Program-made: the position numbers and the translations under genes
DNA from: Catellicoccus marimammalium M35/04/3
GTDB taxonomy: Bacteria; Bacillota; Bacilli; Lactobacillales; Catellicoccaceae
Length of the DNA: 64,000 bases
NCBI RefSeq assembly: GCF_000313915.1
Contig: NZ_AMYT01000017.1
Location: forward strand, 186,001 to 250,000
Direction of reading: 5' to 3'
Shown here: piece by piece, positions 1-64,000 of the stretch
Numbering within the stretch: position 1 is the stretch's first letter
Layout of the letters: each line of letters starts with the position of its first letter
Notes under the pieces: generated by a model
What the model saw: only the letters and a program-made list of their open reading frames with translations
Told to the model about the DNA's origin: nothing
Database searches by the model: none

Positions 1-496
1 TACTTTTTCCTTCATGACATTGTTGTCGAATATAAGAAGAACTCAATTCATATTGTGGGATAAGTAGCGGCAAAATCCCTTTAGGCACATCCACTTGATT
101 TCTACTCACTCCAATAAATTGGATTTTTTGTTTTAGTTCTTCAATTCGATACCATTGATCTAAGTTAGCAATTTGATCTCCACCGATAATAAAAAAATAT
201 TCATTTTCTGGATACTTTTCTTGTAATTGACAGATGGTATGGTAAGTATAACTTGGTTCTTCTCGCATAACATCAAGATATTCAATCTTCAAATCTGCAT
301 TATGTGCAATAGCTAAAGATAGCATTTCACAGCGATCCTTTACACTGGCCATTTTTTGTCCTATTTTATGCGGTGAAACATAAGCAGGAAGTAAGTATAC
401 TTCATCTAACTGATATTGCTCTTTTGCCTTTTGGGCAATAAATAAATGCATATTGTGAACGGGATTAAAGCTCCCACCTAATAAACCAACTCGCAT
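1..496 (-). CDS. nadD: Nicotinate-nucleotide adenylyltransferase, 3' end cut by window edge
   Basis: NadD adenylylates nicotinate mononucleotide to deamido-NAD in NAD synthesis. The reading frame runs off the left edge after 165 codons. The nucleotidyltransferase signature GGSFNPVH is at residues 7-14, the middle has FIIGGDQ, and SSSYIRQQ near the edge matches the family's ISSTxIR motif. Only a few tens of residues can be missing. The ATG overlaps the yhbY stop codon by one base (TAATG), so translation is probably coupled. It is the last visible gene of the yqeG-yqeH-yhbY-nadD operon, the Bacillus-type order without aroE. Confidence 0.95.
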   Translation of the reverse strand, partial: MRVGLLGGSFNPVHNMHLFIAQKAKEQYQLDEVYLLPAYVSPHKIGQKMASVKDRCEMLSLAIAHNADLKIEYLDVMREEPSYTYHTICQLQEKYPENEYFFIIGGDQIANLDQWYRIEELKQKIQFIGVSRNQVDVPKGILPLLIPQYELSSSYIRQQCHEGKS

Positions 497-804
497 TAAA
501 TACGATTCACCTCGGTTGAATAACGTTGATTTTTTTCTTTTGAACTTGGGCGATAAACAACTAGAATACGGCCAATAATTTGCACAACTTGTGCACCTAA
601 TTCTTCTTCAAAAATTTCTGCTACATCTTCAGCGATTTCATCGGTATTTTGTAGCAAGCTTACTTTAAATAATTCACGTTTTTCCAAAGCATCATCTACT
701 TGTTGTAGTAACTCTGGACTTACACCATTTTTTCCAATTTGAAAAATCGGTTGCATATGGTGCGCTTGGCTTCTTAAATAACGTTTTTGTTTTCCACGTA
801 ACAT
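496..804 (-). CDS. yhbY: YhbY/YqeI family RNA-binding protein (CRM domain)
   Basis: This small cytoplasmic protein of 102 residues consists almost entirely of a CRM (YhbY-type) RNA-binding domain. It has the basic N-terminus KQKRYLRSQAH and the conserved GKNG loop near residue 25. Family members bind the pre-50S ribosome and are thought to assist large-subunit assembly. It lies 20 bp after yqeH, another ribosome assembly factor, and its stop overlaps the nadD start. The length is normal for the family. Confidence 0.93.
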   Translation of the reverse strand: MLRGKQKRYLRSQAHHMQPIFQIGKNGVSPELLQQVDDALEKRELFKVSLLQNTDEIAEDVAEIFEEELGAQVVQIIGRILVVYRPSSKEKNQRYSTEVNRI

Positions 805-824
805 AAATGAATTCCTTTCTATCT

Positions 825-1940
825 TTAAATTAATGCTTTACGACGAATAACTGCTACCCCTTTAGGAGCCCATCCAGCAATTTTACTTCCTTTTGGTACG
901 GTAATCCATCCTAGACCAGAAAAGACGATGTCCATTTTTTCTTTTGCTGTAAATTCAAAACGAACAAGTTCTGGTAAAGGATAATGTTCTAAATCTGTAG
1001 GAGGCTGTAATAGTTCTCCCACATGTTTTTGATAAAATGCATCTGCTTTTTCTAATTTTGTACGATGAATCATTAAATCACGCGCAGTATATACAACAAA
1101 TGAACCTTTATCTCCTTCTAAATAATCAAAACGAGCTAATCCACCTAAAAATAGTGTTTGCCCCGCATTTAATTGATAGGTTTTTGGTTTTAGTTCTTTT
1201 TTAGGTGTAATTGCTTTTAAGTCATTTGGACTTAGATAGTGGGCCATTTGCTCACGATGAATAATTCCTGGAGTATCAATGATATAATGTCCATCATCTA
1301 GAGGAATCTCAATTAAATCTAACGTCGTTCCTGGGAATTGAGAAGTAGTAATCACACTCTCTTCTCCGACTGCTGCTTGAATAATTGCGTTAATTAATGT
1401 TGATTTTCCAACATTCGTAACACCAACAATGTAAACATCACGCCCTTGACGATATTCTTCAATGGTTGATAATAATTCTAATACGTCTTCTTTCTTTTTC
1501 GCACTCGTTAATAACACTTCTTCTGGACGTAGCCCTATTTCATGAGCACGTTCCTTCATCCATTGAATTAAACGACCTTTTTTCAATGATTTAGGTAATA
1601 AATCACGTTTATTTCCTACTAATAATAGTTCATTATCTCCAATGAAACGATGTAATCCTTTAATGATACTACCATTGAAGTCAAAAATATCTACCACATT
1701 AATAATCAAAGCATCTTTTGTACGAATTTCATTTAATAAACGTAAAAAATCATCATCCGTTAAAGAGACATCTTGTATCTCATTATAATGACGTAGACGG
1801 AAACAACGTTGGCAATATAACGCCTTTCCAGATTCTTCTGATTTTTGTAAAGAACTTTTTGGTGTATATCCTAGTCCTTCTTTATCTTCGGTTTGAATCG
1901 GTACCCCACAACCAATACAATGTAATTCTTCTTGTTCCAT
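825..1940 (-). CDS. yqeH: Circularly permuted GTPase YqeH (30S ribosome biogenesis)
   Basis: This GTPase of 371 residues is needed for small-subunit assembly. An N-terminal zinc finger (CxxC at 8-11 and 43-46) is followed by GTPase motifs in permuted order: NKRD at 110-113, SAKK near 147, the P-loop GVTNVGKST at 173-181, then DTPG. A C-terminal domain probably binds RNA or protein. I chose the ATG at 1940 rather than the upstream TTG at 1964, because GGAGG lies about 10 bases before it and the ATG overlaps the yqeG stop (TAATG). That arrangement implies translational coupling. Confidence 0.95.
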   Translation of the reverse strand: MEQEELHCIGCGVPIQTEDKEGLGYTPKSSLQKSEESGKALYCQRCFRLRHYNEIQDVSLTDDDFLRLLNEIRTKDALIINVVDIFDFNGSIIKGLHRFIGDNELLLVGNKRDLLPKSLKKGRLIQWMKERAHEIGLRPEEVLLTSAKKKEDVLELLSTIEEYRQGRDVYIVGVTNVGKSTLINAIIQAAVGEESVITTSQFPGTTLDLIEIPLDDGHYIIDTPGIIHREQMAHYLSPNDLKAITPKKELKPKTYQLNAGQTLFLGGLARFDYLEGDKGSFVVYTARDLMIHRTKLEKADAFYQKHVGELLQPPTDLEHYPLPELVRFEFTAKEKMDIVFSGLGWITVPKGSKIAGWAPKGVAVIRRKALI

Positions 1941-2461
1941 TATAATTGATCCTCCCAGTGCCAAAGGTTTGCGGCTTGTAGTTTTTGTTTTACTTTATTT
2001 TCCATCAAACGATTGAATTTCGTTGCTTTAGAATCCGTATTTACTAGAGGTTGTACTAAAATAGAGCGAACACCTGCTAGACGTGCTGCTTGAATATCAG
2101 TCATTAATTGATCTCCAACCATAACAACCTCTTCTTTATTTAAATGGTAGCGATGAATAGCTTTTAAAATCCCAGTTGGCAATGGTTTTAAAGCACGAGA
2201 AATATAATCAACGCCTAGTTCTTGTGCTACTAATTGAACACGCTCTTTATTATTATTAGAGATAATAATGATTTGGATTCCTTCTGATTGCAAGTAGTGA
2301 ACCCAATCTTTTAATTCCTGTGTAGGTAGTGGCTCTTTCCATGAAACCAAAGTATTATCTAAATCCGTCAAAATGGTTTGGATTCCTTCTTTTTTCCATT
2401 GAGAAGGAGTGATTTTGGTAATAGAACGAATTTGCCACGTTGGTTGAAATGATTTTAACAT
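1940..2461 (-). CDS. yqeG: YqeG family HAD-IIIA phosphatase
   Basis: A HAD-superfamily hydrolase of 173 residues. The three HAD motifs are visible: DLDNTL (nucleophile Asp), ISNNN (Ser/Thr motif II) and GDQLMTD (acidic motif III). The family is annotated as PGP-type phosphatase, but its substrate in Firmicutes is not settled. It is the first gene of the yqeG-yqeH-yhbY-nadD operon. A strong promoter lies just upstream, and the stop overlaps the yqeH start. Confidence 0.92.
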   Translation of the reverse strand: MLKSFQPTWQIRSITKITPSQWKKEGIQTILTDLDNTLVSWKEPLPTQELKDWVHYLQSEGIQIIIISNNNKERVQLVAQELGVDYISRALKPLPTGILKAIHRYHLNKEEVVMVGDQLMTDIQAARLAGVRSILVQPLVNTDSKATKFNRLMENKVKQKLQAANLWHWEDQL

Positions 2462-2499
2462 TTTCTTTCCTTTCTCTGTTTCTTACTCATTACAGAAAA

Positions 2500-2528
2500 A
2501 TTATATTGAATATTTGAACACGGGTCAA
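2500..2528 (-). promoter_or_regulatory. SigA promoter of the yqeG operon
   Basis: On the minus strand TTGACC and TATAAT are separated by 17 bp. The -35 is at 2523-2528 and the -10 at 2500-2505. The transcript start would fall about 30 bases before the yqeG ribosome-binding site AAAGGAAAG. Confidence 0.8.
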
Positions 2529-2561
2529 CGTTTATCTAACGCTTTCCCTTGTAATGATAAG

Positions 2562-2588
2562 AAAAAGGGACTACCAGAGTCCCTTTTG
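2562..2588 (-). terminator. Intrinsic terminator of manA
   Basis: A perfect 10-bp stem (AAAAGGGACT with AGTCCCTTTT) and 5-base loop lie directly after the manA stop. A T-rich run follows on the minus strand. Confidence 0.85.
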
Positions 2589-3551
2589 TTACGCTCTTTT
2601 TTGACTATTATTTGCTAAAACAGCAGTAAACTTACCTTCCCATTGTGTATCGGTTACATCGTAAGGTAACAAGAAGTGATCTCCTTTTTGTAGCTCATAA
2701 GATGTACCATCAACGATTAAACGACCAGCTCCATCAATAATACTTACTAAAGTATAAGGAGCTTTTTGTTGCCAATGGAAAATACCATCGATATCCCAAC
2801 GATAAACAGAGAAGTAATGCTCTTCTGCTAGTGTTGTTACTACTCCACCTTTTGTATGCTCTTCTACTTTTTTACATACTGGATATTCACAAGGAACAGT
2901 AATTACATCTAATGCTTGTTTTAAATGTAATTCACGTAAGTTTCCTGCATCATCTTTACGATCATAATCATAAACACGATAAGTCGTATCACTACTTTGT
3001 TGAATTTCTAAAATCATAATTCCTTCCCCAATTGCATGAACCATTCCACTTGGTACATAGAAGAAATCTCCTTTTTGAACAGGAACTTCATGTAATAATT
3101 CAGACCATTTTCCTTCTTCAATCCATGTTTTTAATTCTTCTTTTGTTTTTGCATTATGACCATAAACAATTTTAGCATTTGGTTGACAATCTAGTACATA
3201 CCAGCACTCTGTTTTTCCAAGTTCTCCTTCAAATTCTTGAGCATATTCATCTCCTGGGTGAACTTGTACAGATAAATCTGCTTTTGCATCTAATACTTTT
3301 ACTAATAGTGGGAAGTTTTGTCCTTTTTCTTTTTCACCAAAAAATTCTGGATGATTGGCATAAAGATGAGCTAAAGACTCTCCTTTCCATTCTCCATTTT
3401 TAATAGTCGCTTCTCCATTCTTATGACCACTGATGGCCCAACATTCTCCTGTTTTATCACTTGGGATTTCATATCCAAACTCTTCATGTAGACGATTTCC
3501 GCCCCAAATACGTTCTTGGAATACTGGGTTTAAAAATAATACTTCTTTCAT
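2589..3551 (-). CDS. manA: Class I mannose-6-phosphate isomerase
   Basis: This zinc enzyme interconverts mannose-6-phosphate and fructose-6-phosphate. The 320-residue length is typical of the short Firmicutes form. Visible motifs are QVHPGDE (zinc-binding QxHP), GKTECWYVLD, and PSGMVHAIG with a metal-ligand His. The ATG at 3551 is preferred to the longer frame starting at 3590, because AAAGGAG lies 6 bases upstream and MKEVLFLNPVF is the usual family N-terminus. It appears monocistronic with its own terminator. Confidence 0.95.
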   Translation of the reverse strand: MKEVLFLNPVFQERIWGGNRLHEEFGYEIPSDKTGECWAISGHKNGEATIKNGEWKGESLAHLYANHPEFFGEKEKGQNFPLLVKVLDAKADLSVQVHPGDEYAQEFEGELGKTECWYVLDCQPNAKIVYGHNAKTKEELKTWIEEGKWSELLHEVPVQKGDFFYVPSGMVHAIGEGIMILEIQQSSDTTYRVYDYDRKDDAGNLRELHLKQALDVITVPCEYPVCKKVEEHTKGGVVTTLAEEHYFSVYRWDIDGIFHWQQKAPYTLVSIIDGAGRLIVDGTSYELQKGDHFLLPYDVTDTQWEGKFTAVLANNSQKRA

Positions 3552-3633
3552 TATTTTCTCCTTTAACTCTACTTTGATAGTCTTCTTCATATTTTGTTCC
3601 TTCTATTATATCATGATTTATTACATAAAAAAC

Positions 3634-3662
3634 AAAAAGAAGAAAGTAAAATACTTTCTTCT
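3634..3662 (-). terminator. Intrinsic terminator after the serine hydrolase gene
   Basis: A perfect 11-bp stem (AGAAGAAAGTA with TACTTTCTTCT) and AAA loop overlap the stop codon of the upstream gene. CTTTTTGTTTTTT follows on the minus strand. Confidence 0.85.
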
Positions 3663-4641
3663 ATAGATTTTCTTCCATAATATACTTTTGAATAAGTGAA
3701 TCACGATAAGTTAAATAAGTTGCATTATCATCTCCGTGATCAAAACGTTGACTCAAAAAGATAAATGCTTTTTGTTTTTCTTGATTCCAACAAAGATACA
3801 TCCCTGTATATCCTGTATGTGATAAGGTTAATGTTTCAGCTTCTTCTTCCACGACCCATCCTAAGCTTCGAGTTCTGCCTTTAGCCTCTTTAGTCCAAAC
3901 TTGTTGTAAATAAGTTTGGACAAATGAGTTGATAGGTAATGACAAATATTCTTCTATCAAGACGCATAAATCATCTAAAGTAGAAAATAAGCCTGCGCTT
4001 CCACAACGCTCTTGTAAAATTCTTGCCTTTGGATCATGAACTTCTCCTCTTCTACGTATCCCTTTCTCTCTCCAGTCTGTAGGAATACATTGTTGGGCCA
4101 TAGGATGAAATGTTGTATTTTGCAAGGATTTCTTATTTAATATCTCCTCTTTAATCACTTGCTGAACGGGTTTATAATAAATTTGTTCAATAATCATCCC
4201 TAAATAAATAAAATTAATATCTGAATATTGAACTTCTTTTCCTAATAAGTTTCCTGGATTCATTTCTTCATATAACGCTTTTTCCAACTGGTCGGCGGGT
4301 AATTGATTGCGATTAGGGATATAGCCAACAAAATTGCTCGTATGTGTTAATAAATGAATAATTTCCAAGTCCTGATTTTTAATCGGTAAATAAGTACTTA
4401 CTTTATCGGTTAGAGCAATTCTTTTTTCTTTTAACAATTGTAAAATAATAGGTGTTGTCCCTAAAACTTTTGTTAAAGAAGCAATATCAAATTGAAGATT
4501 ACAAGGTGACGTTATTGGATAAATACCTTCAGAATTCACCCATTCTTTTTTCCATTGTTGATGAGAGAAATAAGCAACTTGCGCATAAGAAATGACTTCT
4601 TTTTGACACATTTCTATGATTTGCTGTTCTGTATCTCTCAT
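3661..4641 (-). CDS. Beta-lactamase-family (class C-like) serine hydrolase
   Basis: A 326-residue protein of the beta-lactamase/PBP4* superfamily. Catalytic motifs are SLTK (SxxK), YSD (YxN-like) and HTG (KTG-like). No signal peptide is seen, so it is probably cytoplasmic and more likely an esterase or peptidase than a true beta-lactamase. I chose the ATG at 4641 because it forms an ATGA overlap with the stop of the upstream VOC gene, which implies coupled translation. The alternative TTG at 4668 lies inside that gene. The substrate is unknown. Confidence 0.85.
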   Translation of the reverse strand: MRDTEQQIIEMCQKEVISYAQVAYFSHQQWKKEWVNSEGIYPITSPCNLQFDIASLTKVLGTTPIILQLLKEKRIALTDKVSTYLPIKNQDLEIIHLLTHTSNFVGYIPNRNQLPADQLEKALYEEMNPGNLLGKEVQYSDINFIYLGMIIEQIYYKPVQQVIKEEILNKKSLQNTTFHPMAQQCIPTDWREKGIRRRGEVHDPKARILQERCGSAGLFSTLDDLCVLIEEYLSLPINSFVQTYLQQVWTKEAKGRTRSLGWVVEEEAETLTLSHTGYTGMYLCWNQEKQKAFIFLSQRFDHGDDNATYLTYRDSLIQKYIMEENL

Positions 4642-5387
4642 TCTTCTAACTCTTTGGCTTGAATCCAATAAGAAATACCATTGTCATCTAAAAATTGAAC
4701 AATACGTTTCCCTCTATTGTAGTAACAATTCCATCCACGTTCTTGTAAGTTTTCATATAAGTCATCTACTGCTTTCATTGAAGGAACTTCTAATGCAATA
4801 AAATCGATTCGATTTTCATGATATTCTGGATGACTTTCTTTTTCTAAAGCAATCAGTGGTTGACAACCTACTCCATAGACTAAATAAGCATTATCTTCTT
4901 CTTCTACCGTTAAATGCAAACAGTCATGATAGAAAGATAGCGTTTGTTTTAAGTGTGGCACACGTAAATGAATGTGTTCTAAATGAATACGATGATATTC
5001 AATTTCGAAAGGTAAACAAATTTCAATTTGATTTCCATCTGGATCGTTCGTAATAAAACAACGACCTGCACAATAAGCATGGAAATCAGAGCACTCGTAT
5101 CCATGATTTTTTAACGTTTCATAAAGAGATAAAAATTGTTCTTCTGTTGGAACACTAAAACTAATATGATTTAATGCACGCTTTTCATTCACAATTGGCT
5201 GTTCCAATTCTTCCTCTTCCACTAACATAAATAAAATCGCTTGGTCTTTTTTATTTCCTAAATATACTAAATCATTTTCAAAGCTTAATGCATCTAAATG
5301 TAATTCTTCTGTATAGAAAGTTAACATTTCTTCAAAGTTGCATGTTGCAATTGAAATATAATTTAAACTTAAAACAGACTGATTCAT
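4638..5387 (-). CDS. Two-domain VOC (glyoxalase/extradiol dioxygenase-like) protein
   Basis: This 249-residue protein has two vicinal-oxygen-chelate domains (about 1-125 and 130-249). Its layout resembles CatE-type ring-cleaving dioxygenases. The N-domain keeps LNHISFSV and QIEICLP, which supply a His and a Glu, but its first strand has Tyr (LNYISI) where a metal His is common. The C-domain keeps HIHLRV but has IDFIALEV and YWIQAKE where the second His and the Glu are expected. The metal site is therefore incomplete and dioxygenase activity is doubtful. The ATG follows GGAGATATT. It is co-transcribed with the serine hydrolase. Confidence 0.8.
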   Translation of the reverse strand: MNQSVLSLNYISIATCNFEEMLTFYTEELHLDALSFENDLVYLGNKKDQAILFMLVEEEELEQPIVNEKRALNHISFSVPTEEQFLSLYETLKNHGYECSDFHAYCAGRCFITNDPDGNQIEICLPFEIEYHRIHLEHIHLRVPHLKQTLSFYHDCLHLTVEEEDNAYLVYGVGCQPLIALEKESHPEYHENRIDFIALEVPSMKAVDDLYENLQERGWNCYYNRGKRIVQFLDDNGISYWIQAKELEE

Positions 5388-5534
5388 AATATCTCCTTTC
5401 TCCCATAATTATCTAATCTTATTCTAGCAATACTACTATCTAAAATAAAGCGATAGCCCTTATCTCTCCTAAATTATCTTCTTAGCTTAAAATATGAATA
5501 ATTTATTTTTTCAAAAAAATTAAATATTTTTTTG

Positions 5535-5543
5535 TGATAGAAT
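5535..5543 (+). promoter_or_regulatory. Extended -10 of pepC
   Basis: TGATAGAAT (TG-N-TAGAAT) lies about 60 bases upstream of the pepC ATG in a very AT-rich stretch. No good -35 is apparent, which is compatible with an extended -10 promoter. The rest of the gap at 5388-5603 holds no other clear element. Confidence 0.5.
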
Positions 5544-5603
5544 ACACTTTTTCTGGAAAATTAAATCAAAAAGGCGTACTATGAAAATGAGGAGGGATTC
5601 ATC

Positions 5604-6929
5604 ATGGATGAAAAATTATTGATGGAACAAATCAAAACTTATCAAACAAAATGGAACAAAGACACTCGTGACCAATGGTTACAAAATGCAATTGCTAATG
5701 TCGGTCTGAATGAAGCATGTGAGCAGAAAAAGAAAGCTTCTGACACATTAAATCCTTCATTCTCTTGTGAACTAGAAACAGGAAAGGTTTGTGCACAAAA
5801 AGATAGCGGACGTTGTTGGTTATTTGCCACATTAAATACCATCCGCTACGCTTTTACGAAGAAATACAATTGTAAAGATTTCCAATTTTCTCAAAATTAT
5901 TTATCTTTTTGGGATCGTATCGAAAAATCTAATGCTTTCTTTGAACACTTTATTGCACAAATTGATTTAGATTTAGATAGTCGTGAACTAACCTCACTTT
6001 TACAAATGGGAAATGGGGATGGCGGTCAATTTGATAATGCTGTCGCATTAATTCAAAAATATGGCCTAGTTCCTCAAGCAGCAATGCACGAAACTGCAGT
6101 GAGTGACCATACAGATGATTTCGATCGTCTTTTAAACTTAAAATTACGTAAGGATGCTTTACAATTAAAAGAAGATTGGGAACAAAACAAAGATGTATCT
6201 CATTTACGTCAATTAAAAGAAGAATTTATGGCTGATGTTTATCGTCTATGTACCTTATGTTTTGGTGAACCAGTAGAAACTTTTGATTTTGAATATCGTG
6301 ACGAAGATAAAAACTTCCATCGCGATTTACAACTTACTCCTCAAGCTTTTTATGAACAATATGTTCACCCTATTTTTGCTATTGAAGATTATGTTGTACT
6401 TTGCAACGCACCTGATCACAAATATCATCAAACTTATTCTTTACCAGAAGAAGATAATATTATTGGCGGTCGTCCAGTTCGTTTCTTAAATGTCGAACTA
6501 GATACTTTAAAACATCTAACGATTCAACAATTATTAGATGGTCGTACCGCTTGGTTTGGTTGTGATGTATTAGAACAAATGGATCGTAAAAATGGTTGGC
6601 TAGCCAAAGATCTTTATAATTATCAAGCACTATTTGACGGAGACCTATCTTTCAATAAAGCAGACCGTCTACGTTATCGCCAAGCAGCTTGCTCTCATGC
6701 AATGACATTTACTGGTGTTAACTTGATTGATGGCACACCAAATCGTTGGAAAGTAGAAAATAGTTGGGGCGAAAAAATTGGTCATGAAGGATACTTTGTT
6801 ATGGATGATGCTTGGTTCGATGACTATGTCTATGAAGTAGTCATTCACAAAGATTATCTAACAGATGAATTAAAGGCAGACTTAGAAAAAGAACCTATTC
6901 GTCTTCCTTTATGGGATTCTTTAGCTTAG
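5604..6929 (+). CDS. pepC: Aminopeptidase C (bleomycin hydrolase family, C1B)
   Basis: A cytoplasmic thiol aminopeptidase of 441 residues, the usual length for lactic acid bacteria. It cleaves N-terminal residues from peptides. The papain-like catalytic residues are all present: Cys71 in SGRCWLFA, His in CSHAMTFTGV near 360, and Asn in VENSWG near 381. The C-terminus ends in the family's characteristic short tail, which in homologues lies in the active-site cleft. It starts at an ATG preceded by GAGGAGG. It is monocistronic and shares a terminator with the convergent ffh. Confidence 0.97.
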   Translation: MDEKLLMEQIKTYQTKWNKDTRDQWLQNAIANVGLNEACEQKKKASDTLNPSFSCELETGKVCAQKDSGRCWLFATLNTIRYAFTKKYNCKDFQFSQNYLSFWDRIEKSNAFFEHFIAQIDLDLDSRELTSLLQMGNGDGGQFDNAVALIQKYGLVPQAAMHETAVSDHTDDFDRLLNLKLRKDALQLKEDWEQNKDVSHLRQLKEEFMADVYRLCTLCFGEPVETFDFEYRDEDKNFHRDLQLTPQAFYEQYVHPIFAIEDYVVLCNAPDHKYHQTYSLPEEDNIIGGRPVRFLNVELDTLKHLTIQQLLDGRTAWFGCDVLEQMDRKNGWLAKDLYNYQALFDGDLSFNKADRLRYRQAACSHAMTFTGVNLIDGTPNRWKVENSWGEKIGHEGYFVMDDAWFDDYVYEVVIHKDYLTDELKADLEKEPIRLPLWDSLA

Positions 6930-6948
6930 TCTTTAATTATAATAGATA

Positions 6949-6980
6949 AAAAAGAGGAGCTACTTGCTCCTCTTTTTATT
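6949..6980. terminator. Bidirectional terminator between pepC and ffh
   Basis: A 12-bp perfect stem (AAAAAGAGGAGC with GCTCCTCTTTTT) has a 5-base loop, with T-runs on both strands. The ffh stop codon lies at the edge of the stem. Confidence 0.9.
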
Positions 6981-8412
6981 TTTTCTTTTTACGTTTCTTT
7001 TTATTTTTTTGCAGTTTTTTGTTCATTTTTTTCATTTCACGGCTCATTACTGCTTTACCAATTTTTCCTTTGACTCCTTGACCAAACATAGATTCAAATT
7101 CTTTTGGCATATTCCCTTTTGTCATGTCACTCATCATTTTACGTGATTGTTTAAATTGTTTAATCATACGATTAACTTCAATTTCACTATTTCCTGAACC
7201 ACGAGCAATACGACGACGACGACTTGGATTTAATAGATCTGGATTTTGGCGTTCTTCTTCTGTCATAGATAAAATCATCGCACGTTTACGAGCAATTTCT
7301 TTATGGTCAATTTCAATGTTATTCATTCCTGGAATTTGACTCATTCCTGGAATCATTTTAATTAAATCTTCTAAAGGTCCCATATTCATCATTTGATCTA
7401 ATTGTTCAATAAAATCATTGAAATCAAACGTATTAGCACGCATTTTTTCTGTTACTTCTAGTGCTTTTTTCTCATCGAATTCTTTACTTGCTTTATCAAT
7501 TAAAGTTAGTAAATCACCCATTCCTAAAATACGACTAGACATGCGGTCTGGGTGGAAGACTTCAATCGCATTCATTTTTTCTCCGGTACCAACAAATTTG
7601 ATTGGTTTTCCAGTTACTGCACGAATAGAAAGAGCAGCCCCGCCTCGAGTATCCCCGTCTAATTTTGTTAAAACAACTCCGGTAATATCTAGCTGCTCAT
7701 TGAAACTTTCTGCGACATTTACTGCATCTTGACCAGACATCGCATCGACCGTTAATAGAATTTCATCAGGTTGCGCTAATTCTTTAATTTCTTTTAACTC
7801 TGTCATTAGTGCTTCATCGATATGTAAACGACCGGCCGTATCGATAATCACATAATCATTTTTCTTTTCATGCGCTAGTTCTAATCCTTGGCGTACAATT
7901 TCTACCGGACTAACTTCTGTACCCAATTCAAAAACAGGTACATCAATCATTTCTCCTACCGTTTTTAATTGGTCAATCGCCGCTGGACGATAAACGTCTC
8001 CTGCAATTAATAATGGACGCGCCTTTTGATTTTGTTTTAAATCATTCGCCAATTTTCCAGCAAAAGTCGTTTTCCCAGCCCCTTGTAAACCAACCATCAT
8101 AATAATCGTTGGAATTTTAGGCGATTTATTTAAAGGAACTGTTTCTTCCCCTAATACTTTTGTTAATTCTTCATCGACAATTTTTACAATTTGTTGAGAA
8201 GGAGATAAACTTTCTAAAACTTCGCTTCCAACAGCTCGTTCAGAAACTGTTTTTGTAAAATCTTTAACTACTTTGTAACTTACGTCAGCATCTAATAACG
8301 CCATACGAATTTCACGCATCATTTCTTTTACATCTGATTGTGAAATTTTCCCTTTACGTTTTAATTTTGACATTGCTTGTTGTAAGCGTTCTGTTAAACT
8401 TTCAAAAGCCAT
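6976..8412 (-). CDS. ffh: Signal recognition particle protein Ffh (SRP54)
   Basis: A 478-residue SRP GTPase that delivers nascent membrane and secreted proteins to FtsY. It has an N-domain (1-85) and a G-domain with GLQGAGKT at 108-115, DTAGRL and TKLDGDTRGG. The methionine-rich M-domain (MNMGPLEDLIKMIPGM onward) binds SRP RNA and signal peptides. The C-terminus is an unusually lysine-dense tail whose last ten or so residues are nearly all Lys or Arg. It follows ylxM by 8 bp, the standard ylxM-ffh operon. Confidence 0.98.
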   Translation of the reverse strand: MAFESLTERLQQAMSKLKRKGKISQSDVKEMMREIRMALLDADVSYKVVKDFTKTVSERAVGSEVLESLSPSQQIVKIVDEELTKVLGEETVPLNKSPKIPTIIMMVGLQGAGKTTFAGKLANDLKQNQKARPLLIAGDVYRPAAIDQLKTVGEMIDVPVFELGTEVSPVEIVRQGLELAHEKKNDYVIIDTAGRLHIDEALMTELKEIKELAQPDEILLTVDAMSGQDAVNVAESFNEQLDITGVVLTKLDGDTRGGAALSIRAVTGKPIKFVGTGEKMNAIEVFHPDRMSSRILGMGDLLTLIDKASKEFDEKKALEVTEKMRANTFDFNDFIEQLDQMMNMGPLEDLIKMIPGMSQIPGMNNIEIDHKEIARKRAMILSMTEEERQNPDLLNPSRRRRIARGSGNSEIEVNRMIKQFKQSRKMMSDMTKGNMPKEFESMFGQGVKGKIGKAVMSREMKKMNKKLQKNKKKRKKKK

Positions 8413-8420
8413 TTTTTCAC

Positions 8421-8762
8421 CTATTCCTCATCAATTTTTTTTAATTGGTCAATTTGTGTTAAAAGTTCTTCTTTTGTGTAGCAATCTTCTTTTAACATTT
8501 GCTCCATTTGATCAAGAATTTCACTACGCATAATATAGTCAGATAAAATATGAAGCTTGCGCTCATAATTTTCTAAAATCGTTTCTGTACGTCGAATATT
8601 ATCATAAACTGCTTGTCGACTAACTCCATATTCCTCTGCAATTTCCCCTAATGAGAAATCATCTGCATAGTATAATTCCATATAATTCATTTGCTTATCG
8701 GTTAATAATGTCGCATAACACTCAAAAAGAGCATTCATGCGATTTGTTTTTTCTATTTCCAT
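8421..8762 (-). CDS. ylxM: YlxM/UPF0122 helix-turn-helix protein, SRP-associated
   Basis: A 113-residue sigma-70 region 4-like helix-turn-helix protein; the visible segment [15 protein letters not shown] is the recognition helix. The family is always next to ffh. In streptococci it has been reported to modulate SRP function rather than act as a classical transcription factor. It is the first gene of the ylxM-ffh operon and diverges from phoP across a 105-bp gap. Confidence 0.93.
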
Positions 8763-8826
8763 GATTCCTCACCTAACACCGAGCATTTTATCACCTTTCA
8801 CTTTACCACAGAATCTTCTTTTCGTA

Positions 8827-8832
8827 TATAAT
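8827..8832 (+). promoter_or_regulatory. Probable -10 of phoP-phoR
   Basis: TATAAT lies about 35 bases before the phoP ATG. The -35 region is poor, which suggests an activator-dependent or autoregulated promoter. That reading is inference. Confidence 0.45.
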
Positions 8833-8867
8833 AGGTTGTAAGAACTGACTAGAGAAAGGAAAACTTT

Positions 8868-9560
8868 ATGACACAAAAAGTATTAGTAGTAGATGATGAA
8901 CCTTCGATTGTCACTTTACTTACCTATAATTTAGAAAAAGAAGGATATCAAACGGATGTGGCAGAAGACGGAGAAACTGCTTACCAATTAGCATTAAAAG
9001 AATCTTATGACTTCATCTTATTAGATTGGATGTTACCCAAACTAGATGGAATGGAAGTTGTTAAAAAATTACGCCAACAACATGTCGAAACTCCTATTAT
9101 TATGCTTACAGCAAAAGAGGATACCATTGACCGTATCATTGGGTTAGAAATGGGAGCTGATGATTATATGGTGAAGCCTTTTAGCCCAAGAGAAGTCATT
9201 GCCCGTATGAAAGCAATTCAAAGAAGGATGAAAACAACTTCTCCTGTCAAAAACGAAATACAAAATGGACCAATTGTAGTTCATATGGATACAAAACAAG
9301 TTTTTATTTCTGGAAAAGAAATTTCTTTACGTAAAACAGAATATAAATTATTGCTTTGCTTTTTACAACATCTCGATGAGCCACTTTCTCGTGATTATTT
9401 ATTAGAAAAAATTTGGCATACAGATTTTGTTGGAGAATCAAGAATTGTTGATGTACACGTCAGTGCTTTGCGTGAAAAAATTGAAGAGAATCCTAAAAAA
9501 CCTCAATATTTACAAACAGTACGAGGGATTGGATATCGGATGGTAAAAATCGATGAGTAA
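8868..9560 (+). CDS. phoP: PhoP-like OmpR-family response regulator
   Basis: A 230-residue response regulator. The receiver domain (1-120) has the acidic pair DD at 9-10, phosphoacceptor Asp53 in LLDWMLP and Lys in VKPF near 103. The winged-helix DNA-binding domain (about 135-228) ends in RGIGYRM. The kinase overlaps its 3' end by 8 bp. The PhoP assignment rests mainly on the partner kinase. No pst genes are beside it, so the stimulus is not shown by context. Confidence 0.88.
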   Translation: MTQKVLVVDDEPSIVTLLTYNLEKEGYQTDVAEDGETAYQLALKESYDFILLDWMLPKLDGMEVVKKLRQQHVETPIIMLTAKEDTIDRIIGLEMGADDYMVKPFSPREVIARMKAIQRRMKTTSPVKNEIQNGPIVVHMDTKQVFISGKEISLRKTEYKLLLCFLQHLDEPLSRDYLLEKIWHTDFVGESRIVDVHVSALREKIEENPKKPQYLQTVRGIGYRMVKIDE

Positions 9561-11268
9561 AACAAAAAGAGTACAACGATCTTTCCTTCTTCTTTTTTTA
9601 AGTGTAGTTCTTTTTTGGGGAAGTCTTTTTCTTTTACGTCCATTCATCTATCATAAAGCATTAGAATCTCAAGTACAGACTTTATCTGAAACGATGACTC
9701 CTTGGCAAAAGGAATGGAAGAAAGTTCAACAAGGACTTCTACCAGCAACGATTAAAAATAAAGAAATGACTTTGCTTTTCTTAGATAAAAATCGCAAAAG
9801 TAAAGATAATAATGCAGATTTGGCTAATAGTTCTCAAAAAGAGTTTACTGCTCTTTCTCATCAACAAAAAGTTGGATATCATTATGACACTAAAAATAAA
9901 ACACTCTTTGTCGCAAAACCCATTTATAATCAAAAACAACAAAAAGTTGGATATATAGAAGTCATTCAAAAAAAGATTCCCTCTTTTCATCTTTTAGATC
10001 AAATTTTTCACTGGCTCTTTTTCTTTGCGACACTTTTTACAGTGATTGTCTTTTATCTTTTTTATTACCATAAGAAAAAAAGAGAGGAATTACTTTCTAC
10101 GATTCATCAATGGATTCAAAAAATAAAAGAGGAACCTACCAAACAACCTTCTTTATTTTATCGTTATTCAGAATGGACTCCTCTTTTTCAAGATATTGAA
10201 ACTCTTTCTTCTTCTTGGCAAGAAGAGCGAAAAAAAGCAGATGCAGAAGCGATTCAATTTTCTTCTTTAATTGATGACTTACAAGTCGGAGTTTTCGTGC
10301 TAGATGCCAAACAACGATTTACCTTAATTAACCCACGAGGCAAGAGCTTATTGCATTTACAAAAAAAGAATCAACATTACTTAGAAGCACAAGTGAATCC
10401 TGATTTCATTCGTTCAGTGGAACAATGTTATCAAAAACAAAAAGATATCCAAAAAGAAATTCATATTTTTCAACCCCAAGAACAGATTCTTCATCTTTCT
10501 TTACGTTACCTATCCAATCAAGAGCATTATTGGATTTTAGGAACGATCTATGATTTAACGGATTTGAAAAAAGTAGAATTGATGCAAGAGGATTTCATCA
10601 GTAACGTCTCTCATGAATTAAAAACACCAGTAACTTCTATTATTGGTTTTATTGAGACACTGCTAGACGGTGCCTATCTAGAACCAGACATTACAAAAGA
10701 ATTTTTAACCATTATGGAAAAAGATGCACAACGCTTAAAACAATTAATTCAAGAAATTATTCAATTATCTCGTAGTGGAAATGAATTAAAAAATGAAACA
10801 AAAGTTCCAGTTCATTTGTCTTCTTTTATTGAACATCTATTGGAACGTTATCAACGGCAGATTGATGAAAAACATTTACAAGTTTCGGTTCAAGGAGATT
10901 CTACAATTGAGTGGTCTACCTATCTTTATTACTTTGAACCTATTTTGAAAAATTTGATTGAAAATGCAGTGATGTATAATAAAGAATACGGAAAAATCGA
11001 AATTCAATTTAAAGAAACTGCTAAAGCCATTAAAATTTCTGTCGCAGATACAGGGATTGGTATTTCACATCAAGATCAACAACGTATCTTTGAACGTTTT
11101 TATCGTGTAGATAAAGCACGTAGTCGAAATTCTGGCGGAACGGGATTAGGACTTTCTATCGTCCGACATTATACAGAAATTTTAAAAGGAACATTAACAG
11201 TAAAAAGTCAAATTGGAGTAGGTACTACCTTTTCATTAACTTTTCCAAAAGAAAAAGCTTCGTCTTAA
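9553..11268 (+). CDS. phoR: PhoR-like membrane sensor histidine kinase
   Basis: A 571-residue sensor kinase. TM1 is at about 9-29, an extracellular segment at 30-150 and TM2 at 151-172. A linker is followed by a PAS domain (about 237-340). The HisKA domain has SHELKTP with His354, and the ATPase domain has NLIENAVMYN, DTGIGIS and GGTGLGLSIV. The stretch SIIGFIETLLDGA after the H-box is typical of PhoR. No clear HAMP sequence is seen. The stop codon lies within the loop of the terminator hairpin shared with the convergent permease gene. Confidence 0.88.
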   Translation: MSKTKRVQRSFLLLFLSVVLFWGSLFLLRPFIYHKALESQVQTLSETMTPWQKEWKKVQQGLLPATIKNKEMTLLFLDKNRKSKDNNADLANSSQKEFTALSHQQKVGYHYDTKNKTLFVAKPIYNQKQQKVGYIEVIQKKIPSFHLLDQIFHWLFFFATLFTVIVFYLFYYHKKKREELLSTIHQWIQKIKEEPTKQPSLFYRYSEWTPLFQDIETLSSSWQEERKKADAEAIQFSSLIDDLQVGVFVLDAKQRFTLINPRGKSLLHLQKKNQHYLEAQVNPDFIRSVEQCYQKQKDIQKEIHIFQPQEQILHLSLRYLSNQEHYWILGTIYDLTDLKKVELMQEDFISNVSHELKTPVTSIIGFIETLLDGAYLEPDITKEFLTIMEKDAQRLKQLIQEIIQLSRSGNELKNETKVPVHLSSFIEHLLERYQRQIDEKHLQVSVQGDSTIEWSTYLYYFEPILKNLIENAVMYNKEYGKIEIQFKETAKAIKISVADTGIGISHQDQQRIFERFYRVDKARSRNSGGTGLGLSIVRHYTEILKGTLTVKSQIGVGTTFSLTFPKEKASS

Positions 11269-11285
11269 TGACGAAGCTTTTTATC
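11253..11285. terminator. Bidirectional terminator between phoR and the APC permease
   Basis: A perfect 12-bp stem (AAAAGCTTCGTC with GACGAAGCTTTT) has a 5-base loop. It overlaps the last codons and stop of phoR, with T-runs on both sides. Confidence 0.9.
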
Positions 11286-11293
11286 TATCTTTA

Positions 11294-12742
11294 TTATTTT
11301 TTTCGATTTTCACGTCGAGCAATAAATGGTAGGATTAAACCTAATGCTAATAAGATTAATGGTGTCGCAATATTCATTAATAATTGGAACCACCATTGTG
11401 TTGGTTCAGCAGCATAACTTACTTTTGGTACCATACCCAAAATACATGCAAATGCTGTGAAGCCAAAGCACCAAATTCCGACAATCATACCAGGAACTTT
11501 TTTCTTCATAAACTGATATTCAGATTGGAATTTTTGAATATTTTTCATTAAGAAAATGAAGGCTAAGAATACGAATAAGTAACGCATAGGCATTACTACA
11601 GAGTTTAAGTTTAATAACCAGTTATATAACTCTGTCATATCACCAATTCCTAATGCTGGAACTAAAATTAAAATTCCTACTAAAATTCCTGTCATTAAAT
11701 ATCCGTTAACAAAAGTACCACGTTTATTTTGTTTGCGTAATGCAGATGGAATATATTCTGGATTTGCATTCGCTAATAAAATTTTCAGTGGTGCATCGAT
11801 AGAAATAGATAACGCAGCAATTTGTGCTAATGTATTTGTTACAGCATAAATAATCATTAATGAGTTTCCAATATGGTAATAATGACCTAATTTAGCGAAG
11901 GCTTCATAAGCACCGTTCATCATTAAGTCTTTTGGAATATCATTACTATTAAAGATAAATGCCATGGCAAATGATCCTAATAAAGCAGATACTGCTACCA
12001 TAATCGCTAGGAAAATCATCCCTTTTGGAAATTCTTTTTCTGGATTTTTTGTGCTATTAACATAAGGAGAAATTTTCTCTGCTCCTCCAACCGCAAATAC
12101 TAGCATTGATAATGTTGTAAAGTATTGCAAATCAAATTTTGGTAAATAAGTTTTAATATCTGCTAGATTTGGCGTTGCTGCTTTAATATCAAATACCATC
12201 GGTGCGGATACAGCTAAAAGAATGAATAACATAGACATGATAAACATTGCGATACCGGCAATACTACTGATGGCATTAATTGTCTTAATTCCTTTTGAAG
12301 CAATCCATAGGAAAAGTAAGAAAATAGCAAAACAGATCAGTGAAAGTAGTAATGCTGGTGTCTCTTTAACCATATCGCCATTTCCATTAACAGCCCAAGA
12401 TAAAGCAACTAAAATCCCTTGTGGTTTTTGTGCTAAATATGGGATATGTACTACCCAATAGGTCCAGGCTGCTAAATATGCCAATTGTTTTGTTGTCGTA
12501 TGTTCTACCCAAGAACTTACGCCTCCGGCACTATCTTTAAATGTAGAACCTAATTGACCTACAATTAAAGCATATGGAATGAAATATAAGGCTAAAATTA
12601 ATAGCCAAGAAACAATAACTGATACTCCCTGTTGAGCATAGTTATTTACGACATTCCCTAATCCCCATACAGAAGTAAAAGCGATAAAGGAAATGTTAAA
12701 CCAACGAAGCTGCTTTTTCGTCTGCTCCGACTGTGGATTCAT
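11294..12742 (-). CDS. APC-superfamily amino acid permease, YjeM/GadC-like
   Basis: A 482-residue integral membrane transporter with about 12 hydrophobic segments. The FTSVWGLGN start of TM1, GGVSSWVEHTTTK, and AEKISPYVNSTKNPEKEFPKG resemble the YjeM and glutamate/GABA antiporter branch of the APC superfamily. The substrate cannot be deduced; an amino acid or amine is likely. Translation starts at ATG 12742 after AAGGAGGGG. A canonical promoter overlaps a perfect 9-bp inverted repeat just upstream, so expression is probably controlled by a repressor or activator. Confidence 0.82.
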   Translation of the reverse strand: MNPQSEQTKKQLRWFNISFIAFTSVWGLGNVVNNYAQQGVSVIVSWLLILALYFIPYALIVGQLGSTFKDSAGGVSSWVEHTTTKQLAYLAAWTYWVVHIPYLAQKPQGILVALSWAVNGNGDMVKETPALLLSLICFAIFLLFLWIASKGIKTINAISSIAGIAMFIMSMLFILLAVSAPMVFDIKAATPNLADIKTYLPKFDLQYFTTLSMLVFAVGGAEKISPYVNSTKNPEKEFPKGMIFLAIMVAVSALLGSFAMAFIFNSNDIPKDLMMNGAYEAFAKLGHYYHIGNSLMIIYAVTNTLAQIAALSISIDAPLKILLANANPEYIPSALRKQNKRGTFVNGYLMTGILVGILILVPALGIGDMTELYNWLLNLNSVVMPMRYLFVFLAFIFLMKNIQKFQSEYQFMKKKVPGMIVGIWCFGFTAFACILGMVPKVSYAAEPTQWWFQLLMNIATPLILLALGLILPFIARRENRKK

Positions 12743-12757
12743 AGGAACCCCTCCTTA

Positions 12758-12782
12758 TCATATAATTATCACTATTATATGA
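12758..12782. promoter_or_regulatory. Perfect inverted repeat over the permease promoter (operator candidate)
   Basis: TCATATAAT and ATTATATGA are separated by 7 bases. One arm overlaps the -10 box and the other lies just after the expected transcript start. The geometry fits a dimeric repressor site. Confidence 0.55.
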
Positions 12783-12802
12783 ATAAATGGATGCTCTTGC
12801 AA
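12774..12802 (-). promoter_or_regulatory. SigA promoter of the APC permease gene
   Basis: TTGCAA (12797-12802) and TATAAT (12774-12779) are separated by 17 bp on the minus strand. The start codon is about 30 bases after the -10. Confidence 0.75.
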
Positions 12803-12814
12803 ATCTTTTCACTA

Positions 12815-12871
12815 TAAAAAAGAAGAAAGAGTTCAAAAAGTTCGTAAATAACGAACATTTAACTCTTTCTT
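12815..12871 (-). terminator. Long terminator hairpin of the P1B ATPase gene
   Basis: The outer arms AAGAAAGAGTT and AACTCTTTCTT (11 bp) enclose an inner GTTCGT/ACGAAC stem. CTTTTTT follows on the minus strand. Confidence 0.8.
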
Positions 12872-12884
12872 CCTATTTAATATT

Positions 12885-14747
12885 CTATTCTTTTACATGT
12901 TTATCATATAATAAACGACTAGCATATAAAATTGTTAAGATAGTTACGCCCACATCAGCAAAAATAGCTCCTTCCATAGAAACCAATCCTAAGGTAGAAA
13001 GTAATAAGAACAAGACTTTAATTACTAACGCAAAAACAATATTAATCTTAACAGTCTTCATAATTTTTCGTGACAATTGCTGAGCAAAATTAAATTTCGT
13101 CAAATCATTGTCCATAAATACAACATCTGCTGCATCGATGGCTGCTTGGCTAGAAACTCCTCCTAAAGAAATCCCTACATCTGCTGTCGCAATTACTGGA
13201 GCATCATTCATTCCATCGCCAATAAAGGCAGTTGCTTCCCCTTCTTTTTCATTACGTAGCACTTGTTCTACATAATCTACTTTATCTGTTGGTAAACAAT
13301 TTGCTTTGACAGTGCGGATATTTAATGTACGAGCTACAGATTCCGCACTTTCTGCACGGTCTCCAGTAACTAAGGCTGAATCAATATTTTCCTCTTTCAA
13401 GTAAGAGAAGAAACCATAAGCACTTTTCTTAATCGTATCTCCAATTAAAATGGCTGCTTGATATAGTCCATCATAAGCTAAATAAACAATCGTTCCTGCT
13501 TCTTTAATTTGTGGAACTAAGATTTTTTGTTGTGTCATCCAATCTTCGTTTCCAATAAAAATTGGTTTTCCATTATAAAAAGCACTCAATCCATAACCAG
13601 CAATTTCTTGCACATTTTCAAAAGTATATTCATCTGTTTTTCCTTGATTTGCCTCCACAATTGATTGGGCAATTGGATGGTTAGAATAAGCTTCTAAGCC
13701 TGCACTTAATGCTAATGCTTCTTCTTTTGTACAAGTTTCACTCGTATATACTTCCTTAACTGTGAATTTTCCTGTAGTAATTGTACCCGTCTTATCACAA
13801 ATTACATGTTTCACCGTCGCTAATTGTTCAATATATTGGCTTCCTTTAAATAGAACTCCATTTTTTGATCCTGCACCAATTCCAGCAAAGAAGCTTAATG
13901 GTACAGAAATTACTAAAGCACATGGACAACTAATGACTAAAAAGATTAATGCACGATATATCCATTCTTGCCATGGGAAATGGAAAACAAGTGGTGGAAT
14001 AATTCCTACTAATAAAGCTACTGCCAAAACAATTGGCGTATACACCTTTGCAAACTTACGAATGAATTGTTCACTACGAGCTTTTTTCGCTTGCGCATTT
14101 TGTACCAATTCAATCATTTTACTTGTAGTACTATTTTCTGAAAGAATCGTTGTTTTTAACTCAATCGTATAAGATTCATTCAAAGTTCCGCTACTAATTT
14201 CTTCTCCTTGATGATAAGTACGAGCTAGTGCTTCTCCTGTGACAGCAGAAGTATCCACCACTGCTTGTTCACTTAATAATACTCCATCAATTGGAATGCG
14301 TTCCCCAGCTTTAACTTGTAAAGTAGATCCAATAGCAATTTTTTCTAATGGAACTTCTTGCCAACCATTTTCTGTCTTTACGCGAGCGGTATCTTCTTGT
14401 AAATCTAGTAAATGGTGAATGGATTGACGAGATTTATTCAATGCTAAGCTTTGTAACAATTCGCCAATTTGGAATAATAGCATAACCATGATTCCTTCAT
14501 GATATTCTTTAATCAAGAAGGCTCCTAATGTTGCTACAATCATCAATAGATTTTCATCGAACCATTCTCCTTTAGCAATATGTTTAAATGCTCCTTGGAA
14601 AATATCAAAACTGATTAGTAAGTAAACTAAAAAGTATAAAATAAATGAAATGGGAGCAGAGACATGAGGTTCAATAAAAATTACCGCTACCAATAAAACA
14701 ATCGTTGCTAAGATCAATCCTAATCTTTTTTTATTTTTCTGATTCAT
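12885..14747 (-). CDS. P1B-type heavy-metal-transporting ATPase (Zn/Cd/Co type)
   Basis: A 620-residue P-type ATPase that exports soft or transition metals. The membrane metal site CPC lies in SCPCALVISVP. The phosphorylation motif is DKTGTIT, the nucleotide-domain HP is in NHPIAQ, and the hinge is GDGMNDAP. The last membrane segments contain ADVGVTILT, resembling the acidic site of ZntA/CadA-type pumps. There is no N-terminal HMA metal-binding domain, as in several short Firmicutes pumps, so specificity is only a family-level inference. The ribosome-binding site is weak (AAAAAGAAA). A 9-bp inverted repeat lies just upstream. Confidence 0.9.
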   Translation of the reverse strand: MNQKNKKRLGLILATIVLLVAVIFIEPHVSAPISFILYFLVYLLISFDIFQGAFKHIAKGEWFDENLLMIVATLGAFLIKEYHEGIMVMLLFQIGELLQSLALNKSRQSIHHLLDLQEDTARVKTENGWQEVPLEKIAIGSTLQVKAGERIPIDGVLLSEQAVVDTSAVTGEALARTYHQGEEISSGTLNESYTIELKTTILSENSTTSKMIELVQNAQAKKARSEQFIRKFAKVYTPIVLAVALLVGIIPPLVFHFPWQEWIYRALIFLVISCPCALVISVPLSFFAGIGAGSKNGVLFKGSQYIEQLATVKHVICDKTGTITTGKFTVKEVYTSETCTKEEALALSAGLEAYSNHPIAQSIVEANQGKTDEYTFENVQEIAGYGLSAFYNGKPIFIGNEDWMTQQKILVPQIKEAGTIVYLAYDGLYQAAILIGDTIKKSAYGFFSYLKEENIDSALVTGDRAESAESVARTLNIRTVKANCLPTDKVDYVEQVLRNEKEGEATAFIGDGMNDAPVIATADVGISLGGVSSQAAIDAADVVFMDNDLTKFNFAQQLSRKIMKTVKINIVFALVIKVLFLLLSTLGLVSMEGAIFADVGVTILTILYASRLLYDKHVKE

Positions 14748-14759
14748 TTTCTTTTTATC

Positions 14760-14806
14760 AGCAATTTATTTAGAAATTAAATTGCTTTTTATCCTTTCTT
14801 TGACAA
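14760..14806 (-). promoter_or_regulatory. Promoter region of the metal ATPase with a 9-9-9 inverted repeat
   Basis: A -35-like TTGTCA lies at 14801-14806. Downstream of it, AGCAATTTA and TAAATTGCT form a perfect inverted repeat with a 9-base spacer (14760-14786). The repeat covers the expected -10/+1 region and ends 12 bases before the ATG. It may be an operator for a metal-responsive regulator; none is encoded nearby. Confidence 0.5.
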
Positions 14807-14813
14807 TATAAAG

Positions 14814-14846
14814 AAAAAAGTCCCATGCAAGTATGGGACTTTTTTA
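14814..14846 (-). terminator. Intrinsic terminator of asnS
   Basis: A 12-bp stem (AAAAAGTCCCAT with ATGGGACTTTTT) has a 6-base loop and T-runs on both sides. It ends the addB-to-asnS gene series. Confidence 0.9.
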
Positions 14847-14857
14847 TTACTTCTCTA

Positions 14858-16156
14858 TTACGGACGTAAGCGATGTAATAAACGTGGGAATGGGCTTGCT
14901 TCACGGATGTGTTCAATACCACTAATCCATGTTACTGTACGTTCTAGCCCTAAACCAAAACCACTGTGTGGTACAGAACCATACTTACGTAAATCTAAAT
15001 ACCAACCATATTCTTCTTCAGATAAGCCAAATTTTTCGATGTTTTCAGCTAATACATCATAGTCAACTTCACGTTCACTACCACCGATAATTTCGCCGTA
15101 TCCTTCTGGAGCGATTAAGTCTGCACAAATAACAACATCATCGCGTCCTGGTGCTAATGGCATATAGAATGGTTTAATTTTTGCTGGATAGTTCATGATG
15201 AATACTGGTTTTTCAAAAGAGTTAGCGATAAATGTTTCATGTGGTGAACCAAAGTCATCGCCCCATTCAATATCATCAAATCCATTTTCTTTTAATAATT
15301 CAATTGCTTCATCATAACTGATTCTTGGATATGGTGTTTGTGTATAACGTTCTAAAACGTCACGATCACGACCTAAAACATCTAACGCATATTCACAATG
15401 ATCTAATACGTTACGTACTAAAAAGGCAACATAATCTTCTTGCACTTTTAAGCTTTCATCTTGATGAGTGAAAGCCATTTCTGGTTCAATCATCCAGAAT
15501 TCAGTTAAATGGCGACGTGTTTTTGATTTTTCGGCACGGAAAGTAGGTCCAAAAGTAAATACTTTACCAAAAGCCATTGCTGCAGCTTCAGCATATAATT
15601 GACCACTTTGTGATAAATAAGCAGATTGACCAAAGTAATCTGTTTCAAATAATTCTGTTGTTCCTTCTGGAGCAGAACCAGTTAAAATTGGTGGATCAAT
15701 TTTAATAAAGCCACGGTCGTTAAAGAATTCATAAGTCGCACGAATAATTTCATTACGGATTTGCATAATCGCATGTTGTTTTGATGAACGTAGCCATAAA
15801 TGACGGTGATCCATCAAGAAATCTGTTCCGTGTTCTTTTGGTGTAATTGGATAATCACCACTTGTACCAATTACTTCTAATTGACTAATTTCAATTTCAT
15901 AACCAAATTTTGAACGCTTATCTTCGTGGATTTCTCCAATAATTTTTACTGCTGTTTCTTGTGGTAAATTTTTAATTTGAGCGAAAGCTTCTTCTCCTAC
16001 TGTTTCTTTTAAAACAATTCCTTGGAAATAAGCAGATCCATCACGCAATGTTAAGAAGGCAATTTTACCGCTAGAGCGTTTGTTGGCAATCCAACCATTA
16101 ATTTCTACAACCTCGTTAACATGGTTCTTTGAATCAATGATGCTAATTTTTTCCAT
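14858..16156 (-). CDS. asnS: Asparaginyl-tRNA synthetase
   Basis: A class IIb aminoacyl-tRNA synthetase of 432 residues. An OB-fold anticodon-binding domain (about 1-110) precedes the catalytic core. Motif 2 is in [21 protein letters not shown], and motif 3 is in [13 protein letters not shown] near the C-terminus. It lies 11 bp after ypmB, in the order dinG-ypmB-asnS known from Bacillus. The presence of AsnRS means Asn-tRNA is charged directly. Confidence 0.97.
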
Positions 16157-16167
16157 AAACTCACTCC

Positions 16168-16641
16168 TTAAAAGTTTGTAATTTTATTATAGATACTACC
16201 ATTACGGAAGCGTAATGAATAATAAGATAAAGTATGATCTTTATTCATTGTTGTGACTTCCCACACTGGAATACCTTTAATATAGCCAAAATTAATATTT
16301 TCTATCTTGTAGGGATGATATTTTTTTTGTACAATCTCTTGCGCTTGTTTTTCAGTAATTCCATCTTTTTGGTCTACTACCTTAATGGTATCTCCGTCTT
16401 TTGGAATGGAAACTAAAATTTCTTGACGTTTTTTGTTTTCTCCAGCAATCGTATAATACGTTTGATCACGTGTAAAAAGATAAAAGCGTTCTGGCTTATT
16501 CATATCTGCATATTTTTCTGCCAATTGAATCGCTTCTTTCCTCTCTTTACGAACTGGAGTACTTGCATAAAAGAAAAAGGCACCTACAAGACAAACAATC
16601 GTCACAATAGTAATTAACGATGTAGTAATTATTTTTTTCAT
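16168..16641 (-). CDS. ypmB: YpmB-like membrane-anchored protein (DUF5590/PepSY-like)
   Basis: A 157-residue protein with one N-terminal membrane segment (about 4-24) and an extracellular region with PepSY-like repeats ([23 protein letters not shown]). The function is not established. The position between dinG and asnS matches Bacillus ypmB. The ATG at 16641 is chosen because AAGGAGAGG lies just upstream; the longer frame to 16665 begins before that site. A TATAAT about 45 bases upstream could give it an extra promoter. Confidence 0.82.
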
Positions 16642-16725
16642 TTTTTGCCTCTCCTTTTTTCGCATAGATATATGTTTATTATAGACAATATTAAGTTCTT
16701 TTTCTACTCAAAATGATGAATTTCC

Positions 16726-18813
16726 TCATTTTTCTCTAGGAAAAGAACTTCTTTCAATAAGGCAATCTTTTCGATGTAATTTTTCTAAAAATATCTCTTG
16801 CCAAAGAGTTAGCGAAATAGTATTCATCAAAGTAATCTTTATATTTTGGAATAAGAACGCATAATAAAAACTTGTTGTAAAAGGAAGATATACTCTTTGT
16901 CCTTGAGATAACCATTTATTAATACTGTAAATTCCTTGTTGATTTACATAAGCATAAACGAATTCATTCGTCGATAAAGAAGAAAGTTGATCATATAAAA
17001 TTACTTCTTTCTCTTGTTTTTGAATGTTTGTTTCCTCTTTCCAATAAAAACAATAATCTAAAGGATAATAGCTTTTCCCTTCTTGGATTAAACATTCGTC
17101 AACTAAATAAATAGTTCCTACTTCCTGGATATGGATATAAAACTCCCATTCTCGTTTTTTATCTCGGAAAAGATAAGGATGCTCTTTGTCATCTATTCCT
17201 GTTTTTATTCCCATATTTTCTGATTCTAGATATACATATAAATAATCTGCCCATTGAATTAGTTCGATAAAAAAAGATTCAATTTCTTTTTTCTCACGTT
17301 TTCGATTTTGACTCTTTTGTACATATTGAATTCCTTTGTTCAAAATTGTGATATATTGCTGTAATTGATTTTTCATTTTCTCAATCGATGGTAATTTCTT
17401 CAAATCTCCTGTTTGATAGTATTCTTTCCATTTTTGATAGAAAAAGACCGTTTTTTTCTTTAAAAAAGGTAAATAAGAATTCCATTGTCGAGTTTGCTTT
17501 TCAGAAGGAAATTCAATTTTACTTGCAAAATCTTCTTTCGTTAATTGCTGTTGCCAATGCTTAAACTTTTGTAGAGATAAATATTCTTTTGTATTTTCTT
17601 CTAATAAAAAAGAAAAATAAGTAGCTTCATCCACATATAACGTATTTCGAATTGGATTTTCTTCTTCTTCATATTCTAAAAAACGTTCTTGAGTCATTAT
17701 AATATGTGCTTGATGTTTTATTCTTTCCTCTTGACGAACTAAAAAATCATAAGAATAGGTTCTTTTTCTTTTTTGTAAAAAAGATAGTCCCCTATGAGCG
17801 ATTTGTTGGAAAAAATTAGGACGAATTTTCAATCTTAATTCATGAAAACATCCTGTCTTTGTCTCTGTTAACCAAATCAATAATTTAATTTGTAATCTAC
17901 GGACCTCATCTGAATTTGACTCGTCCCAATGATTTTGAAATAATTCCAAATCAATATATTCAGAAGCACAATCCCAAACTTCATACCCTTTTTCCGTCCA
18001 ACGTTGATACTCATATTTAGGAATTAAACATAAACTATTTTTTTTCTTTTTTTTCATTTCTTCATAAGCAAAAAAACGATCTTTTTGTGGCAATTCTATA
18101 CCTATCGTTTTTTGTTGACCTACTTCAGCAAATGATAATGTGTCATCTTCTTTTTCTTTACGTAATAAAGAAAAGATGCCAATTTTAATATATTTAGGAT
18201 CAAGTTCCTTTTCCAAGGATATGAAATCGGCAAAAAATTCTCCTGTATTCTCATAAAAACAATCCGCATAACGTACGACTCGTTTTTGAATATGTGCAGG
18301 TAAACTCTGCCACTTTGTTTTTAGCGCCAAAAAAAGTTCAACTGTTGCTTCAACATCACTATCTGCTCGATGCGCATGACAATGAGTCAGTTTCAATTCT
18401 TTAGCTAAATTTTGTAATCGATATCCTTCTACGGTTGGAAATAATACCTCTGCTAACTGCACAGTATCTATGACAGGGCAAGAAAGAGGAGTCAATCCTT
18501 CTTGCTCAAATTGCATATTTAAAAAATTAACATCGAATTGTGCATTATGTGCGACTAAAGTACAATCAGTCAATAAATCATGTAAAATGGAAGCTACATC
18601 ACAAAAATAAGGAGCATCTTTTACCATTTCTTCTGTAATTCCCGTTAATTGAGTAATTCCTTCATGAATAGGCGTTTCTGGATTAATAAACGTATTAAAA
18701 CGTTGAATTACTTTGTCTTTTTGAACCAATGCACAAGCAAATTGGATCATCTTTCCTTTTTTAAAACTTGAATTCGTTGTCTCGATATCAATAATCGCAT
18801 ACGTTTTCTTCAC
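16726..18813 (-). CDS. dinG: DinG-family protein: intact DEDDh exonuclease, degenerate helicase part
   Basis: This 695-residue protein starts with a GTG codon preceded by GAGG. Residues 1-165 form a complete DnaQ-like 3'-5' exonuclease with DEDDh residues Asp9, Glu11, Asp94, His148 and Asp153. The remainder still aligns by eye with Firmicutes DinG: WLTETKTG at 314-321, and YVDEAT at 393-398 in the place of the DEAH box. No Walker A GxGKT/S is present between 200 and 310. Neither the SATL nor the GxFWEG motif of helicase domain 2 is seen. It is about 230 residues shorter than usual DinG. It follows clc by 21 bp and precedes ypmB. Confidence 0.85.
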   Translation of the reverse strand: MKKTYAIIDIETTNSSFKKGKMIQFACALVQKDKVIQRFNTFINPETPIHEGITQLTGITEEMVKDAPYFCDVASILHDLLTDCTLVAHNAQFDVNFLNMQFEQEGLTPLSCPVIDTVQLAEVLFPTVEGYRLQNLAKELKLTHCHAHRADSDVEATVELFLALKTKWQSLPAHIQKRVVRYADCFYENTGEFFADFISLEKELDPKYIKIGIFSLLRKEKEDDTLSFAEVGQQKTIGIELPQKDRFFAYEEMKKKKKNSLCLIPKYEYQRWTEKGYEVWDCASEYIDLELFQNHWDESNSDEVRRLQIKLLIWLTETKTGCFHELRLKIRPNFFQQIAHRGLSFLQKRKRTYSYDFLVRQEERIKHQAHIIMTQERFLEYEEEENPIRNTLYVDEATYFSFLLEENTKEYLSLQKFKHWQQQLTKEDFASKIEFPSEKQTRQWNSYLPFLKKKTVFFYQKWKEYYQTGDLKKLPSIEKMKNQLQQYITILNKGIQYVQKSQNRKREKKEIESFFIELIQWADYLYVYLESENMGIKTGIDDKEHPYLFRDKKREWEFYIHIQEVGTIYLVDECLIQEGKSYYPLDYCFYWKEETNIQKQEKEVILYDQLSSLSTNEFVYAYVNQQGIYSINKWLSQGQRVYLPFTTSFYYAFLFQNIKITLMNTISLTLWQEIFLEKLHRKDCLIERSSFPREK

Positions 18814-18834
18814 TGTTATAGCCTCATCTCTTTT

Positions 18835-20037
18835 TTACTTTTGTGTAAAGACACTATATTTCCCAGAGCAAATATAGCTAGTAATGGTGACAAAGAAAAA
18901 GAAAATTGCTCCTTTCCCACCAAATAATTCAATTCCTAAAATAAAACAAGTTAACGGAGTATTTGTTGCTGCCGCAAAAACTCCTAAAAATCCTAGTGCA
19001 GAAATGAAACTGGCATCAAATGGAACCCAACGGCTAAGAAAATGTCCAAAATTGGAGCCAATATCAAATAAAGGCGTTAAGGTTCCCCCACGAAATCCTG
19101 TTCCTACACATATCATAGTATAGAGTAGTTTCCAAAAAAACCCAAATGGAGATGGAGTACCATCAATAGCTTCCTTTTGCATCGCCGAACTTAACCCTAA
19201 ATATTCTATATTATGAAAAATCAAAGTTAAAATGACAACACATAATCCTCCTAAAAAAGTAATCCAAACAGGATTTTTAATCCAAGTTTGCATTGACTTT
19301 TGCACTAAAGAAATACCAAAACGGTAACAACGACCGATACAAGCAAAAAGAATACTAATGATAAATAACCACACAAAAGTCATTAATTCTTCTTTTGGAT
19401 AACCAGTCACAGAAAAAACTCCTCTTTGATGTAAGTCAAAACAAGTCGTCACCCAATAAGATAATAGAGACGTCATAAATACAGGATAAATTGCATCTAA
19501 GCGAAAAGAGCGAGCTTTTGAAATTTCTAAAGCAAACAATGTTCCTGCGACAGGAGTGCCAAAGGTACAAGCAAACCCTGCTCCTAATCCACAAGTAATT
19601 AACCATTGTTTTTCTATGTCTGTAAATCGAAAATAGAAATGCTGATCTACTTGATCAATCATTCCACCTGCTAATTGAGTCGCAATGTCTTCTCGACCGA
19701 TTGAGGCTCCAAACCAATGAGAAGCAATCGTACCTAACATGGATACAGGAATTGCTCGAAAAGGAATTTTTTCTTCAGATCCATTGGCTTTGGCAATTAA
19801 TAATTTATTTCCTACTTGACTTGTTAAATGAAAATATTGATACATATAAGTTACCGCTGCACCAACAAAAGGTAAGCCTAAAATCATTATTGGATGCAAG
19901 GCTCGGACTTGCTCTCCTTTATTAATCGCTAAAATATAAATGGAAATAATACTCCCACATAAAATGGCTAAAATAAAAGAAATTACTAGCCATTTTAAGA
20001 CATAATATACTGTTGCATGAATTGAATGTTCTTTCAT
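18835..20037 (-). CDS. ClC-family anion channel/antiporter, possibly fluoride type
   Basis: A 400-residue membrane protein with about ten hydrophobic segments. ClC signatures are ASIGREDIATQ (GREGP region, external-gate Glu kept), GFRGGTLTPLFDIG (GGxFxP region) and AAATNTPLTCFILGIE. The GSGIP anion-selectivity motif is replaced by VGNKLLI. An Asn after the Gly at that place is reminiscent of the fluoride/proton antiporter (CLC-F) branch, so fluoride export is possible but unproven. It lies 41 bp after addA and 21 bp before dinG, with no terminator between them, so it is probably co-transcribed. Confidence 0.82.
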   Translation of the reverse strand: MKEHSIHATVYYVLKWLVISFILAILCGSIISIYILAINKGEQVRALHPIMILGLPFVGAAVTYMYQYFHLTSQVGNKLLIAKANGSEEKIPFRAIPVSMLGTIASHWFGASIGREDIATQLAGGMIDQVDQHFYFRFTDIEKQWLITCGLGAGFACTFGTPVAGTLFALEISKARSFRLDAIYPVFMTSLLSYWVTTCFDLHQRGVFSVTGYPKEELMTFVWLFIISILFACIGRCYRFGISLVQKSMQTWIKNPVWITFLGGLCVVILTLIFHNIEYLGLSSAMQKEAIDGTPSPFGFFWKLLYTMICVGTGFRGGTLTPLFDIGSNFGHFLSRWVPFDASFISALGFLGVFAAATNTPLTCFILGIELFGGKGAIFFFFVTITSYICSGKYSVFTQK

Positions 20038-20078
20038 TATTCTCTCTTTCTATATATCGTACTTTTTATAATTCTTTT

Positions 20079-23000
20079 CTATTCTTCTATTAATAGCCAA
20101 TCATTTTCTGATAATAAAATCAGGATGGGTACAATTTTCTTTTCTGGATATGTACCCTGTAACGCCTTCGCATATAAGCGTAACTGTCCGTAATATTCAT
20201 CTTTCATTCGTTTTTTAAATGTATCTTTACGTTCATACTTACGGCGCAAGTTCGTCTTATAATCATATAATAACACCCAATCTTCTAAGACGATATAACC
20301 ATCAATAATTCCGTGAACTAAAACATCCTCTTTTTCTACAGGAAAAAGACCTGAAAATGCTTGTTCACAATATAAATGAGCGTGGTGTTCTTTAAAAAAT
20401 TGCCCTAATGGACTATGAACGAATTTTAATAAAGTAGTATAATCTAGTTTTTGTGCGACGAGAAGATCTAATTTTCCTTTATGTACTAATTCATTACTTA
20501 GCTCAATGAAAGTATCTAATGTAATATCTTTTGTCCAATCTAAATATTGTAAAAGTAAGTGCATCGCGCTTCCCAATTGAGCTCTTGTCACTTCTTTTTG
20601 ACTTTCCTGCCAATTAGGTTGTTTCCAATTTGTACTTTTTTCTTTAAAGAAAGAAGCTCCTTGTTCCTCTAATTGAACAATATCAGGATCGCTAAATTCA
20701 TGTTTTAAATGAGAAACAGATTGATAACTTTGAATCTCTGTTTGTGCTTCATAATGATATTTTTGTTGCAATACAGCTTCTACTTCTTGCCAAGTTTTTT
20801 CTGCTGCTTTTTCTTTTGCTGGCTCAACGGTAGTAATAAACTCGAGTTTCTTTTGTTTTTGTTCCCAAAAATTTCTAAAAATTTGCTCTATTTCTTGCTC
20901 ATTTTTCTTCCAAGGAAAATGATAAGTCGCACTAGATGCAGCTAAGATCCAATTCATAAAGGAATTATTTTTTTCTAAAGGTAAGGAAATCGTTTCTCTT
21001 GCTTCAATTTCTGTTTCTTTCCCAAAACCAACGACAAATAACTTTTCTCTCGCACGAGTAATGGCTACATATAAAATACGCAACTCCTCTTCTAAATATT
21101 CTTTTTTCGCTTCTTCGGCTACTGCTTGATACGTATAATTACGAATTGTCTTTTGATAAGGGAGCTGTTCTTTTTCTTTAGCAAAGTCAGAAATTTGACG
21201 ATACTTTAATCCTAAATGATTTTTATTACTAAAAATCACTAAATCTTTATTATTTTTTAGCTGTAAACTTTGATCCATTTGATATAAATAAACAAAGGGA
21301 TATTCTAATCCTTTACTTCCATGAATGGTCTGCAAAATAACTGCATTTTCTTTTTGAATGCCTTCTAGTTCTTTATTATTTTTTACTAAACGACGGACAT
21401 ATCGTAAAAAAGATGACAACCCTCGATATTCCAAAGCTTCAAAGGCTTCTGCTTGTTCATAAAGTAAAGATAAATTTCTCTGTCTTTGTTCTCCATTATC
21501 AAAAGCTAGTTGATAAGTGACAATTTGCGTTTGTTCATAAATATCCCATAATAACTCTCGAACAGAGATATTTCTTTTTCTTTGTTGCCAAAAGGATAAT
21601 TGTTCCAAAAATTGAGCTAAACGTTCATCTTTTTCAGCCCATACTTTTGCTTGCAAATAAATACTTTGCTTTCCTTCTTCTTTTTGATAGTGACGCAAAT
21701 CCATTAATTCTTGTTCCTTCATTCCGACAAAAGGCGAACGCAATACCGCTACAAATGGGATATTTTGGTAGGGATTTTCAATAATTTCTAATAATGCTAG
21801 TACTTGTTGCACTTCAATGGCTTGGAAATAATTCATATTTTTACTACGAACCGTAGGAATTTTATATTTGGCTAAAATATTTTCTACAATGCTTAATCCC
21901 ACATTGCTACGACTTAAAATCGCAATATCATGGTAAGAAAGAGGATGATTTTCTTCTTTTCCTTGAATATAAATTTCTTTTCCTAATTGTTCTTGAATGG
22001 ATTGAGCAATTAGATGTGCTTGTAATTTCTTTTCATCCAATTTTCCTTCTTGGAAGAACGCATCTTGCAATTCTTTGGATTCTTCTATCGTTTCTTGCCA
22101 TTCTTCTGGTATTTTTATTTCTTCACAGGTTAACCATTCGGTCGTAGCATCCCAGCTTTGTGAATAAGTAGCTCCTGCCCGTAAAGCCTCTTTTTCATCA
22201 TAAGAAATACCACCAAAAGCATCTGTCATCGTTTTTTCAAATACCGCATTTGCAAAATCAAGAACTTCTTTACGAGAACGGAAATTATCTCGTAAAGAAA
22301 TTACTTTTCCTTTTTGCTGATCTTCTAAATATAAAGTCCGTTTAGCGATAAAATTATGTGGATTCGCTTTTCGGAATTGATAGATACTTTGTTTAGCATC
22401 TCCCACCATGAAATAATTATCTCCTCGACTAATCGTTGATAAAATATTTTCTTGTAGGTCGTTCACATCTTGATATTCATCCACAATCACTTCAATGAAT
22501 TGTTCTTGATATAAACGAACTAATTCGGGTTGTTCTTGTAATAATTGTTGAACGTTTTTAGCCACATCACTAAAGGTAGCTACTCCCTTTTCTTTGCGCC
22601 ATTCTTTTTCTAATTGGCGAATTTCATAAATACTTTCTAATAATTCAATGGCCAATTCTTTACTAATTGCTTCTTCTTTTTGAGATTCAAATGCTTCTTT
22701 TAGTAGCTTTTGGTCTTCTTTTAGTGCAGTATTGGTAAAAGGATTTGTACCTTTCAGTTCTACTCTAGGTGGCTTTCGCAGTCCTTTAGGAACTTCTGAC
22801 CAAGCTTGTTTCCCCTCTAACGCTTGACAAAATTGTTGATAAATTTCTGTTCCTTTTTCAAAAAAAGAAGTACCTTCTATTGCAAAAGCGTTATCACTCA
22901 AAAAGAAAGACATTTCTTTGGCGATAGATAATAATTTTTGTTGGTAATATTCTTCTTTATGATCAAACCAATACAACCATTGTTGATATAACGCTTCTTC

Positions 23001-23555
23001 ATCAGCAGTTGCATCTAGCTCTTGATTTGCCATAACAAATACTCTCTGTAGAGCAGCTAAATCTTGGAATTGTTGGAATAGTAAAGGATGCTTTTGTAAT
23101 CGAACTTGTTCTTCAAACCAAGTATCGAACGTTTCTTCTTGCATCTCCATTTGTTCCACTTTTTCGGTTAATAATTGAATTTTGGGATCTAATTCTAATA
23201 AATAATAATATTTTTGTAAGACTTGTAAACAAAAACTATCAATCGTACAAATCATCGCGCTAGGTAATTTTACTAGTTGGTCTTGCAACCAACGCTTCTG
23301 CTCTTTCTCTTTTTCTTTTTGAATTGCTTTTTGTAATAATGATTTTAAGCGCTGTTTCATCTCATTGGCAGCATCATTGGTAAAAGTTACAACGAGTAAT
23401 TGATCGAGAGATACTTTTTTTTCTTGGATTAAAAATAAAATATGCTCAATTAATACCATCGTTTTCCCTGAGCCTGCCGAAGCAGAAACAAGTAAATTAT
23501 TCCCTTCATGTTCAATAATTCTTTTTTGTTCTTCAGTATAATGTACTTCAGCCAT
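20079..23555 (-). CDS. addA: ATP-dependent helicase/nuclease subunit A (AddA/RexA)
   Basis: The UvrD-like helicase and nuclease subunit (1158 residues) of the AddAB complex, which resects double-strand breaks for RecA repair. The Walker A motif SASAGSGKT is at about 24-32, and motif II is VDEYQDVNDLQ. Further helicase motifs include GDAKQSIYQFR and VILQTIHGSKGLEYP. The C-terminal RecB-like nuclease has GIIDGY and LYDYKTN. It starts 20 bp after addB and the two are surely co-transcribed. The length is slightly below the family norm. Confidence 0.96.
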   Translation of the reverse strand: MAEVHYTEEQKRIIEHEGNNLLVSASAGSGKTMVLIEHILFLIQEKKVSLDQLLVVTFTNDAANEMKQRLKSLLQKAIQKEKEKEQKRWLQDQLVKLPSAMICTIDSFCLQVLQKYYYLLELDPKIQLLTEKVEQMEMQEETFDTWFEEQVRLQKHPLLFQQFQDLAALQRVFVMANQELDATADEEALYQQWLYWFDHKEEYYQQKLLSIAKEMSFFLSDNAFAIEGTSFFEKGTEIYQQFCQALEGKQAWSEVPKGLRKPPRVELKGTNPFTNTALKEDQKLLKEAFESQKEEAISKELAIELLESIYEIRQLEKEWRKEKGVATFSDVAKNVQQLLQEQPELVRLYQEQFIEVIVDEYQDVNDLQENILSTISRGDNYFMVGDAKQSIYQFRKANPHNFIAKRTLYLEDQQKGKVISLRDNFRSRKEVLDFANAVFEKTMTDAFGGISYDEKEALRAGATYSQSWDATTEWLTCEEIKIPEEWQETIEESKELQDAFFQEGKLDEKKLQAHLIAQSIQEQLGKEIYIQGKEENHPLSYHDIAILSRSNVGLSIVENILAKYKIPTVRSKNMNYFQAIEVQQVLALLEIIENPYQNIPFVAVLRSPFVGMKEQELMDLRHYQKEEGKQSIYLQAKVWAEKDERLAQFLEQLSFWQQRKRNISVRELLWDIYEQTQIVTYQLAFDNGEQRQRNLSLLYEQAEAFEALEYRGLSSFLRYVRRLVKNNKELEGIQKENAVILQTIHGSKGLEYPFVYLYQMDQSLQLKNNKDLVIFSNKNHLGLKYRQISDFAKEKEQLPYQKTIRNYTYQAVAEEAKKEYLEEELRILYVAITRAREKLFVVGFGKETEIEARETISLPLEKNNSFMNWILAASSATYHFPWKKNEQEIEQIFRNFWEQKQKKLEFITTVEPAKEKAAEKTWQEVEAVLQQKYHYEAQTEIQSYQSVSHLKHEFSDPDIVQLEEQGASFFKEKSTNWKQPNWQESQKEVTRAQLGSAMHLLLQYLDWTKDITLDTFIELSNELVHKGKLDLLVAQKLDYTTLLKFVHSPLGQFFKEHHAHLYCEQAFSGLFPVEKEDVLVHGIIDGYIVLEDWVLLYDYKTNLRRKYERKDTFKKRMKDEYYGQLRLYAKALQGTYPEKKIVPILILLSENDWLLIEE

Positions 23556-23575
23556 AATCTTTTGAGTAAAGCGAC

Positions 23576-26500
23576 TTACTCTTTTCCTTTCTTCAATTTT
23601 TCAAAAAGTTCGTCGACATTTTGGACCGAACTTCCTTTTTGATATTGATTCGTTTCTGTTGAAAACTGACAAATACTATGGAATGGACAATGTTGACAAC
23701 TCTTTTCATTACGAGGACGAATCGAGCAGTCTCCATCATAAATATTTTGTACTGCTTGTTTAATATCTGCTTTATTTTTTTCCACTAATTGTGTCATTTG
23801 CTCTTCCGTTAATCCAGCGGCATATTCCTTTTTTGGGCTTCCCAATAAATGATATACTTCTTTTTCTTTAGGTAGTCCTTCTTTTAAAGCAATTCCCTCC
23901 CAACGAATTTGTGAACTAATCTTAATCTGATCTTTTTCTTGTAAATCGTTATTTTCTAAAGGAACAAAATATGCACCATCTAAATGAATTTCCTCGACCT
24001 CTTCTTTTGGTAACGAAAAAGCTTGACGGAGAGCTTCTTGGTTTTCTTGCAATACTGCAATATAAGTCAATAATTGTAAAGCATCCCCAACATCGACACC
24101 ATTCGCTCTTAATTTTTTAGCTTTTGATTTATAATCTAGCAATTGATAATATCTTTCTTTGCCGACTTTTAATAAATCTAACCGGTCAATTCGTCCTTTT
24201 AAACCAATAGTAATAGGTACTTCTTTTCCAGTTTCATCTTCTGTGTGAATGCTTAAATTAGGAGCTATCAATTGATTAGGATAGATTTTGTCTCGTTCTG
24301 GCACAAAACGAATCTCGGTTAAGGAGTCTTCATATTGAATATCTTCTTGTATTTCCATTTCATAATGTAAAATCGCACAGACATTTTGGAACAATCGTTT
24401 TAATTGTTGATTTTCAAAGCGATTCTTTTCATTTGCTTGATAGACAGAATATATCTTTTCTCCCTCTAATTCTTTTAACACCGATTGACATAAATCATAT
24501 AATTCTTGCGTAGATAAAACATGGAAATTTTGTTTTCTTTGACGTAATTCTTTCATTAAAACATCTAATGCTTCGTGTAAAAAGTTTCCATGCATCCGAT
24601 AATCTGGTTGATATTCTTCTAGTGGTTCTAACTGTAATCCTTTTTGTAAATAATAGCGATAAGGACAGGTTAAATATCCACTCAATTGACTTACTGATGT
24701 AATAAACTGATGTTCTTTACCAAATGGTTCATCATAATAATCAAAGATTTGATCTTTACGTAAAGACTCGGCTTGATTTTCTAAAAACAGACCTTGCCAA
24801 AGAGTTGGAAATTTTTGTTGACAAGAAGTTAAACATTTTTGCCAAGTTGGATCTAAAGGAAAAATTCCTGTTTGTTCTTTACGATATAAAGTAAGAGCGA
24901 CCGCATTATTTTGTTGCCCATTGGCTAAATATTCTTTTTGGAAGGTACCATTTTGTGGGAATAAAAAGATAGATTTAGTTTCTACTCCTAATTCTTTCAT
25001 CCATTGATAATAAGGAGACATTTCTCCTTTACTTTGAGCATAGCTTAAATATAATTTTTCTTTAGCGGTAGTCATTGCTAAATAGGCATGATAATATTCA
25101 TGATTCATCATCGTAATCGTATCTTTACCCAAGTAGCACTGTGGATAATCTTCTAAATACGTAGTTAAATGCATTCGTTCTTCATCGCTAAGTAACGTAT
25201 CATTACTCATCACTTTTGGTAAATGCAATTCATCTCCACCGATAATAAAGCAAACTTTTGTTTTTACCATTCTAGGACGCATAATATCGGCAATATGTAC
25301 TTCATCTACTGTATTTGGAATCGAAGAATAGGTTCTACTTCTTAGTCCTTCGATAAATAATTCAAAAAAGAGATTCTCTTCTTTTTGATAAGGATAAGCT
25401 CCTAATAATTGATTCATTTCTTCTACTAAAGCGACAAATTGATTCCACACTTCTTCATTTTTATCTACTTCTTCTTTTTGTAATTCTTCTAGAACGTGCC
25501 AAGAAAGTAGTTGTTGATACAAAGCTTGTAATACTTCACGATAGGTATTTTTCTCTGCAAAAATTTGATGGATGTCTGCTAACAATTGACGAACAAAACG
25601 TGCTACATAAGTTATGGCTTCTGTTAATTTAGCAATCGCTTTTTCATCCCCTTCTTTTAATTGGCTCCCACGGTAAGGGAATTCTTCTTTTTGCCAATCT
25701 CTTCCATCATACCCACTTGTTTCCATAAAAATTTCTGCAAGAGAAATCCATTGGGACCATTCCTCAAACGAAACAAAATCTGTTAATTCCCGGTTTTGAA
25801 CTTCTTCTTTTTCTTCTTCCATTGTGAACGCTGCTTGATATTCTTCTAGAGCTTGCGTTTGCTGGTCTTTTTCATATTGTTCTTTTTCTTGCTCAGACCA
25901 AATTTCTTCATAGGTTGGACGAACTAAACCTGTTTTTAGAAAGTCAAAAACAAACTGTGCCTGATGTGGGTATTGTTCGATTTTAAATAAAGATTCCAAT
26001 AAAATCGTTAAAGAGTGGTGCGCCATATTTTGCGATTCTCCTAGATGATATGGAATTTGATATTTATGAAAAATAGGCGCAAAATGTGAATGATATCCTT
26101 CTAAATTACGAGTAAAAATCGTAATGTCTCGATAGCGATAGTTCTCTTCTCGAACCAGTTGATAGATTGTTCGTGCTACTTGCTCTACCTCTGCTAATTC
26201 ATCCTCTGCTTTCCATAACATTACCGATTGAGGTAAAGAATAATTAGAAGTTTTTCCCTCATCAAACGTTTGCCACACTTGTGACATTGAGGCTAATGGA
26301 TATTCCTCTTTTGGCGCTAAAAAGCATAATGGATAAGGTTCTTCTGCCAGAATAGCTAAACGTTTGGCTAATTGTTTTTGACTCTCATATAATGAACTCA
26401 TACTTCCTGTCAATGGATGATCTGGACTGATAACACTGACGATTAATTGAGAGCGTTTTGCCAGTAAAGATAGAATTTCTAGTTCTTCTGCGGTAAAACG

Positions 26501-27151
26501 CTGAAATCCATAAACATAAAACTGGTAATGATTTAAAGAATGTGTTTGTAAATATTCTTTTAATTGCGCTAATAATTGGTGATTATTAAATGAATATCCT
26601 TGACTTACTTGTAAAAAATTTTGATATAAATAGATTAATTCCTTCAGCGTTTCTTCATTCAAAGATGCTTCTTCCGCTAGAGAAAGATAGTCCAAAAGTA
26701 ATTCTGGAGTTAATTGACCTTCTATCCATTCTAAAAAAAGGTCTAATACTTTTTCAATAAATCCTTTCTTATTAAATAATGGCTTTAAGTGGGTATACTT
26801 ATCCTCTGTCGTATCTTTTTCAATCTCTAACATTTGTTTTCGCAATAACATTTGTAATCCACTTTGCGAAATTTTTGGTGTATGATCTTCTTCCAACAAA
26901 TACCATGCTAAACGCTCAAAACTGAAAACAGAAAGAGAAAGGTTACTAATAAAATCGTAGGATTCTCCTTGTGCATACTCTTGTAAAATCGCTACTTCTC
27001 CTTCAAATTTCAAATTATTGGGAACAAGAAAACAGACTTGATGCTCTTTTTCTTGTAACCATGCTTTTGCACCACAAAATTTCTCTTTTTCTTGCATCAT
27101 CATTTGTAAGTGCTGATGACTACGATCTCCATAAATATAAAGTAAGCTCAT
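23576..27151 (-). CDS. addB: ATP-dependent helicase/nuclease subunit B (AddB/RexB)
   Basis: The second subunit (1191 residues) of AddAB. The N-terminus IYGDRSHQHLQ lacks a Walker A motif, as in the RexB branch of Lactobacillales. The C-terminal nuclease has GRIDRLD and LLDYKSKAKKL. Four cysteines that bind an iron-sulfur cluster in AddB are kept: one in LTCPYRYYL and three in CQHCPFHSIC. Its ATG follows GGAGG. It is the first gene of addB-addA-clc-dinG-ypmB-asnS. Confidence 0.95.
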   Translation of the reverse strand: MSLLYIYGDRSHQHLQMMMQEKEKFCGAKAWLQEKEHQVCFLVPNNLKFEGEVAILQEYAQGESYDFISNLSLSVFSFERLAWYLLEEDHTPKISQSGLQMLLRKQMLEIEKDTTEDKYTHLKPLFNKKGFIEKVLDLFLEWIEGQLTPELLLDYLSLAEEASLNEETLKELIYLYQNFLQVSQGYSFNNHQLLAQLKEYLQTHSLNHYQFYVYGFQRFTAEELEILSLLAKRSQLIVSVISPDHPLTGSMSSLYESQKQLAKRLAILAEEPYPLCFLAPKEEYPLASMSQVWQTFDEGKTSNYSLPQSVMLWKAEDELAEVEQVARTIYQLVREENYRYRDITIFTRNLEGYHSHFAPIFHKYQIPYHLGESQNMAHHSLTILLESLFKIEQYPHQAQFVFDFLKTGLVRPTYEEIWSEQEKEQYEKDQQTQALEEYQAAFTMEEEKEEVQNRELTDFVSFEEWSQWISLAEIFMETSGYDGRDWQKEEFPYRGSQLKEGDEKAIAKLTEAITYVARFVRQLLADIHQIFAEKNTYREVLQALYQQLLSWHVLEELQKEEVDKNEEVWNQFVALVEEMNQLLGAYPYQKEENLFFELFIEGLRSRTYSSIPNTVDEVHIADIMRPRMVKTKVCFIIGGDELHLPKVMSNDTLLSDEERMHLTTYLEDYPQCYLGKDTITMMNHEYYHAYLAMTTAKEKLYLSYAQSKGEMSPYYQWMKELGVETKSIFLFPQNGTFQKEYLANGQQNNAVALTLYRKEQTGIFPLDPTWQKCLTSCQQKFPTLWQGLFLENQAESLRKDQIFDYYDEPFGKEHQFITSVSQLSGYLTCPYRYYLQKGLQLEPLEEYQPDYRMHGNFLHEALDVLMKELRQRKQNFHVLSTQELYDLCQSVLKELEGEKIYSVYQANEKNRFENQQLKRLFQNVCAILHYEMEIQEDIQYEDSLTEIRFVPERDKIYPNQLIAPNLSIHTEDETGKEVPITIGLKGRIDRLDLLKVGKERYYQLLDYKSKAKKLRANGVDVGDALQLLTYIAVLQENQEALRQAFSLPKEEVEEIHLDGAYFVPLENNDLQEKDQIKISSQIRWEGIALKEGLPKEKEVYHLLGSPKKEYAAGLTEEQMTQLVEKNKADIKQAVQNIYDGDCSIRPRNEKSCQHCPFHSICQFSTETNQYQKGSSVQNVDELFEKLKKGKE

Positions 27152-27166
27152 ACTTCCTCCTATAAA

Positions 27167-27200
27167 AAAGAAGAATCTATGTTTCCATAGATTCTTTTCT
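27167..27200 (-). terminator. Intrinsic terminator of lepB
   Basis: A 10-bp stem (AAGAATCTAT with ATAGATTCTT) and 6-base loop is followed by CTTTTTT on the minus strand, just ahead of addB. Confidence 0.85.
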
Positions 27201-27206
27201 GATTAA

Positions 27207-27824
27207 TTAATGGACAAAACCAATATCTTTTAATGGCCAGTAGACAAATTCTACAACTCCTAAAATATTCTTTTTCGGAATAAAACCTAACATTCGACTA
27301 TCTTTTGAGATTAGACGATTATCTCCCATCACAAAATAAGTATCTTTTGGAACTTTAATTGCTCCTTTTGTGGAAGCTAACGTTTGTAATGAAAAATTCT
27401 CAGTAAAATGTTTGGCATTCTCTACTTCTGGTTGGAACATTGGTTCATATTGACTAGCTAATGTCCCTTTTTTCATTAATTTTTTAAAATCATCTAAATA
27501 AGGTTCATTATATTTTTTACCGTTGATATACAATGTATCATTTTGCATTTTAATTGTATCTCCTGGTAAACCAATGACTCGTTTGACATAATCTTTATCT
27601 GGATCATCTGGTGCTTTCAATGTAACAATATCAAATCGTTTTACTTTTGCTAATTTGACAGAAATTACACGCTCACCATCATGTAATGTTGGATCCATTG
27701 AATGACCAGAAATTTTCATCGGACTAAAGACAAAAGTACGTAATAAAACGACAATTAATATAATAATTGCACAATAAACAAGAGTCCCTATCCAGCCAGA
27801 TTCTTTTTTCTCTTTTTGTGCCAA
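27207..27824 (-). CDS. lepB: Type I signal peptidase
   Basis: This 205-residue membrane protease releases exported proteins from their signal peptides. It has one N-terminal membrane anchor (about 12-33). The catalytic Ser42 is in SGHSMDPT and Lys81 in DYVKRVIGLPGD, followed by the family box GDNR-SxDSR. A good promoter precedes it and a terminator follows, so it is monocistronic. Confidence 0.96.
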   Translation of the reverse strand: MAQKEKKESGWIGTLVYCAIIILIVVLLRTFVFSPMKISGHSMDPTLHDGERVISVKLAKVKRFDIVTLKAPDDPDKDYVKRVIGLPGDTIKMQNDTLYINGKKYNEPYLDDFKKLMKKGTLASQYEPMFQPEVENAKHFTENFSLQTLASTKGAIKVPKDTYFVMGDNRLISKDSRMLGFIPKKNILGVVEFVYWPLKDIGFVH

Positions 27825-27850
27825 TTCAATTCCCCCTTTAATATAGTTTC

Positions 27851-27879
27851 ATTTTATCATTATTGAAAAGAATTACCAA
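27851..27879 (-). promoter_or_regulatory. SigA promoter of lepB
   Basis: TTGGTA (27874-27879) and TAAAAT (27851-27856) are separated by 17 bp on the minus strand. Confidence 0.7.
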
Positions 27880-27884
27880 TTTTT

Positions 27885-27925
27885 TTACAAAAAAAAGGTT
27901 AGTGAAATTCACTAACCTTTATCTT
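27885..27925 (-). terminator. Intrinsic terminator of the Apf-like gene
   Basis: The arms AAAGGTTAGTGAA and TTCACTAACCTTT form a long hairpin with TTTTTTTT following on the minus strand. Confidence 0.88.
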
Positions 27926-27936
27926 TTCTTATCTTA

Positions 27937-28650
27937 TTAATACCAACCGTTTGCTTCGTGGAAAGCTTTCGCTTTTGACCAGCTACCGTAACGTTGTTTT
28001 ACATAACGTTCAGCTACACGTTCTTGGTTTGCTGCAGAGTAATCTCCGTTTAAGTAAGCAGCGTCTAATTGGTATTTACCAATGTAACGACCGTTACGAG
28101 CGTTGTAGTTGTTTGTTGATTCTTTCATTGCAATCCATGATTTTGCACTTGCTTCGCTACCTGAATGTTGAGGTGCTTGGTAAGTATTTTGTTGTTTTGG
28201 CGCTTGATAAGTTTGTTGTTGCTTAGGAGCTTGGTATGTTTGCTGTGGAGCAACATTTTGTTTTGGCGCTTGGTAAGTATTTTGTTGTTTTGGTGCAGTT
28301 GCTTTTGGTGTAGCTTTTACTGCTTTTGGTGTAGCTTTCACTGTTTGTGCTTTTGCTACTGATTTATAAGTATTTGTTGATTTTTTAACAGATTTTGTAT
28401 CATTTGCATTTTCAGGAATTGTAACCTTTTCACCCACAAAAATCATGTTTGGGTTAGCAATATTATTTTTTTCAACAATCGCTTGTACTAAACTTGCGTC
28501 TCCAGCAAATTTACGAGAAATTTTGTATAGAGTATCGCCTTTTTGAACTGTGTAAACAGTATCTGCTTTTGCGTCTCCACTTGTCATGCATACGCCAATT
28601 CCTGCCGCTGCTAATACAGTTCCTAATACTAGTGATTTGTTTGCTTTCAT
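27937..28650 (-). CDS. Secreted LysM protein with Apf-like C-terminal domain
   Basis: A 237-residue exported cell-wall protein. The signal peptide is residues 1-29, with probable cleavage after AKA. One LysM domain (about 32-77) binds peptidoglycan. A low-complexity linker (about 100-166) holds KATPKA and TYQAPKQ repeats. The C-terminal module (about 167-237, WIAMKESTNNYNARNG to AFHEANGWY) matches the aggregation-promoting-factor family, whose fold is lysozyme-like and probably acts on cell wall. The ATG follows AAAGGAG. A WalR-type site lies about 120 bases upstream, suggesting control by the cell-wall two-component system. Confidence 0.88.
   Translation of the reverse strand: MKANKSLVLGTVLAAAGIGVCMTSGDAKADTVYTVQKGDTLYKISRKFAGDASLVQAIVEKNNIANPNMIFVGEKVTIPENANDTKSVKKSTNTYKSVAKAQTVKATPKAVKATPKATAPKQQNTYQAPKQNVAPQQTYQAPKQQQTYQAPKQQNTYQAPQHSGSEASAKSWIAMKESTNNYNARNGRYIGKYQLDAAYLNGDYSAANQERVAERYVKQRYGSWSKAKAFHEANGWY
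28165..28300 (-). repeat. In-gene repeats coding the TYQAPKQ linker
   Basis: Four imperfect in-frame copies encode TYQAPxQ, with shorter QQ/NT spacers, in the linker of the Apf-like protein. Similar codons recur, so copy number may vary between strains. Confidence 0.75.
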
Positions 28651-28747
28651 AAAATAATGATCTCCTTTGTTTGTAATCTTCTTTTTTCTTCTCTTTTAAC
28701 TACTGTCTTAGGATATCATGATTTTCTATTTCATAGTTAAACATCAG

Positions 28748-28785
28748 TTTACAAAACGATAACGTTTTATTACAAAATGATTACA
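28748..28785 (-). promoter_or_regulatory. WalR (YycF) box upstream of the Apf-like gene
   Basis: On the minus strand TGTAAT-N5-TGTAAT (28769-28785) matches the WalR consensus TGTWAH-N5-TGTWAH exactly. A third half-site TGTAAA at 28748-28753 begins 21 bases after the second, so it falls on the same helical face. The site lies immediately after the nth stop codon. Confidence 0.65.
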
Positions 28786-28786
28786 T

Positions 28787-29443
28787 CTAGGATTCTTTTT
28801 TCTCGGCTACTTCTGATTCATAATATAAACATTCCTTTGTAAATGGACATTGATCGCATTTTGGTTTTTTGGCCGTACATAAATATCGACCAAAATAAAT
28901 TAATTGATGATGCAAATGATTCCATGTCTCTTTGGGCATAATAGAAGTAATGGTTTTTTCTACTTCATCTACTGAAGCATCTAAAGGAACAATTTGTAGA
29001 CGCTTAGCAATTCGTTGAATGTGCGTATCTACCGCAAATGCTGGAATATTAAAAGCCACACTTAATACTACATTCGCTGTTTTTCTTCCTACTCCCGGTA
29101 AACTCATTAATTGTTTACGATCGGCTGGAACTTTTCCACCAAATTCTTCTACTAATTTTTGACTACAAGCAATAATATTTTTAGCTTTATTTCGATAAAG
29201 GCCAATCGTTTTAATTTTTGAGATTACATCTTCTATTGAAGCATTGGCCAATTTTTCAGGTGTCGGATAAGAAGCAAACAAACTAGGTGTAGCCTTATTT
29301 ACTGCCACATCTGTAGTTTGTGCACTTAAAATCACTGCAATTAATAACTGAAAAGTAGTTTCATAATGCAAAGCTACCGTAGCATCTTTATATACTTGGG
29401 ATACTGCTGTAATCAATTTGCGATTTTCCTCTTTTGAACGCAT
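28787..29443 (-). CDS. nth: Endonuclease III (DNA glycosylase/AP lyase)
   Basis: A base-excision repair enzyme of 218 residues acting on oxidised pyrimidines. The helix-hairpin-helix LPGVGRKTANVV carries the catalytic Lys, and VDTHIQR the catalytic Asp. The iron-sulfur cluster Cys pattern C-x6-C-x2-C-x5-C is at the C-terminus. The start is the ATG at 29443, with AGGAGG 5 bases upstream. It lies a few bases after dnaD, a conserved pairing. Confidence 0.96.
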   Translation of the reverse strand: MRSKEENRKLITAVSQVYKDATVALHYETTFQLLIAVILSAQTTDVAVNKATPSLFASYPTPEKLANASIEDVISKIKTIGLYRNKAKNIIACSQKLVEEFGGKVPADRKQLMSLPGVGRKTANVVLSVAFNIPAFAVDTHIQRIAKRLQIVPLDASVDEVEKTITSIMPKETWNHLHHQLIYFGRYLCTAKKPKCDQCPFTKECLYYESEVAEKKES

Positions 29444-29452
29444 CAAATCCTC

Positions 29453-30133
29453 CTATTCGTATCCACCATTCCAATCCTCAAAGATAGGTACTTCTAGTGG
29501 TGGTGTTTCTTCTTTTTCTTGTCTTAACTTATGATTTCTTGATTCTTCAATGATCATTTTTGCTTTTTCTACTGTATTTGCCCCTTGATTTCGCCAATAC
29601 TCCAAAATCTTCTGTAAATAACGAAAAGGACTTTTTGCTCGATGATATACAGTCTCTTTTAATGCTAATACTATTAAATCAAAGGAATAATTTTGTAACC
29701 AAGATTGAATTTGTTCAATTTCATAAGGAGATACTGTTCTTCCTAAGTCTAATTCAAATTCTGTTACTAATTTAGGTAATTGTTCTTTAACTGCCAATTC
29801 TTTTTCTTTTCTTTCCAATAAATCAATTTTTTGAAAAACACCAGAAAGATCATAAGCATCCGCTTCTTTTCCTTCTTCAGTTTCATAACGACAGAGTTGA
29901 ATACACCCTTTTCTCATCAATGATTCAATAATATGATATCCTTGTTTCACATCTAAGCCCATCGCTTCACTAATTTTACCAATATCTGGCATTTTTTTAC
30001 TGCGTTGTTGAGCTGAAGACAATTGAATATACATTACTAACTCAATTTCTGATAAATTAAGTTGACGATAATATTTTAATAATAGATTCGAAAGCGTAAC
30101 ACTTCCTGCACTAAGATATCGACTAATTTCCAT
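29453..30133 (-). CDS. dnaD: Replication initiation/primosome protein DnaD
   Basis: A 226-residue primosome protein that helps load the replicative helicase in Firmicutes. It has an N-terminal winged-helix region (about 1-95), and a C-terminal DnaD domain (about 120-195) ending in the YxxxI-like FRYLQKILEYW. Co-transcribed with nth. Unlike Bacillus, asnS is about 14 kb away rather than directly upstream. Confidence 0.93.
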   Translation of the reverse strand: MEISRYLSAGSVTLSNLLLKYYRQLNLSEIELVMYIQLSSAQQRSKKMPDIGKISEAMGLDVKQGYHIIESLMRKGCIQLCRYETEEGKEADAYDLSGVFQKIDLLERKEKELAVKEQLPKLVTEFELDLGRTVSPYEIEQIQSWLQNYSFDLIVLALKETVYHRAKSPFRYLQKILEYWRNQGANTVEKAKMIIEESRNHKLRQEKEETPPLEVPIFEDWNGGYE

Positions 30134-30149
30134 AGTTCCCCCTGAATTA

Positions 30150-30177
30150 TGAAAAGACTGACAAAGTCAGTCTTTCC
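30150..30177 (-). terminator. Intrinsic terminator of the LysM gene at 30.2 kb
   Basis: A perfect 10-bp stem (AAAGACTGAC with GTCAGTCTTT) and AAA loop separates the lepA operon from dnaD. The T-tract is short. Confidence 0.75.
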
Positions 30178-30188
30178 ATTACTAATTA

Positions 30189-30806
30189 TTATTGAGCTAC
30201 CGGTGTTGGTGCTACTGGTTGTTGTACTGGTGCTGGCGCCGGTGTTGGAGTTGGAGCTGGCGTTTGTGTGGCTCCCTGCGTTCCATTATTTTGTGGTGCT
30301 GGCGCTACTGGTGCATTTGATGTGGGTGCCTGTTGAGAAATATTTTCTCCTCCTAGTGCACCTACTTTATTTGCTGGAACTTGAATCACTTGACCTGGTT
30401 GAACAATAGGAAGAGAACTCCATTGATTCATTTTCATTAATTCATCTGTTGAAATTCCACATTTATTAGCAATGACTTGTAAGTCATCCCCTTCTTTAAT
30501 TGTATAACCTGCCGTTTGTTCCTTATCTTCTTCTTTTTTATCTTTCTCTTGTTTTTTTTCTTTTTTCACTGGTTTAGCTTTTTTAGGTTCTTCTTTTTTC
30601 TTGGTCTCTTCTTTATCTTTTGAATCTGTACTTTCTTTTTCCTTATCATCATCGCGTTCTTGCAACACGTTTTCTTCTTTTGCCTGCTTTTTATAAGTTG
30701 CTTCATATTGCGCAACTTCTTTTTTATCTTTTACTTCACCATAAAAGCAAATACCAACGGTAATTATAGCTGCAAGTGCGATGAGAAATATTGACGATTT
30801 TTTCAT
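30189..30806 (-). CDS. Membrane-anchored LysM protein
   Basis: A 205-residue protein. An N-terminal hydrophobic segment (about 4-23) serves as signal or anchor. A very charged Lys/Glu stretch (about 40-97) is followed by one LysM domain (about 100-145, YTIKEGDDLQVIANKCGIS). The tail is rich in Pro, Thr, Ala and Gln. No catalytic domain is seen, so it is probably a peptidoglycan-binding surface protein. It lies 18 bp after the lysozyme-like gene and ends the lepA operon. Confidence 0.85.
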   Translation of the reverse strand: MKKSSIFLIALAAIITVGICFYGEVKDKKEVAQYEATYKKQAKEENVLQERDDDKEKESTDSKDKEETKKKEEPKKAKPVKKEKKQEKDKKEEDKEQTAGYTIKEGDDLQVIANKCGISTDELMKMNQWSSLPIVQPGQVIQVPANKVGALGGENISQQAPTSNAPVAPAPQNNGTQGATQTPAPTPTPAPAPVQQPVAPTPVAQ

Positions 30807-30824
30807 TTTCTATTCACACTTTCT

Positions 30825-31487
30825 TTATCCTTGATGGAAAAACTTCAAAATCTTCATATTAAAAGCAACTTGCTCTGCATAAAAGAAGTTTCCACCATCA
30901 CGATAAAGGTAACCTCCATTATATTTCATCGCTTTTAATTTCCAATAACGATATTTTTGATGTTCTCCTTTTGCATTTTTACTAGCTAACATTTGTTCAG
31001 AATAGGTTTCTGCTAAAGGAATCGTGTTTTTCTTTCCATGTTGAGCTACATAATGAATATAGCTTAAGCCAAAATTATATGCTTGAATAGCAGTCCAAAT
31101 ATCGCAATCCATCTCTTTTGCTTTTTCAATCGCTTGTTTTAAAAAAGAGATTCCTGCTTCTAAACTTTCTTTTTGCGAAGTGATTTTATTAGGAACTCCA
31201 TATTTACTTTCACTGGATTGCATCACATCGGTTCCTGTACCTGCTGATTCTAACATAATAATCCCTTTGATATAAGGAAGATATTCCATCATTCCTTCTT
31301 CTTTCGCCACCTCTGAAATTAAGGGTTGTAACGTACGTACATTTTCTATTTCTAATCCTCTCTCTGTAATAAAAGCTGAACCAATAAATAGAAAAATACT
31401 AACCATCACAAGTAGAAGAATACGAAATCCTGCTTGCCATTTTTCTTTTTTTAAGAAAGCAGAAATTTTATTTTGTATCTTCATCAT
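30825..31487 (-). CDS. Membrane-anchored lysozyme-like protein (PvaA/CwlT-N family)
   Basis: A 220-residue protein with an N-terminal membrane anchor (about 20-42). The lysozyme-like domain has [11 protein letters not shown], supplying the probable catalytic Glu, then VMQSSES and [11 protein letters not shown]. This matches the lysozyme_like family that includes pneumococcal PvaA and the N-domain of CwlT; those muramidases cut glycan strands. Its start overlaps the end of lepA by 20 bases in another frame. Start choice between adjacent ATGs at 31487 and 31484 is open. Confidence 0.86.
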
Positions 31488-33300
31488 CCATCTTCAGAAC
31501 TGCCATAAAGGCTTCTTGTGGTACTTCCACACTTCCGACTTGTTTCATACGTTTTTTCCCTTGTTTTTGTTTTTCTAATAATTTACGCTTACGGGAAACA
31601 TCCCCACCATAACATTTAGCCAATACATTTTTACGCAATGCTTTAATATTGCTACGAGCCACAATTTTATTTCCAATTGCTGCTTGAATTGGCACTTCAA
31701 ATTGTTGACGTGGAATCAATCCACGTAATTTTTCTACAATCGCTTTTCCACGATCATAGGCGAAATCTTTATGGACAATGAAGCTTAATGCATCGACTTG
31801 TTCTCCATTTAATAAAATATCCATTTTTACTAGATTACTTGGTTTATAACCAATCATTTCATAGTCTAAAGAAGCATATCCTTTTGTTCCTGATTTTAAT
31901 TTATCAAAAAAGTCAAAAACAATTTCTGATAATGGTAATTCATAAATAACATTCACACGATAGTCATCAATGTAATCCATCGTAATGAATTCTCCACGTT
32001 TTCTTTGAGCAATATCCATTACTGCACCGACATATTCTTTTGGTACCATAATGCTCGCTTTAACATAAGGCTCTTCCACGTGATCAATCAATCCTTGTTC
32101 TGGGAAATCAGCTGGATTATCCACACGTAGCGTCGTTTTATCTGTTTTTGTTACTTCATAAATTACAGATGGTGCAGTGGTAATTAAATCTAAATCAAAT
32201 TCACGTTCTAAACGCTCTTGCACGACATCCATATGTAGCAATCCTAAGAAACCACAACGGAAACCAAATCCTAGTGCTTGTGAGGATTCTGCTTCAAACT
32301 GTAAAGCAGCATCATTTAATTGTAGTTTTTCTAAAGCTTCACGTAAATCGTTAAATTTTGAATTATCTACTGGATATAATCCACAATAGACCATTGGATT
32401 CATTTGACGATAACCTGCTAAAGGTTCTTCTGCTGGTCGATTTGCTAGGGTAATGGTATCCCCTACACGTGTATCTTGAACAGTTTTAATACTTGCAGTT
32501 AAATAGCCTACATCTCCAGGCATTAAGCACTCTCTTGATAATGGTTTTGGTGAGAACACCCCTACTTCTGTTACATCAAAAGTAGCTCCATTACTCATTA
32601 ATAAAATTTTATCTCCTGGTTTTACCATTCCATCTACAACACGGATATTTAAAACCACTCCACGATAAGAATCATATTTTGAGTCAAAAATTAATGCTTT
32701 CAATGGTGCTTCAATGTCACCATCTGGAGCAGGGACTTTATCAACAATTTCTTCTAAAATCTCTTCAATACCAATTCCTGCTTTGGCACTCGCTAATACT
32801 GCATCTTCAGCATCTAATCCGATTACGTCTTCAATTTCTTTTTTTACACGTTCTGGATCAGCCGCAGGTAAATCAATTTTATTAATGACAGGAATTAATT
32901 CCAAATCATTATCTAAAGCTAAATAAACATTAGCTAACGTTTGAGCTTCAATTCCTTGAGCAGCATCGACAACCAAGATGGCACCTTCACAAGCTGCTAA
33001 GCTACGTGAAACTTCATAAGAGAAGTCGACGTGACCTGGGGTGTCAATTAAGTGAAAGATATATTCTTCTCCATCTTTCGCCTTATAACTTAATTCTACT
33101 GCATTTAATTTAATAGTAATTCCACGCTCTTGTTCTAAATCCATAGAATCCAACAGTTGATCATGCATTTCGCGCTTAGAAACCGTATTTGTTTTTTCTA
33201 AAATACGGTCTGCTAATGTTGATTTTCCATGGTCAATATGAGCAACAATTGAAAAATTACGAATTTTCTCTTGTCTTTGCTTCATCTGTTCAATATTCAT
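31468..33300 (-). CDS. lepA: Elongation factor 4 (LepA)
   Basis: A ribosome-associated translational GTPase of 610 residues that can back-translocate stalled ribosomes. The G-domain has [17 protein letters not shown] and NKIDLP. EF-G-like domains follow, and the LepA-specific C-terminal domain ends near [20 protein letters not shown]. It is the first gene of lepA-lysozyme-LysM. Confidence 0.98.
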
Positions 33301-33332
33301 TTCATCACTCTCATCTATTTATTCTTCTTTTG

Positions 33333-33341
33333 ATTATATCA
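33333..33341 (-). promoter_or_regulatory. Extended -10 promoter of lepA
   Basis: TGATATAAT on the minus strand is an extended -10. TTGCAA lies 19 bp further upstream, a long but usable spacing for an extended -10 promoter. Confidence 0.6.
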
Positions 33342-33371
33342 TAAGTTCATCATTCTATTGCAAAATTCAGA

Positions 33372-33432
33372 TAAAAAAAAGGATTGATTCTCTTTCACCT
33401 AATCTTTCAGAGTGGGAAAAAGAATCATCTCC
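33372..33432 (-). terminator. Long terminator hairpin of the deoxyribosyltransferase gene
   Basis: Imperfect arms at 33381-33396 and 33416-33432 (GATTCT...AGAATC core) enclose a 19-base loop. Eight T follow on the minus strand. Confidence 0.75.
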
Positions 33433-33439
33433 TTAACGA

Positions 33440-33910
33440 CTAAAATACTTCTAATTTCTGTTCCATTTCAATATTTGGATGTAAGGTATTGAAATCGTAA
33501 TTTGCTAATGTATCAATAGATTGAATTGAAGTTTGTGCTTCTAGCAACATTAAGTTCAATTTATTCATATCTTCTGCATGCACAATAATTAGAGGTTTAT
33601 TCGTTGCATAAGCATACCCCATTTCAAAGGTTGTCCCTGAATCTGGTAGAGTTTCACCTTCTAATACGGTATAATCTGCAATTGCCACTACTGCATCACA
33701 GCGATCAATTTGGCGAATATCGGCTAAAAATGTTTTTTGTTTCCATTCTGTTGAGCCAAAAGCTAGGTCTTTAGCTCCTTGCCATTTGCTTGGTGAAAAA
33801 ATTTCTCCTACCGTAGCATTTTTTTGTAACGCTTCTTGGACAGCGTCTAAAATTCGACATTGCTGCTCATTAAAAAAAGGACCAGCCAAATAGATATGAT
33901 TCTTACGCAT
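33440..33910 (-). CDS. Nucleoside 2-deoxyribosyltransferase
   Basis: A 156-residue enzyme that swaps the base of 2'-deoxynucleosides, a salvage activity typical of lactobacilli. YLAGPFF at 7-13 forms the nucleotide site. DSGTTFEMGYA at 90-100 carries the probable nucleophile Glu96. Length and motifs fit the NDRT family. It appears monocistronic. Confidence 0.9.
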   Translation of the reverse strand: MRKNHIYLAGPFFNEQQCRILDAVQEALQKNATVGEIFSPSKWQGAKDLAFGSTEWKQKTFLADIRQIDRCDAVVAIADYTVLEGETLPDSGTTFEMGYAYATNKPLIIVHAEDMNKLNLMLLEAQTSIQSIDTLANYDFNTLHPNIEMEQKLEVF

Positions 33911-33972
33911 AAATTTCTCCTTTATTTAAAAATACCTTTATAGTATAGCGAATATCTCTCTATTTGTGAATG

Positions 33973-34164
33973 TTATTTTTTATTTTTTTCTTTTTCCTTA
34001 ACCAATCCATCTTCTTCTTGTTTATGACAAGAAAAAATTTCTGTATTCATAGTATATCCTGCATTTTTACTAGATAAATGGTAGTCCTCAACGACAATTT
34101 CTCCTTCTAAAGGTAATTCAATTCCTTCTGGTAATTTCGTTTCTTTACGACGTGTACTTAACAT
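33973..34164 (-). CDS. Small protein of unknown function (63 aa)
   Basis: I do not recognise this protein. It opens with a basic patch (STRRKETK), then an acidic, hydrophobic segment LPEGIELPLEGEIVVEDYH, and ends in a Lys/Glu-rich tail. No membrane segment or signal peptide is present, and it has one Cys. AGGAG is well placed before the ATG, which supports real translation. It lies between the deoxyribosyltransferase and zinc-ribbon genes, with no visible terminator of its own. Confidence 0.6.
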   Translation of the reverse strand: MLSTRRKETKLPEGIELPLEGEIVVEDYHLSSKNAGYTMNTEIFSCHKQEEDGLVKEKEKNKK

Positions 34165-34206
34165 AAATTTTTTCTCCTATTTTTCTTATTTTTCTATTCA
34201 AAATTA

Positions 34207-34312
34207 TGTCTTATTTTAGAAAAATACGTTATAATATAGACATATCTTCTTTTAAAATTAAAAATTATTTATCTTTTAACTCGACACTTCTCTTTTGAGG
34301 AGTGTTTTTTTA
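34207..34312 (+). ncRNA. Orphan promoter-terminator pair: possible small RNA
   Basis: On the plus strand TATAAT (34230-34235) has a weak -35-like TGTCTT 17 bp upstream. About 45 bases further on is a 9-bp hairpin (ACACTTCTC/GAGGAGTGT, one wobble pair) followed by seven T. The predicted RNA is about 65-70 nt and opposes both flanking minus-strand genes. On the minus strand the hairpin lacks a T-run, so it does not serve the zinc-ribbon gene. Confidence 0.4.
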
Positions 34313-34549
34313 TTATTGCATCAATTTTTCAGCACAAGATAAACAAAAAGCTTCCCCTGTTTCTGTTTCTTCCATATATTCTTCTCCTGGTAATAATGGA
34401 CGCAAGCAAGAAGCACAAAAAACAATTTCTTCCTCTGATCCTTCTAATTGAGAAAAACAATCTTCACATAAATAAATTTCATGCCCTTCTTCTTCACACA
34501 TCCAACTTTGTGTATCTTGTAAATTTTTTCCACATTGGTTACATTTCAT
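34313..34549 (-). CDS. Small zinc-ribbon protein (78 aa), function unknown
   Basis: The protein is built from CxxC pairs: CNQC at 3-6, CEDC near 28-31, CASC near 45-48 and CLSC near the C-terminus. The spacing suggests two zinc sites, a LIM-like or double zinc-ribbon layout. Acidic residues fill the rest. There is no DNA-binding or enzymatic motif. It may be an adaptor or metal-binding regulator, but no function can be assigned. Confidence 0.75.
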   Translation of the reverse strand: MKCNQCGKNLQDTQSWMCEEEGHEIYLCEDCFSQLEGSEEEIVFCASCLRPLLPGEEYMEETETGEAFCLSCAEKLMQ

Positions 34550-34585
34550 TTTCGTCCCTCTTTTCTGTTATCATCATAGCACACC

Positions 34586-34618
34586 ATAAAAAAAGAGACT
34601 AGATTTCTAGTCTCTTCT
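34586..34618 (-). terminator. Intrinsic terminator of oatA
   Basis: A perfect 11-bp stem (AAGAGACTAGA with TCTAGTCTCTT) is followed by TTTTTTT on the minus strand. Confidence 0.88.
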
Positions 34619-36556
34619 TTATATATCCGCTAAAATATTTTTCGCAATAAACTCAGCGTAATATTTACTTCCTTCTCCTTGCATATGCGTTTGATCATCA
34701 CCAAACCAATCCGAATGTTGATTTGCTAATTCACACCATTGAATCAAATGAATATTTTTATATTTTTCACTTGCTTTAACTAATTTTTCATTGACTTCAT
34801 CTTGCCAATACAAATTCGATTTTGTATTTACAATGAAAACATTTTTATCTTTTAGTTGGGCCAACATTTGATCGAAATCTTCTTCATTATAAGTTGGTCC
34901 ATTGGTTCCTAAAGCAAATAAAACATTTTTAGCTAATGTACCATTTTGATTCATTTGATTAATAATCCCAATTCCATCTGTGATTTGTCGACCTACAATC
35001 GCATCACATTGCATATTTGGGAAAATCTCTTGCAATTGTGGAGCTGCATTTAAAAGAACAGAATCTCCAATTGCTGTTAATGGTGTTTTTTGCGCTTTTT
35101 CTTTTTGAGCTTTGGATAACGCTAAATCTTTGATATTTCCTTGTAAAATAGATTCCACTTGAGATGCTGCTTTTTGTTGAGCTTTTTCTTTTGGACTCAA
35201 GTTTTTCTTTTTCTTTTGTTTTTGGATTTGTGCTTGATTTTGTGTCAATTGCTGTTCTAATGTATTTTGACTAGCTAGTGATTTTGTTGGTGCTTTTAAA
35301 AATCCAGTAGCAAATAGCATCAACCCTACACAAGCTACCACTCCAGTAGGAACATAACGCCAAAGCGTACGCCAAAATCCTTTTTCTTTCACTCTGCTTT
35401 GGAATAAATAGAAGGATTCGACTAAACGATGAGTAATTTCAGCTAAAGCAGCAATAATTAATAAACTCACGGTTATAAATTGGATTTGTTGACTTGGATT
35501 TACTTTCCACATATGTTCCAACACAATCATCACTGGGAACTGCCACAAATAAATTTCATAGCTGCGTGTCCCACACCAATGGAAAAATGGATGAATGAAC
35601 CATTGTTCCACTTGAGGTTGTACAATAGTAAATAATAGTAAGAAAGCATCAATCACACTAAATAAAACCATGCCTCCACGGTAAACAAATGGTTGTTGGT
35701 CACTAATAGCAAAAAAAGACCAAACCGTAATTCCTACGCAAATACCAGCAATCCATTTCCAAAATACATTTTGTAACTTTTGTTGTAATACTGTACCATA
35801 CCGACGAAGAATTAACGCTAATAATCCACCAATTAAAAGAGAAAATATACGAGTATCGGTTCCGTAATAAATTCTCATTACGTCATGAGGTTGATAAAGC
35901 ATTCCCATTTCGATGCTAGAAGCTATAGTTCCTAAAACTAATGCTCCAAAAAGCCATTTCTCATTTTTTAATTTTAATAAAATAAAGACAATAATAGGAT
36001 AAAAAATATAAAATTGTCCTTCTACAGATAAAGACCACAGATTAGCAAAAGGAGTAATTTGCGAAAATTGATCAAAATAATTTCCACCATTGGCTAATTG
36101 CCACCAGTTATTAATATTTAATAGAGTAGAATACACCACTCCACGAAACTTTACCATGTATTCTAAACCAAAAAACGGTAATACTGCTCCACAAGCAATG
36201 AATAAAATTAAAATGGCAGGTAACAATCGTCGAATTCTTCGACCATAGAATTTCCAAATTGAAAATTTATTTTCCTGCCATTGACGACATAAAATATCTG
36301 TCATTAAATATCCAGAAATAACAAAAAATAACGTTACTCCTAAATATCCACCTCTCCATTCTTTTGGCATTAGATGGTAAAAAATCACACCTAAAACAGC
36401 TAAACTACGTAGTCCATCAATCCCTTGAATATAACGTCGTTGTAAAAGTGTTTGCTCTTGATAACGAGCTCGACGACGTAATAATGGCTTTCCTTCCTCT
36501 TTTTCGTTGCGAGTTGAATCTATTTCCCAATCGTTATTTAATTTCTCGCTTCTCAT
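34619..36556 (-). CDS. oatA: Peptidoglycan O-acetyltransferase, OatA-like
   Basis: A two-domain membrane protein of about 645 residues. The N-terminal acyltransferase-3 domain (about 45-400) has some ten membrane segments and FYHLMP near its start. The extracellular SGNH-type esterase domain (about 490-645) has AIGDSVLL (catalytic Ser), GTNGP and DDQTHMQGEG (Asp-x-x-His). OatA acetylates MurNAc and gives lysozyme resistance. Two adjacent ATGs are possible; the second (36556) has better spacing from AAGGAG. Confidence 0.9.
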   Translation of the reverse strand: MRSEKLNNDWEIDSTRNEKEEGKPLLRRRARYQEQTLLQRRYIQGIDGLRSLAVLGVIFYHLMPKEWRGGYLGVTLFFVISGYLMTDILCRQWQENKFSIWKFYGRRIRRLLPAILILFIACGAVLPFFGLEYMVKFRGVVYSTLLNINNWWQLANGGNYFDQFSQITPFANLWSLSVEGQFYIFYPIIVFILLKLKNEKWLFGALVLGTIASSIEMGMLYQPHDVMRIYYGTDTRIFSLLIGGLLALILRRYGTVLQQKLQNVFWKWIAGICVGITVWSFFAISDQQPFVYRGGMVLFSVIDAFLLLFTIVQPQVEQWFIHPFFHWCGTRSYEIYLWQFPVMIVLEHMWKVNPSQQIQFITVSLLIIAALAEITHRLVESFYLFQSRVKEKGFWRTLWRYVPTGVVACVGLMLFATGFLKAPTKSLASQNTLEQQLTQNQAQIQKQKKKKNLSPKEKAQQKAASQVESILQGNIKDLALSKAQKEKAQKTPLTAIGDSVLLNAAPQLQEIFPNMQCDAIVGRQITDGIGIINQMNQNGTLAKNVLFALGTNGPTYNEEDFDQMLAQLKDKNVFIVNTKSNLYWQDEVNEKLVKASEKYKNIHLIQWCELANQHSDWFGDDQTHMQGEGSKYYAEFIAKNILADI

Positions 36557-36588
36557 CATTTTCTCCTTAAATTTATCATTTTAAATTT

Positions 36589-36617
36589 AAAATACCATAT
36601 TACACGTTATGAGACAA
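36589..36617 (-). promoter_or_regulatory. SigA-like promoter of oatA
   Basis: TTGTCT (36612-36617) and TATTTT (36589-36594) are 17 bp apart on the minus strand. A TTTTAAATTTAAAA palindrome follows the -10. Confidence 0.55.
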
Positions 36618-36656
36618 TAAAAAAATAGCTCCCGCTTACCGAGAGCTATTATTTTT
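36618..36656 (-). terminator. Intrinsic terminator of clpB
   Basis: The arms AATAGCTC and GAGCTATT flank an 11-base loop. T-runs lie on both sides. Confidence 0.75.
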
Positions 36657-39329
36657 TTATTTTTGAGAATGAGCTTCATCTTCGATAGCATCTTCTGCAT
36701 CTTTTTCGTTGGCATTTACAATAATATTTCCATCTTCATCGCGATCGATAAATTGTAGATGATCATCTACCAATTCAATCGTTACCGTTGTCTTAGGTAA
36801 AATATTACTTGCTAACATTTCTTTTGCTAAAGGAGTTTCTACTTCTTTTGTAATGAAACGACGTAATGGACGAGCTCCGAACATTGGATCATATGCTTTT
36901 TCTGCAATCCAAGTTTTTGCTTCCTCTGTAATTTCCAAATGAATTTCTTGTTCAGATAAACGTTTACGTAATTGTTTTGTCATCTTCACAACGATTTCTT
37001 TCACGTTTGCTAATGTTAATGGTGTGAATAAGATAGTATCATCGATACGATTTAAAAATTCAGGTTTGAAGTAACCTTTTAACATACTATTTACTTCATT
37101 AGCTACTTCTTCTGGAATATGACCATCTGGAGTTACTCCTTCTAGTAATTGTTGTGAACCTAAATTACTTGTCATAATAAGGATTGTATTTTTAAAATCA
37201 ACAACACGTCCTTGTGAATCAGTTAAACGACCATCATCTAGTACTTGTAATAAGATATTGAAAACATCTGGATGTGCTTTTTCGATTTCATCTAATAAAA
37301 CAATCGTATATGGATTACGACGGACAGCCTCTGTTAATTGTCCTCCTTCTTCGTAACCTACATATCCTGGAGGAGCTCCGACTAAACGACTCACATTGTG
37401 TTTTTCCATGTATTCACTCATATCGATACGAACGATATGTTCTTCAGAATCAAATAGGTTTTCAGCTAAAGCTTTTGCTAATTCTGTTTTTCCGACTCCG
37501 GTAGGTCCTAAGAATAAGAATGAGCCTAATGGACGATTTGGATCTTGTAGTCCAGCACGAGAACGGATAACAGCATCACTTACCGCATCTACTGCTTCTT
37601 CTTGTCCAATAACACGTTCATGTAATGTATCATTTAGACGTAAGATTTTTTCTCGTTCGCCTTCTGCTAATTTTGTTACTGGAATTCCAGTCATACGACT
37701 TACAACACGAGAAATTTCATCTGCTGTAACAGATTCTTGAACTAAACTTTCTCCATTATCCTTATGAGCTTCTTTTTCTAACTCATTCAATTCGTGCTCT
37801 AAGCTTGGGATTGTTCCATGACGTAAAACTGCAGCTTTTTCTAAGTCATATTTATTTTCAGCATCTTCTAATTCAATTTTTGTTTTTTCTAGTTCCGCAC
37901 GTTTTTGATTAATAGCTTCGACTGAATCTTTTTCTTTTTGCCAACGTAATTGCATTTTATTAGCTTCTTCATTTAAATCTGCTAATTCACTTTGTAAAAT
38001 TTCCAAACGTTTTTTACTTGCATCGTCTGTTTCTTTTTTCAATGCTTGTTCTTCAATTTCTAATTGCATTTTACGACGAGTAATTTGATCCAATTCAGTA
38101 GGCATAGAGTTCATTTCTACTCGAATCGTTGCACAAGCTTCATCGACTAAGTCGATTGCTTTATCTGGTAAATAACGATCAGTAATATAGCGGTTAGATA
38201 AAGTTGCTGCTGCAACTAACGCATTATCATGAATCGTTACTCCATGGTGAACTTCAAAACGTTCTTTCAAACCACGTAAAATAGAAATTGCATCTTCTAC
38301 TGTTGGTTCTTGAACTAATACTTTTTGGAAACGACGTTCTAAGGCTTTATCAGTTTCCATGTATTGACGATATTCATCTAAAGTTGTAGCACCAATACAA
38401 TGTAATTCACCACGAGCTAACATTGGTTTTAATAAGTTACCAGCATCCATACTACCTTCTGTTTTTCCAGCACCAACAATCGTATGAATTTCATCGATGA
38501 ATAAGATGATACGTCCATCTGATTTTTTCACTTCTTGTAACACTGCTTTTAAACGTTCTTCAAATTCACCGCGGAATTTAGCGCCCGCAATTAAAGCACC
38601 CATATCTAGAGAAAAGATAGTCTTATCTAGTAAGTTTTCTGGCACATCGCGTTTTACAATACGTTGTGCTAATCCTTCTACGATAGCTGTTTTACCAACC
38701 CCTGGTTCTCCGATTAGGACTGGATTATTTTTTGTTTTACGAGATAAAATACGGATTACATCACGGATTTCTTCATCACGACCAATAACTGGATCCATTT
38801 TACCGCTTTTTACTGCAGCTACTAAATCTGTACCATATTTTTCTAGTGCTTTATAAGTTTCTTCTTGATTTTGACTTGTCACGCTTTGTCCTCCTCTCAA
38901 TTCTTCAATTTCTTTTTTCATTTTTTCTTTAGTAATTCCTTGTTGTGTTAAATACACAGTCAAAGGATGATTTTTTAATTCCATAAGGGCAAGTAACACA
39001 ATCTCTGTAGAAAGATATTCATCTTGGAATTGTGTCATTAATTGGGATCCTTCTTGTAACAAACGATACAAGTTTTGACTCATAACTTGTCCATATTGTA
39101 CATTCCCACTTACTACCGGAAGAGCATCTAATTGTTGATCAATCTTTTGTTCAAAAGCATCAACATTCACACCCAAATCTTCATAAAAAGAACGACCAAA
39201 ATGACCGTGTCCCATAAAGACTTTCCATAAATGGGCGATATCAATTTCTTGGTTTTGACGATGCACTGCAATTTGTTGCGCTGAACCAATCGCCTCTTGC
39301 ATTGTCGTTGTCATTTGTTCTATATTCAT
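36657..39329 (-). CDS. clpB: ATP-dependent disaggregase ClpB
   Basis: A hexameric AAA+ chaperone of 890 residues that works with DnaK to dissolve aggregates. An N-domain (1-150) is followed by AAA-1 with GEPGVGKT and LFIDEIHT. The coiled-coil M-domain (about 400-530) distinguishes ClpB from ClpC and ClpE. AAA-2 has [17 protein letters not shown] and LLDEIEKAH. No ClpP-binding IGF/L loop is obvious. The C-terminal tail is long and acidic. It is monocistronic. Its short upstream region contains neither a CtsR nor a CIRCE site. Confidence 0.96.
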
Positions 39330-39350
39330 CTAACCCCTCCTTCTGTCTTT

Positions 39351-39379
39351 ATGCTATCTCATCTATTCTTAAAATACAA
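39351..39379 (-). promoter_or_regulatory. Probable SigA promoter of clpB
   Basis: TTGTAT (39374-39379) and TAGCAT (39351-39356) are 17 bp apart on the minus strand, within the 57 bases between clpB and the neighbouring terminator. Confidence 0.5.
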
Positions 39380-39387
39380 AAGATATG

Positions 39388-39426
39388 ATTAAAAAGAGCC
39401 TAGAAATTTTTCTAGGCTCTTTTTTC
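39388..39426 (-). terminator. Intrinsic terminator of cycA
   Basis: A 16-bp stem (arms 39391-39406 and 39410-39425, core GAGCCTAG/CTAGGCTC) with T-rich flanks on both strands. Confidence 0.9.
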
Positions 39427-40773
39427 TTATTGTTCTTTGAATTTTACTTGATAAATGATTAATAATGCAATAAACCAAATTGGTGTAATAAATAAAGCAA
39501 TACGTGTGCTTTCCAATACGGCACAAATAACAATAATCAACGCTAAGAAGATTAAAGATAAAATATTAATCACTTTTGCACCTTTCAGACGGAATTTTGG
39601 ACGATCTTCGTCTTTTGTTTGTTTTAAAAACTTCATATGACAAATCACAATAATTGTCCAAATAAATAAGAAACAAACTGTAGAAATACCAGAGATTAAA
39701 GAGAATACTCCCTCTGGCATCACATAGTTTAGAACAATAGTGATTCCAACAACTACACTAGACATTAATAATGCCATGGCTGGAGTACTATTTTTATTTA
39801 ATTTCGCAAAAGTTTTTGGTGCATTATCATCTTTTGCCAATCCATATAACATACGACTAGTACTGAATAACGCTGAGTTACAAGCAGATGCTGCTGAAGA
39901 TAAAACAACAAAGTTAATAATACTTGCGGCTGCAGCGATACCAATAGAACTGAACACAGTTACAAATGGACTTTGTGTTGGGTCAATGATATTCCAAGGT
40001 TGAACAGCCATAATCACTGCTAATGATCCAACGTAAAATAGCAAAATACGAACAGGAATATTGTTGATTGCTTTTGGTAATGTTTTTTCTGGATCTTGCG
40101 TTTCTCCTGCCGTTAAACCAACTAACTCCACCCCTGTAAAGGAGAATACTGCTAATTGGAACGATAAAATGAAGCCACTAAATCCATGTGGGAAGAATCC
40201 ACCATCTTGATATAAATTAGCAAAACTTGCAACAATTCCATTTTCTAACTTATGGTGAGTAAAGATCATATATAGACCTACGCCAATTAAAGCTACAATC
40301 GCTAAAATTTTAATCAAAGCTAACCAAAATTCAATTTCACCAAATAATTTTACTGATAGCAAGTTCAATGCCATTAAGAATAATAACATCAATAATGCAG
40401 GTATCCACTGAGGTAAATGTGGGAACCAATAACGCATATACATCCCAACGGCTGTCAAATCTGACATCGCTACAGTAATCCAACAGAACCAGTAGGTCCA
40501 TCCGGTAACAAACGCCCAACGTCTTCCTAAATATTGATGAGCTAATTCAACAAAGGAATGGCAATCTAAGTTAGCTAATAAAAGCTCTCCTAAACTACGC
40601 ATAATGAAAAACACGAACATCCCTACAATCATGTAGGCTAATAATACAGACGGTCCAGCAATCGCAATTGATTTTCCGGAAGCTAAAAATAGCCCTGTAC
40701 CAATCGCTCCTCCAATAGAAATCAATTGAACATGGCGGTTACTCAACCCACGTTCTAGTTTCTCTTGAGACAT
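39427..40773 (-). CDS. cycA: Amino acid permease, CycA-like (D-Ala/D-Ser/Gly)
   Basis: A 448-residue AAT/APC permease with about 12 membrane segments. The stretches LSNRHVQLISIGGAIGTGLFLASGK (start of TM1), MRSLGELLL, FVTGWTYWFCW and SVKLFGEIEFW follow E. coli CycA closely. That supports D-alanine, D-serine or glycine import, though close AAT relatives carry other amino acids. The ATG at 40773 is chosen because AAAGGG is 9 bases upstream; the ATG at 40782 abuts that site. Confidence 0.85.
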   Translation of the reverse strand: MSQEKLERGLSNRHVQLISIGGAIGTGLFLASGKSIAIAGPSVLLAYMIVGMFVFFIMRSLGELLLANLDCHSFVELAHQYLGRRWAFVTGWTYWFCWITVAMSDLTAVGMYMRYWFPHLPQWIPALLMLLFLMALNLLSVKLFGEIEFWLALIKILAIVALIGVGLYMIFTHHKLENGIVASFANLYQDGGFFPHGFSGFILSFQLAVFSFTGVELVGLTAGETQDPEKTLPKAINNIPVRILLFYVGSLAVIMAVQPWNIIDPTQSPFVTVFSSIGIAAAASIINFVVLSSAASACNSALFSTSRMLYGLAKDDNAPKTFAKLNKNSTPAMALLMSSVVVGITIVLNYVMPEGVFSLISGISTVCFLFIWTIIVICHMKFLKQTKDEDRPKFRLKGAKVINILSLIFLALIIVICAVLESTRIALFITPIWFIALLIIYQVKFKEQ

Positions 40774-40849
40774 ACTTATCATCCCTTTCTTTTTTTAATA
40801 TTATGTATATTCTACTAAAAAACGAAAGAAATGTTAAGCTTTTTTTGTT

Positions 40850-40883
40850 TTCCAAAGAAAAAAGGCTGAATTTATCAGCCTTA
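40850..40883 (-). terminator. Intrinsic terminator of rpoD
   Basis: An 8-bp stem (AAGGCTGA with TCAGCCTT) overlaps the rpoD stop codon. TTTTTTC follows on the minus strand. Confidence 0.85.
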
Positions 40884-41993
40884 ATCTAAGAAATCTTTCA
40901 ATTGTTTCGAACAAGATGGATGACGTAAACGACGCAATGCTTTCGCTTCAATTTGACGGATACGCTCTCTTGTTACCCCAAAGACTTTTCCGACTTCTTC
41001 TAAAGTACGAGAACGACCATCATCTAAACCAAAACGTAAACGTAAAACATTTTCTTCACGATCTGTTAGACGATCTAATACGCTTTCTAACTGTTCTTTT
41101 AATAATTCATATGCTGCATGATCTGCTGGACTGGTTGCTTCATAATCTTCGATAAAATCGCCTAAATGAGAATCATCTTCTTCTCCAATTGGAGTTTCTA
41201 AAGATACTGGTTCTTGAGCAATTTTTAAAATTTCACGAACTTTTTCTGGCGTCATATCCATTTCTGCACCAATTTCTTCTGGTAAAGGTTCACGACCTAA
41301 ATCTTGCAATAATTGACGTTGGATACGAATTAATTTATTGATAGTTTCTACCATATGAACTGGAATACGGATTGTACGAGCTTGGTCAGCAATCGCACGT
41401 GTAATCGCTTGACGAATCCACCAAGTAGCATAAGTAGAAAATTTAAATCCTTTAGTATAGTCAAATTTTTCTACTGCTTTCATTAACCCCATATTTCCTT
41501 CTTGGATTAAATCTAAAAAATGCATTCCACGACCAACGTAACGTTTAGCAATACTTACCACTAAACGTAAGTTCGCTTCAGCTAGACGTTGTTTTGCTTC
41601 TTGGTCTCCAGCTGCAATTCGTTCTGCTAATGCTTTTTCTTCTTCAGCATTTAACAAAGGAACACGACCAATTTCTTTTAAGTACATACGGACAGGATCA
41701 CTAATTTTAATGCTACTATTATCTTCTAGAATTTCTTCTACATTTTCCGTTTCTTCTTGTTTTTGATTAATACTTAAACTACGAAGAGAAGGTTCACCGT
41801 TTTCATCAACCACGCTGATTCCTTTATCTTCTAATTTTTGGATAATGTCATCCATTTCATCTGCTGTTAATGAGAAAGGTTCTGCAATTTCTTTTGATAA
41901 TTGTTCGTAGTTAATTTGTCCTAACAATTTATTTTCACGAACTACTTTATTAAAAACCTTAATTACTTCAGGGTTTGTCGTATTTTTTGTCAT
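40881..41993 (-). CDS. rpoD: Primary RNA polymerase sigma factor SigA/RpoD
   Basis: The housekeeping sigma-70 factor (370 residues). Region 1.2 is near [11 protein letters not shown]; regions 2.1-2.4 run through [19 protein letters not shown] and [16 protein letters not shown]. Region 3 and region 4.2 ([28 protein letters not shown]) follow. The N-terminal region 1.1 is short, as in other Firmicutes. It lies 18 bp downstream of dnaG in the conserved dnaG-rpoD operon. Confidence 0.98.
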
Positions 41994-42011
41994 CCGTTCT
42001 CTCTCTCCTTC

Positions 42012-43853
42012 TTATTGTTGACGTAGCAGATGAATTATTTCTAAGCTTAGTTGCTTCATCTGTGCTGTATCGCCTTTTTCTTTTGCTTCATTCATCGCAA
42101 ATTGCTTTTCACGAATCAATGCTTGTAAATCATTTTCTGTTAAACATGCTAAATAATCATCAATTTCTTCATATTGCCAATCTGAATTTAATGGTTGAGC
42201 TAACACATCAGAAAATAAAGTTTTCATTTCTTCCGTTGGTAAATACGAAAGAAATAGTTCTATATTGTGACTTTCATAATGTTGAAAGAACATTTCCATA
42301 AAGGTATACAATTGTGCATATTTTGAATCAGCGAAATAAAATTCTTTTTCTGATAAATAATCTCGCACTTTTGGAAAATAAAATGCTCGTTGTAACAAGC
42401 ATTTCATTGCTATCTCTTTTTGTTTATTTTGCCACTTTCCTTTTTCTTGAATAGATAAAGTGACATGATTTTTGTTTTGTTTAGGAAAAGAAATAGTTTC
42501 TCTATTATTATATCTCTTTTTTGTCGGTTTGGATATGATTTCTTTTCTTTGATAAGAAAGAAATTTTTGTTGTAAAAGTGTCTCATCAATTTGCAGTTCA
42601 GCACTTAAACGTTGAAGATAAAGTTCAGCTTCTAAGCGATCCGTTCTTGGTGCTAAAAATTGTAAAATTTCTTCAATATACTGAAGCTTGCTTTTGGTTT
42701 GTTGTAAATTCAAATCCTTTTTGAAATATTGTAATAAAAAAGAAAATGCAGAAAGAGTTTGAGTTTGTAAAAAATGCTCGAACGCCTCTTTTCCTTTTTC
42801 TCTTAAAAACTCATCTGGATCTAAATTTTCTGGAAAAATAGCAACACGAAGTTCTTTTATTTTCCCCCATAATTGATCTAATGCTTTATAAGTGGCATTC
42901 CAACCGGCTCGATCTCCATCAAAACATAAAATCAATGTATCCCCACATTTTTGAATCGCTTGAATTTGCGTTGCACTTAAACTTGTACCCATACTAGCGA
43001 TTGCTTGAGGAATCCCTTGCTGCCAGGCTTGCATCACATCCATATAACCTTCCATCAATAGTAATGGCGATTCTGGACGTAAGCTAGATTTCGCTTCTTG
43101 ATAATGGAAGAGCAATTCACTTTTCTTAAAAATAAGCGTTTCATTTGTATTTAAATACTTTGGCTCTAACTCAGGGTGAATGCTTCGACCCGAAAATCCA
43201 ACAACATGTTGCTGCAAGTCTAAAAGTGGAATCATTAAGCGGTCAAAAAAACGATCATGATAATTACCCGAGCGGTCCATTTGGAACAAACCACTATCTT
43301 CATAATCGCTTTCTTTTGATTCTTCATTTTTCAATAAAGGAAAGAGAAAATCGTTTCCTTGTAGCTTAGGAGCATACCCTAATTGAAAATGCTCCATCGT
43401 TTTGGTATCTATTCCTCGTTGCTGTAAATACTCTCGAGCAACTCGACCTTCTTTTGTATGCATCAATACATAGTGATAAATTTCAGCTGCTTTTTGATGC
43501 CAATCATAAAATTTTGTTCGTTGAGAAAATTGGGAAGAATGATGAGTCACAGTTGTTGTAGTTTCTAATGGCTCATGAATGAAATGTGCCGCCTCTTGGA
43601 CCGCTTCTAAAAATCCTACATGTTGATATTGTTGGATAAATTGAAATAAATTCCCTTTTTTTCCACAACCAAAGCAGTGAAAAACTTGCTTCTCCTCACT
43701 GACATGGAAGGAAGGTGTTTTTTCATGATGAAATGGACATAATCCAGAATAATCAGAACCTGTTTTTTTCAATGGAACATATTGACCAATATATTCGACA
43801 ATATTTGATTTTGCTTGAATTTCTTCAACTTTTTCTGGTGGAATATATACCAT
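42012..43853 (-). CDS. dnaG: DNA primase DnaG
   Basis: The 613-residue primase that makes Okazaki-fragment primers. The N-terminal zinc finger (CPFHHEKTPSF to HCFGC) is CHC2 type. The TOPRIM domain has the Glu of LLMEGYMDV and CFDGDRAG. The C-terminal region (about 440-613) should bind the replicative helicase and is poorly conserved. It is transcribed from a full-consensus promoter and followed by rpoD. Confidence 0.97.
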   Translation of the reverse strand: MVYIPPEKVEEIQAKSNIVEYIGQYVPLKKTGSDYSGLCPFHHEKTPSFHVSEEKQVFHCFGCGKKGNLFQFIQQYQHVGFLEAVQEAAHFIHEPLETTTTVTHHSSQFSQRTKFYDWHQKAAEIYHYVLMHTKEGRVAREYLQQRGIDTKTMEHFQLGYAPKLQGNDFLFPLLKNEESKESDYEDSGLFQMDRSGNYHDRFFDRLMIPLLDLQQHVVGFSGRSIHPELEPKYLNTNETLIFKKSELLFHYQEAKSSLRPESPLLLMEGYMDVMQAWQQGIPQAIASMGTSLSATQIQAIQKCGDTLILCFDGDRAGWNATYKALDQLWGKIKELRVAIFPENLDPDEFLREKGKEAFEHFLQTQTLSAFSFLLQYFKKDLNLQQTKSKLQYIEEILQFLAPRTDRLEAELYLQRLSAELQIDETLLQQKFLSYQRKEIISKPTKKRYNNRETISFPKQNKNHVTLSIQEKGKWQNKQKEIAMKCLLQRAFYFPKVRDYLSEKEFYFADSKYAQLYTFMEMFFQHYESHNIELFLSYLPTEEMKTLFSDVLAQPLNSDWQYEEIDDYLACLTENDLQALIREKQFAMNEAKEKGDTAQMKQLSLEIIHLLRQQ

Positions 43854-43886
43854 TTCCTGTCTGCTCCTTATTTTTTCATAACTTTT

Positions 43887-43915
43887 ATTATAGTAATTAT
43901 ATGTATTAGTGTCAA
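43887..43915 (-). promoter_or_regulatory. Full-consensus SigA promoter of dnaG-rpoD
   Basis: TTGACA (43910-43915) and TATAAT (43887-43892) are separated by exactly 17 bp on the minus strand. No mismatch to the vegetative consensus is seen. Confidence 0.9.
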
Positions 43916-43918
43916 ATA

Positions 43919-43948
43919 AAAATCATCTCATGAAGAGATGATTTTCTT
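43919..43948 (-). terminator. Terminator left behind by a removed gene
   Basis: A perfect 11-bp stem (AAAATCATCTC with GAGATGATTTT) and 5-base loop sits after the glycosyltransferase-like remnant. It stands 3 bp from the dnaG -35. Confidence 0.8.
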
Positions 43949-43951
43949 AGA

Positions 43952-44149
43952 CTATTTTAATAATAAATCTTTCCATTTTTGAACATATGCAGGAAGACCA
44001 TATTTTTCTTGTTCTATTCTTTGAATTTTATCACGAGTCCATAATTGATGTTCTTTTTCTAAACGGACAATTTCTACCATTTTTTTAGCAAAAGTTTTAA
44101 TATCACAGCTAGATAAATTAAAGATTTTTTCAATTTTAATTCTTTTTAC
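43952..44149 (-). pseudogene. 3' remnant of a gene, probably a glycosyltransferase
   Basis: A 65-codon open stretch on the minus strand has an in-frame stop immediately upstream, and its first Met (44080) has no good ribosome-binding site. The peptide (KIEKIFNLSSCDIKTF, then KEHQLWTRDKIQRIEQEKYG and AYVQKWKDLL) looks like the end of a family 1/4 glycosyltransferase. The terminator after it is kept. The body of the gene has apparently been deleted between glyS and dnaG. The family assignment is by pattern only. Confidence 0.5.
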
Positions 44150-44233
44150 TTATAAAATATCAAAGTCATGATTATTTATTAAAATCATATAAATAGATTA
44201 TCTTGTTTATATTTAAAACTGCAAGCCCTTTAT

Positions 44234-44268
44234 CAAAAAGAGCTATTCCGAAGAATAGCTCCTTTTTA
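44234..44268 (-). terminator. Intrinsic terminator of glyQ-glyS with UUCG loop
   Basis: A 9-bp stem (GAGCTATTC with GAATAGCTC) is closed by a TTCG tetraloop on the minus strand and followed by TTTTT. The 85 bp between it and the remnant are AT-rich with no clear element. Confidence 0.88.
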
Positions 44269-46323
44269 TTATTTAATTACTAATTTACTCATATCAGCAA
44301 TTTTTTGTACTGATTGATTAATTTGTTTTAATAGAGATAAACGATTGTTACGAACCGCCTCATCTTCTACCATAATCATATTATTTTCAAAATAATTAGC
44401 GATTGCAGGCTGCAATGATTTCAAAGCTAAATAGTTTTCTTCAATCGTTCCTTCTAAAGATAAAGCTTGATAAGCTTCATATAATTCATTTTCAGAAGCA
44501 TCGGTAAATAATTTTGCATCTACAACTACTTCTTTTTCTGCTTTTTGCGCTAAGTTAGCGATACGAGTAAAGCTTTCTGTTGCTACTTTCATATCTGCAT
44601 CTTGACGATGGTTTTCTAGTACTTCTGCCGCTTGAATTTGATAGTAGAAGTCTAGCGTAGTGCTAGCAAAAGCAGCATCCATAATATCACTACGTACCCC
44701 TTGTAAGCTTAGATATTGACTCATACGACCAGCAAAGAATTCACGAATTTTTTCCATAGCAACATCATAATGGAAGCCATCTGCACTTTCGACCTGACGA
44801 GTCATTTCTTCTAACCATTCTAATGGTAAATTCCATTTTTGATCTTGTAAAATACGGATAATACCATATGTTTGACGACGTAAAGCATAAGGGTCATTAG
44901 AACCAGTAGGGATTAACCCTACAGTAAAGAAACTCAAAATAGAATCTAATTTATCAGCCACTGCTAATAAAGCCCCTACTTTTGTTACTGGTAATGAACC
45001 TTCCGCTGTTGTTGGTAAGTAATGTTCACGAATGGCTGCAGCTACCCATTCACTTTCTCCTTGCAATAGAGCATATTTTTCACCCATAATTCCTTGCAAT
45101 TCAGAAAATTCTCCAACCATACCTGTTACTAAGTCAAATTTATAAATATCACTTGCACGTAAAGCTGCTTCTAATTCTTCAGCAGTAAAATTCCATTTTG
45201 CTGCTAAAATTTGTACGATTGCTTTAGTACGTCCCATTTTATTTGTCATTGTACCAATTTTTTCATGGAAAGTAACTTTTGCAATTTTTGCCATATAATC
45301 TTCAATCGTATGTTTTTGATCTTCTTCATAGAAGAAAGCAGCATCTTCTAAGCGAGCAGTTAATACTTTTTCATTTCCTAAGATGACTTGTTCGATTTTT
45401 TCTGCATTTCCGTTACGAACAGCGATGAAATAAGGTAATAATTTTCCATCATAATCCATTACTGCAAAATAACGTTGATGTTCTTTCATAGAAGTAATTA
45501 ATACTTCAGAAGGAACTTCTAAATATTTTTCATCAAAAGTACCAATAAAGGCCGTTGGCCATTCTACTAAGTTGTTTACTTCTTCTAATAAAGATTCATC
45601 AAAATCAATTTTCCACTGGTTTTTTGTTGCAAATTCAACCATTTGTTCCATAATCATTGTTTTACGGTAATCAGAATTTACTAATACATATTGAGACATC
45701 AATGCTTTCTCATATTGTTTTGGATGTTGAATCATCACATTTTGACCTAAGAAGCGATGGCCACGACTAATGTTTCCAGAACCAATGGATAAAATTTCCA
45801 TTGGTACAATCATTTCTCCAAGTAAAGCAACTAACCAATGAATTGGACGAATAAATTTCAATGTTTCATTGCCCCAACGCATCATTGTTGGGAAAGTCAT
45901 TTTTTCAATTACTTCAGAAACTAAATTTGGTAATACTTCCACTGCTGATTTTCCAGCAATAAACTTACGTACAAATACGTATTCTTCACCATTGAATTCC
46001 TTTGTGTATAAGTCTTCTGTAGTCATTCCTTGCCCACGAGCAAAGCCTTGCGCAGCTTTTGTCCATTCGCCATTTTCATCTTTTGCAATACGTAAAGCAG
46101 GTCCTTTTGCTTCTTCTTCAATATCTTGCTGTTTTGTTTCCATTCCATTTACGCGAACAGCTAAACGGCGAGGAGTAGAAAAAGCTTCAATAGAATCAAA
46201 AGAAAAACGATGTTCTTCTAAAAATTTTGTCATGCGTTCTTTTAATTGTTCCATGGATGGAGTTACCACATGAGCAGGCATTTCTTCTAATCCTAATTCT
46301 AGTAAAAAGTCTTCTTTCATCAT
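44269..46323 (-). CDS. glyS: Glycyl-tRNA synthetase beta subunit
   Basis: The beta subunit (about 684 residues) of the alpha2-beta2 bacterial GlyRS, which carries tRNA-binding functions. The N-terminus LLELGLEEMPAHVV, TPRRLAVRV and FIRPIHWLV are typical. An HD-like region and a C-terminal anticodon-binding domain follow. The listed frame starts at 46332, but that ATG abuts GAGGAGG. The ATG at 46323 has a 9-base spacing and is preferred. It follows glyQ closely. Confidence 0.96.
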   Translation of the reverse strand: MMKEDFLLELGLEEMPAHVVTPSMEQLKERMTKFLEEHRFSFDSIEAFSTPRRLAVRVNGMETKQQDIEEEAKGPALRIAKDENGEWTKAAQGFARGQGMTTEDLYTKEFNGEEYVFVRKFIAGKSAVEVLPNLVSEVIEKMTFPTMMRWGNETLKFIRPIHWLVALLGEMIVPMEILSIGSGNISRGHRFLGQNVMIQHPKQYEKALMSQYVLVNSDYRKTMIMEQMVEFATKNQWKIDFDESLLEEVNNLVEWPTAFIGTFDEKYLEVPSEVLITSMKEHQRYFAVMDYDGKLLPYFIAVRNGNAEKIEQVILGNEKVLTARLEDAAFFYEEDQKHTIEDYMAKIAKVTFHEKIGTMTNKMGRTKAIVQILAAKWNFTAEELEAALRASDIYKFDLVTGMVGEFSELQGIMGEKYALLQGESEWVAAAIREHYLPTTAEGSLPVTKVGALLAVADKLDSILSFFTVGLIPTGSNDPYALRRQTYGIIRILQDQKWNLPLEWLEEMTRQVESADGFHYDVAMEKIREFFAGRMSQYLSLQGVRSDIMDAAFASTTLDFYYQIQAAEVLENHRQDADMKVATESFTRIANLAQKAEKEVVVDAKLFTDASENELYEAYQALSLEGTIEENYLALKSLQPAIANYFENNMIMVEDEAVRNNRLSLLKQINQSVQKIADMSKLVIK

Positions 46324-46342
46324 TCCATTCATCCTCCTCTAA

Positions 46343-47230
46343 TTAATCTTCCTTCTTCAATAATGGGAAGCCTAATTTTTCACGTTCATCTACAAATGCT
46401 TGAGCTACTTGACGAGCCATTGAGCGAATACGATGTAAGTATCCAGCACGTTCTGTTACAGAAACAGCTCCTCTTGCATCTAATAAATTAAAAGTGTGGC
46501 TACATTTTAAAATATAATCATACGCAGGGTGAACTAATCCCAATTCAATTAAATGGTGTGCTTCTTTTTCATACATATCAAATAATTGTAATAACATTTC
46601 TTGGTTACTTTCTTCAAAAGCATATTTTGAATGTTCATATTCTGGTTCTAAGAAAATATCCCCGTATTTAACATCTTCTGTCCAAATTAAATCATAAACA
46701 CTGTCCACTTCTTGGATGTAAGAAGCTAAACGCTCAATTCCGTAAGTTACTTCTGAAGTAACTGGAGCACATTCCAATCCACCAACTTGTTGGAAATAAG
46801 TAAACTGTGTGATTTCCATACCATCTAACCACACTTCCCAACCAACACCGGCACAACCCATGGATGGGTTTTCCCAGTTATCTTCAACAAAGCGAATATC
46901 ATGTTCTAAAGGATTGATTCCTAAACGTTTCAATGATTCTAAGTATAATTCTTGAATATTTTCTGGAGATGGTTTCATAATTACTTGGAATTGATGGTGT
47001 TGGAATAAACGGTTAGGGTTTTCTCCATAACGACCATCTGCTGGACGACGAGAAGGTTCCACATAACAAGCATTCCAAGGTTCTGGTCCAATCGCACGAA
47101 GGAACGTAAATGGACTCATTGTTCCTGCTCCTTTTTCTGTATCATAAGATTGCATCAACATACATCCTTGTTCAGACCAGAATGATTTTAATGTTTCGAT
47201 CATTTCTTGTACCGTCAATTTTTTGGTCAT
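46343..47230 (-). CDS. glyQ: Glycyl-tRNA synthetase alpha subunit
   Basis: The catalytic class II subunit (295 residues) that forms glycyl-adenylate. [19 protein letters not shown] is the signature, and [19 protein letters not shown] surrounds the active site. It is the first gene of glyQ-glyS and is preceded by a T-box leader that responds to uncharged glycine tRNA. Confidence 0.98.
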
Positions 47231-47250
47231 AATTCTCCTCCTTAACTATA

Positions 47251-47448
47251 AAAAAAGCCCTATGCATTGCAAAAACAATACATAGGGACGAATATATCGC
47301 GGTTCCACCCTATTTCCAATAAAGGCACCTTACTTTATCTACTTGTGTACTCCCAGACGCCCCTTATTGCTTTTATCTTTGGCTCTCATCTTCCCAAAGT
47401 TGCTGTGAATATCCACAATAATTCTTTCTGTTCTTCGTACTTCTATAC
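47251..47448 (-). promoter_or_regulatory. Glycine T-box riboswitch leader of glyQS
   Basis: The T-box sequence GGGTGGAACCGCG is at 47298-47310 on the minus strand. The terminator stem (CCCTATGTATTG/CAATGCATAGGG plus T-run) is at 47251-47287. A Stem I-like region lies between two GTAC arms near 47345 and 47439 and contains GATGAGAG. A GGC near the 3' side of Stem I is a plausible specifier codon. Uncharged tRNA-Gly would stabilise the antiterminator and allow glyQS transcription. Confidence 0.92.
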
Positions 47449-47454
47449 TTTTAT

Positions 47455-47483
47455 ATTTTAGGAAAGGTCTTTTCTCTTGTCAA
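47455..47483 (-). promoter_or_regulatory. SigA promoter of the glyQS T-box transcript
   Basis: TTGACA (47478-47483) and TAAAAT (47455-47460) are 17 bp apart. The promoter lies inside the 3' end of recO, and its -10 overlaps the recO stop codon. Confidence 0.85.
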
Positions 47484-48270
47484 CATTTCTTTCCCATAAC
47501 GCTTGAATTTTTGCTTCACTTTGTTCCATTTTCCAAAGAAAACGACGACTCGCTGGGCGAATCCCTAATTCTTCCTCATAAATAGAATCAATCACTTGCC
47601 AAATTTGACGAATCCATTGAGGATGAATATCAATTTTACCAATTTGGAAAAAATTAAAATCTTGAAACTTACGCAAATAAAATAGTACTTGCGGAGGTAA
47701 ATTCCATCGATTCTCTATCGTCGCAAAATGTCGTTCACAAATCACTCCATGATAGAAAGAAGAATAATCATAAGGGATATCCCATCGCGTTTCTTCACAT
47801 AACTGACAATGGTCAAAACGAATATCTACTCCAAATTTGGGTAAAATTTGCAAAGCCATAATTGCCGCAATAACAGCAGGTGGTTTCTTTTCTTCTAGAT
47901 AAACTAGTCCTTGACGAATATAGCCATAAAAAATAGCATCAGGCTCTCCATCCTCTAAGGCATATTGAGCTAATTCTAAAATGTACTGCGCATAAGTATA
48001 AGCTAAAGGATCTGTTTGTAAATAAGGATAAGAAAATTCTTCCTTCACTCCTTGGATAAATCCGAGTCCTTCTTCTTGTAAAGAAAGATAAAAGATCCCT
48101 CCTCCTGGACATTGTAAAGCTTTTTTATAACGAAAATTAGGCATTGCTGCTCGTTTTACTAAGATCATTCGTTTTCCATATTTTTCGGTGAATAACTGAA
48201 CTAATTGATCTTTTTCTTTAAAAGGACGAACAGAGAGGACTAGCCCTGCCGTTTCTCCTTTAACGTACAT
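47458..48270 (-). CDS. recO: DNA repair protein RecO
   Basis: A 270-residue RecFOR-pathway protein that loads RecA on SSB-coated DNA. An N-terminal OB fold (about 1-80, with AGLVLSVRPFKEKDQLV) is followed by a helical domain. The C-terminal zinc site comes from CQLC and a later Cys/His in VICERH. It is the last gene of phoH-pgpH-ybeY-dgkA-era-recO. The cdd gene found here in Bacillus is absent. Confidence 0.94.
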   Translation of the reverse strand: MYVKGETAGLVLSVRPFKEKDQLVQLFTEKYGKRMILVKRAAMPNFRYKKALQCPGGGIFYLSLQEEGLGFIQGVKEEFSYPYLQTDPLAYTYAQYILELAQYALEDGEPDAIFYGYIRQGLVYLEEKKPPAVIAAIMALQILPKFGVDIRFDHCQLCEETRWDIPYDYSSFYHGVICERHFATIENRWNLPPQVLFYLRKFQDFNFFQIGKIDIHPQWIRQIWQVIDSIYEEELGIRPASRRFLWKMEQSEAKIQALWERNVDKRKDLS

Positions 48271-48291
48271 CTAATCCTCTCCTTTACCTAC

Positions 48292-49191
48292 TTAATATTC
48301 ATCTTTGCGATATCCATAGTCTTGCAGATAAACTTGTTTATCACGCCAATTTTTCTGTACTTTAACCCATAGCTCTAGATATACTTTGTTTCCAAGTAAA
48401 CGTTCAATATCTTTTCTTGCTCGAGTACCAATATTTTTTAACATTTGGCCATTTTTACCAATGATAATTCCTTTTTGACTTGCACGTTCTACAATAATTG
48501 TTGCTTGAACATGAATTTTTCCATTTTCATCACCGCGCATTTTATCGACAACAACAGCAACAGAATGTGGAACCTCTTCTCGTGTTAATTCTAGTACTTT
48601 TTCACGAATTAATTCTGAAACAATAAAATACTCTGGATGGTCTGTTACTTGATCTTCTGGATAATATTGTGGTCCTTCTGGTAATTCTTCTACTAATGTT
48701 TTTAATAATTCATCGACATTATTTCCTTGAGTGGCAGAAATAGGAATTACTGCTTTGAATGGGTAAGCGGCCATATATTGTTCAATTAATGGTAATAAGT
48801 CATTAGGATGAACCTTATCAATTTTATTAATAACTAAATAAACTGGAGTGTCTACTTTACGTAAGCGTTCAATGATAAACTCATCTCCACGTCCCATTTT
48901 TTGATCTGCTGATACTAAAAAACAAATTGCATCTACTTCATGTAAAGCACTATAAGCAGACTCTACCATAAAATCGCCTAAGCGTGATTTTGGTTTATGA
49001 ATTCCTGGAGTATCAATAAAAATAATTTGGGCATCTTCTGTCGTATACACCCCTTGAATTTTATTACGAGTAGTTTGAGCTTTATCACTCATAATTGCTA
49101 CTTTTTGTCCTACAATTCGATTTAATAAGGTTGATTTTCCGACATTTGGACGACCGATTAAGGCTACAAACCCTGATTTATGTTCTGTCAT
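48292..49191 (-). CDS. era: GTPase Era (16S rRNA maturation)
   Basis: A 299-residue GTPase. GRPNVGKST is at 13-21, DTPGIHKP marks G3 and NKIDKV G4. A C-terminal KH domain ([11 protein letters not shown]) binds the 3' end of 16S rRNA. The ATG at 49191 is preferred because AAAGGAG lies 6 bases upstream; the 49215 start overlaps dgkA without a clear site. Era works with YbeY, encoded two genes upstream. Confidence 0.97.
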
Positions 49192-49202
49192 ATTTTTCTC
49201 CT

Positions 49203-49595
49203 TTATGTTAACCATGAAAGTACATGAGGTCCTAAAATCATCACGCCAATAATAGCTGCAATAATGGCACCTACAAGTACCATCCCTGCAGCTAAATCTT
49301 TAATTTTTTTGGCTAGTGGATGATATTGATGACCCACAACTAAATCCACGATATTTTCTACTAATGTATTAATAATTTCCAAAATAATCACTGTGAAAAT
49401 CGCAACCCAAAGCCATAACCATTCCTTTCCACTGCAATGAAAGAAAAAGCCTAAGGCAATCACTATTAGGGCAATCACACAGTGACGTTGGATATTTTTT
49501 TCTTCTAAAAATGCAATTTTCAATCCATCCCATGCATGTACAAAGGAGCAATGAAAATTTTTATTTTTATCAATTTGTTTATCTTTGTAATCCAT
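49203..49595 (-). CDS. dgkA: Diacylglycerol/undecaprenol kinase
   Basis: A small membrane kinase of 130 residues with three membrane segments (about 38-54, 58-78 and 100-122). The active-site signature [14 protein letters not shown] is near 74-87. In Gram-positives the main substrate is undecaprenol, recycling lipid carrier for cell-wall synthesis. The start overlaps the end of ybeY by 17 bases in another frame and has only a weak ribosome-binding site, so translational coupling is likely. Confidence 0.93.
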
Positions 49596-50049
49596 AATGT
49601 TCTAAAATTTGATTTTGCAGCGCAAACATTTCTTTTTCTTCTTCTGGTTCCATATGGTCATAGCCATTCAAATGTAAAAATCCATGAACAACTAAAAATC
49701 CTAATTCTCGTTTTAAAGAATGACCATATTCTTCTGCTTGTTCTTTTGCTCGATCAATGGATACAAAAATATCACCTAAGTCACGAGGAATTTCCATGGC
49801 AAATTCTTCTGGTAAAAAAATGTCTTCTGGATTATCTTCAATCGCAAAACTAATCACATCTGTCGGTTGATCTTTATGACGATACTTACGATTAATTTCT
49901 TGAATTTCTTGATTGTCGACAATAGTCACAGACATCTCTGTATCTGGAGCTAAAGATAACTCTTTACCTGCATACTCTAAAAGATCCATAATTAAATGTT
50001 CATATTCAGAAGTTAATGCTCCTGTATGATCTTGTAAGTAAATTTCCAT
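49579..50049 (-). CDS. ybeY: Endoribonuclease YbeY
   Basis: A zinc-dependent RNase of 156 residues that acts in rRNA maturation and ribosome quality control. The metal site H-x3-H-x5-H is in HGFLHLNGYDH near 122-132. TDVISFAI is the other conserved block. It lies 14 bp after pgpH and overlaps dgkA. Confidence 0.96.
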   Translation of the reverse strand: MEIYLQDHTGALTSEYEHLIMDLLEYAGKELSLAPDTEMSVTIVDNQEIQEINRKYRHKDQPTDVISFAIEDNPEDIFLPEEFAMEIPRDLGDIFVSIDRAKEQAEEYGHSLKRELGFLVVHGFLHLNGYDHMEPEEEKEMFALQNQILEHYGLQR

Positions 50050-50063
50050 AAAATAGTTCCTTT

Positions 50064-52172
50064 CTAATTATGATCGTCTTTTTTCAATTCTGGATATTGA
50101 ATACGTGAATGGAACGTACTACATAATCCATTCACAATTGATTTTTCTACAATTCGCAACTCTTTCATTGTAATATCACATTCATCAAATTGTCCATCTT
50201 CAATTCGATTATTGATTAAATTATGTACAAAATCTGCAATTTGTTGGCTACTTGGTTGACCCATCGCACGCACTGCCGCCTCAGAACTGTCTGCAATACT
50301 TACGACTGCCGCTTCTTTCGTTTGCGGTTTTGGTCCTGGATAACGATATTCTTCTTCTGTTACTGAATCATCGCGTTCTTTCGCTGTCACATAGAAATAA
50401 CGCATTAATGTAGTTCCATGGTGTTGAGCGCAAATATCAATAATACTTTGCGGCATATGCGCATCTTGTAACATCTTAATTCCATCTGTGATATGACCAA
50501 AAATAATTTGACGACTATCTTCTGGTAATAAGAATTTATGTGGGTTTTCTGCTCCTGCTGGTAAATTTTCTACGAAGAAATTCGCATGTTTTACTTTACC
50601 AATATCATGATAATAGCAACCTACACGAGTAGCCATCGAACGCCCACCAATTTCTGCCACTGCATTAGCTGATAAATTGGCTACCATCATGCTATGATGA
50701 TACGTTCCTGGAGCCTCTTCTAATAAACGTTTTAATAAAGGTTGATTTGGATTACTTAACTCATTCAACACGATAGAACTATCATCCGTTAAAATTAGTT
50801 CAATATAGGGATGCATACCCATCGTTAGTAAAAATGATAGTCCACAACCAATGACTACACATAATAAAGTCAACCATGTTTCACGACTCGTAAAGTCCAT
50901 TCCTTGATAAATCATTAAAATCACTTGGAAAATAACTGGATAAGCAATTAACCATAAGAAGGAAGGAAAAATTTGTTGTGCAATTCGTTTCCTTTTCACT
51001 AGTGTTGCTAATAATCCAGTCAAAACATAAGTGATAATAATCATTAATAATGTACTTGTTCCGATTGAATGATAAAAGGCAAACATCGCAAATATCGCTT
51101 GGAAAATTACAGCCATTACTGCCGTCCTACGATTAATGAAAATATTCAAAACAAGTGGCATGAAGGCTGCAGGGAATAAATATGGAATATAGATGCTGCC
51201 TTCTCCTTGGAATAATTGTAAAAACTTCATCACTACAATACTAATTAACATCATCATGACATAGAATAAAATAAAACGTTTACGTTTTGTCAAACTACTC
51301 ATTTGTTTTGCTGTATATAGTATTAAGATGACTTGGAAAACAATTGTTAAAATTAAAGCTTCTAATGGGAATAGTGTGGTTGATTTATTGGTTAAGCCCA
51401 ATGCTTTTAATTTTTCCATTGCCTTGGCATCAATAGGACTACCTTCTCGAACAATGATTTCCCCTTGATAAATCATCACTGGAGCTACACTTTGTTTTGC
51501 TTTTTCTCGAAGCTCTTCTGTTTTTTTACTGTTGGAAATTTCATTAACAACTAAACCATTGTTAATCAAAGCTTCGTCAATCACATGCTCATTTTTGGGA
51601 ATTTGCAATTGATCTAATTCTCTTAACGCTTGTTGCTTTGTATTCGCTAACGTATTCGTTCGAATATGCATACTCATATATTTATCGACTAACGCAGTAC
51701 TTACTTTACGAGCATTTTCTAATTCATTATGACTTAAACTAAATAATTGTTGATAGAAACTTTCAGGCAGTTTTTGATAAGAAGCAAAATGATCACTACT
51801 AATATCCTCAAATTTCTTTTTTAACTTCGCGATTTTTTCATCTACGCTTAGTTTTTTATCTTCTTTATTTACCTTATTAACTAAATCAAACAATTGATTG
51901 ATCATATTTATTTGTGCTGATTTTAAATTATCATCATAATTATACTCTGGCACAACCGCTTCTTCTGCAATTCGTTGCTTTTCTCTTGTTTCATATTTAT
52001 TTTCAACCGTTTTGTTGGCACGTATTGTTTCACTAGCAACTTGTCCTTCATGCAGATTTAGCTCTTTTTGTTGCACATTATGAAATAATAACGCAAAAAT
52101 AGAAAGAGAAAATAAAATCATCAACACTGGCATATACCATTTCCCATTATGTTGCGTTAACCTATTTTTCAT
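50064..52172 (-). CDS. pgpH: 7TM-HD phosphodiesterase PgpH (cyclic-di-AMP hydrolase)
   Basis: A 702-residue membrane enzyme that degrades c-di-AMP. One N-terminal membrane segment is followed by an extracellular 7TMR-HDED domain (about 45-270). Seven membrane helices (about 270-470) lead to a cytoplasmic HD domain with YHDIGK and a later CAQHHGT. The ATG at 52172 is chosen because AAGGAG lies 7 bases upstream and it overlaps the phoH stop by 11 bases. The longer frame to 52214 lies inside phoH. Confidence 0.93.
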   Translation of the reverse strand: MKNRLTQHNGKWYMPVLMILFSLSIFALLFHNVQQKELNLHEGQVASETIRANKTVENKYETREKQRIAEEAVVPEYNYDDNLKSAQINMINQLFDLVNKVNKEDKKLSVDEKIAKLKKKFEDISSDHFASYQKLPESFYQQLFSLSHNELENARKVSTALVDKYMSMHIRTNTLANTKQQALRELDQLQIPKNEHVIDEALINNGLVVNEISNSKKTEELREKAKQSVAPVMIYQGEIIVREGSPIDAKAMEKLKALGLTNKSTTLFPLEALILTIVFQVILILYTAKQMSSLTKRKRFILFYVMMMLISIVVMKFLQLFQGEGSIYIPYLFPAAFMPLVLNIFINRRTAVMAVIFQAIFAMFAFYHSIGTSTLLMIIITYVLTGLLATLVKRKRIAQQIFPSFLWLIAYPVIFQVILMIYQGMDFTSRETWLTLLCVVIGCGLSFLLTMGMHPYIELILTDDSSIVLNELSNPNQPLLKRLLEEAPGTYHHSMMVANLSANAVAEIGGRSMATRVGCYYHDIGKVKHANFFVENLPAGAENPHKFLLPEDSRQIIFGHITDGIKMLQDAHMPQSIIDICAQHHGTTLMRYFYVTAKERDDSVTEEEYRYPGPKPQTKEAAVVSIADSSEAAVRAMGQPSSQQIADFVHNLINNRIEDGQFDECDITMKELRIVEKSIVNGLCSTFHSRIQYPELKKDDHN

Positions 52173-53124
52173 CGCCAATCTCCTTTTCTTCATAGGCGGC
52201 AATAATTTTAGCAACTACTGGATGACGAACGACATCTCCTTGTTGGAAGCGAATAAATGCAATATCTGGAACTTGTGCTAATTTTTGTTGAGCATCAATC
52301 AATCCACTTCTTACTCCACGAGGCAAGTCAATTTGTGTCTTATCCCCATTTACAATCATTTTTGAACGATATCCTAAGCGAGTTAAAAACATTTTCATTT
52401 GTGAAGTAGTTGTATTTTGTGCTTCATCCAAAATAACAAAAGCATCATCTAATGTACGTCCACGCATATAAGCTAATGGCGCAATTTCAATTACCCCTCG
52501 TTCCATTAATCGATTGGTTTGATCTTCTCCAAGAACAGAGTATAAACTATCGTAAATTGGACGTAAGTAAGGATCTACTTTTTCTTTTAAATCGCCAGGT
52601 AAAAAACCTAAACTCTCTCCTGCTTCTACTGCAGGACGAGTAATAATGATACGGTTTACCTCTCCCTTTTTCAATGCTTTTACCGCCATAACTACAGCTA
52701 GAAAAGTTTTCCCTGTACCTGCTGGTCCAATCCCAAAAGTAATATCATTTTTTTCAATTGCTTCAATATATTTCTTTTGTCCTAATGTTTTAATGCGAAT
52801 GGGTTTTCCATGGTAATCGGTCAAAATCGTTTTCTCATAAAGAGTTGTAAATTGGTTTAACGTTCCTTTACGTCCCATTTTTAATGCCATTACCACATCA
52901 GAAAGCCCAATAGGAATTTTTCTTTCTAAAAGAACAATCAATGCTTGTAATACTTGTACAATCAATTGCACTTCATTTTCATCTGTTCCTTGCACAAGTA
53001 ACGCATTTCCTTGATCATAAATCTCAACATCACTATTATCTTCTAAAAATAATAAATGTTTATGATGATTTCCTACTAAAGTAGAAAAAATTTCTAAATC
53101 AGGAATCTCAATAAATTGTTGCAT
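52162..53124 (-). CDS. phoH: PhoH-like ATPase
   Basis: A cytoplasmic P-loop ATPase of 320 residues, related to helicase cores and linked to RNA metabolism. Walker A is GPAGTGKT near 126-133, Walker B is FVILDEAQN, and TRLGYRSKMIVNGDKTQIDL follows. A short KH-like region precedes the ATPase. The ATG at 53124 is better spaced from AGAGG than the GTG at 53133. It is the first gene of the six-gene operon down to recO. Confidence 0.94.
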   Translation of the reverse strand: MQQFIEIPDLEIFSTLVGNHHKHLLFLEDNSDVEIYDQGNALLVQGTDENEVQLIVQVLQALIVLLERKIPIGLSDVVMALKMGRKGTLNQFTTLYEKTILTDYHGKPIRIKTLGQKKYIEAIEKNDITFGIGPAGTGKTFLAVVMAVKALKKGEVNRIIITRPAVEAGESLGFLPGDLKEKVDPYLRPIYDSLYSVLGEDQTNRLMERGVIEIAPLAYMRGRTLDDAFVILDEAQNTTTSQMKMFLTRLGYRSKMIVNGDKTQIDLPRGVRSGLIDAQQKLAQVPDIAFIRFQQGDVVRHPVVAKIIAAYEEKEIGDEK

Positions 53125-53645
53125 GCTTGTCACCTCTTCATTTCTATCCTTATTTTACCATATTTATTTTTTCTTTCAGACGGAGCGACAATTTTTTTAT
53201 CATTGTTTTTTAATTTTCATTCTATTTTTTATCAAAATTTACAGATAGACATCCTATCTACCCTTATTTTCCTCTCTTATTTCTCTCTTTTTAGCTGGAA
53301 AAACAAAAGATTATTCGTACCTTTTTTCACATTATCCTTTTTTACCTATTTTTTCCTTTCAAACTCATCTTTATTTTTTTAAAAAATGAGAATCTCATTA
53401 AAAATTTGAAAAATCATCTCCTATTTTTTTGTATTTTATGGTAAAATTCCCAATGTAATATTTATCAACTTAAACCGTAAATCCAAAAACGTTTAACATA
53501 CAGATTCTCACCCTATAATTTGTATGAATGGATCAATCGTAAATGGATTTAGCTATTTATTATACCCTATTAAATTTAACTTTCAAATTATTATACCCTA
53601 TTTGAATACTTTCTCATACCCTTTTTATTTGGTTGATAAATAGGA
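53125..53645. other. 550-bp AT-rich gap upstream of phoH with repeats
   Basis: No convincing gene is seen. The right half holds four copies of an ACCCTAT/T-type motif (53510, 53564, 53595, 53618). On the minus strand two of these include TATAAT. A 7-1-7 palindrome AATGAGA-A-TCTCATT lies at 53385-53399. Two CGTAAAT elements occur near 53476 and 53538. The left third is a T-rich tract on the plus strand. It presumably contains the phoH operon promoter and a leader of over 400 nt. Confidence 0.55.
53559..53586 (-). promoter_or_regulatory. Best candidate promoter for the phoH operon
   Basis: TTGAAA (53581-53586) and TATAAT (53559-53564) are 16 bp apart on the minus strand. The -10 is embedded in one of the repeated GGGTATAAT elements. 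The predicted leader before phoH would be about 430 nt. Confidence 0.5.
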
Positions 53646-53678
53646 CAAAAAAAAGAAGCTGAACACTCAGCTTCTTTT
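53646..53678 (-). terminator. Intrinsic terminator of rpsU-yqeY
   Basis: A 12-bp stem (AAAAGAAGCTGA with TCAGCTTCTTTT) has a 4-base loop and overlaps the yqeY stop. TTTTTTGT follows on the minus strand. Confidence 0.9.
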
Positions 53679-54123
53679 ATTTTTGCAATTGTTGTTTTAC
53701 AATTGCTTGTATCTCTTTACCATCTGCACGCCCTTTTACCTTAGGCATTACAGCTCCCATTACTTTACCAAAATCACTCATTTGTTCTGCTTGAACTTCA
53801 GAAATTGTTTCAGTAATAATAGAAGTTAATTCTTCTGTAGTTAATGGTTCTGGTAAATAAGTTTGCACGATACAAATTTCTTTTTCTAGAGGAGCTAGTA
53901 AATCCTCACGACCAGCACTTTTGAACTCTTCATAAGAATCTTTACGCTGTTTCAATTCGCGGGATAATAGAGTCAATGCTTCTTCATCTGTTAGCTCATG
54001 ACCTAACTTGATCTCCTCGTTTTGTACAGAAGCTTTCAGCATACGAACGACAGATAGACGTTCTTTATCTTTTGCTTTCATCGCTTCTTTCATATCCGCT
54101 GTTAATTGGTCTTTTAATACCAT
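53677..54123 (-). CDS. yqeY: GatB/YqeY domain protein
   Basis: A 148-residue all-helical protein of the YqeY family, related to the tail domain of the GatB amidotransferase subunit that contacts tRNA. Conserved blocks are MKAKDKERLSVVRML near the start and DFGKVMGAVMPKVKGRADGK near the end. The cellular role is not well defined. It is co-transcribed with rpsU, 21 bp upstream, as in Bacillus. Confidence 0.93.
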   Translation of the reverse strand: MVLKDQLTADMKEAMKAKDKERLSVVRMLKASVQNEEIKLGHELTDEEALTLLSRELKQRKDSYEEFKSAGREDLLAPLEKEICIVQTYLPEPLTTEELTSIITETISEVQAEQMSDFGKVMGAVMPKVKGRADGKEIQAIVKQQLQK

Positions 54124-54144
54124 ATTATCTTCAGCACCTAACTA

Positions 54145-54321
54145 TTAATATTTTTTGCGTTTACGTGCAGCTTCAGATTTTTTCTTACGTTTAACACTTG
54201 GTTTTTCGTAAAATTCGCGTTTACGGTATTCTTGTAAAGTACCTGTTTTTGAAACAGAACGCTTGAAGCGACGAAGAGCATCATCAAGAGATTCGTTTTT
54301 ACGAACGACAGTTTTTGACAT
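54145..54321 (-). CDS. rpsU: 30S ribosomal protein S21
   Basis: A 58-residue, strongly basic ribosomal protein: [19 protein letters not shown], then [16 protein letters not shown], and a tail of Lys/Arg. This is the whole S21 family sequence. The start is the ATG at 54321, with GGAGGGAGGG upstream. A longer overlapping frame at 54138-54377 is a shadow in another register. Its promoter is near consensus, and yqeY follows. Confidence 0.97.
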
Positions 54322-54399
54322 TTAAATTCCCTCCCTCCGAGCTTTAAGTAACTGTTTTTTGTACTGAACAATTTCATAACAAAAAAATAGTCCGTTAAT

Positions 54400-54428
54400 A
54401 TTATAGAATATCCATTTTACACCGTCAA
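54400..54428 (-). promoter_or_regulatory. SigA promoter of rpsU-yqeY
   Basis: TTGACG (54423-54428) and TATAAT (54400-54405) are 17 bp apart on the minus strand. The leader to the rpsU start is about 70 nt. Confidence 0.88.
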
Positions 54429-54445
54429 GACAGAAAATTACGTTT

Positions 54446-55372
54446 TTATTGATTATTCATTTCTAAAGATTGAACATATTGAAATGCTTCTTGTCCCGCA
54501 ATCGTTCCATCGCCAACAGCAGTAGCTACTTGGCGTAAATCTTTATCTCTTACATCTCCAACAGCGTAAATTCCTGGGATATTTGTTTCCATCTTTTCAT
54601 TCGTTGGAATCCAACCATGATTTTGTTCCAAAGGTAAATCTTTAATAAAGTCTGTATTTGGACTCATTCCTACATAAATAAAGATTCCATCACAAGGGAA
54701 ATCATTTTGTTCACCTGTAATCGTATTTTCTAAAGTTACAGAAGTTACAGTCATATCATTTCCTTTTACTTCTTTAACCACAGTATTCCAAATAAATTCC
54801 ATTTTTTCATTTTTGAATGCCTGAAGTTGTAGATCTTTTTTTGCTCGTAATTCATCACGACGATGAACGACGGTTACTTTACTAGCAATTTGACTTAGGT
54901 AAATTCCTTCTTCAATTGCTGAGTCACCACCACCTACAACCACTACGTGTTGGTTGCGGAAAAACATTCCATCACATACTGCGCAGTAGGAAACACCCTT
55001 TCCTGCATATTCTTCTTCACCAGGGATATTTAACATACGATGGAAGCCGCCACTAGCAATAATCACAACTTTAGTTTCATAAACTTCTTTTTCTGTATAA
55101 ACAAGTTTAACGTCCCCTTTGTCTTCAATGGATGTGACACGTCCATAAATGGCTTCTACCCCATCGCGATCTACATTTTGTTTCATCTTTTCTCCCAATT
55201 CCATTCCTTTAATAGAAAGAAATCCAGGGTAATTTTCAATTACATCCGTATTATTCATTTGACCGCCATATGGTCCTGGTTCAATCAAGGCTACTTTGAG
55301 TTGTGCACGTGCAGCATACATCGCTGCAGTCATTCCTGCAGGACCTGCGCCGATAACTATTACATCTTTCAT
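54446..55372 (-). CDS. trxB: Thioredoxin reductase
   Basis: An FAD/NADPH disulfide reductase of 308 residues that reduces thioredoxin. The FAD-binding GAGPAGMTAA is at 8-17, the redox-active CAVC near 134-137, the NADPH-binding GGGDSAIEEG near 150, and the C-terminal GIYAVGDVRD contacts FAD. Length is typical. It is monocistronic between rpsU and yneF. I see no clear terminator after it. Confidence 0.97.
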   Translation of the reverse strand: MKDVIVIGAGPAGMTAAMYAARAQLKVALIEPGPYGGQMNNTDVIENYPGFLSIKGMELGEKMKQNVDRDGVEAIYGRVTSIEDKGDVKLVYTEKEVYETKVVIIASGGFHRMLNIPGEEEYAGKGVSYCAVCDGMFFRNQHVVVVGGGDSAIEEGIYLSQIASKVTVVHRRDELRAKKDLQLQAFKNEKMEFIWNTVVKEVKGNDMTVTSVTLENTITGEQNDFPCDGIFIYVGMSPNTDFIKDLPLEQNHGWIPTNEKMETNIPGIYAVGDVRDKDLRQVATAVGDGTIAGQEAFQYVQSLEMNNQ

Positions 55373-55514
55373 CGTGGTAATCCCTCACTTTAATCTTTTA
55401 ATTCCTTTATTCTATCTTATTCATATACACATTCCTAAGCTTATTATAGAGGGATTCGAACTTCATCTCCATTAATATGCTTTCAACTTTTTAAACAATC
55501 TATTTAGCTTTATA

Positions 55515-55546
55515 AAATAAAAAGTCTCCACAAATGGGAGACTTCC
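55515..55546 (-). terminator. Intrinsic terminator of nfo-yneF
   Basis: An 8-bp stem (AAGTCTCC with GGAGACTT) is followed by TTTTTATTTT on the minus strand. The stretch from 55373 to it holds the trxB promoter region, with no outstanding element. Confidence 0.8.
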
Positions 55547-55550
55547 TATA

Positions 55551-55790
55551 TTATTTCTTTTTGCTATTTGCTTTGCGTGCTTGATTACGTAAGTTTTGCA
55601 TCATTTGATGAATTTGAGTTTCTGATGGTTTACGACCCATTTGCATCATCATCATACGTAACATATCTTCATTTAATGGTGGATTTTGTTCTAATTGCTT
55701 TTTCACTGCAGAACGTGTTACCATCACACCAATAATTGTCCCTGCGATTAACGCAATTACTGCGATTAGGACAACCATTCCTGTACTCAT
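55551..55790 (-). CDS. yneF: YneF family small membrane protein (UPF0154)
   Basis: A 79-residue protein with one N-terminal membrane helix (about 3-24, VVLIAVIALIAGTIIGVMV). A cytoplasmic part carries the conserved NPPLNEDMLRMMMMQMGRKPS block. This is diagnostic for the UPF0154/YneF family of Firmicutes, function unknown. The ATG at 55790 is preferred; a GTG three codons earlier is also possible. It probably follows nfo in one transcript. Confidence 0.92.
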   Translation of the reverse strand: MSTGMVVLIAVIALIAGTIIGVMVTRSAVKKQLEQNPPLNEDMLRMMMMQMGRKPSETQIHQMMQNLRNQARKANSKKK

Positions 55791-55856
55791 GCCTTTCACC
55801 TATCTTTCTTTCAATTCTTTTCTATTGTAATATAAATATTCCTTAATGAAAAGGTT

Positions 55857-56741
55857 TTATTGATATTTGTCTCTCCAGTTGGCATCAAAGTTCCCACTTT
55901 TTAGCATTTCAATTTCCTTCTTGTATGGGGCAACAGCGGTTTTTTTATCTTTTCCAACATATGGAGTTTCTAAGATTTTTGGCAAATGTGCAAATCTTGG
56001 CTCATGAACAACTTCATATAATGCATCAAAACCAATCGTTCCAAATCCAATATTTTCATGTCGATCTTTTCCTGCTCCCAATTCATTTTTAGAATCATTC
56101 ACGTGAACGACACCAATTTTATCAATTCCGATTTTATCATCAAACTCCGCTAATACATCAGAGAAATGATTTTTTACATCATAACCTGCATCATTCAAGT
56201 GACAAGTATCTAGTGTAATACTAATACGTTCTGGATGATTTACACCTGCAATCATTTGTGCCAATTCATCAAAATTACGACCTAATTCAGTTCCCTTTCC
56301 AGCCATTGTTTCTAGAGCAATTTTAGGTCCTTCTTCTGAAGTTAACACCTGATTTAATCCATAAACGATGTTTTCAATTCCTTTTTCTACTCCTAGACCA
56401 ACATGACTTCCTGGGTGTAGGCATACATGTTCTGCCCCTAAGGCTGCAGCTCGTTGCATCTCTTTAGATAAAAAATCAATCGCAAATTGTTGTTTTTCTT
56501 TATCTTTATCATTCGCTAAGTTAACAATATAAGGAGCATGGACAACAGGTGCCATAATTTGATTTTCTAAGCGTAATTTTGTACCTTCTTCAATTTTTAG
56601 TTCTGCTAATTCTTTACGGCGTGTATTTTGTGGCGCTCCTGTATAAATCATCATTGCTGTACTGCCATAAGAACTTGCCTCATTGACAGAACCAATAAAC
56701 ATTTCTTTTCCTTTCATGGAAACATGAGATCCAATATACAT
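55857..56741 (-). CDS. nfo: Endonuclease IV (AP endonuclease)
   Basis: A zinc-dependent AP endonuclease of 294 residues for base-excision repair. It starts with IGSHVSMKG. The metal ligands lie in CLHPGSH, ALETMAGKGTELG, LDTCHLNDAGYD and GVVHVNDSKNELGAGKDRHENIG, all family signatures. It diverges from the PBP gene across a 124-bp gap. Confidence 0.97.
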   Translation of the reverse strand: MYIGSHVSMKGKEMFIGSVNEASSYGSTAMMIYTGAPQNTRRKELAELKIEEGTKLRLENQIMAPVVHAPYIVNLANDKDKEKQQFAIDFLSKEMQRAAALGAEHVCLHPGSHVGLGVEKGIENIVYGLNQVLTSEEGPKIALETMAGKGTELGRNFDELAQMIAGVNHPERISITLDTCHLNDAGYDVKNHFSDVLAEFDDKIGIDKIGVVHVNDSKNELGAGKDRHENIGFGTIGFDALYEVVHEPRFAHLPKILETPYVGKDKKTAVAPYKKEIEMLKSGNFDANWRDKYQ

Positions 56742-56865
56742 TTTGTTCCCCTTTCTTCTTTGACAATCACTTTATTCTACCATATCCTTTTTAAGAATTG
56801 GAATTTTCCATTTAAAAGTGAAGCAATAATTGGTAAAATGAAAAACGAATATAAAGGAGGAAATG

Positions 56866-59373
56866 ATGAAGAAAAAAGGACCAAATTATCAATCAACCCA
56901 TAGACCTCATTCTTTTTCTTTTCAAGATTTGGAAAAAGAAAATGGAACAGAAGAAGAAATCAATGAATCACAATCTATGGAAAATGATGACACATTGAAC
57001 AATGAAACAGAAATAAAAAAAGAAAATGAAGCCTCAACTTTAGAAAAACCAAGTTTACCTCCACATCTAACAAAAGAAGCAAAAGAAGAAAAGAAACAAA
57101 AAAGAAAATCGCTTTATAAAAAAACCAATCAAACGATTGACCGAACTTATTGTGGTTTACGTAATATTTTAATTGGTGGAAGCCTTGTTCTTGGAGGGAT
57201 TTTTGTCTTTGGTGCTGGTGCTGCAGGTGGTTATTTTGCAAAATTAGTACAAGATTTGCCTATTCCAAGCGAACAAGAAATGGATCAAAAAATGCATCAA
57301 ATCAATCAACGCTCTTATATGTATTATGATAACGGAGAAAAAATTGCGACCTTAGATTCTGATGTTGCTCGAACAAAAGTAGATGCAAGTGAAATTCCTA
57401 AAACATTAAAAGAAGCTATTGTCGATACCGAGGATCCTTACTTCTATCAACATAAAGGAGTCGTTCCCAAAGCTATTTTACGTGCCTTTTTAGCACAAGC
57501 GACAGGATTTGGCTCTCCTTCTGGAGGTTCAACCTTAACACAACAATTAGTAAAACAACAGTTTTTAACTACAGAATCCAGTTTAGAACGAAAAGCAAAA
57601 GAAGTATTATTAGCAAAACGAATGGAAAAATACTTCTCTAAGCAAGATATTTTAACCACTTATCTAAATGTTTGTTCTTTTGGTCGTAATAATAAAGGAG
57701 AAAATATTGCTGGGGTACGTGAAGCAGCGAAAGGAATTTTTGGTAAATCTTTAGATGAATTGAACCTCGCTCAAATTGCCTATATTGCTGGATTACCACA
57801 AAGTCCAATTATTTATTGCCCTTATGATAGTACAGGACAGTTAAAATCAAAAGAAGAATTAAAAGCTGGACTACAAAGAAAAAATATTGTTTTAGAAAAT
57901 ATGTATCGTCATGGTTCTATCTCTAAAGCACAATATCAAGAGGCAATAGCTTATCCTATCGAAAATGATTTCTTGCCACATCAACAAAAAGGAAATCAAT
58001 CTTATAATTATTTATATTTTGCAATTCGTGATGAAGCAACAAAATGTTTAATGCCTGAATTATATGAAAAAGATGGGTATACAAAAGAAACTATCGAACA
58101 AGATCAAAAGCTATACCAACATTATTATAATTTAGCTGAAACAAAATTAAGTACAAACGGTTATCGTATTTATTCAACGATTGATAAAGAGATTTATCAA
58201 GCAATGCAAGATACTGTAGCTCGTTATGGATCTAGTTTAGATATTAAAGGACAACCTACTTCTGAAGTCGGAAATGTCTTAATGAATAACCAAACTGGAG
58301 AAATTTATGGTTTTGTTGGTGGACGTGATTTCAAAACCAATCAAGTGAACCATGCTTTCCAAACGAAACGCTCCCCTGCTTCTACGATGAAACCGATTAT
58401 GGTTTATGCACCAGCGATTGATATGGATATTATTCATAGTCAATCAATGTTAAATAATCAGTATGTAGCTTATAAAAATGGGAAACAAGTAACCAATTAT
58501 GGTCACACTACTGGCGTTGGATTTGAAAGTGCTACCGACGCATTGAAATTCTCACATAACATCCCAGTGATTAGCTTATACCAGGATTTATTGAAAAAAG
58601 GTGGCGTTTATTCTTATATTGCGGACTTACAACTTGGTCTATCAAAAAAACAAGTGAATTATGAATCTAGTCCTTTAGGAACTAATGAAGTAACCGTTGC
58701 AGCTCAAACCGGAGCCTTTGCTTGTCTAGCAAATAAAGGAGTTTTCAATGCTCCACATTTAATTGAATCTATTAAAGATAGTGAAGGCAATGACGTTTAT
58801 CGTTTTGAAGAAGAAAATAAAGAAGTTTTCACAGAAGCTACCGCTTCTATTATGAATGAAATGATGCGTCATGTGATTCGTGATAAAGATGCAACTGGAT
58901 ATTTAGCTGCTAAAGAAATGGAAAAAGTCAACAAAAAAATTAACGCTGGCGACTGGGTTGGAAAGACAGGAACTTCCGAATATAATACTGATTTTTGGTT
59001 TATCGCTAGCACCCCTAAAGTGACTTTAGGCTCTTGGGTAGGATATGATAATAATAAAAAAATGTCTGATAAAGTACGCGATAACAATACAAAATATTGG
59101 GTACAATTGGTACAAGCTGTTTATAAAACAAAACCTGAAGTACTCGGTTTAGATCAGAAATTTAAATTAAATGATGAAGTGGTGAAAGAAAAAGTTTCTA
59201 GTCAAACAGGAACTCTTTTTGGTCATTGTTATCATGATGGAACCAAATATACCGTTGGTGGGAAAAAAGTAGAAGCCTATGGCAATAGTGACTTAGCCTT
59301 CAAAAAGCCTACTTTCCGTTTTGGTATTGGTGGTACAGAGGAACAATACATCACTGCTTGGAAAAAAAGATAA
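56866..59373 (+). CDS. Class A penicillin-binding protein (transglycosylase/transpeptidase)
   Basis: A bifunctional peptidoglycan synthase of about 835 residues. A charged cytoplasmic tail (1-95) precedes one membrane anchor (about 103-128). The GT51 glycosyltransferase has EDPYFYQHKG and GGSTLTQQLVKQ. The transpeptidase has STMK (SxxK, in RSPASTMKP), SHN (SxN) and KTGTSE. It is nearest to the Pbp2A/Pbp1b types. The second of two adjacent ATGs is preferred, being 5 bases from AAAGGAGG. It is monocistronic. Confidence 0.94.
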   Translation: MKKKGPNYQSTHRPHSFSFQDLEKENGTEEEINESQSMENDDTLNNETEIKKENEASTLEKPSLPPHLTKEAKEEKKQKRKSLYKKTNQTIDRTYCGLRNILIGGSLVLGGIFVFGAGAAGGYFAKLVQDLPIPSEQEMDQKMHQINQRSYMYYDNGEKIATLDSDVARTKVDASEIPKTLKEAIVDTEDPYFYQHKGVVPKAILRAFLAQATGFGSPSGGSTLTQQLVKQQFLTTESSLERKAKEVLLAKRMEKYFSKQDILTTYLNVCSFGRNNKGENIAGVREAAKGIFGKSLDELNLAQIAYIAGLPQSPIIYCPYDSTGQLKSKEELKAGLQRKNIVLENMYRHGSISKAQYQEAIAYPIENDFLPHQQKGNQSYNYLYFAIRDEATKCLMPELYEKDGYTKETIEQDQKLYQHYYNLAETKLSTNGYRIYSTIDKEIYQAMQDTVARYGSSLDIKGQPTSEVGNVLMNNQTGEIYGFVGGRDFKTNQVNHAFQTKRSPASTMKPIMVYAPAIDMDIIHSQSMLNNQYVAYKNGKQVTNYGHTTGVGFESATDALKFSHNIPVISLYQDLLKKGGVYSYIADLQLGLSKKQVNYESSPLGTNEVTVAAQTGAFACLANKGVFNAPHLIESIKDSEGNDVYRFEEENKEVFTEATASIMNEMMRHVIRDKDATGYLAAKEMEKVNKKINAGDWVGKTGTSEYNTDFWFIASTPKVTLGSWVGYDNNKKMSDKVRDNNTKYWVQLVQAVYKTKPEVLGLDQKFKLNDEVVKEKVSSQTGTLFGHCYHDGTKYTVGGKKVEAYGNSDLAFKKPTFRFGIGGTEEQYITAWKKR

Positions 59374-59405
59374 AAAAAAGAAGTGCAAATGCACTTCTTT
59401 TTCTT
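59373..59405. terminator. Bidirectional terminator between the PBP gene and ccpA
   Basis: A 12-bp stem (AAAAGAAGTGCA with TGCACTTCTTTT) and AA loop has A/T runs on both sides. Confidence 0.9.
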
Positions 59406-59406
59406 T

Positions 59407-60405
59407 TTATTTTGTCGTTCCTTTAAAACGTAAAGAATACGGTAAAATAATATTTTTATCTTCGATTTCTTCATTATGCATCATTTTTGTTAATAAACGC
59501 ATCGCTACTGCACCAATATCATATAGTGGATGTTGAATGCTTGAAATTTTTGGACGTACCATATCCGTATAAATTGTATTATCAGCACTAATTAATTCCA
59601 TATCTTCTGGCAAGTGGTATCCTTGGTCTTGCAATCCATTTAAAATACCTACAGCTAATAAATCATCTGCTACAAAAGCTGCGGTTACACCACTATTATG
59701 CAAACGTTCTGCTAATTGTTCGCCTGCTTTCAAAGTATAATGACTTTCAAAAATATAAGCTTCAGAGTAGGCACGTTCATGGTCTTTTAATGCTTTTTTA
59801 TAACCTAATAATAAGTCATGTCCATTAATATATTCTGTCAATGGTCCTGTAATTAAGGCAATTTTCTCATGACGTTCTGCCAAATAAGAAACTGCATCAT
59901 AGACTGCGGCTTCATGGTCAATATTTACAGAAGCACAGCTCGTATCTTCTAATTGTGTCCCTGCTAAAACAACAGGTGTATTTGTACGCTCAATTTCTTG
60001 GCGTAATGCTAACGAAATTTCATTTCCTAAGTAAATAATACCATCTACTTGTTTGGCTAACATGCTTTGGAAAACAGAAACATCACGATCTTTTTCCCCT
60101 TCTGCTGTAGCTAATAAAATATCATAATGATACATTAAGGCAATATCATTAATCCCTGTACTTAAGCTTGCAAAAAAAGCATTATTAATATCTGGTAAAA
60201 TCACACCCACAGTTGTTGTTCGTTTGCTTGCTAGTCCACGAGCAACTGCATTTGGGCGATAATCCAAATCTTCAATTACTTTCATTACTTTCTTACGTGT
60301 AGCAGCTTTTACATTGGGATTACCATTTACAACACGGGAAACGGTTGCCATCGATACACCTGCTTGTTCTGCTACATCATAAATGGTCACGCTCTGTTTT
60401 TCCAT
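59407..60405 (-). CDS. ccpA: Catabolite control protein A
   Basis: A LacI-family global regulator of 332 residues which, with HPr-Ser-P, binds cre sites. The DNA-binding domain TIYDVAEQAGVSMATVSRVVNG and hinge PNAVARGLASKRT are close to other CcpA proteins. The effector core (60-332) follows. Two adjacent ATGs (60408, 60405) both fit the AAAGGG site. It is divergent from pepQ, the classic lactic acid bacterial arrangement, with a cre-like site in the gap. Confidence 0.96.
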   Translation of the reverse strand: MEKQSVTIYDVAEQAGVSMATVSRVVNGNPNVKAATRKKVMKVIEDLDYRPNAVARGLASKRTTTVGVILPDINNAFFASLSTGINDIALMYHYDILLATAEGEKDRDVSVFQSMLAKQVDGIIYLGNEISLALRQEIERTNTPVVLAGTQLEDTSCASVNIDHEAAVYDAVSYLAERHEKIALITGPLTEYINGHDLLLGYKKALKDHERAYSEAYIFESHYTLKAGEQLAERLHNSGVTAAFVADDLLAVGILNGLQDQGYHLPEDMELISADNTIYTDMVRPKISSIQHPLYDIGAVAMRLLTKMMHNEEIEDKNIILPYSLRFKGTTK

Positions 60406-60464
60406 CATTGTTTCCCTTTCTTTCTTTTAAAAATCATTTTTACTTTATCAAATTAAAGATAGAG

Positions 60465-60480
60465 ATGCAAGCGTTTTATT
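60465..60480. promoter_or_regulatory. Probable cre site between ccpA and pepQ
   Basis: ATGCAAGCGTTTTATT matches the CcpA site consensus in the conserved TGNAANCG half and deviates mainly at the final CA. It lies about 60 bases upstream of ccpA, consistent with autoregulation. Confidence 0.6.
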
Positions 60481-60485
60481 CATTA

Positions 60486-60516
60486 TTTTCATATTTTTTT
60501 CATATTTTCATATAAT
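60486..60516. repeat. Three TTTTCATAT direct repeats
   Basis: Three near-tandem copies, about one helical turn apart, lie between the cre site and the pepQ promoter. They could be an UP-like AT tract or a regulator site; this is not resolved. Confidence 0.45.
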
Positions 60517-60537
60517 TTTCTTTTTTTAAAAATTTCC

Positions 60538-60566
60538 TTTGCTTATTTGTGATTTTAAGGGCATAA
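60538..60566 (+). promoter_or_regulatory. SigA promoter of pepQ
   Basis: TTGCTT (60538-60543) and CATAAT (60561-60566) are 17 bp apart. The pepQ start follows about 20 bases later with AAGGAGG. Confidence 0.7.
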
Positions 60567-60588
60567 TAGGAATAAGGAGGTTGATATT

Positions 60589-61689
60589 ATGAATCAACAA
60601 TTAAAAGAAGTACAAAATTGGTTAAAAGAAAATCAATTGGAGGCCGCTTATATCCACGCTCCTTCTGACATCGCTTATTTTACAAATTTCCACAGCGATC
60701 CTCATGAACGTGTATTAGCTTTATTCATCTTCCCAGATCAGGAACCATTCTTATTCACTCCTGCTCTAGAAGTAGAATCAGCAGAACAAGTTGTTAATTT
60801 CCCTGTATATGGATATTTAGATAGTGAAAACCCTTGGACAATCATTTCGGAACAATTAAAAAATCGTGGGGTACAATCACGTATCGCCATTCAAAAAGAT
60901 GTTTTCCCTGTAAATCGTTGGGAAGCATTAAAAGAAGCATTACCTACTCTAACAGAAGCAATGGATGTTTCACCTTTAATCCAACGTATGCATTTATGCA
61001 AATCTCAAGAAGAAATTGCTATTATGATGGAAGCTGGAAAATGGGCAGATTTTGCTTTTGAAAAAGGATTTTCTGCTTTACAAGAAGGCGTTTCTGAACA
61101 AGAAGTTGCTGCTTACTTAGAATATGAATTGAAAAAACAAGGTGTTCATCACATGAGTTTTGATACTATTGTTTTATTTGGTGCTCATGCAGCTAGCCCA
61201 CACGGTATGCCAGATACAGAACATCATTTAGAAAATCATCAATTAGCTCTATTTGATTTAGGTTGTATGTGGAATGGTTATGCTAGTGACGCTACACGTA
61301 TGGCTTGTTATGGTGAACCAACAGATCGTCAACGCGAAATCTTTGACATCGTTTATGAAGCACAACGTCGTGCACAGGAAGCTATTCGTCCAGGAGTAAC
61401 TGCTGGAGAATTAGATGCGATTGCTCGTGACTATATTACAAGCAAAGGATATGGTGAATACTTCACTCACCGTTTAGGTCATGGTATCGGTCAACAATGT
61501 CATGAATTCCCATCTATCGTTGGTGGTAACGATATGGTCATCGAAGAAGGTATGTGCTTCTCTATTGAACCAGGAATTTATATTCCAAATGAAATCGGAG
61601 TTCGTGTAGAAGATTGTGTCCATGTAACAAAAGATGGATCTGAAGCTTTCACAAAATTACCAAAAGAATTATATATTATCAAAGACTAA
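60589..61689 (+). CDS. pepQ: Xaa-Pro dipeptidase PepQ
   Basis: A metallopeptidase of 366 residues (M24 family) that releases proline from Xaa-Pro dipeptides. An N-terminal creatinase-like domain (1-130) precedes the pita-bread catalytic domain. Metal ligands are visible as two Asp in ALFDLG and YASDATR, His in HRLGHGIG, Glu in SIEPGIY and Glu in RVEDCV. Proline peptide use is a typical LAB trait, and its divergence from ccpA suggests carbon control. Confidence 0.96.
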   Translation: MNQQLKEVQNWLKENQLEAAYIHAPSDIAYFTNFHSDPHERVLALFIFPDQEPFLFTPALEVESAEQVVNFPVYGYLDSENPWTIISEQLKNRGVQSRIAIQKDVFPVNRWEALKEALPTLTEAMDVSPLIQRMHLCKSQEEIAIMMEAGKWADFAFEKGFSALQEGVSEQEVAAYLEYELKKQGVHHMSFDTIVLFGAHAASPHGMPDTEHHLENHQLALFDLGCMWNGYASDATRMACYGEPTDRQREIFDIVYEAQRRAQEAIRPGVTAGELDAIARDYITSKGYGEYFTHRLGHGIGQQCHEFPSIVGGNDMVIEEGMCFSIEPGIYIPNEIGVRVEDCVHVTKDGSEAFTKLPKELYIIKD

Positions 61690-61724
61690 TAAAAAAGCTC
61701 AAGGATTATCCTTGAGCTTTCTTA
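61690..61724. terminator. Bidirectional terminator between pepQ and the YtxH gene
   Basis: An 11-bp stem (AAAGCTCAAGG with CCTTGAGCTTT) has a 5-base loop, with T-rich flanks on both strands. Confidence 0.88.
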
Positions 61725-61727
61725 TTT

Positions 61728-62081
61728 TTATTCTGCAGTTTTTTCTTCTGTTGTTTCTGCTGTTTCTTCGACTGGAGCTTCTTCTACTGCTTCTTCTTGG
61801 AAAGGAACAACAATTTCTTCTTCTTCTACTACTGTTGATGTATCATTTTGCATTGCTTTTTCTTTTAATTGACGAGCAATTTCTTCTGTTTGTTGTTGTA
61901 AGTTACTTGTCACTTCGTTTGCTACTTCATCAACGGTCTCTACCGCATTTTGTAAAGAAGTTTTATTTAATTTATCTGTTACTTTTTGACGTAATTCTTT
62001 TCCTGAACGAGGTGCAAATAATAACGCTGCTCCTCCACCGATTACTGTTCCTAAAAGGAATCCTGTTAATTTTTTACCCAT
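61728..62081 (-). CDS. YtxH family protein
   Basis: A 117-residue protein. The N-terminal glycine-rich membrane helix (TGFLLGTVIGGGAALLFAPRSGKELR) is diagnostic of YtxH. A helical, coiled-coil-like segment (about 30-75) follows, then a very acidic Glu/Val/Thr tail. YtxH proteins are linked to stress responses in Bacillus, but their biochemical role is unknown. It lies 11 bp after the DUF948 gene, a common pairing. Confidence 0.87.
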   Translation of the reverse strand: MGKKLTGFLLGTVIGGGAALLFAPRSGKELRQKVTDKLNKTSLQNAVETVDEVANEVTSNLQQQTEEIARQLKEKAMQNDTSTVVEEEEIVVPFQEEAVEEAPVEETAETTEEKTAE

Positions 62082-62092
62082 AATCTCACCTT

Positions 62093-62515
62093 CTAATGTC
62101 TTCTAATTCTTCTCATTACTTGGGAAGCACGTCTACCAATATGCATCGCACGACCTACAGTTGCACTTTCCTTCCCAATTTCTGCTACAGTACTTACTGC
62201 ATTACGGCTTGTACGATTTAAATCAGAAACGCTCTCACTTAAATCTGCTACTGCAGTAAATAAAGGATCTAATGTTTGAACTTTACCATTAACATCTGTT
62301 AATAATTCATTTGATTTTACTAACAATCCTTCCACTTCTGTGGTTAAAATATCTACATCACGAGTTACTACTTTAATTGTTTGATTTGTTTCTTTCACTG
62401 TTGTCTGTACCATTGTCAACGTTTGATTTACGTTACGTAATACTTGAATTAAAAAGATGACTAGCACAACAAAAGCAACTGCAGCAATCAAAGCAGCAAT
62501 TTCTCCTCCTGTCAT
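62093..62515 (-). CDS. DUF948 membrane protein
   Basis: A 140-residue protein with one N-terminal membrane helix (about 4-26). A long helical region with regular heptads (TLTMVQTTVKETNQTIKVV to SVSDLNRTSR) resembles a methyl-accepting-type coiled coil. The C-terminus is basic (RRASQVMRRIRRH). The function is unknown; the family is general-stress-associated and is paired with YtxH. The ATG at 62515 is chosen after AAAGGAG; the frame extends two codons to a TTG. Confidence 0.85.
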   Translation of the reverse strand: MTGGEIAALIAAVAFVVLVIFLIQVLRNVNQTLTMVQTTVKETNQTIKVVTRDVDILTTEVEGLLVKSNELLTDVNGKVQTLDPLFTAVADLSESVSDLNRTSRNAVSTVAEIGKESATVGRAMHIGRRASQVMRRIRRH

Positions 62516-62666
62516 ATTCAATCTCCTTTCCTTCTTTTCCTCTTAAGAATAACATGATTTCCCTAAAACAACAAAGGAAATTCCTTTTCTTTAGTAGAAG
62601 TTTCCTTCTCTTTTCTAAAATATGGTAAGATGAAAACAGAATTCAATGAGAGGGAAGGAATATTTT

Positions 62667-63599
62667 ATGAATATTCGACAAAATTTAGCTAATCGATGGG
62701 CTACATACTGGACTTCAATTGATTGGGATCATGTGATTGCGACTTTTTTAAATAAGGCAATCATTTTATTAGCTATCTCTATCCTTTTCTTTTTCTTATA
62801 TAAAGTAGGCTCTACTTTAATCAAAAAAGGATTTGAAAAGTATAACGAAACCACTCCTTTTGATCCTAGTCGAATCAAGACACTAGAACGTTTAATTTTA
62901 AATATTTATCACTACACGATTTTCTTTTTTGTTTGTTATAGTGTTCTATATTTATTTGGTATTCCAGTGGGATCGTTAATTGCTGGAGCAGGAATCGCTG
63001 GGTTAGCGATTGGACTGGGAGCCCAAGGTTTTATCAATGATATTTTAACTGGATTTTTTATCATCTTAGAACGACAAATTGAAGTGGGTGATGAAGTAAC
63101 CATTAATAACCTAACAGGTACTGTAGAAGCAGTAGGACTTCGGACAACACAAATTAAAAGTTTTGATGGTACATTAAACTATATTCCAAATCGTACGATT
63201 ACAATCATTTGCAATGCGAATCGAAAGCAACATCGCGTTCAAATTGACTTTTATGTCCCACCAACCATTGATATCCCAAAAGCGGTAGCTACGCTAGAAG
63301 AAGAATCAAAGAAACATCCATTAGATGAAGCTATCGTTAAAGATCCAGAGGTAATTGGCTTCACTCCTTTAGGTCAAGGACAGTATGCTTTACGCATTCA
63401 TATTTATGTCGAAAAAGGAAATCAAGATCGAATTCAACGAGAATGGACCGTCTATTACTTAGAAGCTCTACAAAAAGCCAATATCGAAGTATTAACCATC
63501 ACCGTTCCAGTACCAAAAGCGCCAAATCCTAATACGCCAGTAATCACTACCCCTAATTCAAGCAGTAGTGCAAGTAGCTTTTTAAAAAATAATAACTAA
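62667..63599 (+). CDS. mscS: MscS-family mechanosensitive channel
   Basis: A small-conductance channel of 310 residues that releases solutes on osmotic downshock. Three membrane segments lie at about 26-46, 70-90 and 95-125. The last is the Gly/Ala-rich pore helix AGIAGLAIGLGAQGFINDILTGF. A beta-domain (VGDEVTINNLTGTVEAVGLRTT) and an alpha/beta C-terminal region follow. The tail is Ser/Asn-rich. The ATG at 62667 is used because GGGAAGGA lies between it and the earlier ATG at 62646. Confidence 0.93.
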   Translation: MNIRQNLANRWATYWTSIDWDHVIATFLNKAIILLAISILFFFLYKVGSTLIKKGFEKYNETTPFDPSRIKTLERLILNIYHYTIFFFVCYSVLYLFGIPVGSLIAGAGIAGLAIGLGAQGFINDILTGFFIILERQIEVGDEVTINNLTGTVEAVGLRTTQIKSFDGTLNYIPNRTITIICNANRKQHRVQIDFYVPPTIDIPKAVATLEEESKKHPLDEAIVKDPEVIGFTPLGQGQYALRIHIYVEKGNQDRIQREWTVYYLEALQKANIEVLTITVPVPKAPNPNTPVITTPNSSSSASSFLKNNN

Positions 63600-63630
63600 A
63601 GGCCGTAGCTTTCGCTACGACCTTTTTATT
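63596..63630. terminator. Bidirectional terminator between mscS and degV
   Basis: The arms AAAGGCCGTAGC and GCTACGACCTTT (one mismatch) close a TTTC loop. TTTTTA follows on the plus strand. Confidence 0.85.
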
Positions 63631-64000
63631 TATAAATATAGGCACCAATAACAATCATTCCTGGACCTGTGTGTACACCAAAGGCAGTTCCAATATGTCC
63701 CTCTAATAATGGTTTTCCTGGAAAACGCTCCTCCAACAAATCAATCATAATAGAAGCCTCTTCTTCTGCTTCTCCTTGTTGCACGGATAAACAGAAATGC
63801 TCATGACCTTCTAAAAATTGACTCAATAATTCTACCATTTCTTTTCGTGCTTTTTTATTTCCTTTTACCTTTGCTGCCGTATAAACAATTCCATCATCGT
63901 TCACTGAAATAATTGGCTTAATATTTAATAAAGTGCCGATTTTAGCTGTTACTAAGCCAATACGGCCTCCTTTTTCTAAAAATTCAAAATTTTTAAATTT
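63626..64000 (-). CDS. DegV family fatty-acid-binding protein, 5' end cut by window edge
   Basis: The frame continues to the right edge, so only the C-terminal 124 residues are seen. EFLEKGGRIGLVTAKIGTLLNIKPIISVNDDG is the DegV/FakB signature, and HIGTAFGVHTGPGMIVIG ends the domain. Such proteins bind fatty acids and present them to the FakA kinase. A GTG at 63904 is an internal valine, not the start. Confidence 0.94.
   Translation of the reverse strand, partial: KFKNFEFLEKGGRIGLVTAKIGTLLNIKPIISVNDDGIVYTAAKVKGNKKARKEMVELLSQFLEGHEHFCLSVQQGEAEEEASIMIDLLEERFPGKPLLEGHIGTAFGVHTGPGMIVIGAYIYK

Follow-up and report, generated by a model that had tools for sequence, protein, structure and literature searches.

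The window analysed here, a stretch of 64,000 nucleotides of the Catellicoccus marimammalium genome, carries on its minus strand a 695-codon open reading frame with a GTG start (16726-18813), followed after a spacer of only 60 bp by a gene for a TseB-like cell-wall regulator (16168-16665, minus strand; NF040668, 2.6e-18) and by asnS (14858-16156, minus strand; NF003037, 6e-183). The frame is a dinG (ExoDinG) ortholog and lies at the genomic place of the ExoDinG genes: in all 20 relatives examined tseB adjoins dinG, and in 19 of them asnS follows downstream, the 20th locus ending early. This conserved synteny led us to reject a horizontal origin of the gene. The TseB-like protein is strongly diverged; its score of 66 bits lies far below the 200 bits required for its family. 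In the window tseB and asnS are directly adjacent (16156-16168), while most relatives have between them a gap of about 1.2 kb with one more gene, which we take to be aspB and which seems to have been lost or moved in Catellicoccus. Between dinG and addA lies a gene for a ClC-type chloride channel (18835-20037, 400 aa), whose match to the ClcA model (471 positions) is confined to positions 124-414. C. marimammalium, whose first isolates came from marine mammals and which often occurs in gull faeces, is a member of the Lactobacillales with a reduced genome (PMC3569323). The assembly consists of 23 contigs and 1,284,694 bases (1.28 Mb) and is 99.3% complete.

Residues 1-222 of the protein (18148-18813, minus strand) constitute a DEDDh 3'-5' exonuclease domain with a helical bundle (Pfam RNase_T, 8.7e-35; pLDDT about 90). 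RNase_T (PF00929) was the only Pfam match of the whole protein, which has no match to a helicase domain, and the DnaQ, ExoI and TREX folds were matched structurally. The first-pass annotation had listed Asp9, Glu11, Asp94, His148 and Asp153 as kept, and both the alignment and the RNase_T match bear this out; His89, corresponding to His90 of S. aureus DinG (SaDinG), is also present, and all six residues align with the S. aureus active site (PMC12345164). A profile built from intact Lactobacillales ExoDinGs matches residues 1-227 with an E value of about 1e-89. Among the family models, those of PolC come next after those of DinG. The PolC/DnaQ-type DEDDh exonucleases (PF00929) have the fold and the catalytic residues in common with the Catellicoccus protein, but they lack the DinG-derived C-terminal part and occupy another genomic place. 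PADLOC matches (DEDDh and PDC-S48) were rejected as a sign of defence, since they cover only the generic exonuclease part.

The rest of the protein is, judged by its motifs, a collinear and ATPase-dead remnant of the helicase half. The intact-ExoDinG profile matches residues 284-529 (E 1.3e-24) and nothing between 227 and 284 or after 529; the two E values, together with the conserved dinG-tseB-asnS order, exclude a chance resemblance to DinG. The NCBIfam cut-offs are far from reached (TIGR01407, 266 vs 547.7 bits; NF005981, 249 vs 789; NF005569, 200 vs 794). Compared with the intact Lactobacillales relatives outside the Streptococcaceae (882-945 aa), the protein is about 190-250 residues shorter, which agrees with the deficit of some 230 residues first estimated, and none of the other helicase-dead ExoDinGs described below (29 in all) is as short.

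The segments of this half (all minus strand) have fared differently. Residues 223-274 (17992-18147), the collapsed Walker A/motif Ia segment of motor domain 1, are predicted to be disordered (pLDDT <50 throughout); here EVGQQKT (aa 230-236, 18106-18126) aligns with EAGTGLGKT of the relatives. The pseudo-FeS domain and the second half of motor domain 1 (aa 275-420, 17554-17991) have a profile match and a mostly confident model (pLDDT mostly 75-94, lower near 370-410). They contain the pseudo-FeS motif WLTETKTG (aa 314-321, 17851-17874), whose W, L, T (318) and G are invariant in an alignment of 30 dead and intact ExoDinGs (A2), and DEAT, which replaces DEAH in the alignment (aa 395-398, 17620-17631; VDEAT, aa 394-398). 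An Arch-like helical region follows (aa 421-533, 17215-17553; pLDDT mostly 67-84, long helices at 438-533), and then the remnant of motor domain 2 (aa 534-695, 16729-17214), mostly with pLDDT <50 and with the weakest coding signal, which has neither motif VI nor the ssDNA-gripping residues (F804, F823, R858 and Y864 in SaDinG). Motifs Ia and VI are deleted in the alignment; the LPF and D-x-R...Y segments are missing together with motif VI, and the protein stops short at its C-terminal end. Of motif III (VGATL) a trace can be recognized in LVDECL near residues 570-575, and TTSFYYAFL is perhaps what remains of motif V (ASFFEGVD).

A pattern search for Walker A, DExH and motif VI found none of them in the protein, and a profile search, named beforehand as the check that could overturn the reading, found no intact Walker A or B and left it standing. 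The earlier description of a DinG-like remainder with WLTETKTG and DEAT is thus confirmed, while its statement that no ATPase motif is left holds for functional patterns but not for traces, the ruined Walker A and motif III being recognizable. The pseudo-FeS/FeS domain with W-x-T-x-T-x-x-G typical of ExoDinGs is present, and their helicase core, which would carry Walker A, DEAH and motif VI, is absent; nor does the protein show the pair of RecA domains that enclose an ATP site in SF2 (XPD/DinG) helicases, as the motifs are absent and the P-loop segment and most of motor domain 2 have pLDDT <50. The whole genome (99.3% complete) yielded no match to Helicase_C_2 (PF13307) and thus offers no DinG/YpvA-type helicase as a back-up, and we rejected the idea of a second DinG-type helicase covering for the dead one. 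A sequencing artefact as the cause of the motif loss was rejected as well, given the 235-fold coverage (PMC3569323) and the open frame.

Whether the ExoDinGs of Bacillota act as helicases or as nucleases is contested. S. aureus DinG reportedly had no helicase activity in an earlier report, a view on which the first-pass annotation had built. This premise is superseded by the 2025 structure paper, which demonstrated 5'-3' helicase activity and put much of the inhibition of the nuclease by ATP, which Mg2+ counteracts, down to metal chelation (PMC12345164). The DinG of Listeria monocytogenes is not repressed by ATP and remains an active exonuclease when its ATPase site is mutated (E465A) (PMC12774634), and B. 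subtilis DinG degrades ssDNA without ATP (PMC12525004); from this biochemistry of the orthologs the motor is dispensable for the exonuclease. Loss of ATP control, proposed at first as the further step, is therefore not the key one, because the Bacillus and Listeria exonucleases are already ATP-free (PMC12525004, PMC12774634); the key step is the loss of ATP-driven translocation.

S. aureus DinG is also the best structural match of the Catellicoccus AlphaFold model. The two proteins (for S. aureus, PDB 8zef/9ii8; TIGR01407/NF005981) are alike in the DEDDh domain with its six active-site residues, in the pseudo-FeS domain and in a collinear helicase, and the Catellicoccus gene has the orthologous dinG-tseB-asnS position of the Lactobacillales ExoDinGs. 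They differ in that the Catellicoccus protein is without Walker A, Ia, DEAH, III, V and VI, misses the C-terminal part of motor domain 2 and has 695 residues instead of about 880-945. Listeria E465A, whose ATPase site was mutated in the laboratory, resembles the natural Catellicoccus state, its exonuclease having no need for ATP hydrolysis, although in the mutant a single residue is changed and the helicase is otherwise intact; likewise, the B. subtilis exonuclease is independent of ATP hydrolysis, as we propose for Catellicoccus. Another DinG fusion with one dead half, pExoDinG, is the mirror image as described in the consulted part of a 2025 review of DinG-like proteins (PMC11981726), with a dead exonuclease and a live helicase where the Catellicoccus protein has a dead helicase and an intact exonuclease. 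That part of the review describes this dead-exonuclease class and no helicase-dead one, and we found no earlier report of a helicase-dead ExoDinG in the open-access literature.

The Catellicoccus protein does not stand alone. Helicase_C_2 (PF13307) was searched in 295 Lactobacillales genomes, and the ExoDinGs of the genomes with no or weak matches were then compared with several controls. The domain was unmatched in 17 of the 295 genomes, Catellicoccus among them, and at least 29 ExoDinGs from 17 genera and four families (f1, f3, f5 and f9) lack all three signatures, Walker A, DExH and motif VI, where these should lie, a count (29/295) that is a lower bound since a second, YpvA-type helicase hides some cases, such as L083 and L085. 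By alignment the intact set has all three signatures, a few members missing one regular expression through a variant residue; the 28 other dead proteins have only two chance strings of this kind (DEAK/DEPQ), away from the motif position. The six active-site residues, including H90, are present in every dead (29/29) and every intact (23/23) ExoDinG. Dead proteins (L056-L080, L083, L085, L088 and L089) thus come from many genera, most of which belong to f5, which is probably Aerococcaceae, because the best named match of most of its dead proteins is L089, from Aerococcaceae bacterium DSM 111020; L089, an 847-codon frame with all three signatures absent, is 40% identical to g22. Close matches suggest that f9 is Lactobacillaceae and f3 Enterococcaceae. 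The short DinGs of Streptococcaceae were rejected as further dead cases, the four sampled (794-842 codons) all keeping Walker A and DEAQ. In one genome (G005; family f6, genus g6) no ExoDinG was found, the best match to the Catellicoccus protein being a PolC-sized frame, and Helicase_C_2 is absent; dinG seems to have been lost altogether there.

Dead proteins occur in four families, three of which also have intact members. On a tree of the exonuclease domain the dead and intact labels change six times (6-7 in bootstraps), against a mean of 18 when labels are shuffled, with none of 500 shuffles as low, although the starred branches alone force only one change and the count rests partly on weak nodes. 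Selection was estimated from pairs of helicase-dead relatives (NG86, non-exonuclease part); close relatives of the Catellicoccus protein itself were absent from our protein scan of named genomes, its genus and family being represented by a single genome. In the pairs L069/L070, L063/L080, L076/L078 and L062/L067 the dead helicase part has a dN/dS of 0.09-0.11, values that are rough for the three of these four pairs with dS >1.5; L063/L080 (dS 0.28) gives 0.09 by NG86 and 0.26 by YN00. Intact pairs give similar values (0.085-0.136). The dead helicase of the large f5 clade is thus under purifying selection, with dN/dS in close pairs of about 0.1 and not near 1, the value named beforehand as one that would speak against the reading. 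The divergent dead pairs L059/L083 and L064/L068 gave 0.4-0.6 with saturated dS.

What is kept in the dead helicases is selective. Walker lysine survives in 3 of the 29 dead proteins and the motif VI arginines in none, whereas F804 is kept in 24, F823 in 25, R858 in 24 and Y864 in 27. In SaDinG these four residues contact ssDNA, and their alanine mutants lose helicase activity (PMC12345164). They correspond, in the alignment with the S. aureus protein, to the LPF, F, D-x-R and Y among the invariant C-terminal residues of the f5 clade (L747 P748 F749, F772, M780, D804, R806 and Y812 in L062), and the L062 model, with a mean pLDDT of 83, is folded from end to end and has SaDinG (8zef) as its best match (TM 0.68). 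In a second type, formed by the Catellicoccus protein and those of f9 genera g49 and g62, the ssDNA grip is lost too. The pseudo-FeS motif W-x-T-x-T-x-x-G...E (17840-17874 in the window, aa 314-325) is kept in nearly all dead and intact ExoDinGs; we found no role assigned to it in the literature on S. aureus DinG. There is perhaps little short of an even chance that ATPase activity was lost repeatedly, in about six separate lineages of Lactobacillales, turning an SF2 motor into an ATP-free clamp on which the 3'-5' exonuclease finds its single-stranded DNA/RNA held in place, and giving a selectively maintained class. The same tentative reading would have f5 keep exactly the ssDNA-gripping residues and Catellicoccus represent a second route, in which only a pseudo-FeS/Arch guide is left.

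In Catellicoccus, retention is again uneven. Among the columns conserved in intact relatives, the protein keeps 88% in the exonuclease, 88% in the pseudo-FeS domain (7/8) and 71% around DEAH (5/7), vs 42% around Walker A; in motor domain 2 the share is 38% in the middle and drops to 6% at the end. With so few columns, the contrast between pseudo-FeS and Walker A within this one protein does not reach significance (Fisher p 0.07). The pseudo-FeS motif retains its W, T, T, G and E. AlphaFold is confident for residues 1-222 and largely so for 275-533, while 223-274 and most of 534-695 have pLDDT <50. The coding signal is normal to low over most of the gene and lowest over 541-695, the last 155 codons lying in the 0-1 percentile of 150-codon windows of the region. 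The first-pass annotation had taken the open frame as a sign of selection. Chance openness is indeed not the explanation, as the probability that 480 random codons contain no stop is about 1e-16, but selection on every part does not follow. Column retention, model confidence and coding signal by region support maintenance of residues 1-222 and 275-533, the latter being the pseudo-FeS/Arch part, but not of the stretch from 534 to 695; the last 160 or so residues may be drifting or decaying.

At the level of sequence, then, the analysis establishes the loss of the ATPase motifs, the intact nuclease site, the recurrence in at least 17 genera and the purifying selection in pairs of close relatives. 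We propose, as the probable explanation, that the Catellicoccus protein is an ATP-independent DEDDh 3'-5' exonuclease acting on 3' ends of single-stranded DNA and/or RNA, with the former helicase passively guiding the substrate; for this protein we infer nuclease activity, ATP independence and the guiding role of the remnant. The fused XPD-like helicase would no longer bind or hydrolyse ATP and has lost its coupling arginines, and the pseudo-FeS domain (W-x-T-x-T-x-x-G...E) with the helical Arch part would most likely guide or dock the substrate for the nuclease. ATP use was probably lost in lineages that need the nuclease alone, for rRNA quality control or to remove R-loops or 3' tails, and the shell of the motor was retained as a clamp or guide. 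By analogy with Listeria, a likely cellular job is trimming unprocessed rRNA 3' ends; by analogy with B. subtilis, it is likely to be the removal of R-loop RNA or of 3' tails at stressed forks.

The exonuclease could also be the only functional part, everything beyond about residue 222 being neutral baggage on its way out that has not yet met a stop, which we consider unlikely while giving it real weight. The mostly disordered model and weakest coding signal of residues 534-695 would fit, as would the C-terminal end already gone among the 230 or so lost residues, 60 bp before the next gene, and a GC content that falls after residue 200 (28% in the post-exonuclease part vs 34% in the exonuclease part, as expected under relaxed constraint). 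Such baggage is, however, hard to reconcile with a largely confident model and a DinG profile match (1.3e-24) for residues 275-533, with seven of eight conserved pseudo-FeS columns kept, with some 475 codons past the exonuclease free of stops and frameshifts where the other frames each have 29-55 stops, and with purifying selection on comparable dead helicases of other genera. A rather improbable alternative is that the remnant was recruited as a surface for a protein partner (e.g. RecA, PolA or the ribosome) and not for nucleic acid. The pseudo-FeS motif does survive without the ssDNA grip in the Catellicoccus protein, L056, L057, L059 and L083, but the largest dead clade keeps the ssDNA-contacting residues of SaDinG, which points to nucleic acid there. 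That the whole gene is a pseudogene open by accident, in a reduced genome (1.28 Mb) and with high divergence outside the exonuclease, is very improbable in view of the conserved exonuclease columns (88%), the complete catalytic residues, the intact frame and the preserved GC1>GC2>GC3 pattern. Scarcely credible is a cryptic ATPase that still binds and hydrolyses ATP with motifs diverged past recognition: K235-T236 of the ruined Walker A and D395-E396 of DEAT are still there, but the protein lacks the P-loop glycines, motifs Ia and V and the arginines of motif VI, and in the model the P-loop segment comes out disordered and motor domain 2 unfolded.

What would a guided, ATP-independent exonuclease mean for these bacteria? 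The helicase-dead ExoDinG recurs in Lactobacillales and is absent from the consulted part of the 2025 review (PMC11981726). The label 'ATP-dependent helicase DinG' would be misleading in these genera, as the proteins are probably not helicases. The residues lost (Walker A, motif VI) and those kept (ssDNA grip, pseudo-FeS motif) point to the part of the helicase from which the nuclease profits, and the retention of the shell of the motor despite repeated loss suggests that this shell is useful in itself. In the sampled set, repeated loss of the ATPase together with full retention of the nuclease marks the exonuclease as the selected function and the motor as dispensable in these bacteria.

What the first reader, a model, noticed from the sequence alone, without database searches (positions are those of the whole stretch)
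28748..28785. Exact WalR box with a helically phased third half-site before the Apf-like gene
TGTAAT-N5-TGTAAT matches the WalR consensus perfectly, and TGTAAA occurs 21 bases later. The target gene encodes a LysM cell-wall protein with a lysozyme-like domain, the type of gene the essential WalRK system controls. The box sits immediately after nth, so the intergenic DNA is dedicated to the downstream gene.
Basis: partly seen in the sequence, partly recalled or inferred. Interest (0 to 1): 0.5.

Follow-up and report, generated by a model that had tools for sequence, protein, structure and literature searches.

The report
WalR-type operator array before apf
The DNA in front of a cell-wall gene of a gull-gut bacterium carries evenly spaced binding sites of the kind read by the wall regulator WalR, set at a fixed distance from the promoter; the same layout recurs before related genes in many species, so this looks like an ordinary but well conserved switch for wall-remodelling genes.

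Summary
In detail: TGTAAT-N5-TGTAAT lies at 28785-28769 (-), TGTAAA starts 21 bases on, 1 bp past nth and 119 bp before apf. A single strict WalR box is not unusual: 0.87 are expected in 64 kb, and the motif is not enriched genome-wide (17 against 29 for the backwards control). The 'third half-site' is the key one: it lies exactly 35 bp before the TG of an extended -10 (TGATATCCT). That spacing recurs at the second apf gene and the PcsB-type gene of the same genome, in 54 of 77 usable apf upstream regions of relatives and 11 of 11 selected PcsB-type ones. PcsB/GbpB and LysM genes are published VicR/WalR targets in streptococci. Best reading: a WalR-activated promoter with a helically phased operator array. 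No binding or expression evidence exists for this organism. New member of a known kind.

The parts
28780..28785 (-). half-site 1, TGTAAT (67 bp before the TG of the extended -10)
   Evidence: sequence; chain
   Evidence: sequence; chain
   Evidence: chain; CG first letter is seen in a footprinted VicR site at S. mutans gbpB (PMC4168254 Table 1)
   Evidence: same position filled in 54 of 77 usable apf relatives
28738..28743 (-). possible degenerate half-site TGTTTA (25 bp before TG); the PcsB-type gene has the same letters at the same place
   Evidence: sequence; no test of its own
28728..28734 (-). conserved block ATGAAAT, 16 bp before TG
   Evidence: same offset in 42 of 56 anchored apf promoters
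28710..28718 (-). extended -10, TGATATCCT; expected transcription start near 28703 (inferred)
   Evidence: fixed spacing to half-site 4 and conservation
28662..28668 (-). ribosome-binding site AAAGGAG of apf1
   Evidence: sequence
27937..28650 (-). apf1: secreted LysM protein with Apf C-terminal domain, 237 aa
28787..29446 (-). nth, endonuclease III, upstream gene in the same direction
27894..27920 (.). terminator-like stem-loop after apf1 (both strands)

Best explanation
The region is the promoter of apf1. Phosphorylated WalR, the response regulator of the WalRK wall-homeostasis system, most likely binds a run of four or more direct-repeat half-sites (TGTAAT, TGTAAT, CGTTAT, TGTAAA) spaced about 10.5 bp, so that two or more WalR dimers line up on one face of the DNA. 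The last half-site lies 35 bp before the TG of an extended -10, at about -50 to -45 from the expected start, just upstream of where a -35 would be; no sigma-70-type promoter with a -35 was found there. WalR would act as an activator that makes up for the weak -35. Shown: the sequence, the phasing, the fixed spacing and its conservation, the presence of WalRK. Inferred: that WalR is the protein, that it activates, where transcription starts.
For: Four-site phased chain, 0 of 20,000 shuffles. Half-site at exactly 35 bp from an extended -10 in apf1, apf2 and the PcsB-type gene: 3 of the 4 intergenic matches among 19 in the genome. Same spacing in 54 of 77 usable apf relatives, 40 of 60 nonredundant, and in 11 of 11 selected PcsB-type upstream regions, shuffle maximum 1. 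walR over its family cut-off, DNA-binding domain almost identical to solved WalR/VicR domains. WalR sites upstream of the -35 go with activation in S. aureus (PMC10746227). LysM genes are VicR targets in S. mutans and S. pneumoniae. No sigma-70 -35/-10 pair was found on this strand in the gap.
Against: No binding or expression data for this organism. Strict N5 box in 0 of 80 relatives; the enterococcal pair has a 10-bp step, while one added base in the spacer abolished binding at B. subtilis yocH (cited in PMC4168254). Consensus not enriched genome-wide. Other OmpR-family regulators are present. Most lactobacilli in the set lack the module.
Confidence: 0.72

Rival explanations
1. Another OmpR-family regulator of the same genome (the PhoP-like one encoded in this window, or the VanR-like one) reads the array; the WalR-like letters reflect the recognition shared within this family.
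For: Six OmpR-type response regulators match the YycF model in this genome. The Bacillus PhoP box is nearly the reverse complement of the WalR box (recalled). The 10-bp step in enterococci departs from the strict N5 rule.
Against: The repeats read TGTWAH towards the gene, whereas the pstS-type gene of this genome has its repeats the other way round. The same geometry is at PcsB-type genes, known VicR targets. Apf and PcsB genes are wall genes, not phosphate genes.
Confidence: 0.17
2. CroR, the enterococcal wall-stress regulator, controls these promoters.
For: CroRS governs envelope genes in E. faecalis (PMC9426447, passages).
Against: The published CroR motif TTTATTAA is in 0 of 51 anchored promoters 15-80 bp before TG; its six-base core TTTATT in 14 of 51 at no fixed place. 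No croR orthologue was identified in this genome; the nearest VanR-type regulator was not tested further.
Confidence: 0.04
3. The box is a chance match in AT-rich DNA and regulates nothing.
For: One strict box per 64 kb is expected; genome-wide the motif is below its backwards control; strict box absent co-oriented in 80 of 80 relatives.
Against: Four-site phased chain, fixed 35-bp spacing across genera, recurrence at apf2 and the PcsB-type gene.
Confidence: 0.04

Closest known systems
WalR (YycF/VicR) box TGTWAH-N5-TGTWAH of B. subtilis, S. aureus and S. mutans
   Same: Half-site letters, direct repeat with 5-bp spacer, wall-gene target, position upstream of the core promoter
   Different: Four or more phased half-sites here, one beginning with C; relatives use a 4-bp spacer; fixed 35-bp distance to an extended -10
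S. mutans gbpB (PcsB) promoter, VicR-footprinted TGTAAT-N5-CGTAAT (PMC4168254)
   Different: There the box lies at 35 and 24 bp from TG, in the window it extends upstream from 35; the S. mutans promoter itself was not in hand
S. mutans lysM (SMU.2147c) and S. pneumoniae spr0096, VicR-controlled LysM genes
   Same: LysM wall protein under VicR (PMC3595261, PMC3343019, passages)
   Different: Orthology to apf1 not tested; promoters not compared
Bacillus-type PhoP box (TTAACA repeats, recalled)
   Same: Direct repeats at about 11 bp, often in tandem
   Different: Opposite orientation; different target genes

Membership tests
WalR-regulated promoter | Direct repeat TGTWAH-N5-TGTWAH | tested here: met
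   TGTAATCATTTTGTAAT, 0 mismatches
WalR-regulated promoter | A WalR with the conserved DNA-binding domain in the genome | tested here: met
   437.5 bits, cut-off 340; near-identical DNA-binding domain
WalR-regulated promoter | Site upstream of the core promoter of a wall-metabolism gene | tested here: met
   the promoter itself is predicted, not mapped
WalR-regulated promoter | The same box conserved co-oriented upstream of orthologues | tested here: not met
   strict box 0 of 80. The half-sites in another arrangement and the 35-bp spacing are conserved, so this lowers the claim about the box, not about a WalR-type array; the strict box is not itself a requirement in published VicR sites (PMC4168254 Table 1)
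WalR-regulated promoter | WalR binds and expression depends on WalRK | not testable with these tools
   needs footprint and depletion
PhoP-regulated promoter | TTWACA-type repeats on the coding strand (recalled consensus) | tested here: not met
   here the repeats read TGTWAH on the coding strand; the opposite orientation is seen at the pstS-type gene
CroR-regulated promoter | Motif TTTATTAA in the promoter | tested here: not met
   0 of 51 anchored promoters

The most novel reading that the evidence does not exclude
WalR-activated promoters of Lactobacillales follow a lattice rule that is not stated in the papers I saw: WalR half-sites sit on a grid of about 10.5 bp locked to the extended -10 (offsets about 13, 24, 35, 45, 56, 66), position 35 is always filled, and each promoter fills a different subset of the rest with 4- or 5-bp spacers. 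The classical two-site N5 box would be only one filling of a longer grid on which WalR lines up, and regulons could be found by geometry rather than by the box.
Probability: 0.4. Interest if true: 0.55.

Novelty: new member of a known kind. Interest (0 to 1): 0.38.

Why it matters
WalRK is the essential wall-homeostasis system of low-GC Gram-positive bacteria, and its regulon is usually guessed from a degenerate box that matches by chance about once per 64 kb here. Adding a fixed distance to the extended -10 leaves four intergenic matches in this 1.28-Mb genome, three of them before wall genes, so it offers a sharper, testable way to list WalR-activated genes in enterococci and their relatives.

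Tried and rejected
Rejected or weak: (1) genome-wide enrichment of TGTWAH-N5-TGTWAH: 17 matches, backwards control 29; by the crude ORF caller, 9 of the 17 lie inside ORFs, 1 overlaps an ORF start and 7 are intergenic. (2) The strict box as the conserved element: co-oriented in 0 of 80; the reverse orientation in 8 of 80, 7 of them lactobacilli. (3) The module with a second half-site at N4 or N5 as a regulon finder in 14 genomes: 7 and 3 matches, near the control counts; only one in each search is an apf gene. (4) CroR motif. (5) An inverted repeat TTTACC/GGTAAA over the -10: 2 of 56 rows in strict form. (6) RNA element: no Rfam match at 27900-29000. (7) A circular periodicity test gave R 0.79 at 10.5 bp, and 0.49 (P 0.0008 against uniform positions) without the three commonest offsets; but reverse-strand half-sites, many of which overlap the forward ones, gave 0.66, so this is weak support. 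(8) The TGNTAVAAT scan of 14 genomes: 27 matches, 18 intergenic, 14 of these before PcsB-type genes (one of them broken); the pattern was drawn from such promoters, so this is not independent. (9) Other LysM and NlpC/P60 genes of this genome: of the six stretches fetched only the PcsB-type one shows the module.

Rows dropped: apf set 80 -> 77 (L090 and L097 with misplaced starts, L115 with masked bases) -> 60 nonredundant. L055 had only 189 bases upstream. PcsB set: 16 upstream regions (15 loci given) -> 11 chosen by N-terminus; dropped were three second ORFs (in L175, L161, L166) and two in L169; L179, L184 and L177 gave no region by the script's filter, though the G007 and G022 PcsB-type promoters later showed the module.

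Full report
What is there. On the - strand the 136-bp gap between nth (stop at 28787-28789) and apf1 (start 28650) begins, 1 bp after the nth stop, with TGTAAT-CATTT-TGTAAT (28785-28769); TGTAAA follows 21 bp after the second half-site (28753-28748). apf1 encodes a secreted LysM protein with the aggregation-promoting-factor C-terminal domain (NF052398, 206.7 bits, cut-off 170). The genome is very probably Catellicoccus marimammalium: contigs of 308,478 and 153,794 bases in G000 equal the largest contig and the N50 of the genome announcement (PMC3569323, whole text).

Is it more than chance. One strict consensus box is expected by chance in a window of this size (0.87), and the consensus is not enriched in the genome (17 matches, 29 for the backwards control). 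The box alone is therefore weak evidence. With the looser half-site [CT]GTNAN (the pneumococcal form, recalled) the gap holds four co-oriented half-sites at 0, 11, 21 and 32 bp: TGTAAT, TGTAAT, CGTTAT, TGTAAA. No shuffle of 20,000 gave four (maximum three), and the window has no other chain longer than two. A degenerate TGTTTA follows at 42.

Conservation. Among 80 named apf relatives (Enterococcus, Vagococcus, Tetragenococcus, Kurthia, lactobacilli and others) none has the strict co-oriented N5 box in the upstream region examined. But many of these relatives, chiefly enterococci and their kin, carry another arrangement of the same half-sites: a pair at a 10-bp step and a further one 20-21 bp beyond. 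In 60 nonredundant upstream regions, co-oriented half-site pairs lie 10 bp apart in 34, 20 in 18, 21 in 14, 30 in 15 and 31 in 14, against shuffle means near 0.5 and maxima of 3-4; 11 bp is not among the enriched steps. These arrays are anchored: a half-site begins exactly 35 bp before the TG of an extended -10 (TGNTANNNT) in 56 of 82 rows (80 relatives plus the two own genes), always 35 although 34 and 36 were allowed. Counted over all spacings it is 54 of 77 usable relatives and 40 of 60 nonredundant ones, shuffle maximum 1. A block ATGAAAT also sits at a fixed 16 bp before the TG in 42 of 56 rows; apf1 has the block, apf2 does not.

The same genome tells the same story. A second apf gene (G000:C15, about 279.1-279.7 kb; NF052398) has TGTAAC at 66 and 55, TGTTAG at 46, CGTTAT at 35, and possibly TGTTGC at 24 and TGTCAT at 14 (sequence; 35, 55 and 66 computed, the others counted by hand). 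The PcsB/SagA-type NlpC/P60 gene (G000:C19) has TGTAAT at 35, TGTTTA at 25 and TGTTAA at 13 before TGTTATACT (sequence; the last two counted by hand); its best family model is PcsB, below that model's cut-off (110 of 450 bits). Scanning the whole genome for half-site-N29-TGNTANNNT gave 19 matches (backwards control 24); 15 lie inside ORFs, and the 4 intergenic ones stand before apf1, apf2, the PcsB-type gene and one gene of another kind, which I read as a HAD-type phosphatase from its DIDDT motif.

Which regulator. PcsB/GbpB is a published VicR (WalR) target. The 35-bp spacing, found first in apf promoters, then held in 11 of 11 selected PcsB-type upstream regions of relatives (9 of 9 nonredundant). 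The same table lists an N15 pair (copY), the two-turn distance seen here. WalR of this genome scores 437.5 bits in its family model (cut-off 340), its gene is followed by a sensor-kinase gene read as walK, and its DNA-binding domain is almost identical to solved YycF, VicR and WalR domains through the recognition-helix region. In S. aureus, WalR sites upstream of the -35 go with activation, whatever their orientation (PMC10746227, passages); the array here lies at about -82 to -45 from the expected start. VicR binds the lysM promoter in S. mutans (PMC3595261, passages), and spr0096, a LysM gene, is described as upregulated by VicR in S. pneumoniae (PMC3343019, passages; the primary paper was not held). 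In S. gallolyticus, gallocin-resistant mutants fell in walRK and in an apf-type gene (PMC10100652, passages). Whether spr0096 or SMU.2147c are orthologues of apf1 was not tested.

What speaks against. There is no binding or expression result for this organism. The 10-bp step of the enterococcal arrays departs from the N5 rule that was strict for B. subtilis yocH (as cited in PMC4168254). Most lactobacilli among the relatives lack the module, and several have the box in the opposite orientation. Other OmpR-family regulators are present; a PhoP-like one is the serious rival, although the pstS-type gene of this genome carries its box the other way round. The CroR motif is absent from the 51 anchored promoters.

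Verdict. An ordinary kind of switch (a WalR-type activated promoter of a wall gene), correctly spotted, with its anatomy revised: at least four half-sites rather than three, and the promoter-proximal one, at a fixed distance from an extended -10, is the conserved core. A grid rule for WalR promoters was not found in the papers I saw; the searches were made, in an open-licence library that lacks the primary pneumococcal paper, so its novelty is uncertain.

Noticed in passing
L011/L012 (G000:C15:94190-94217, outside the window): Three TGTAAC half-sites at 11-bp steps lie in the opposite orientation between a TATAAT-type promoter and the start of an NlpC/P60 gene, a place where WalR would be expected to repress by the S. 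aureus rule.
   Followed up: partly
L009 (G000:C11:135146-135162, outside the window): A gene that looks like pstS has the repeat in the opposite orientation (ATTACA-N5-ATTACA on the coding strand), as expected for a PhoP-type box.
   Followed up: no
L114, L115, L116, L125: Limosilactobacillus-type apf genes carry TGTAAA-N5-TGTAAT on the non-coding strand 123-135 bp upstream, perhaps a different arrangement of the same control.
   Followed up: no
window 28728-28734 and apf relatives: ATGAAAT is fixed 16 bp before the TG of the extended -10 in 42 of 56 anchored apf promoters, in the -35 region; it does not resemble a -35 and is unexplained.
   Followed up: partly
L195 (G000:C11:153612-153655): The only intergenic match of the 35-bp module that is not before a wall gene stands before a HAD-type phosphatase-like gene.
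   Followed up: no
window 8874-9542 (+): A PhoP/PhoB-like response regulator gene followed by a sensor-kinase gene lies in this window.
   Followed up: partly
L184 (G022): A PcsB-type gene interrupted by several stop codons still has the upstream module.
   Followed up: no
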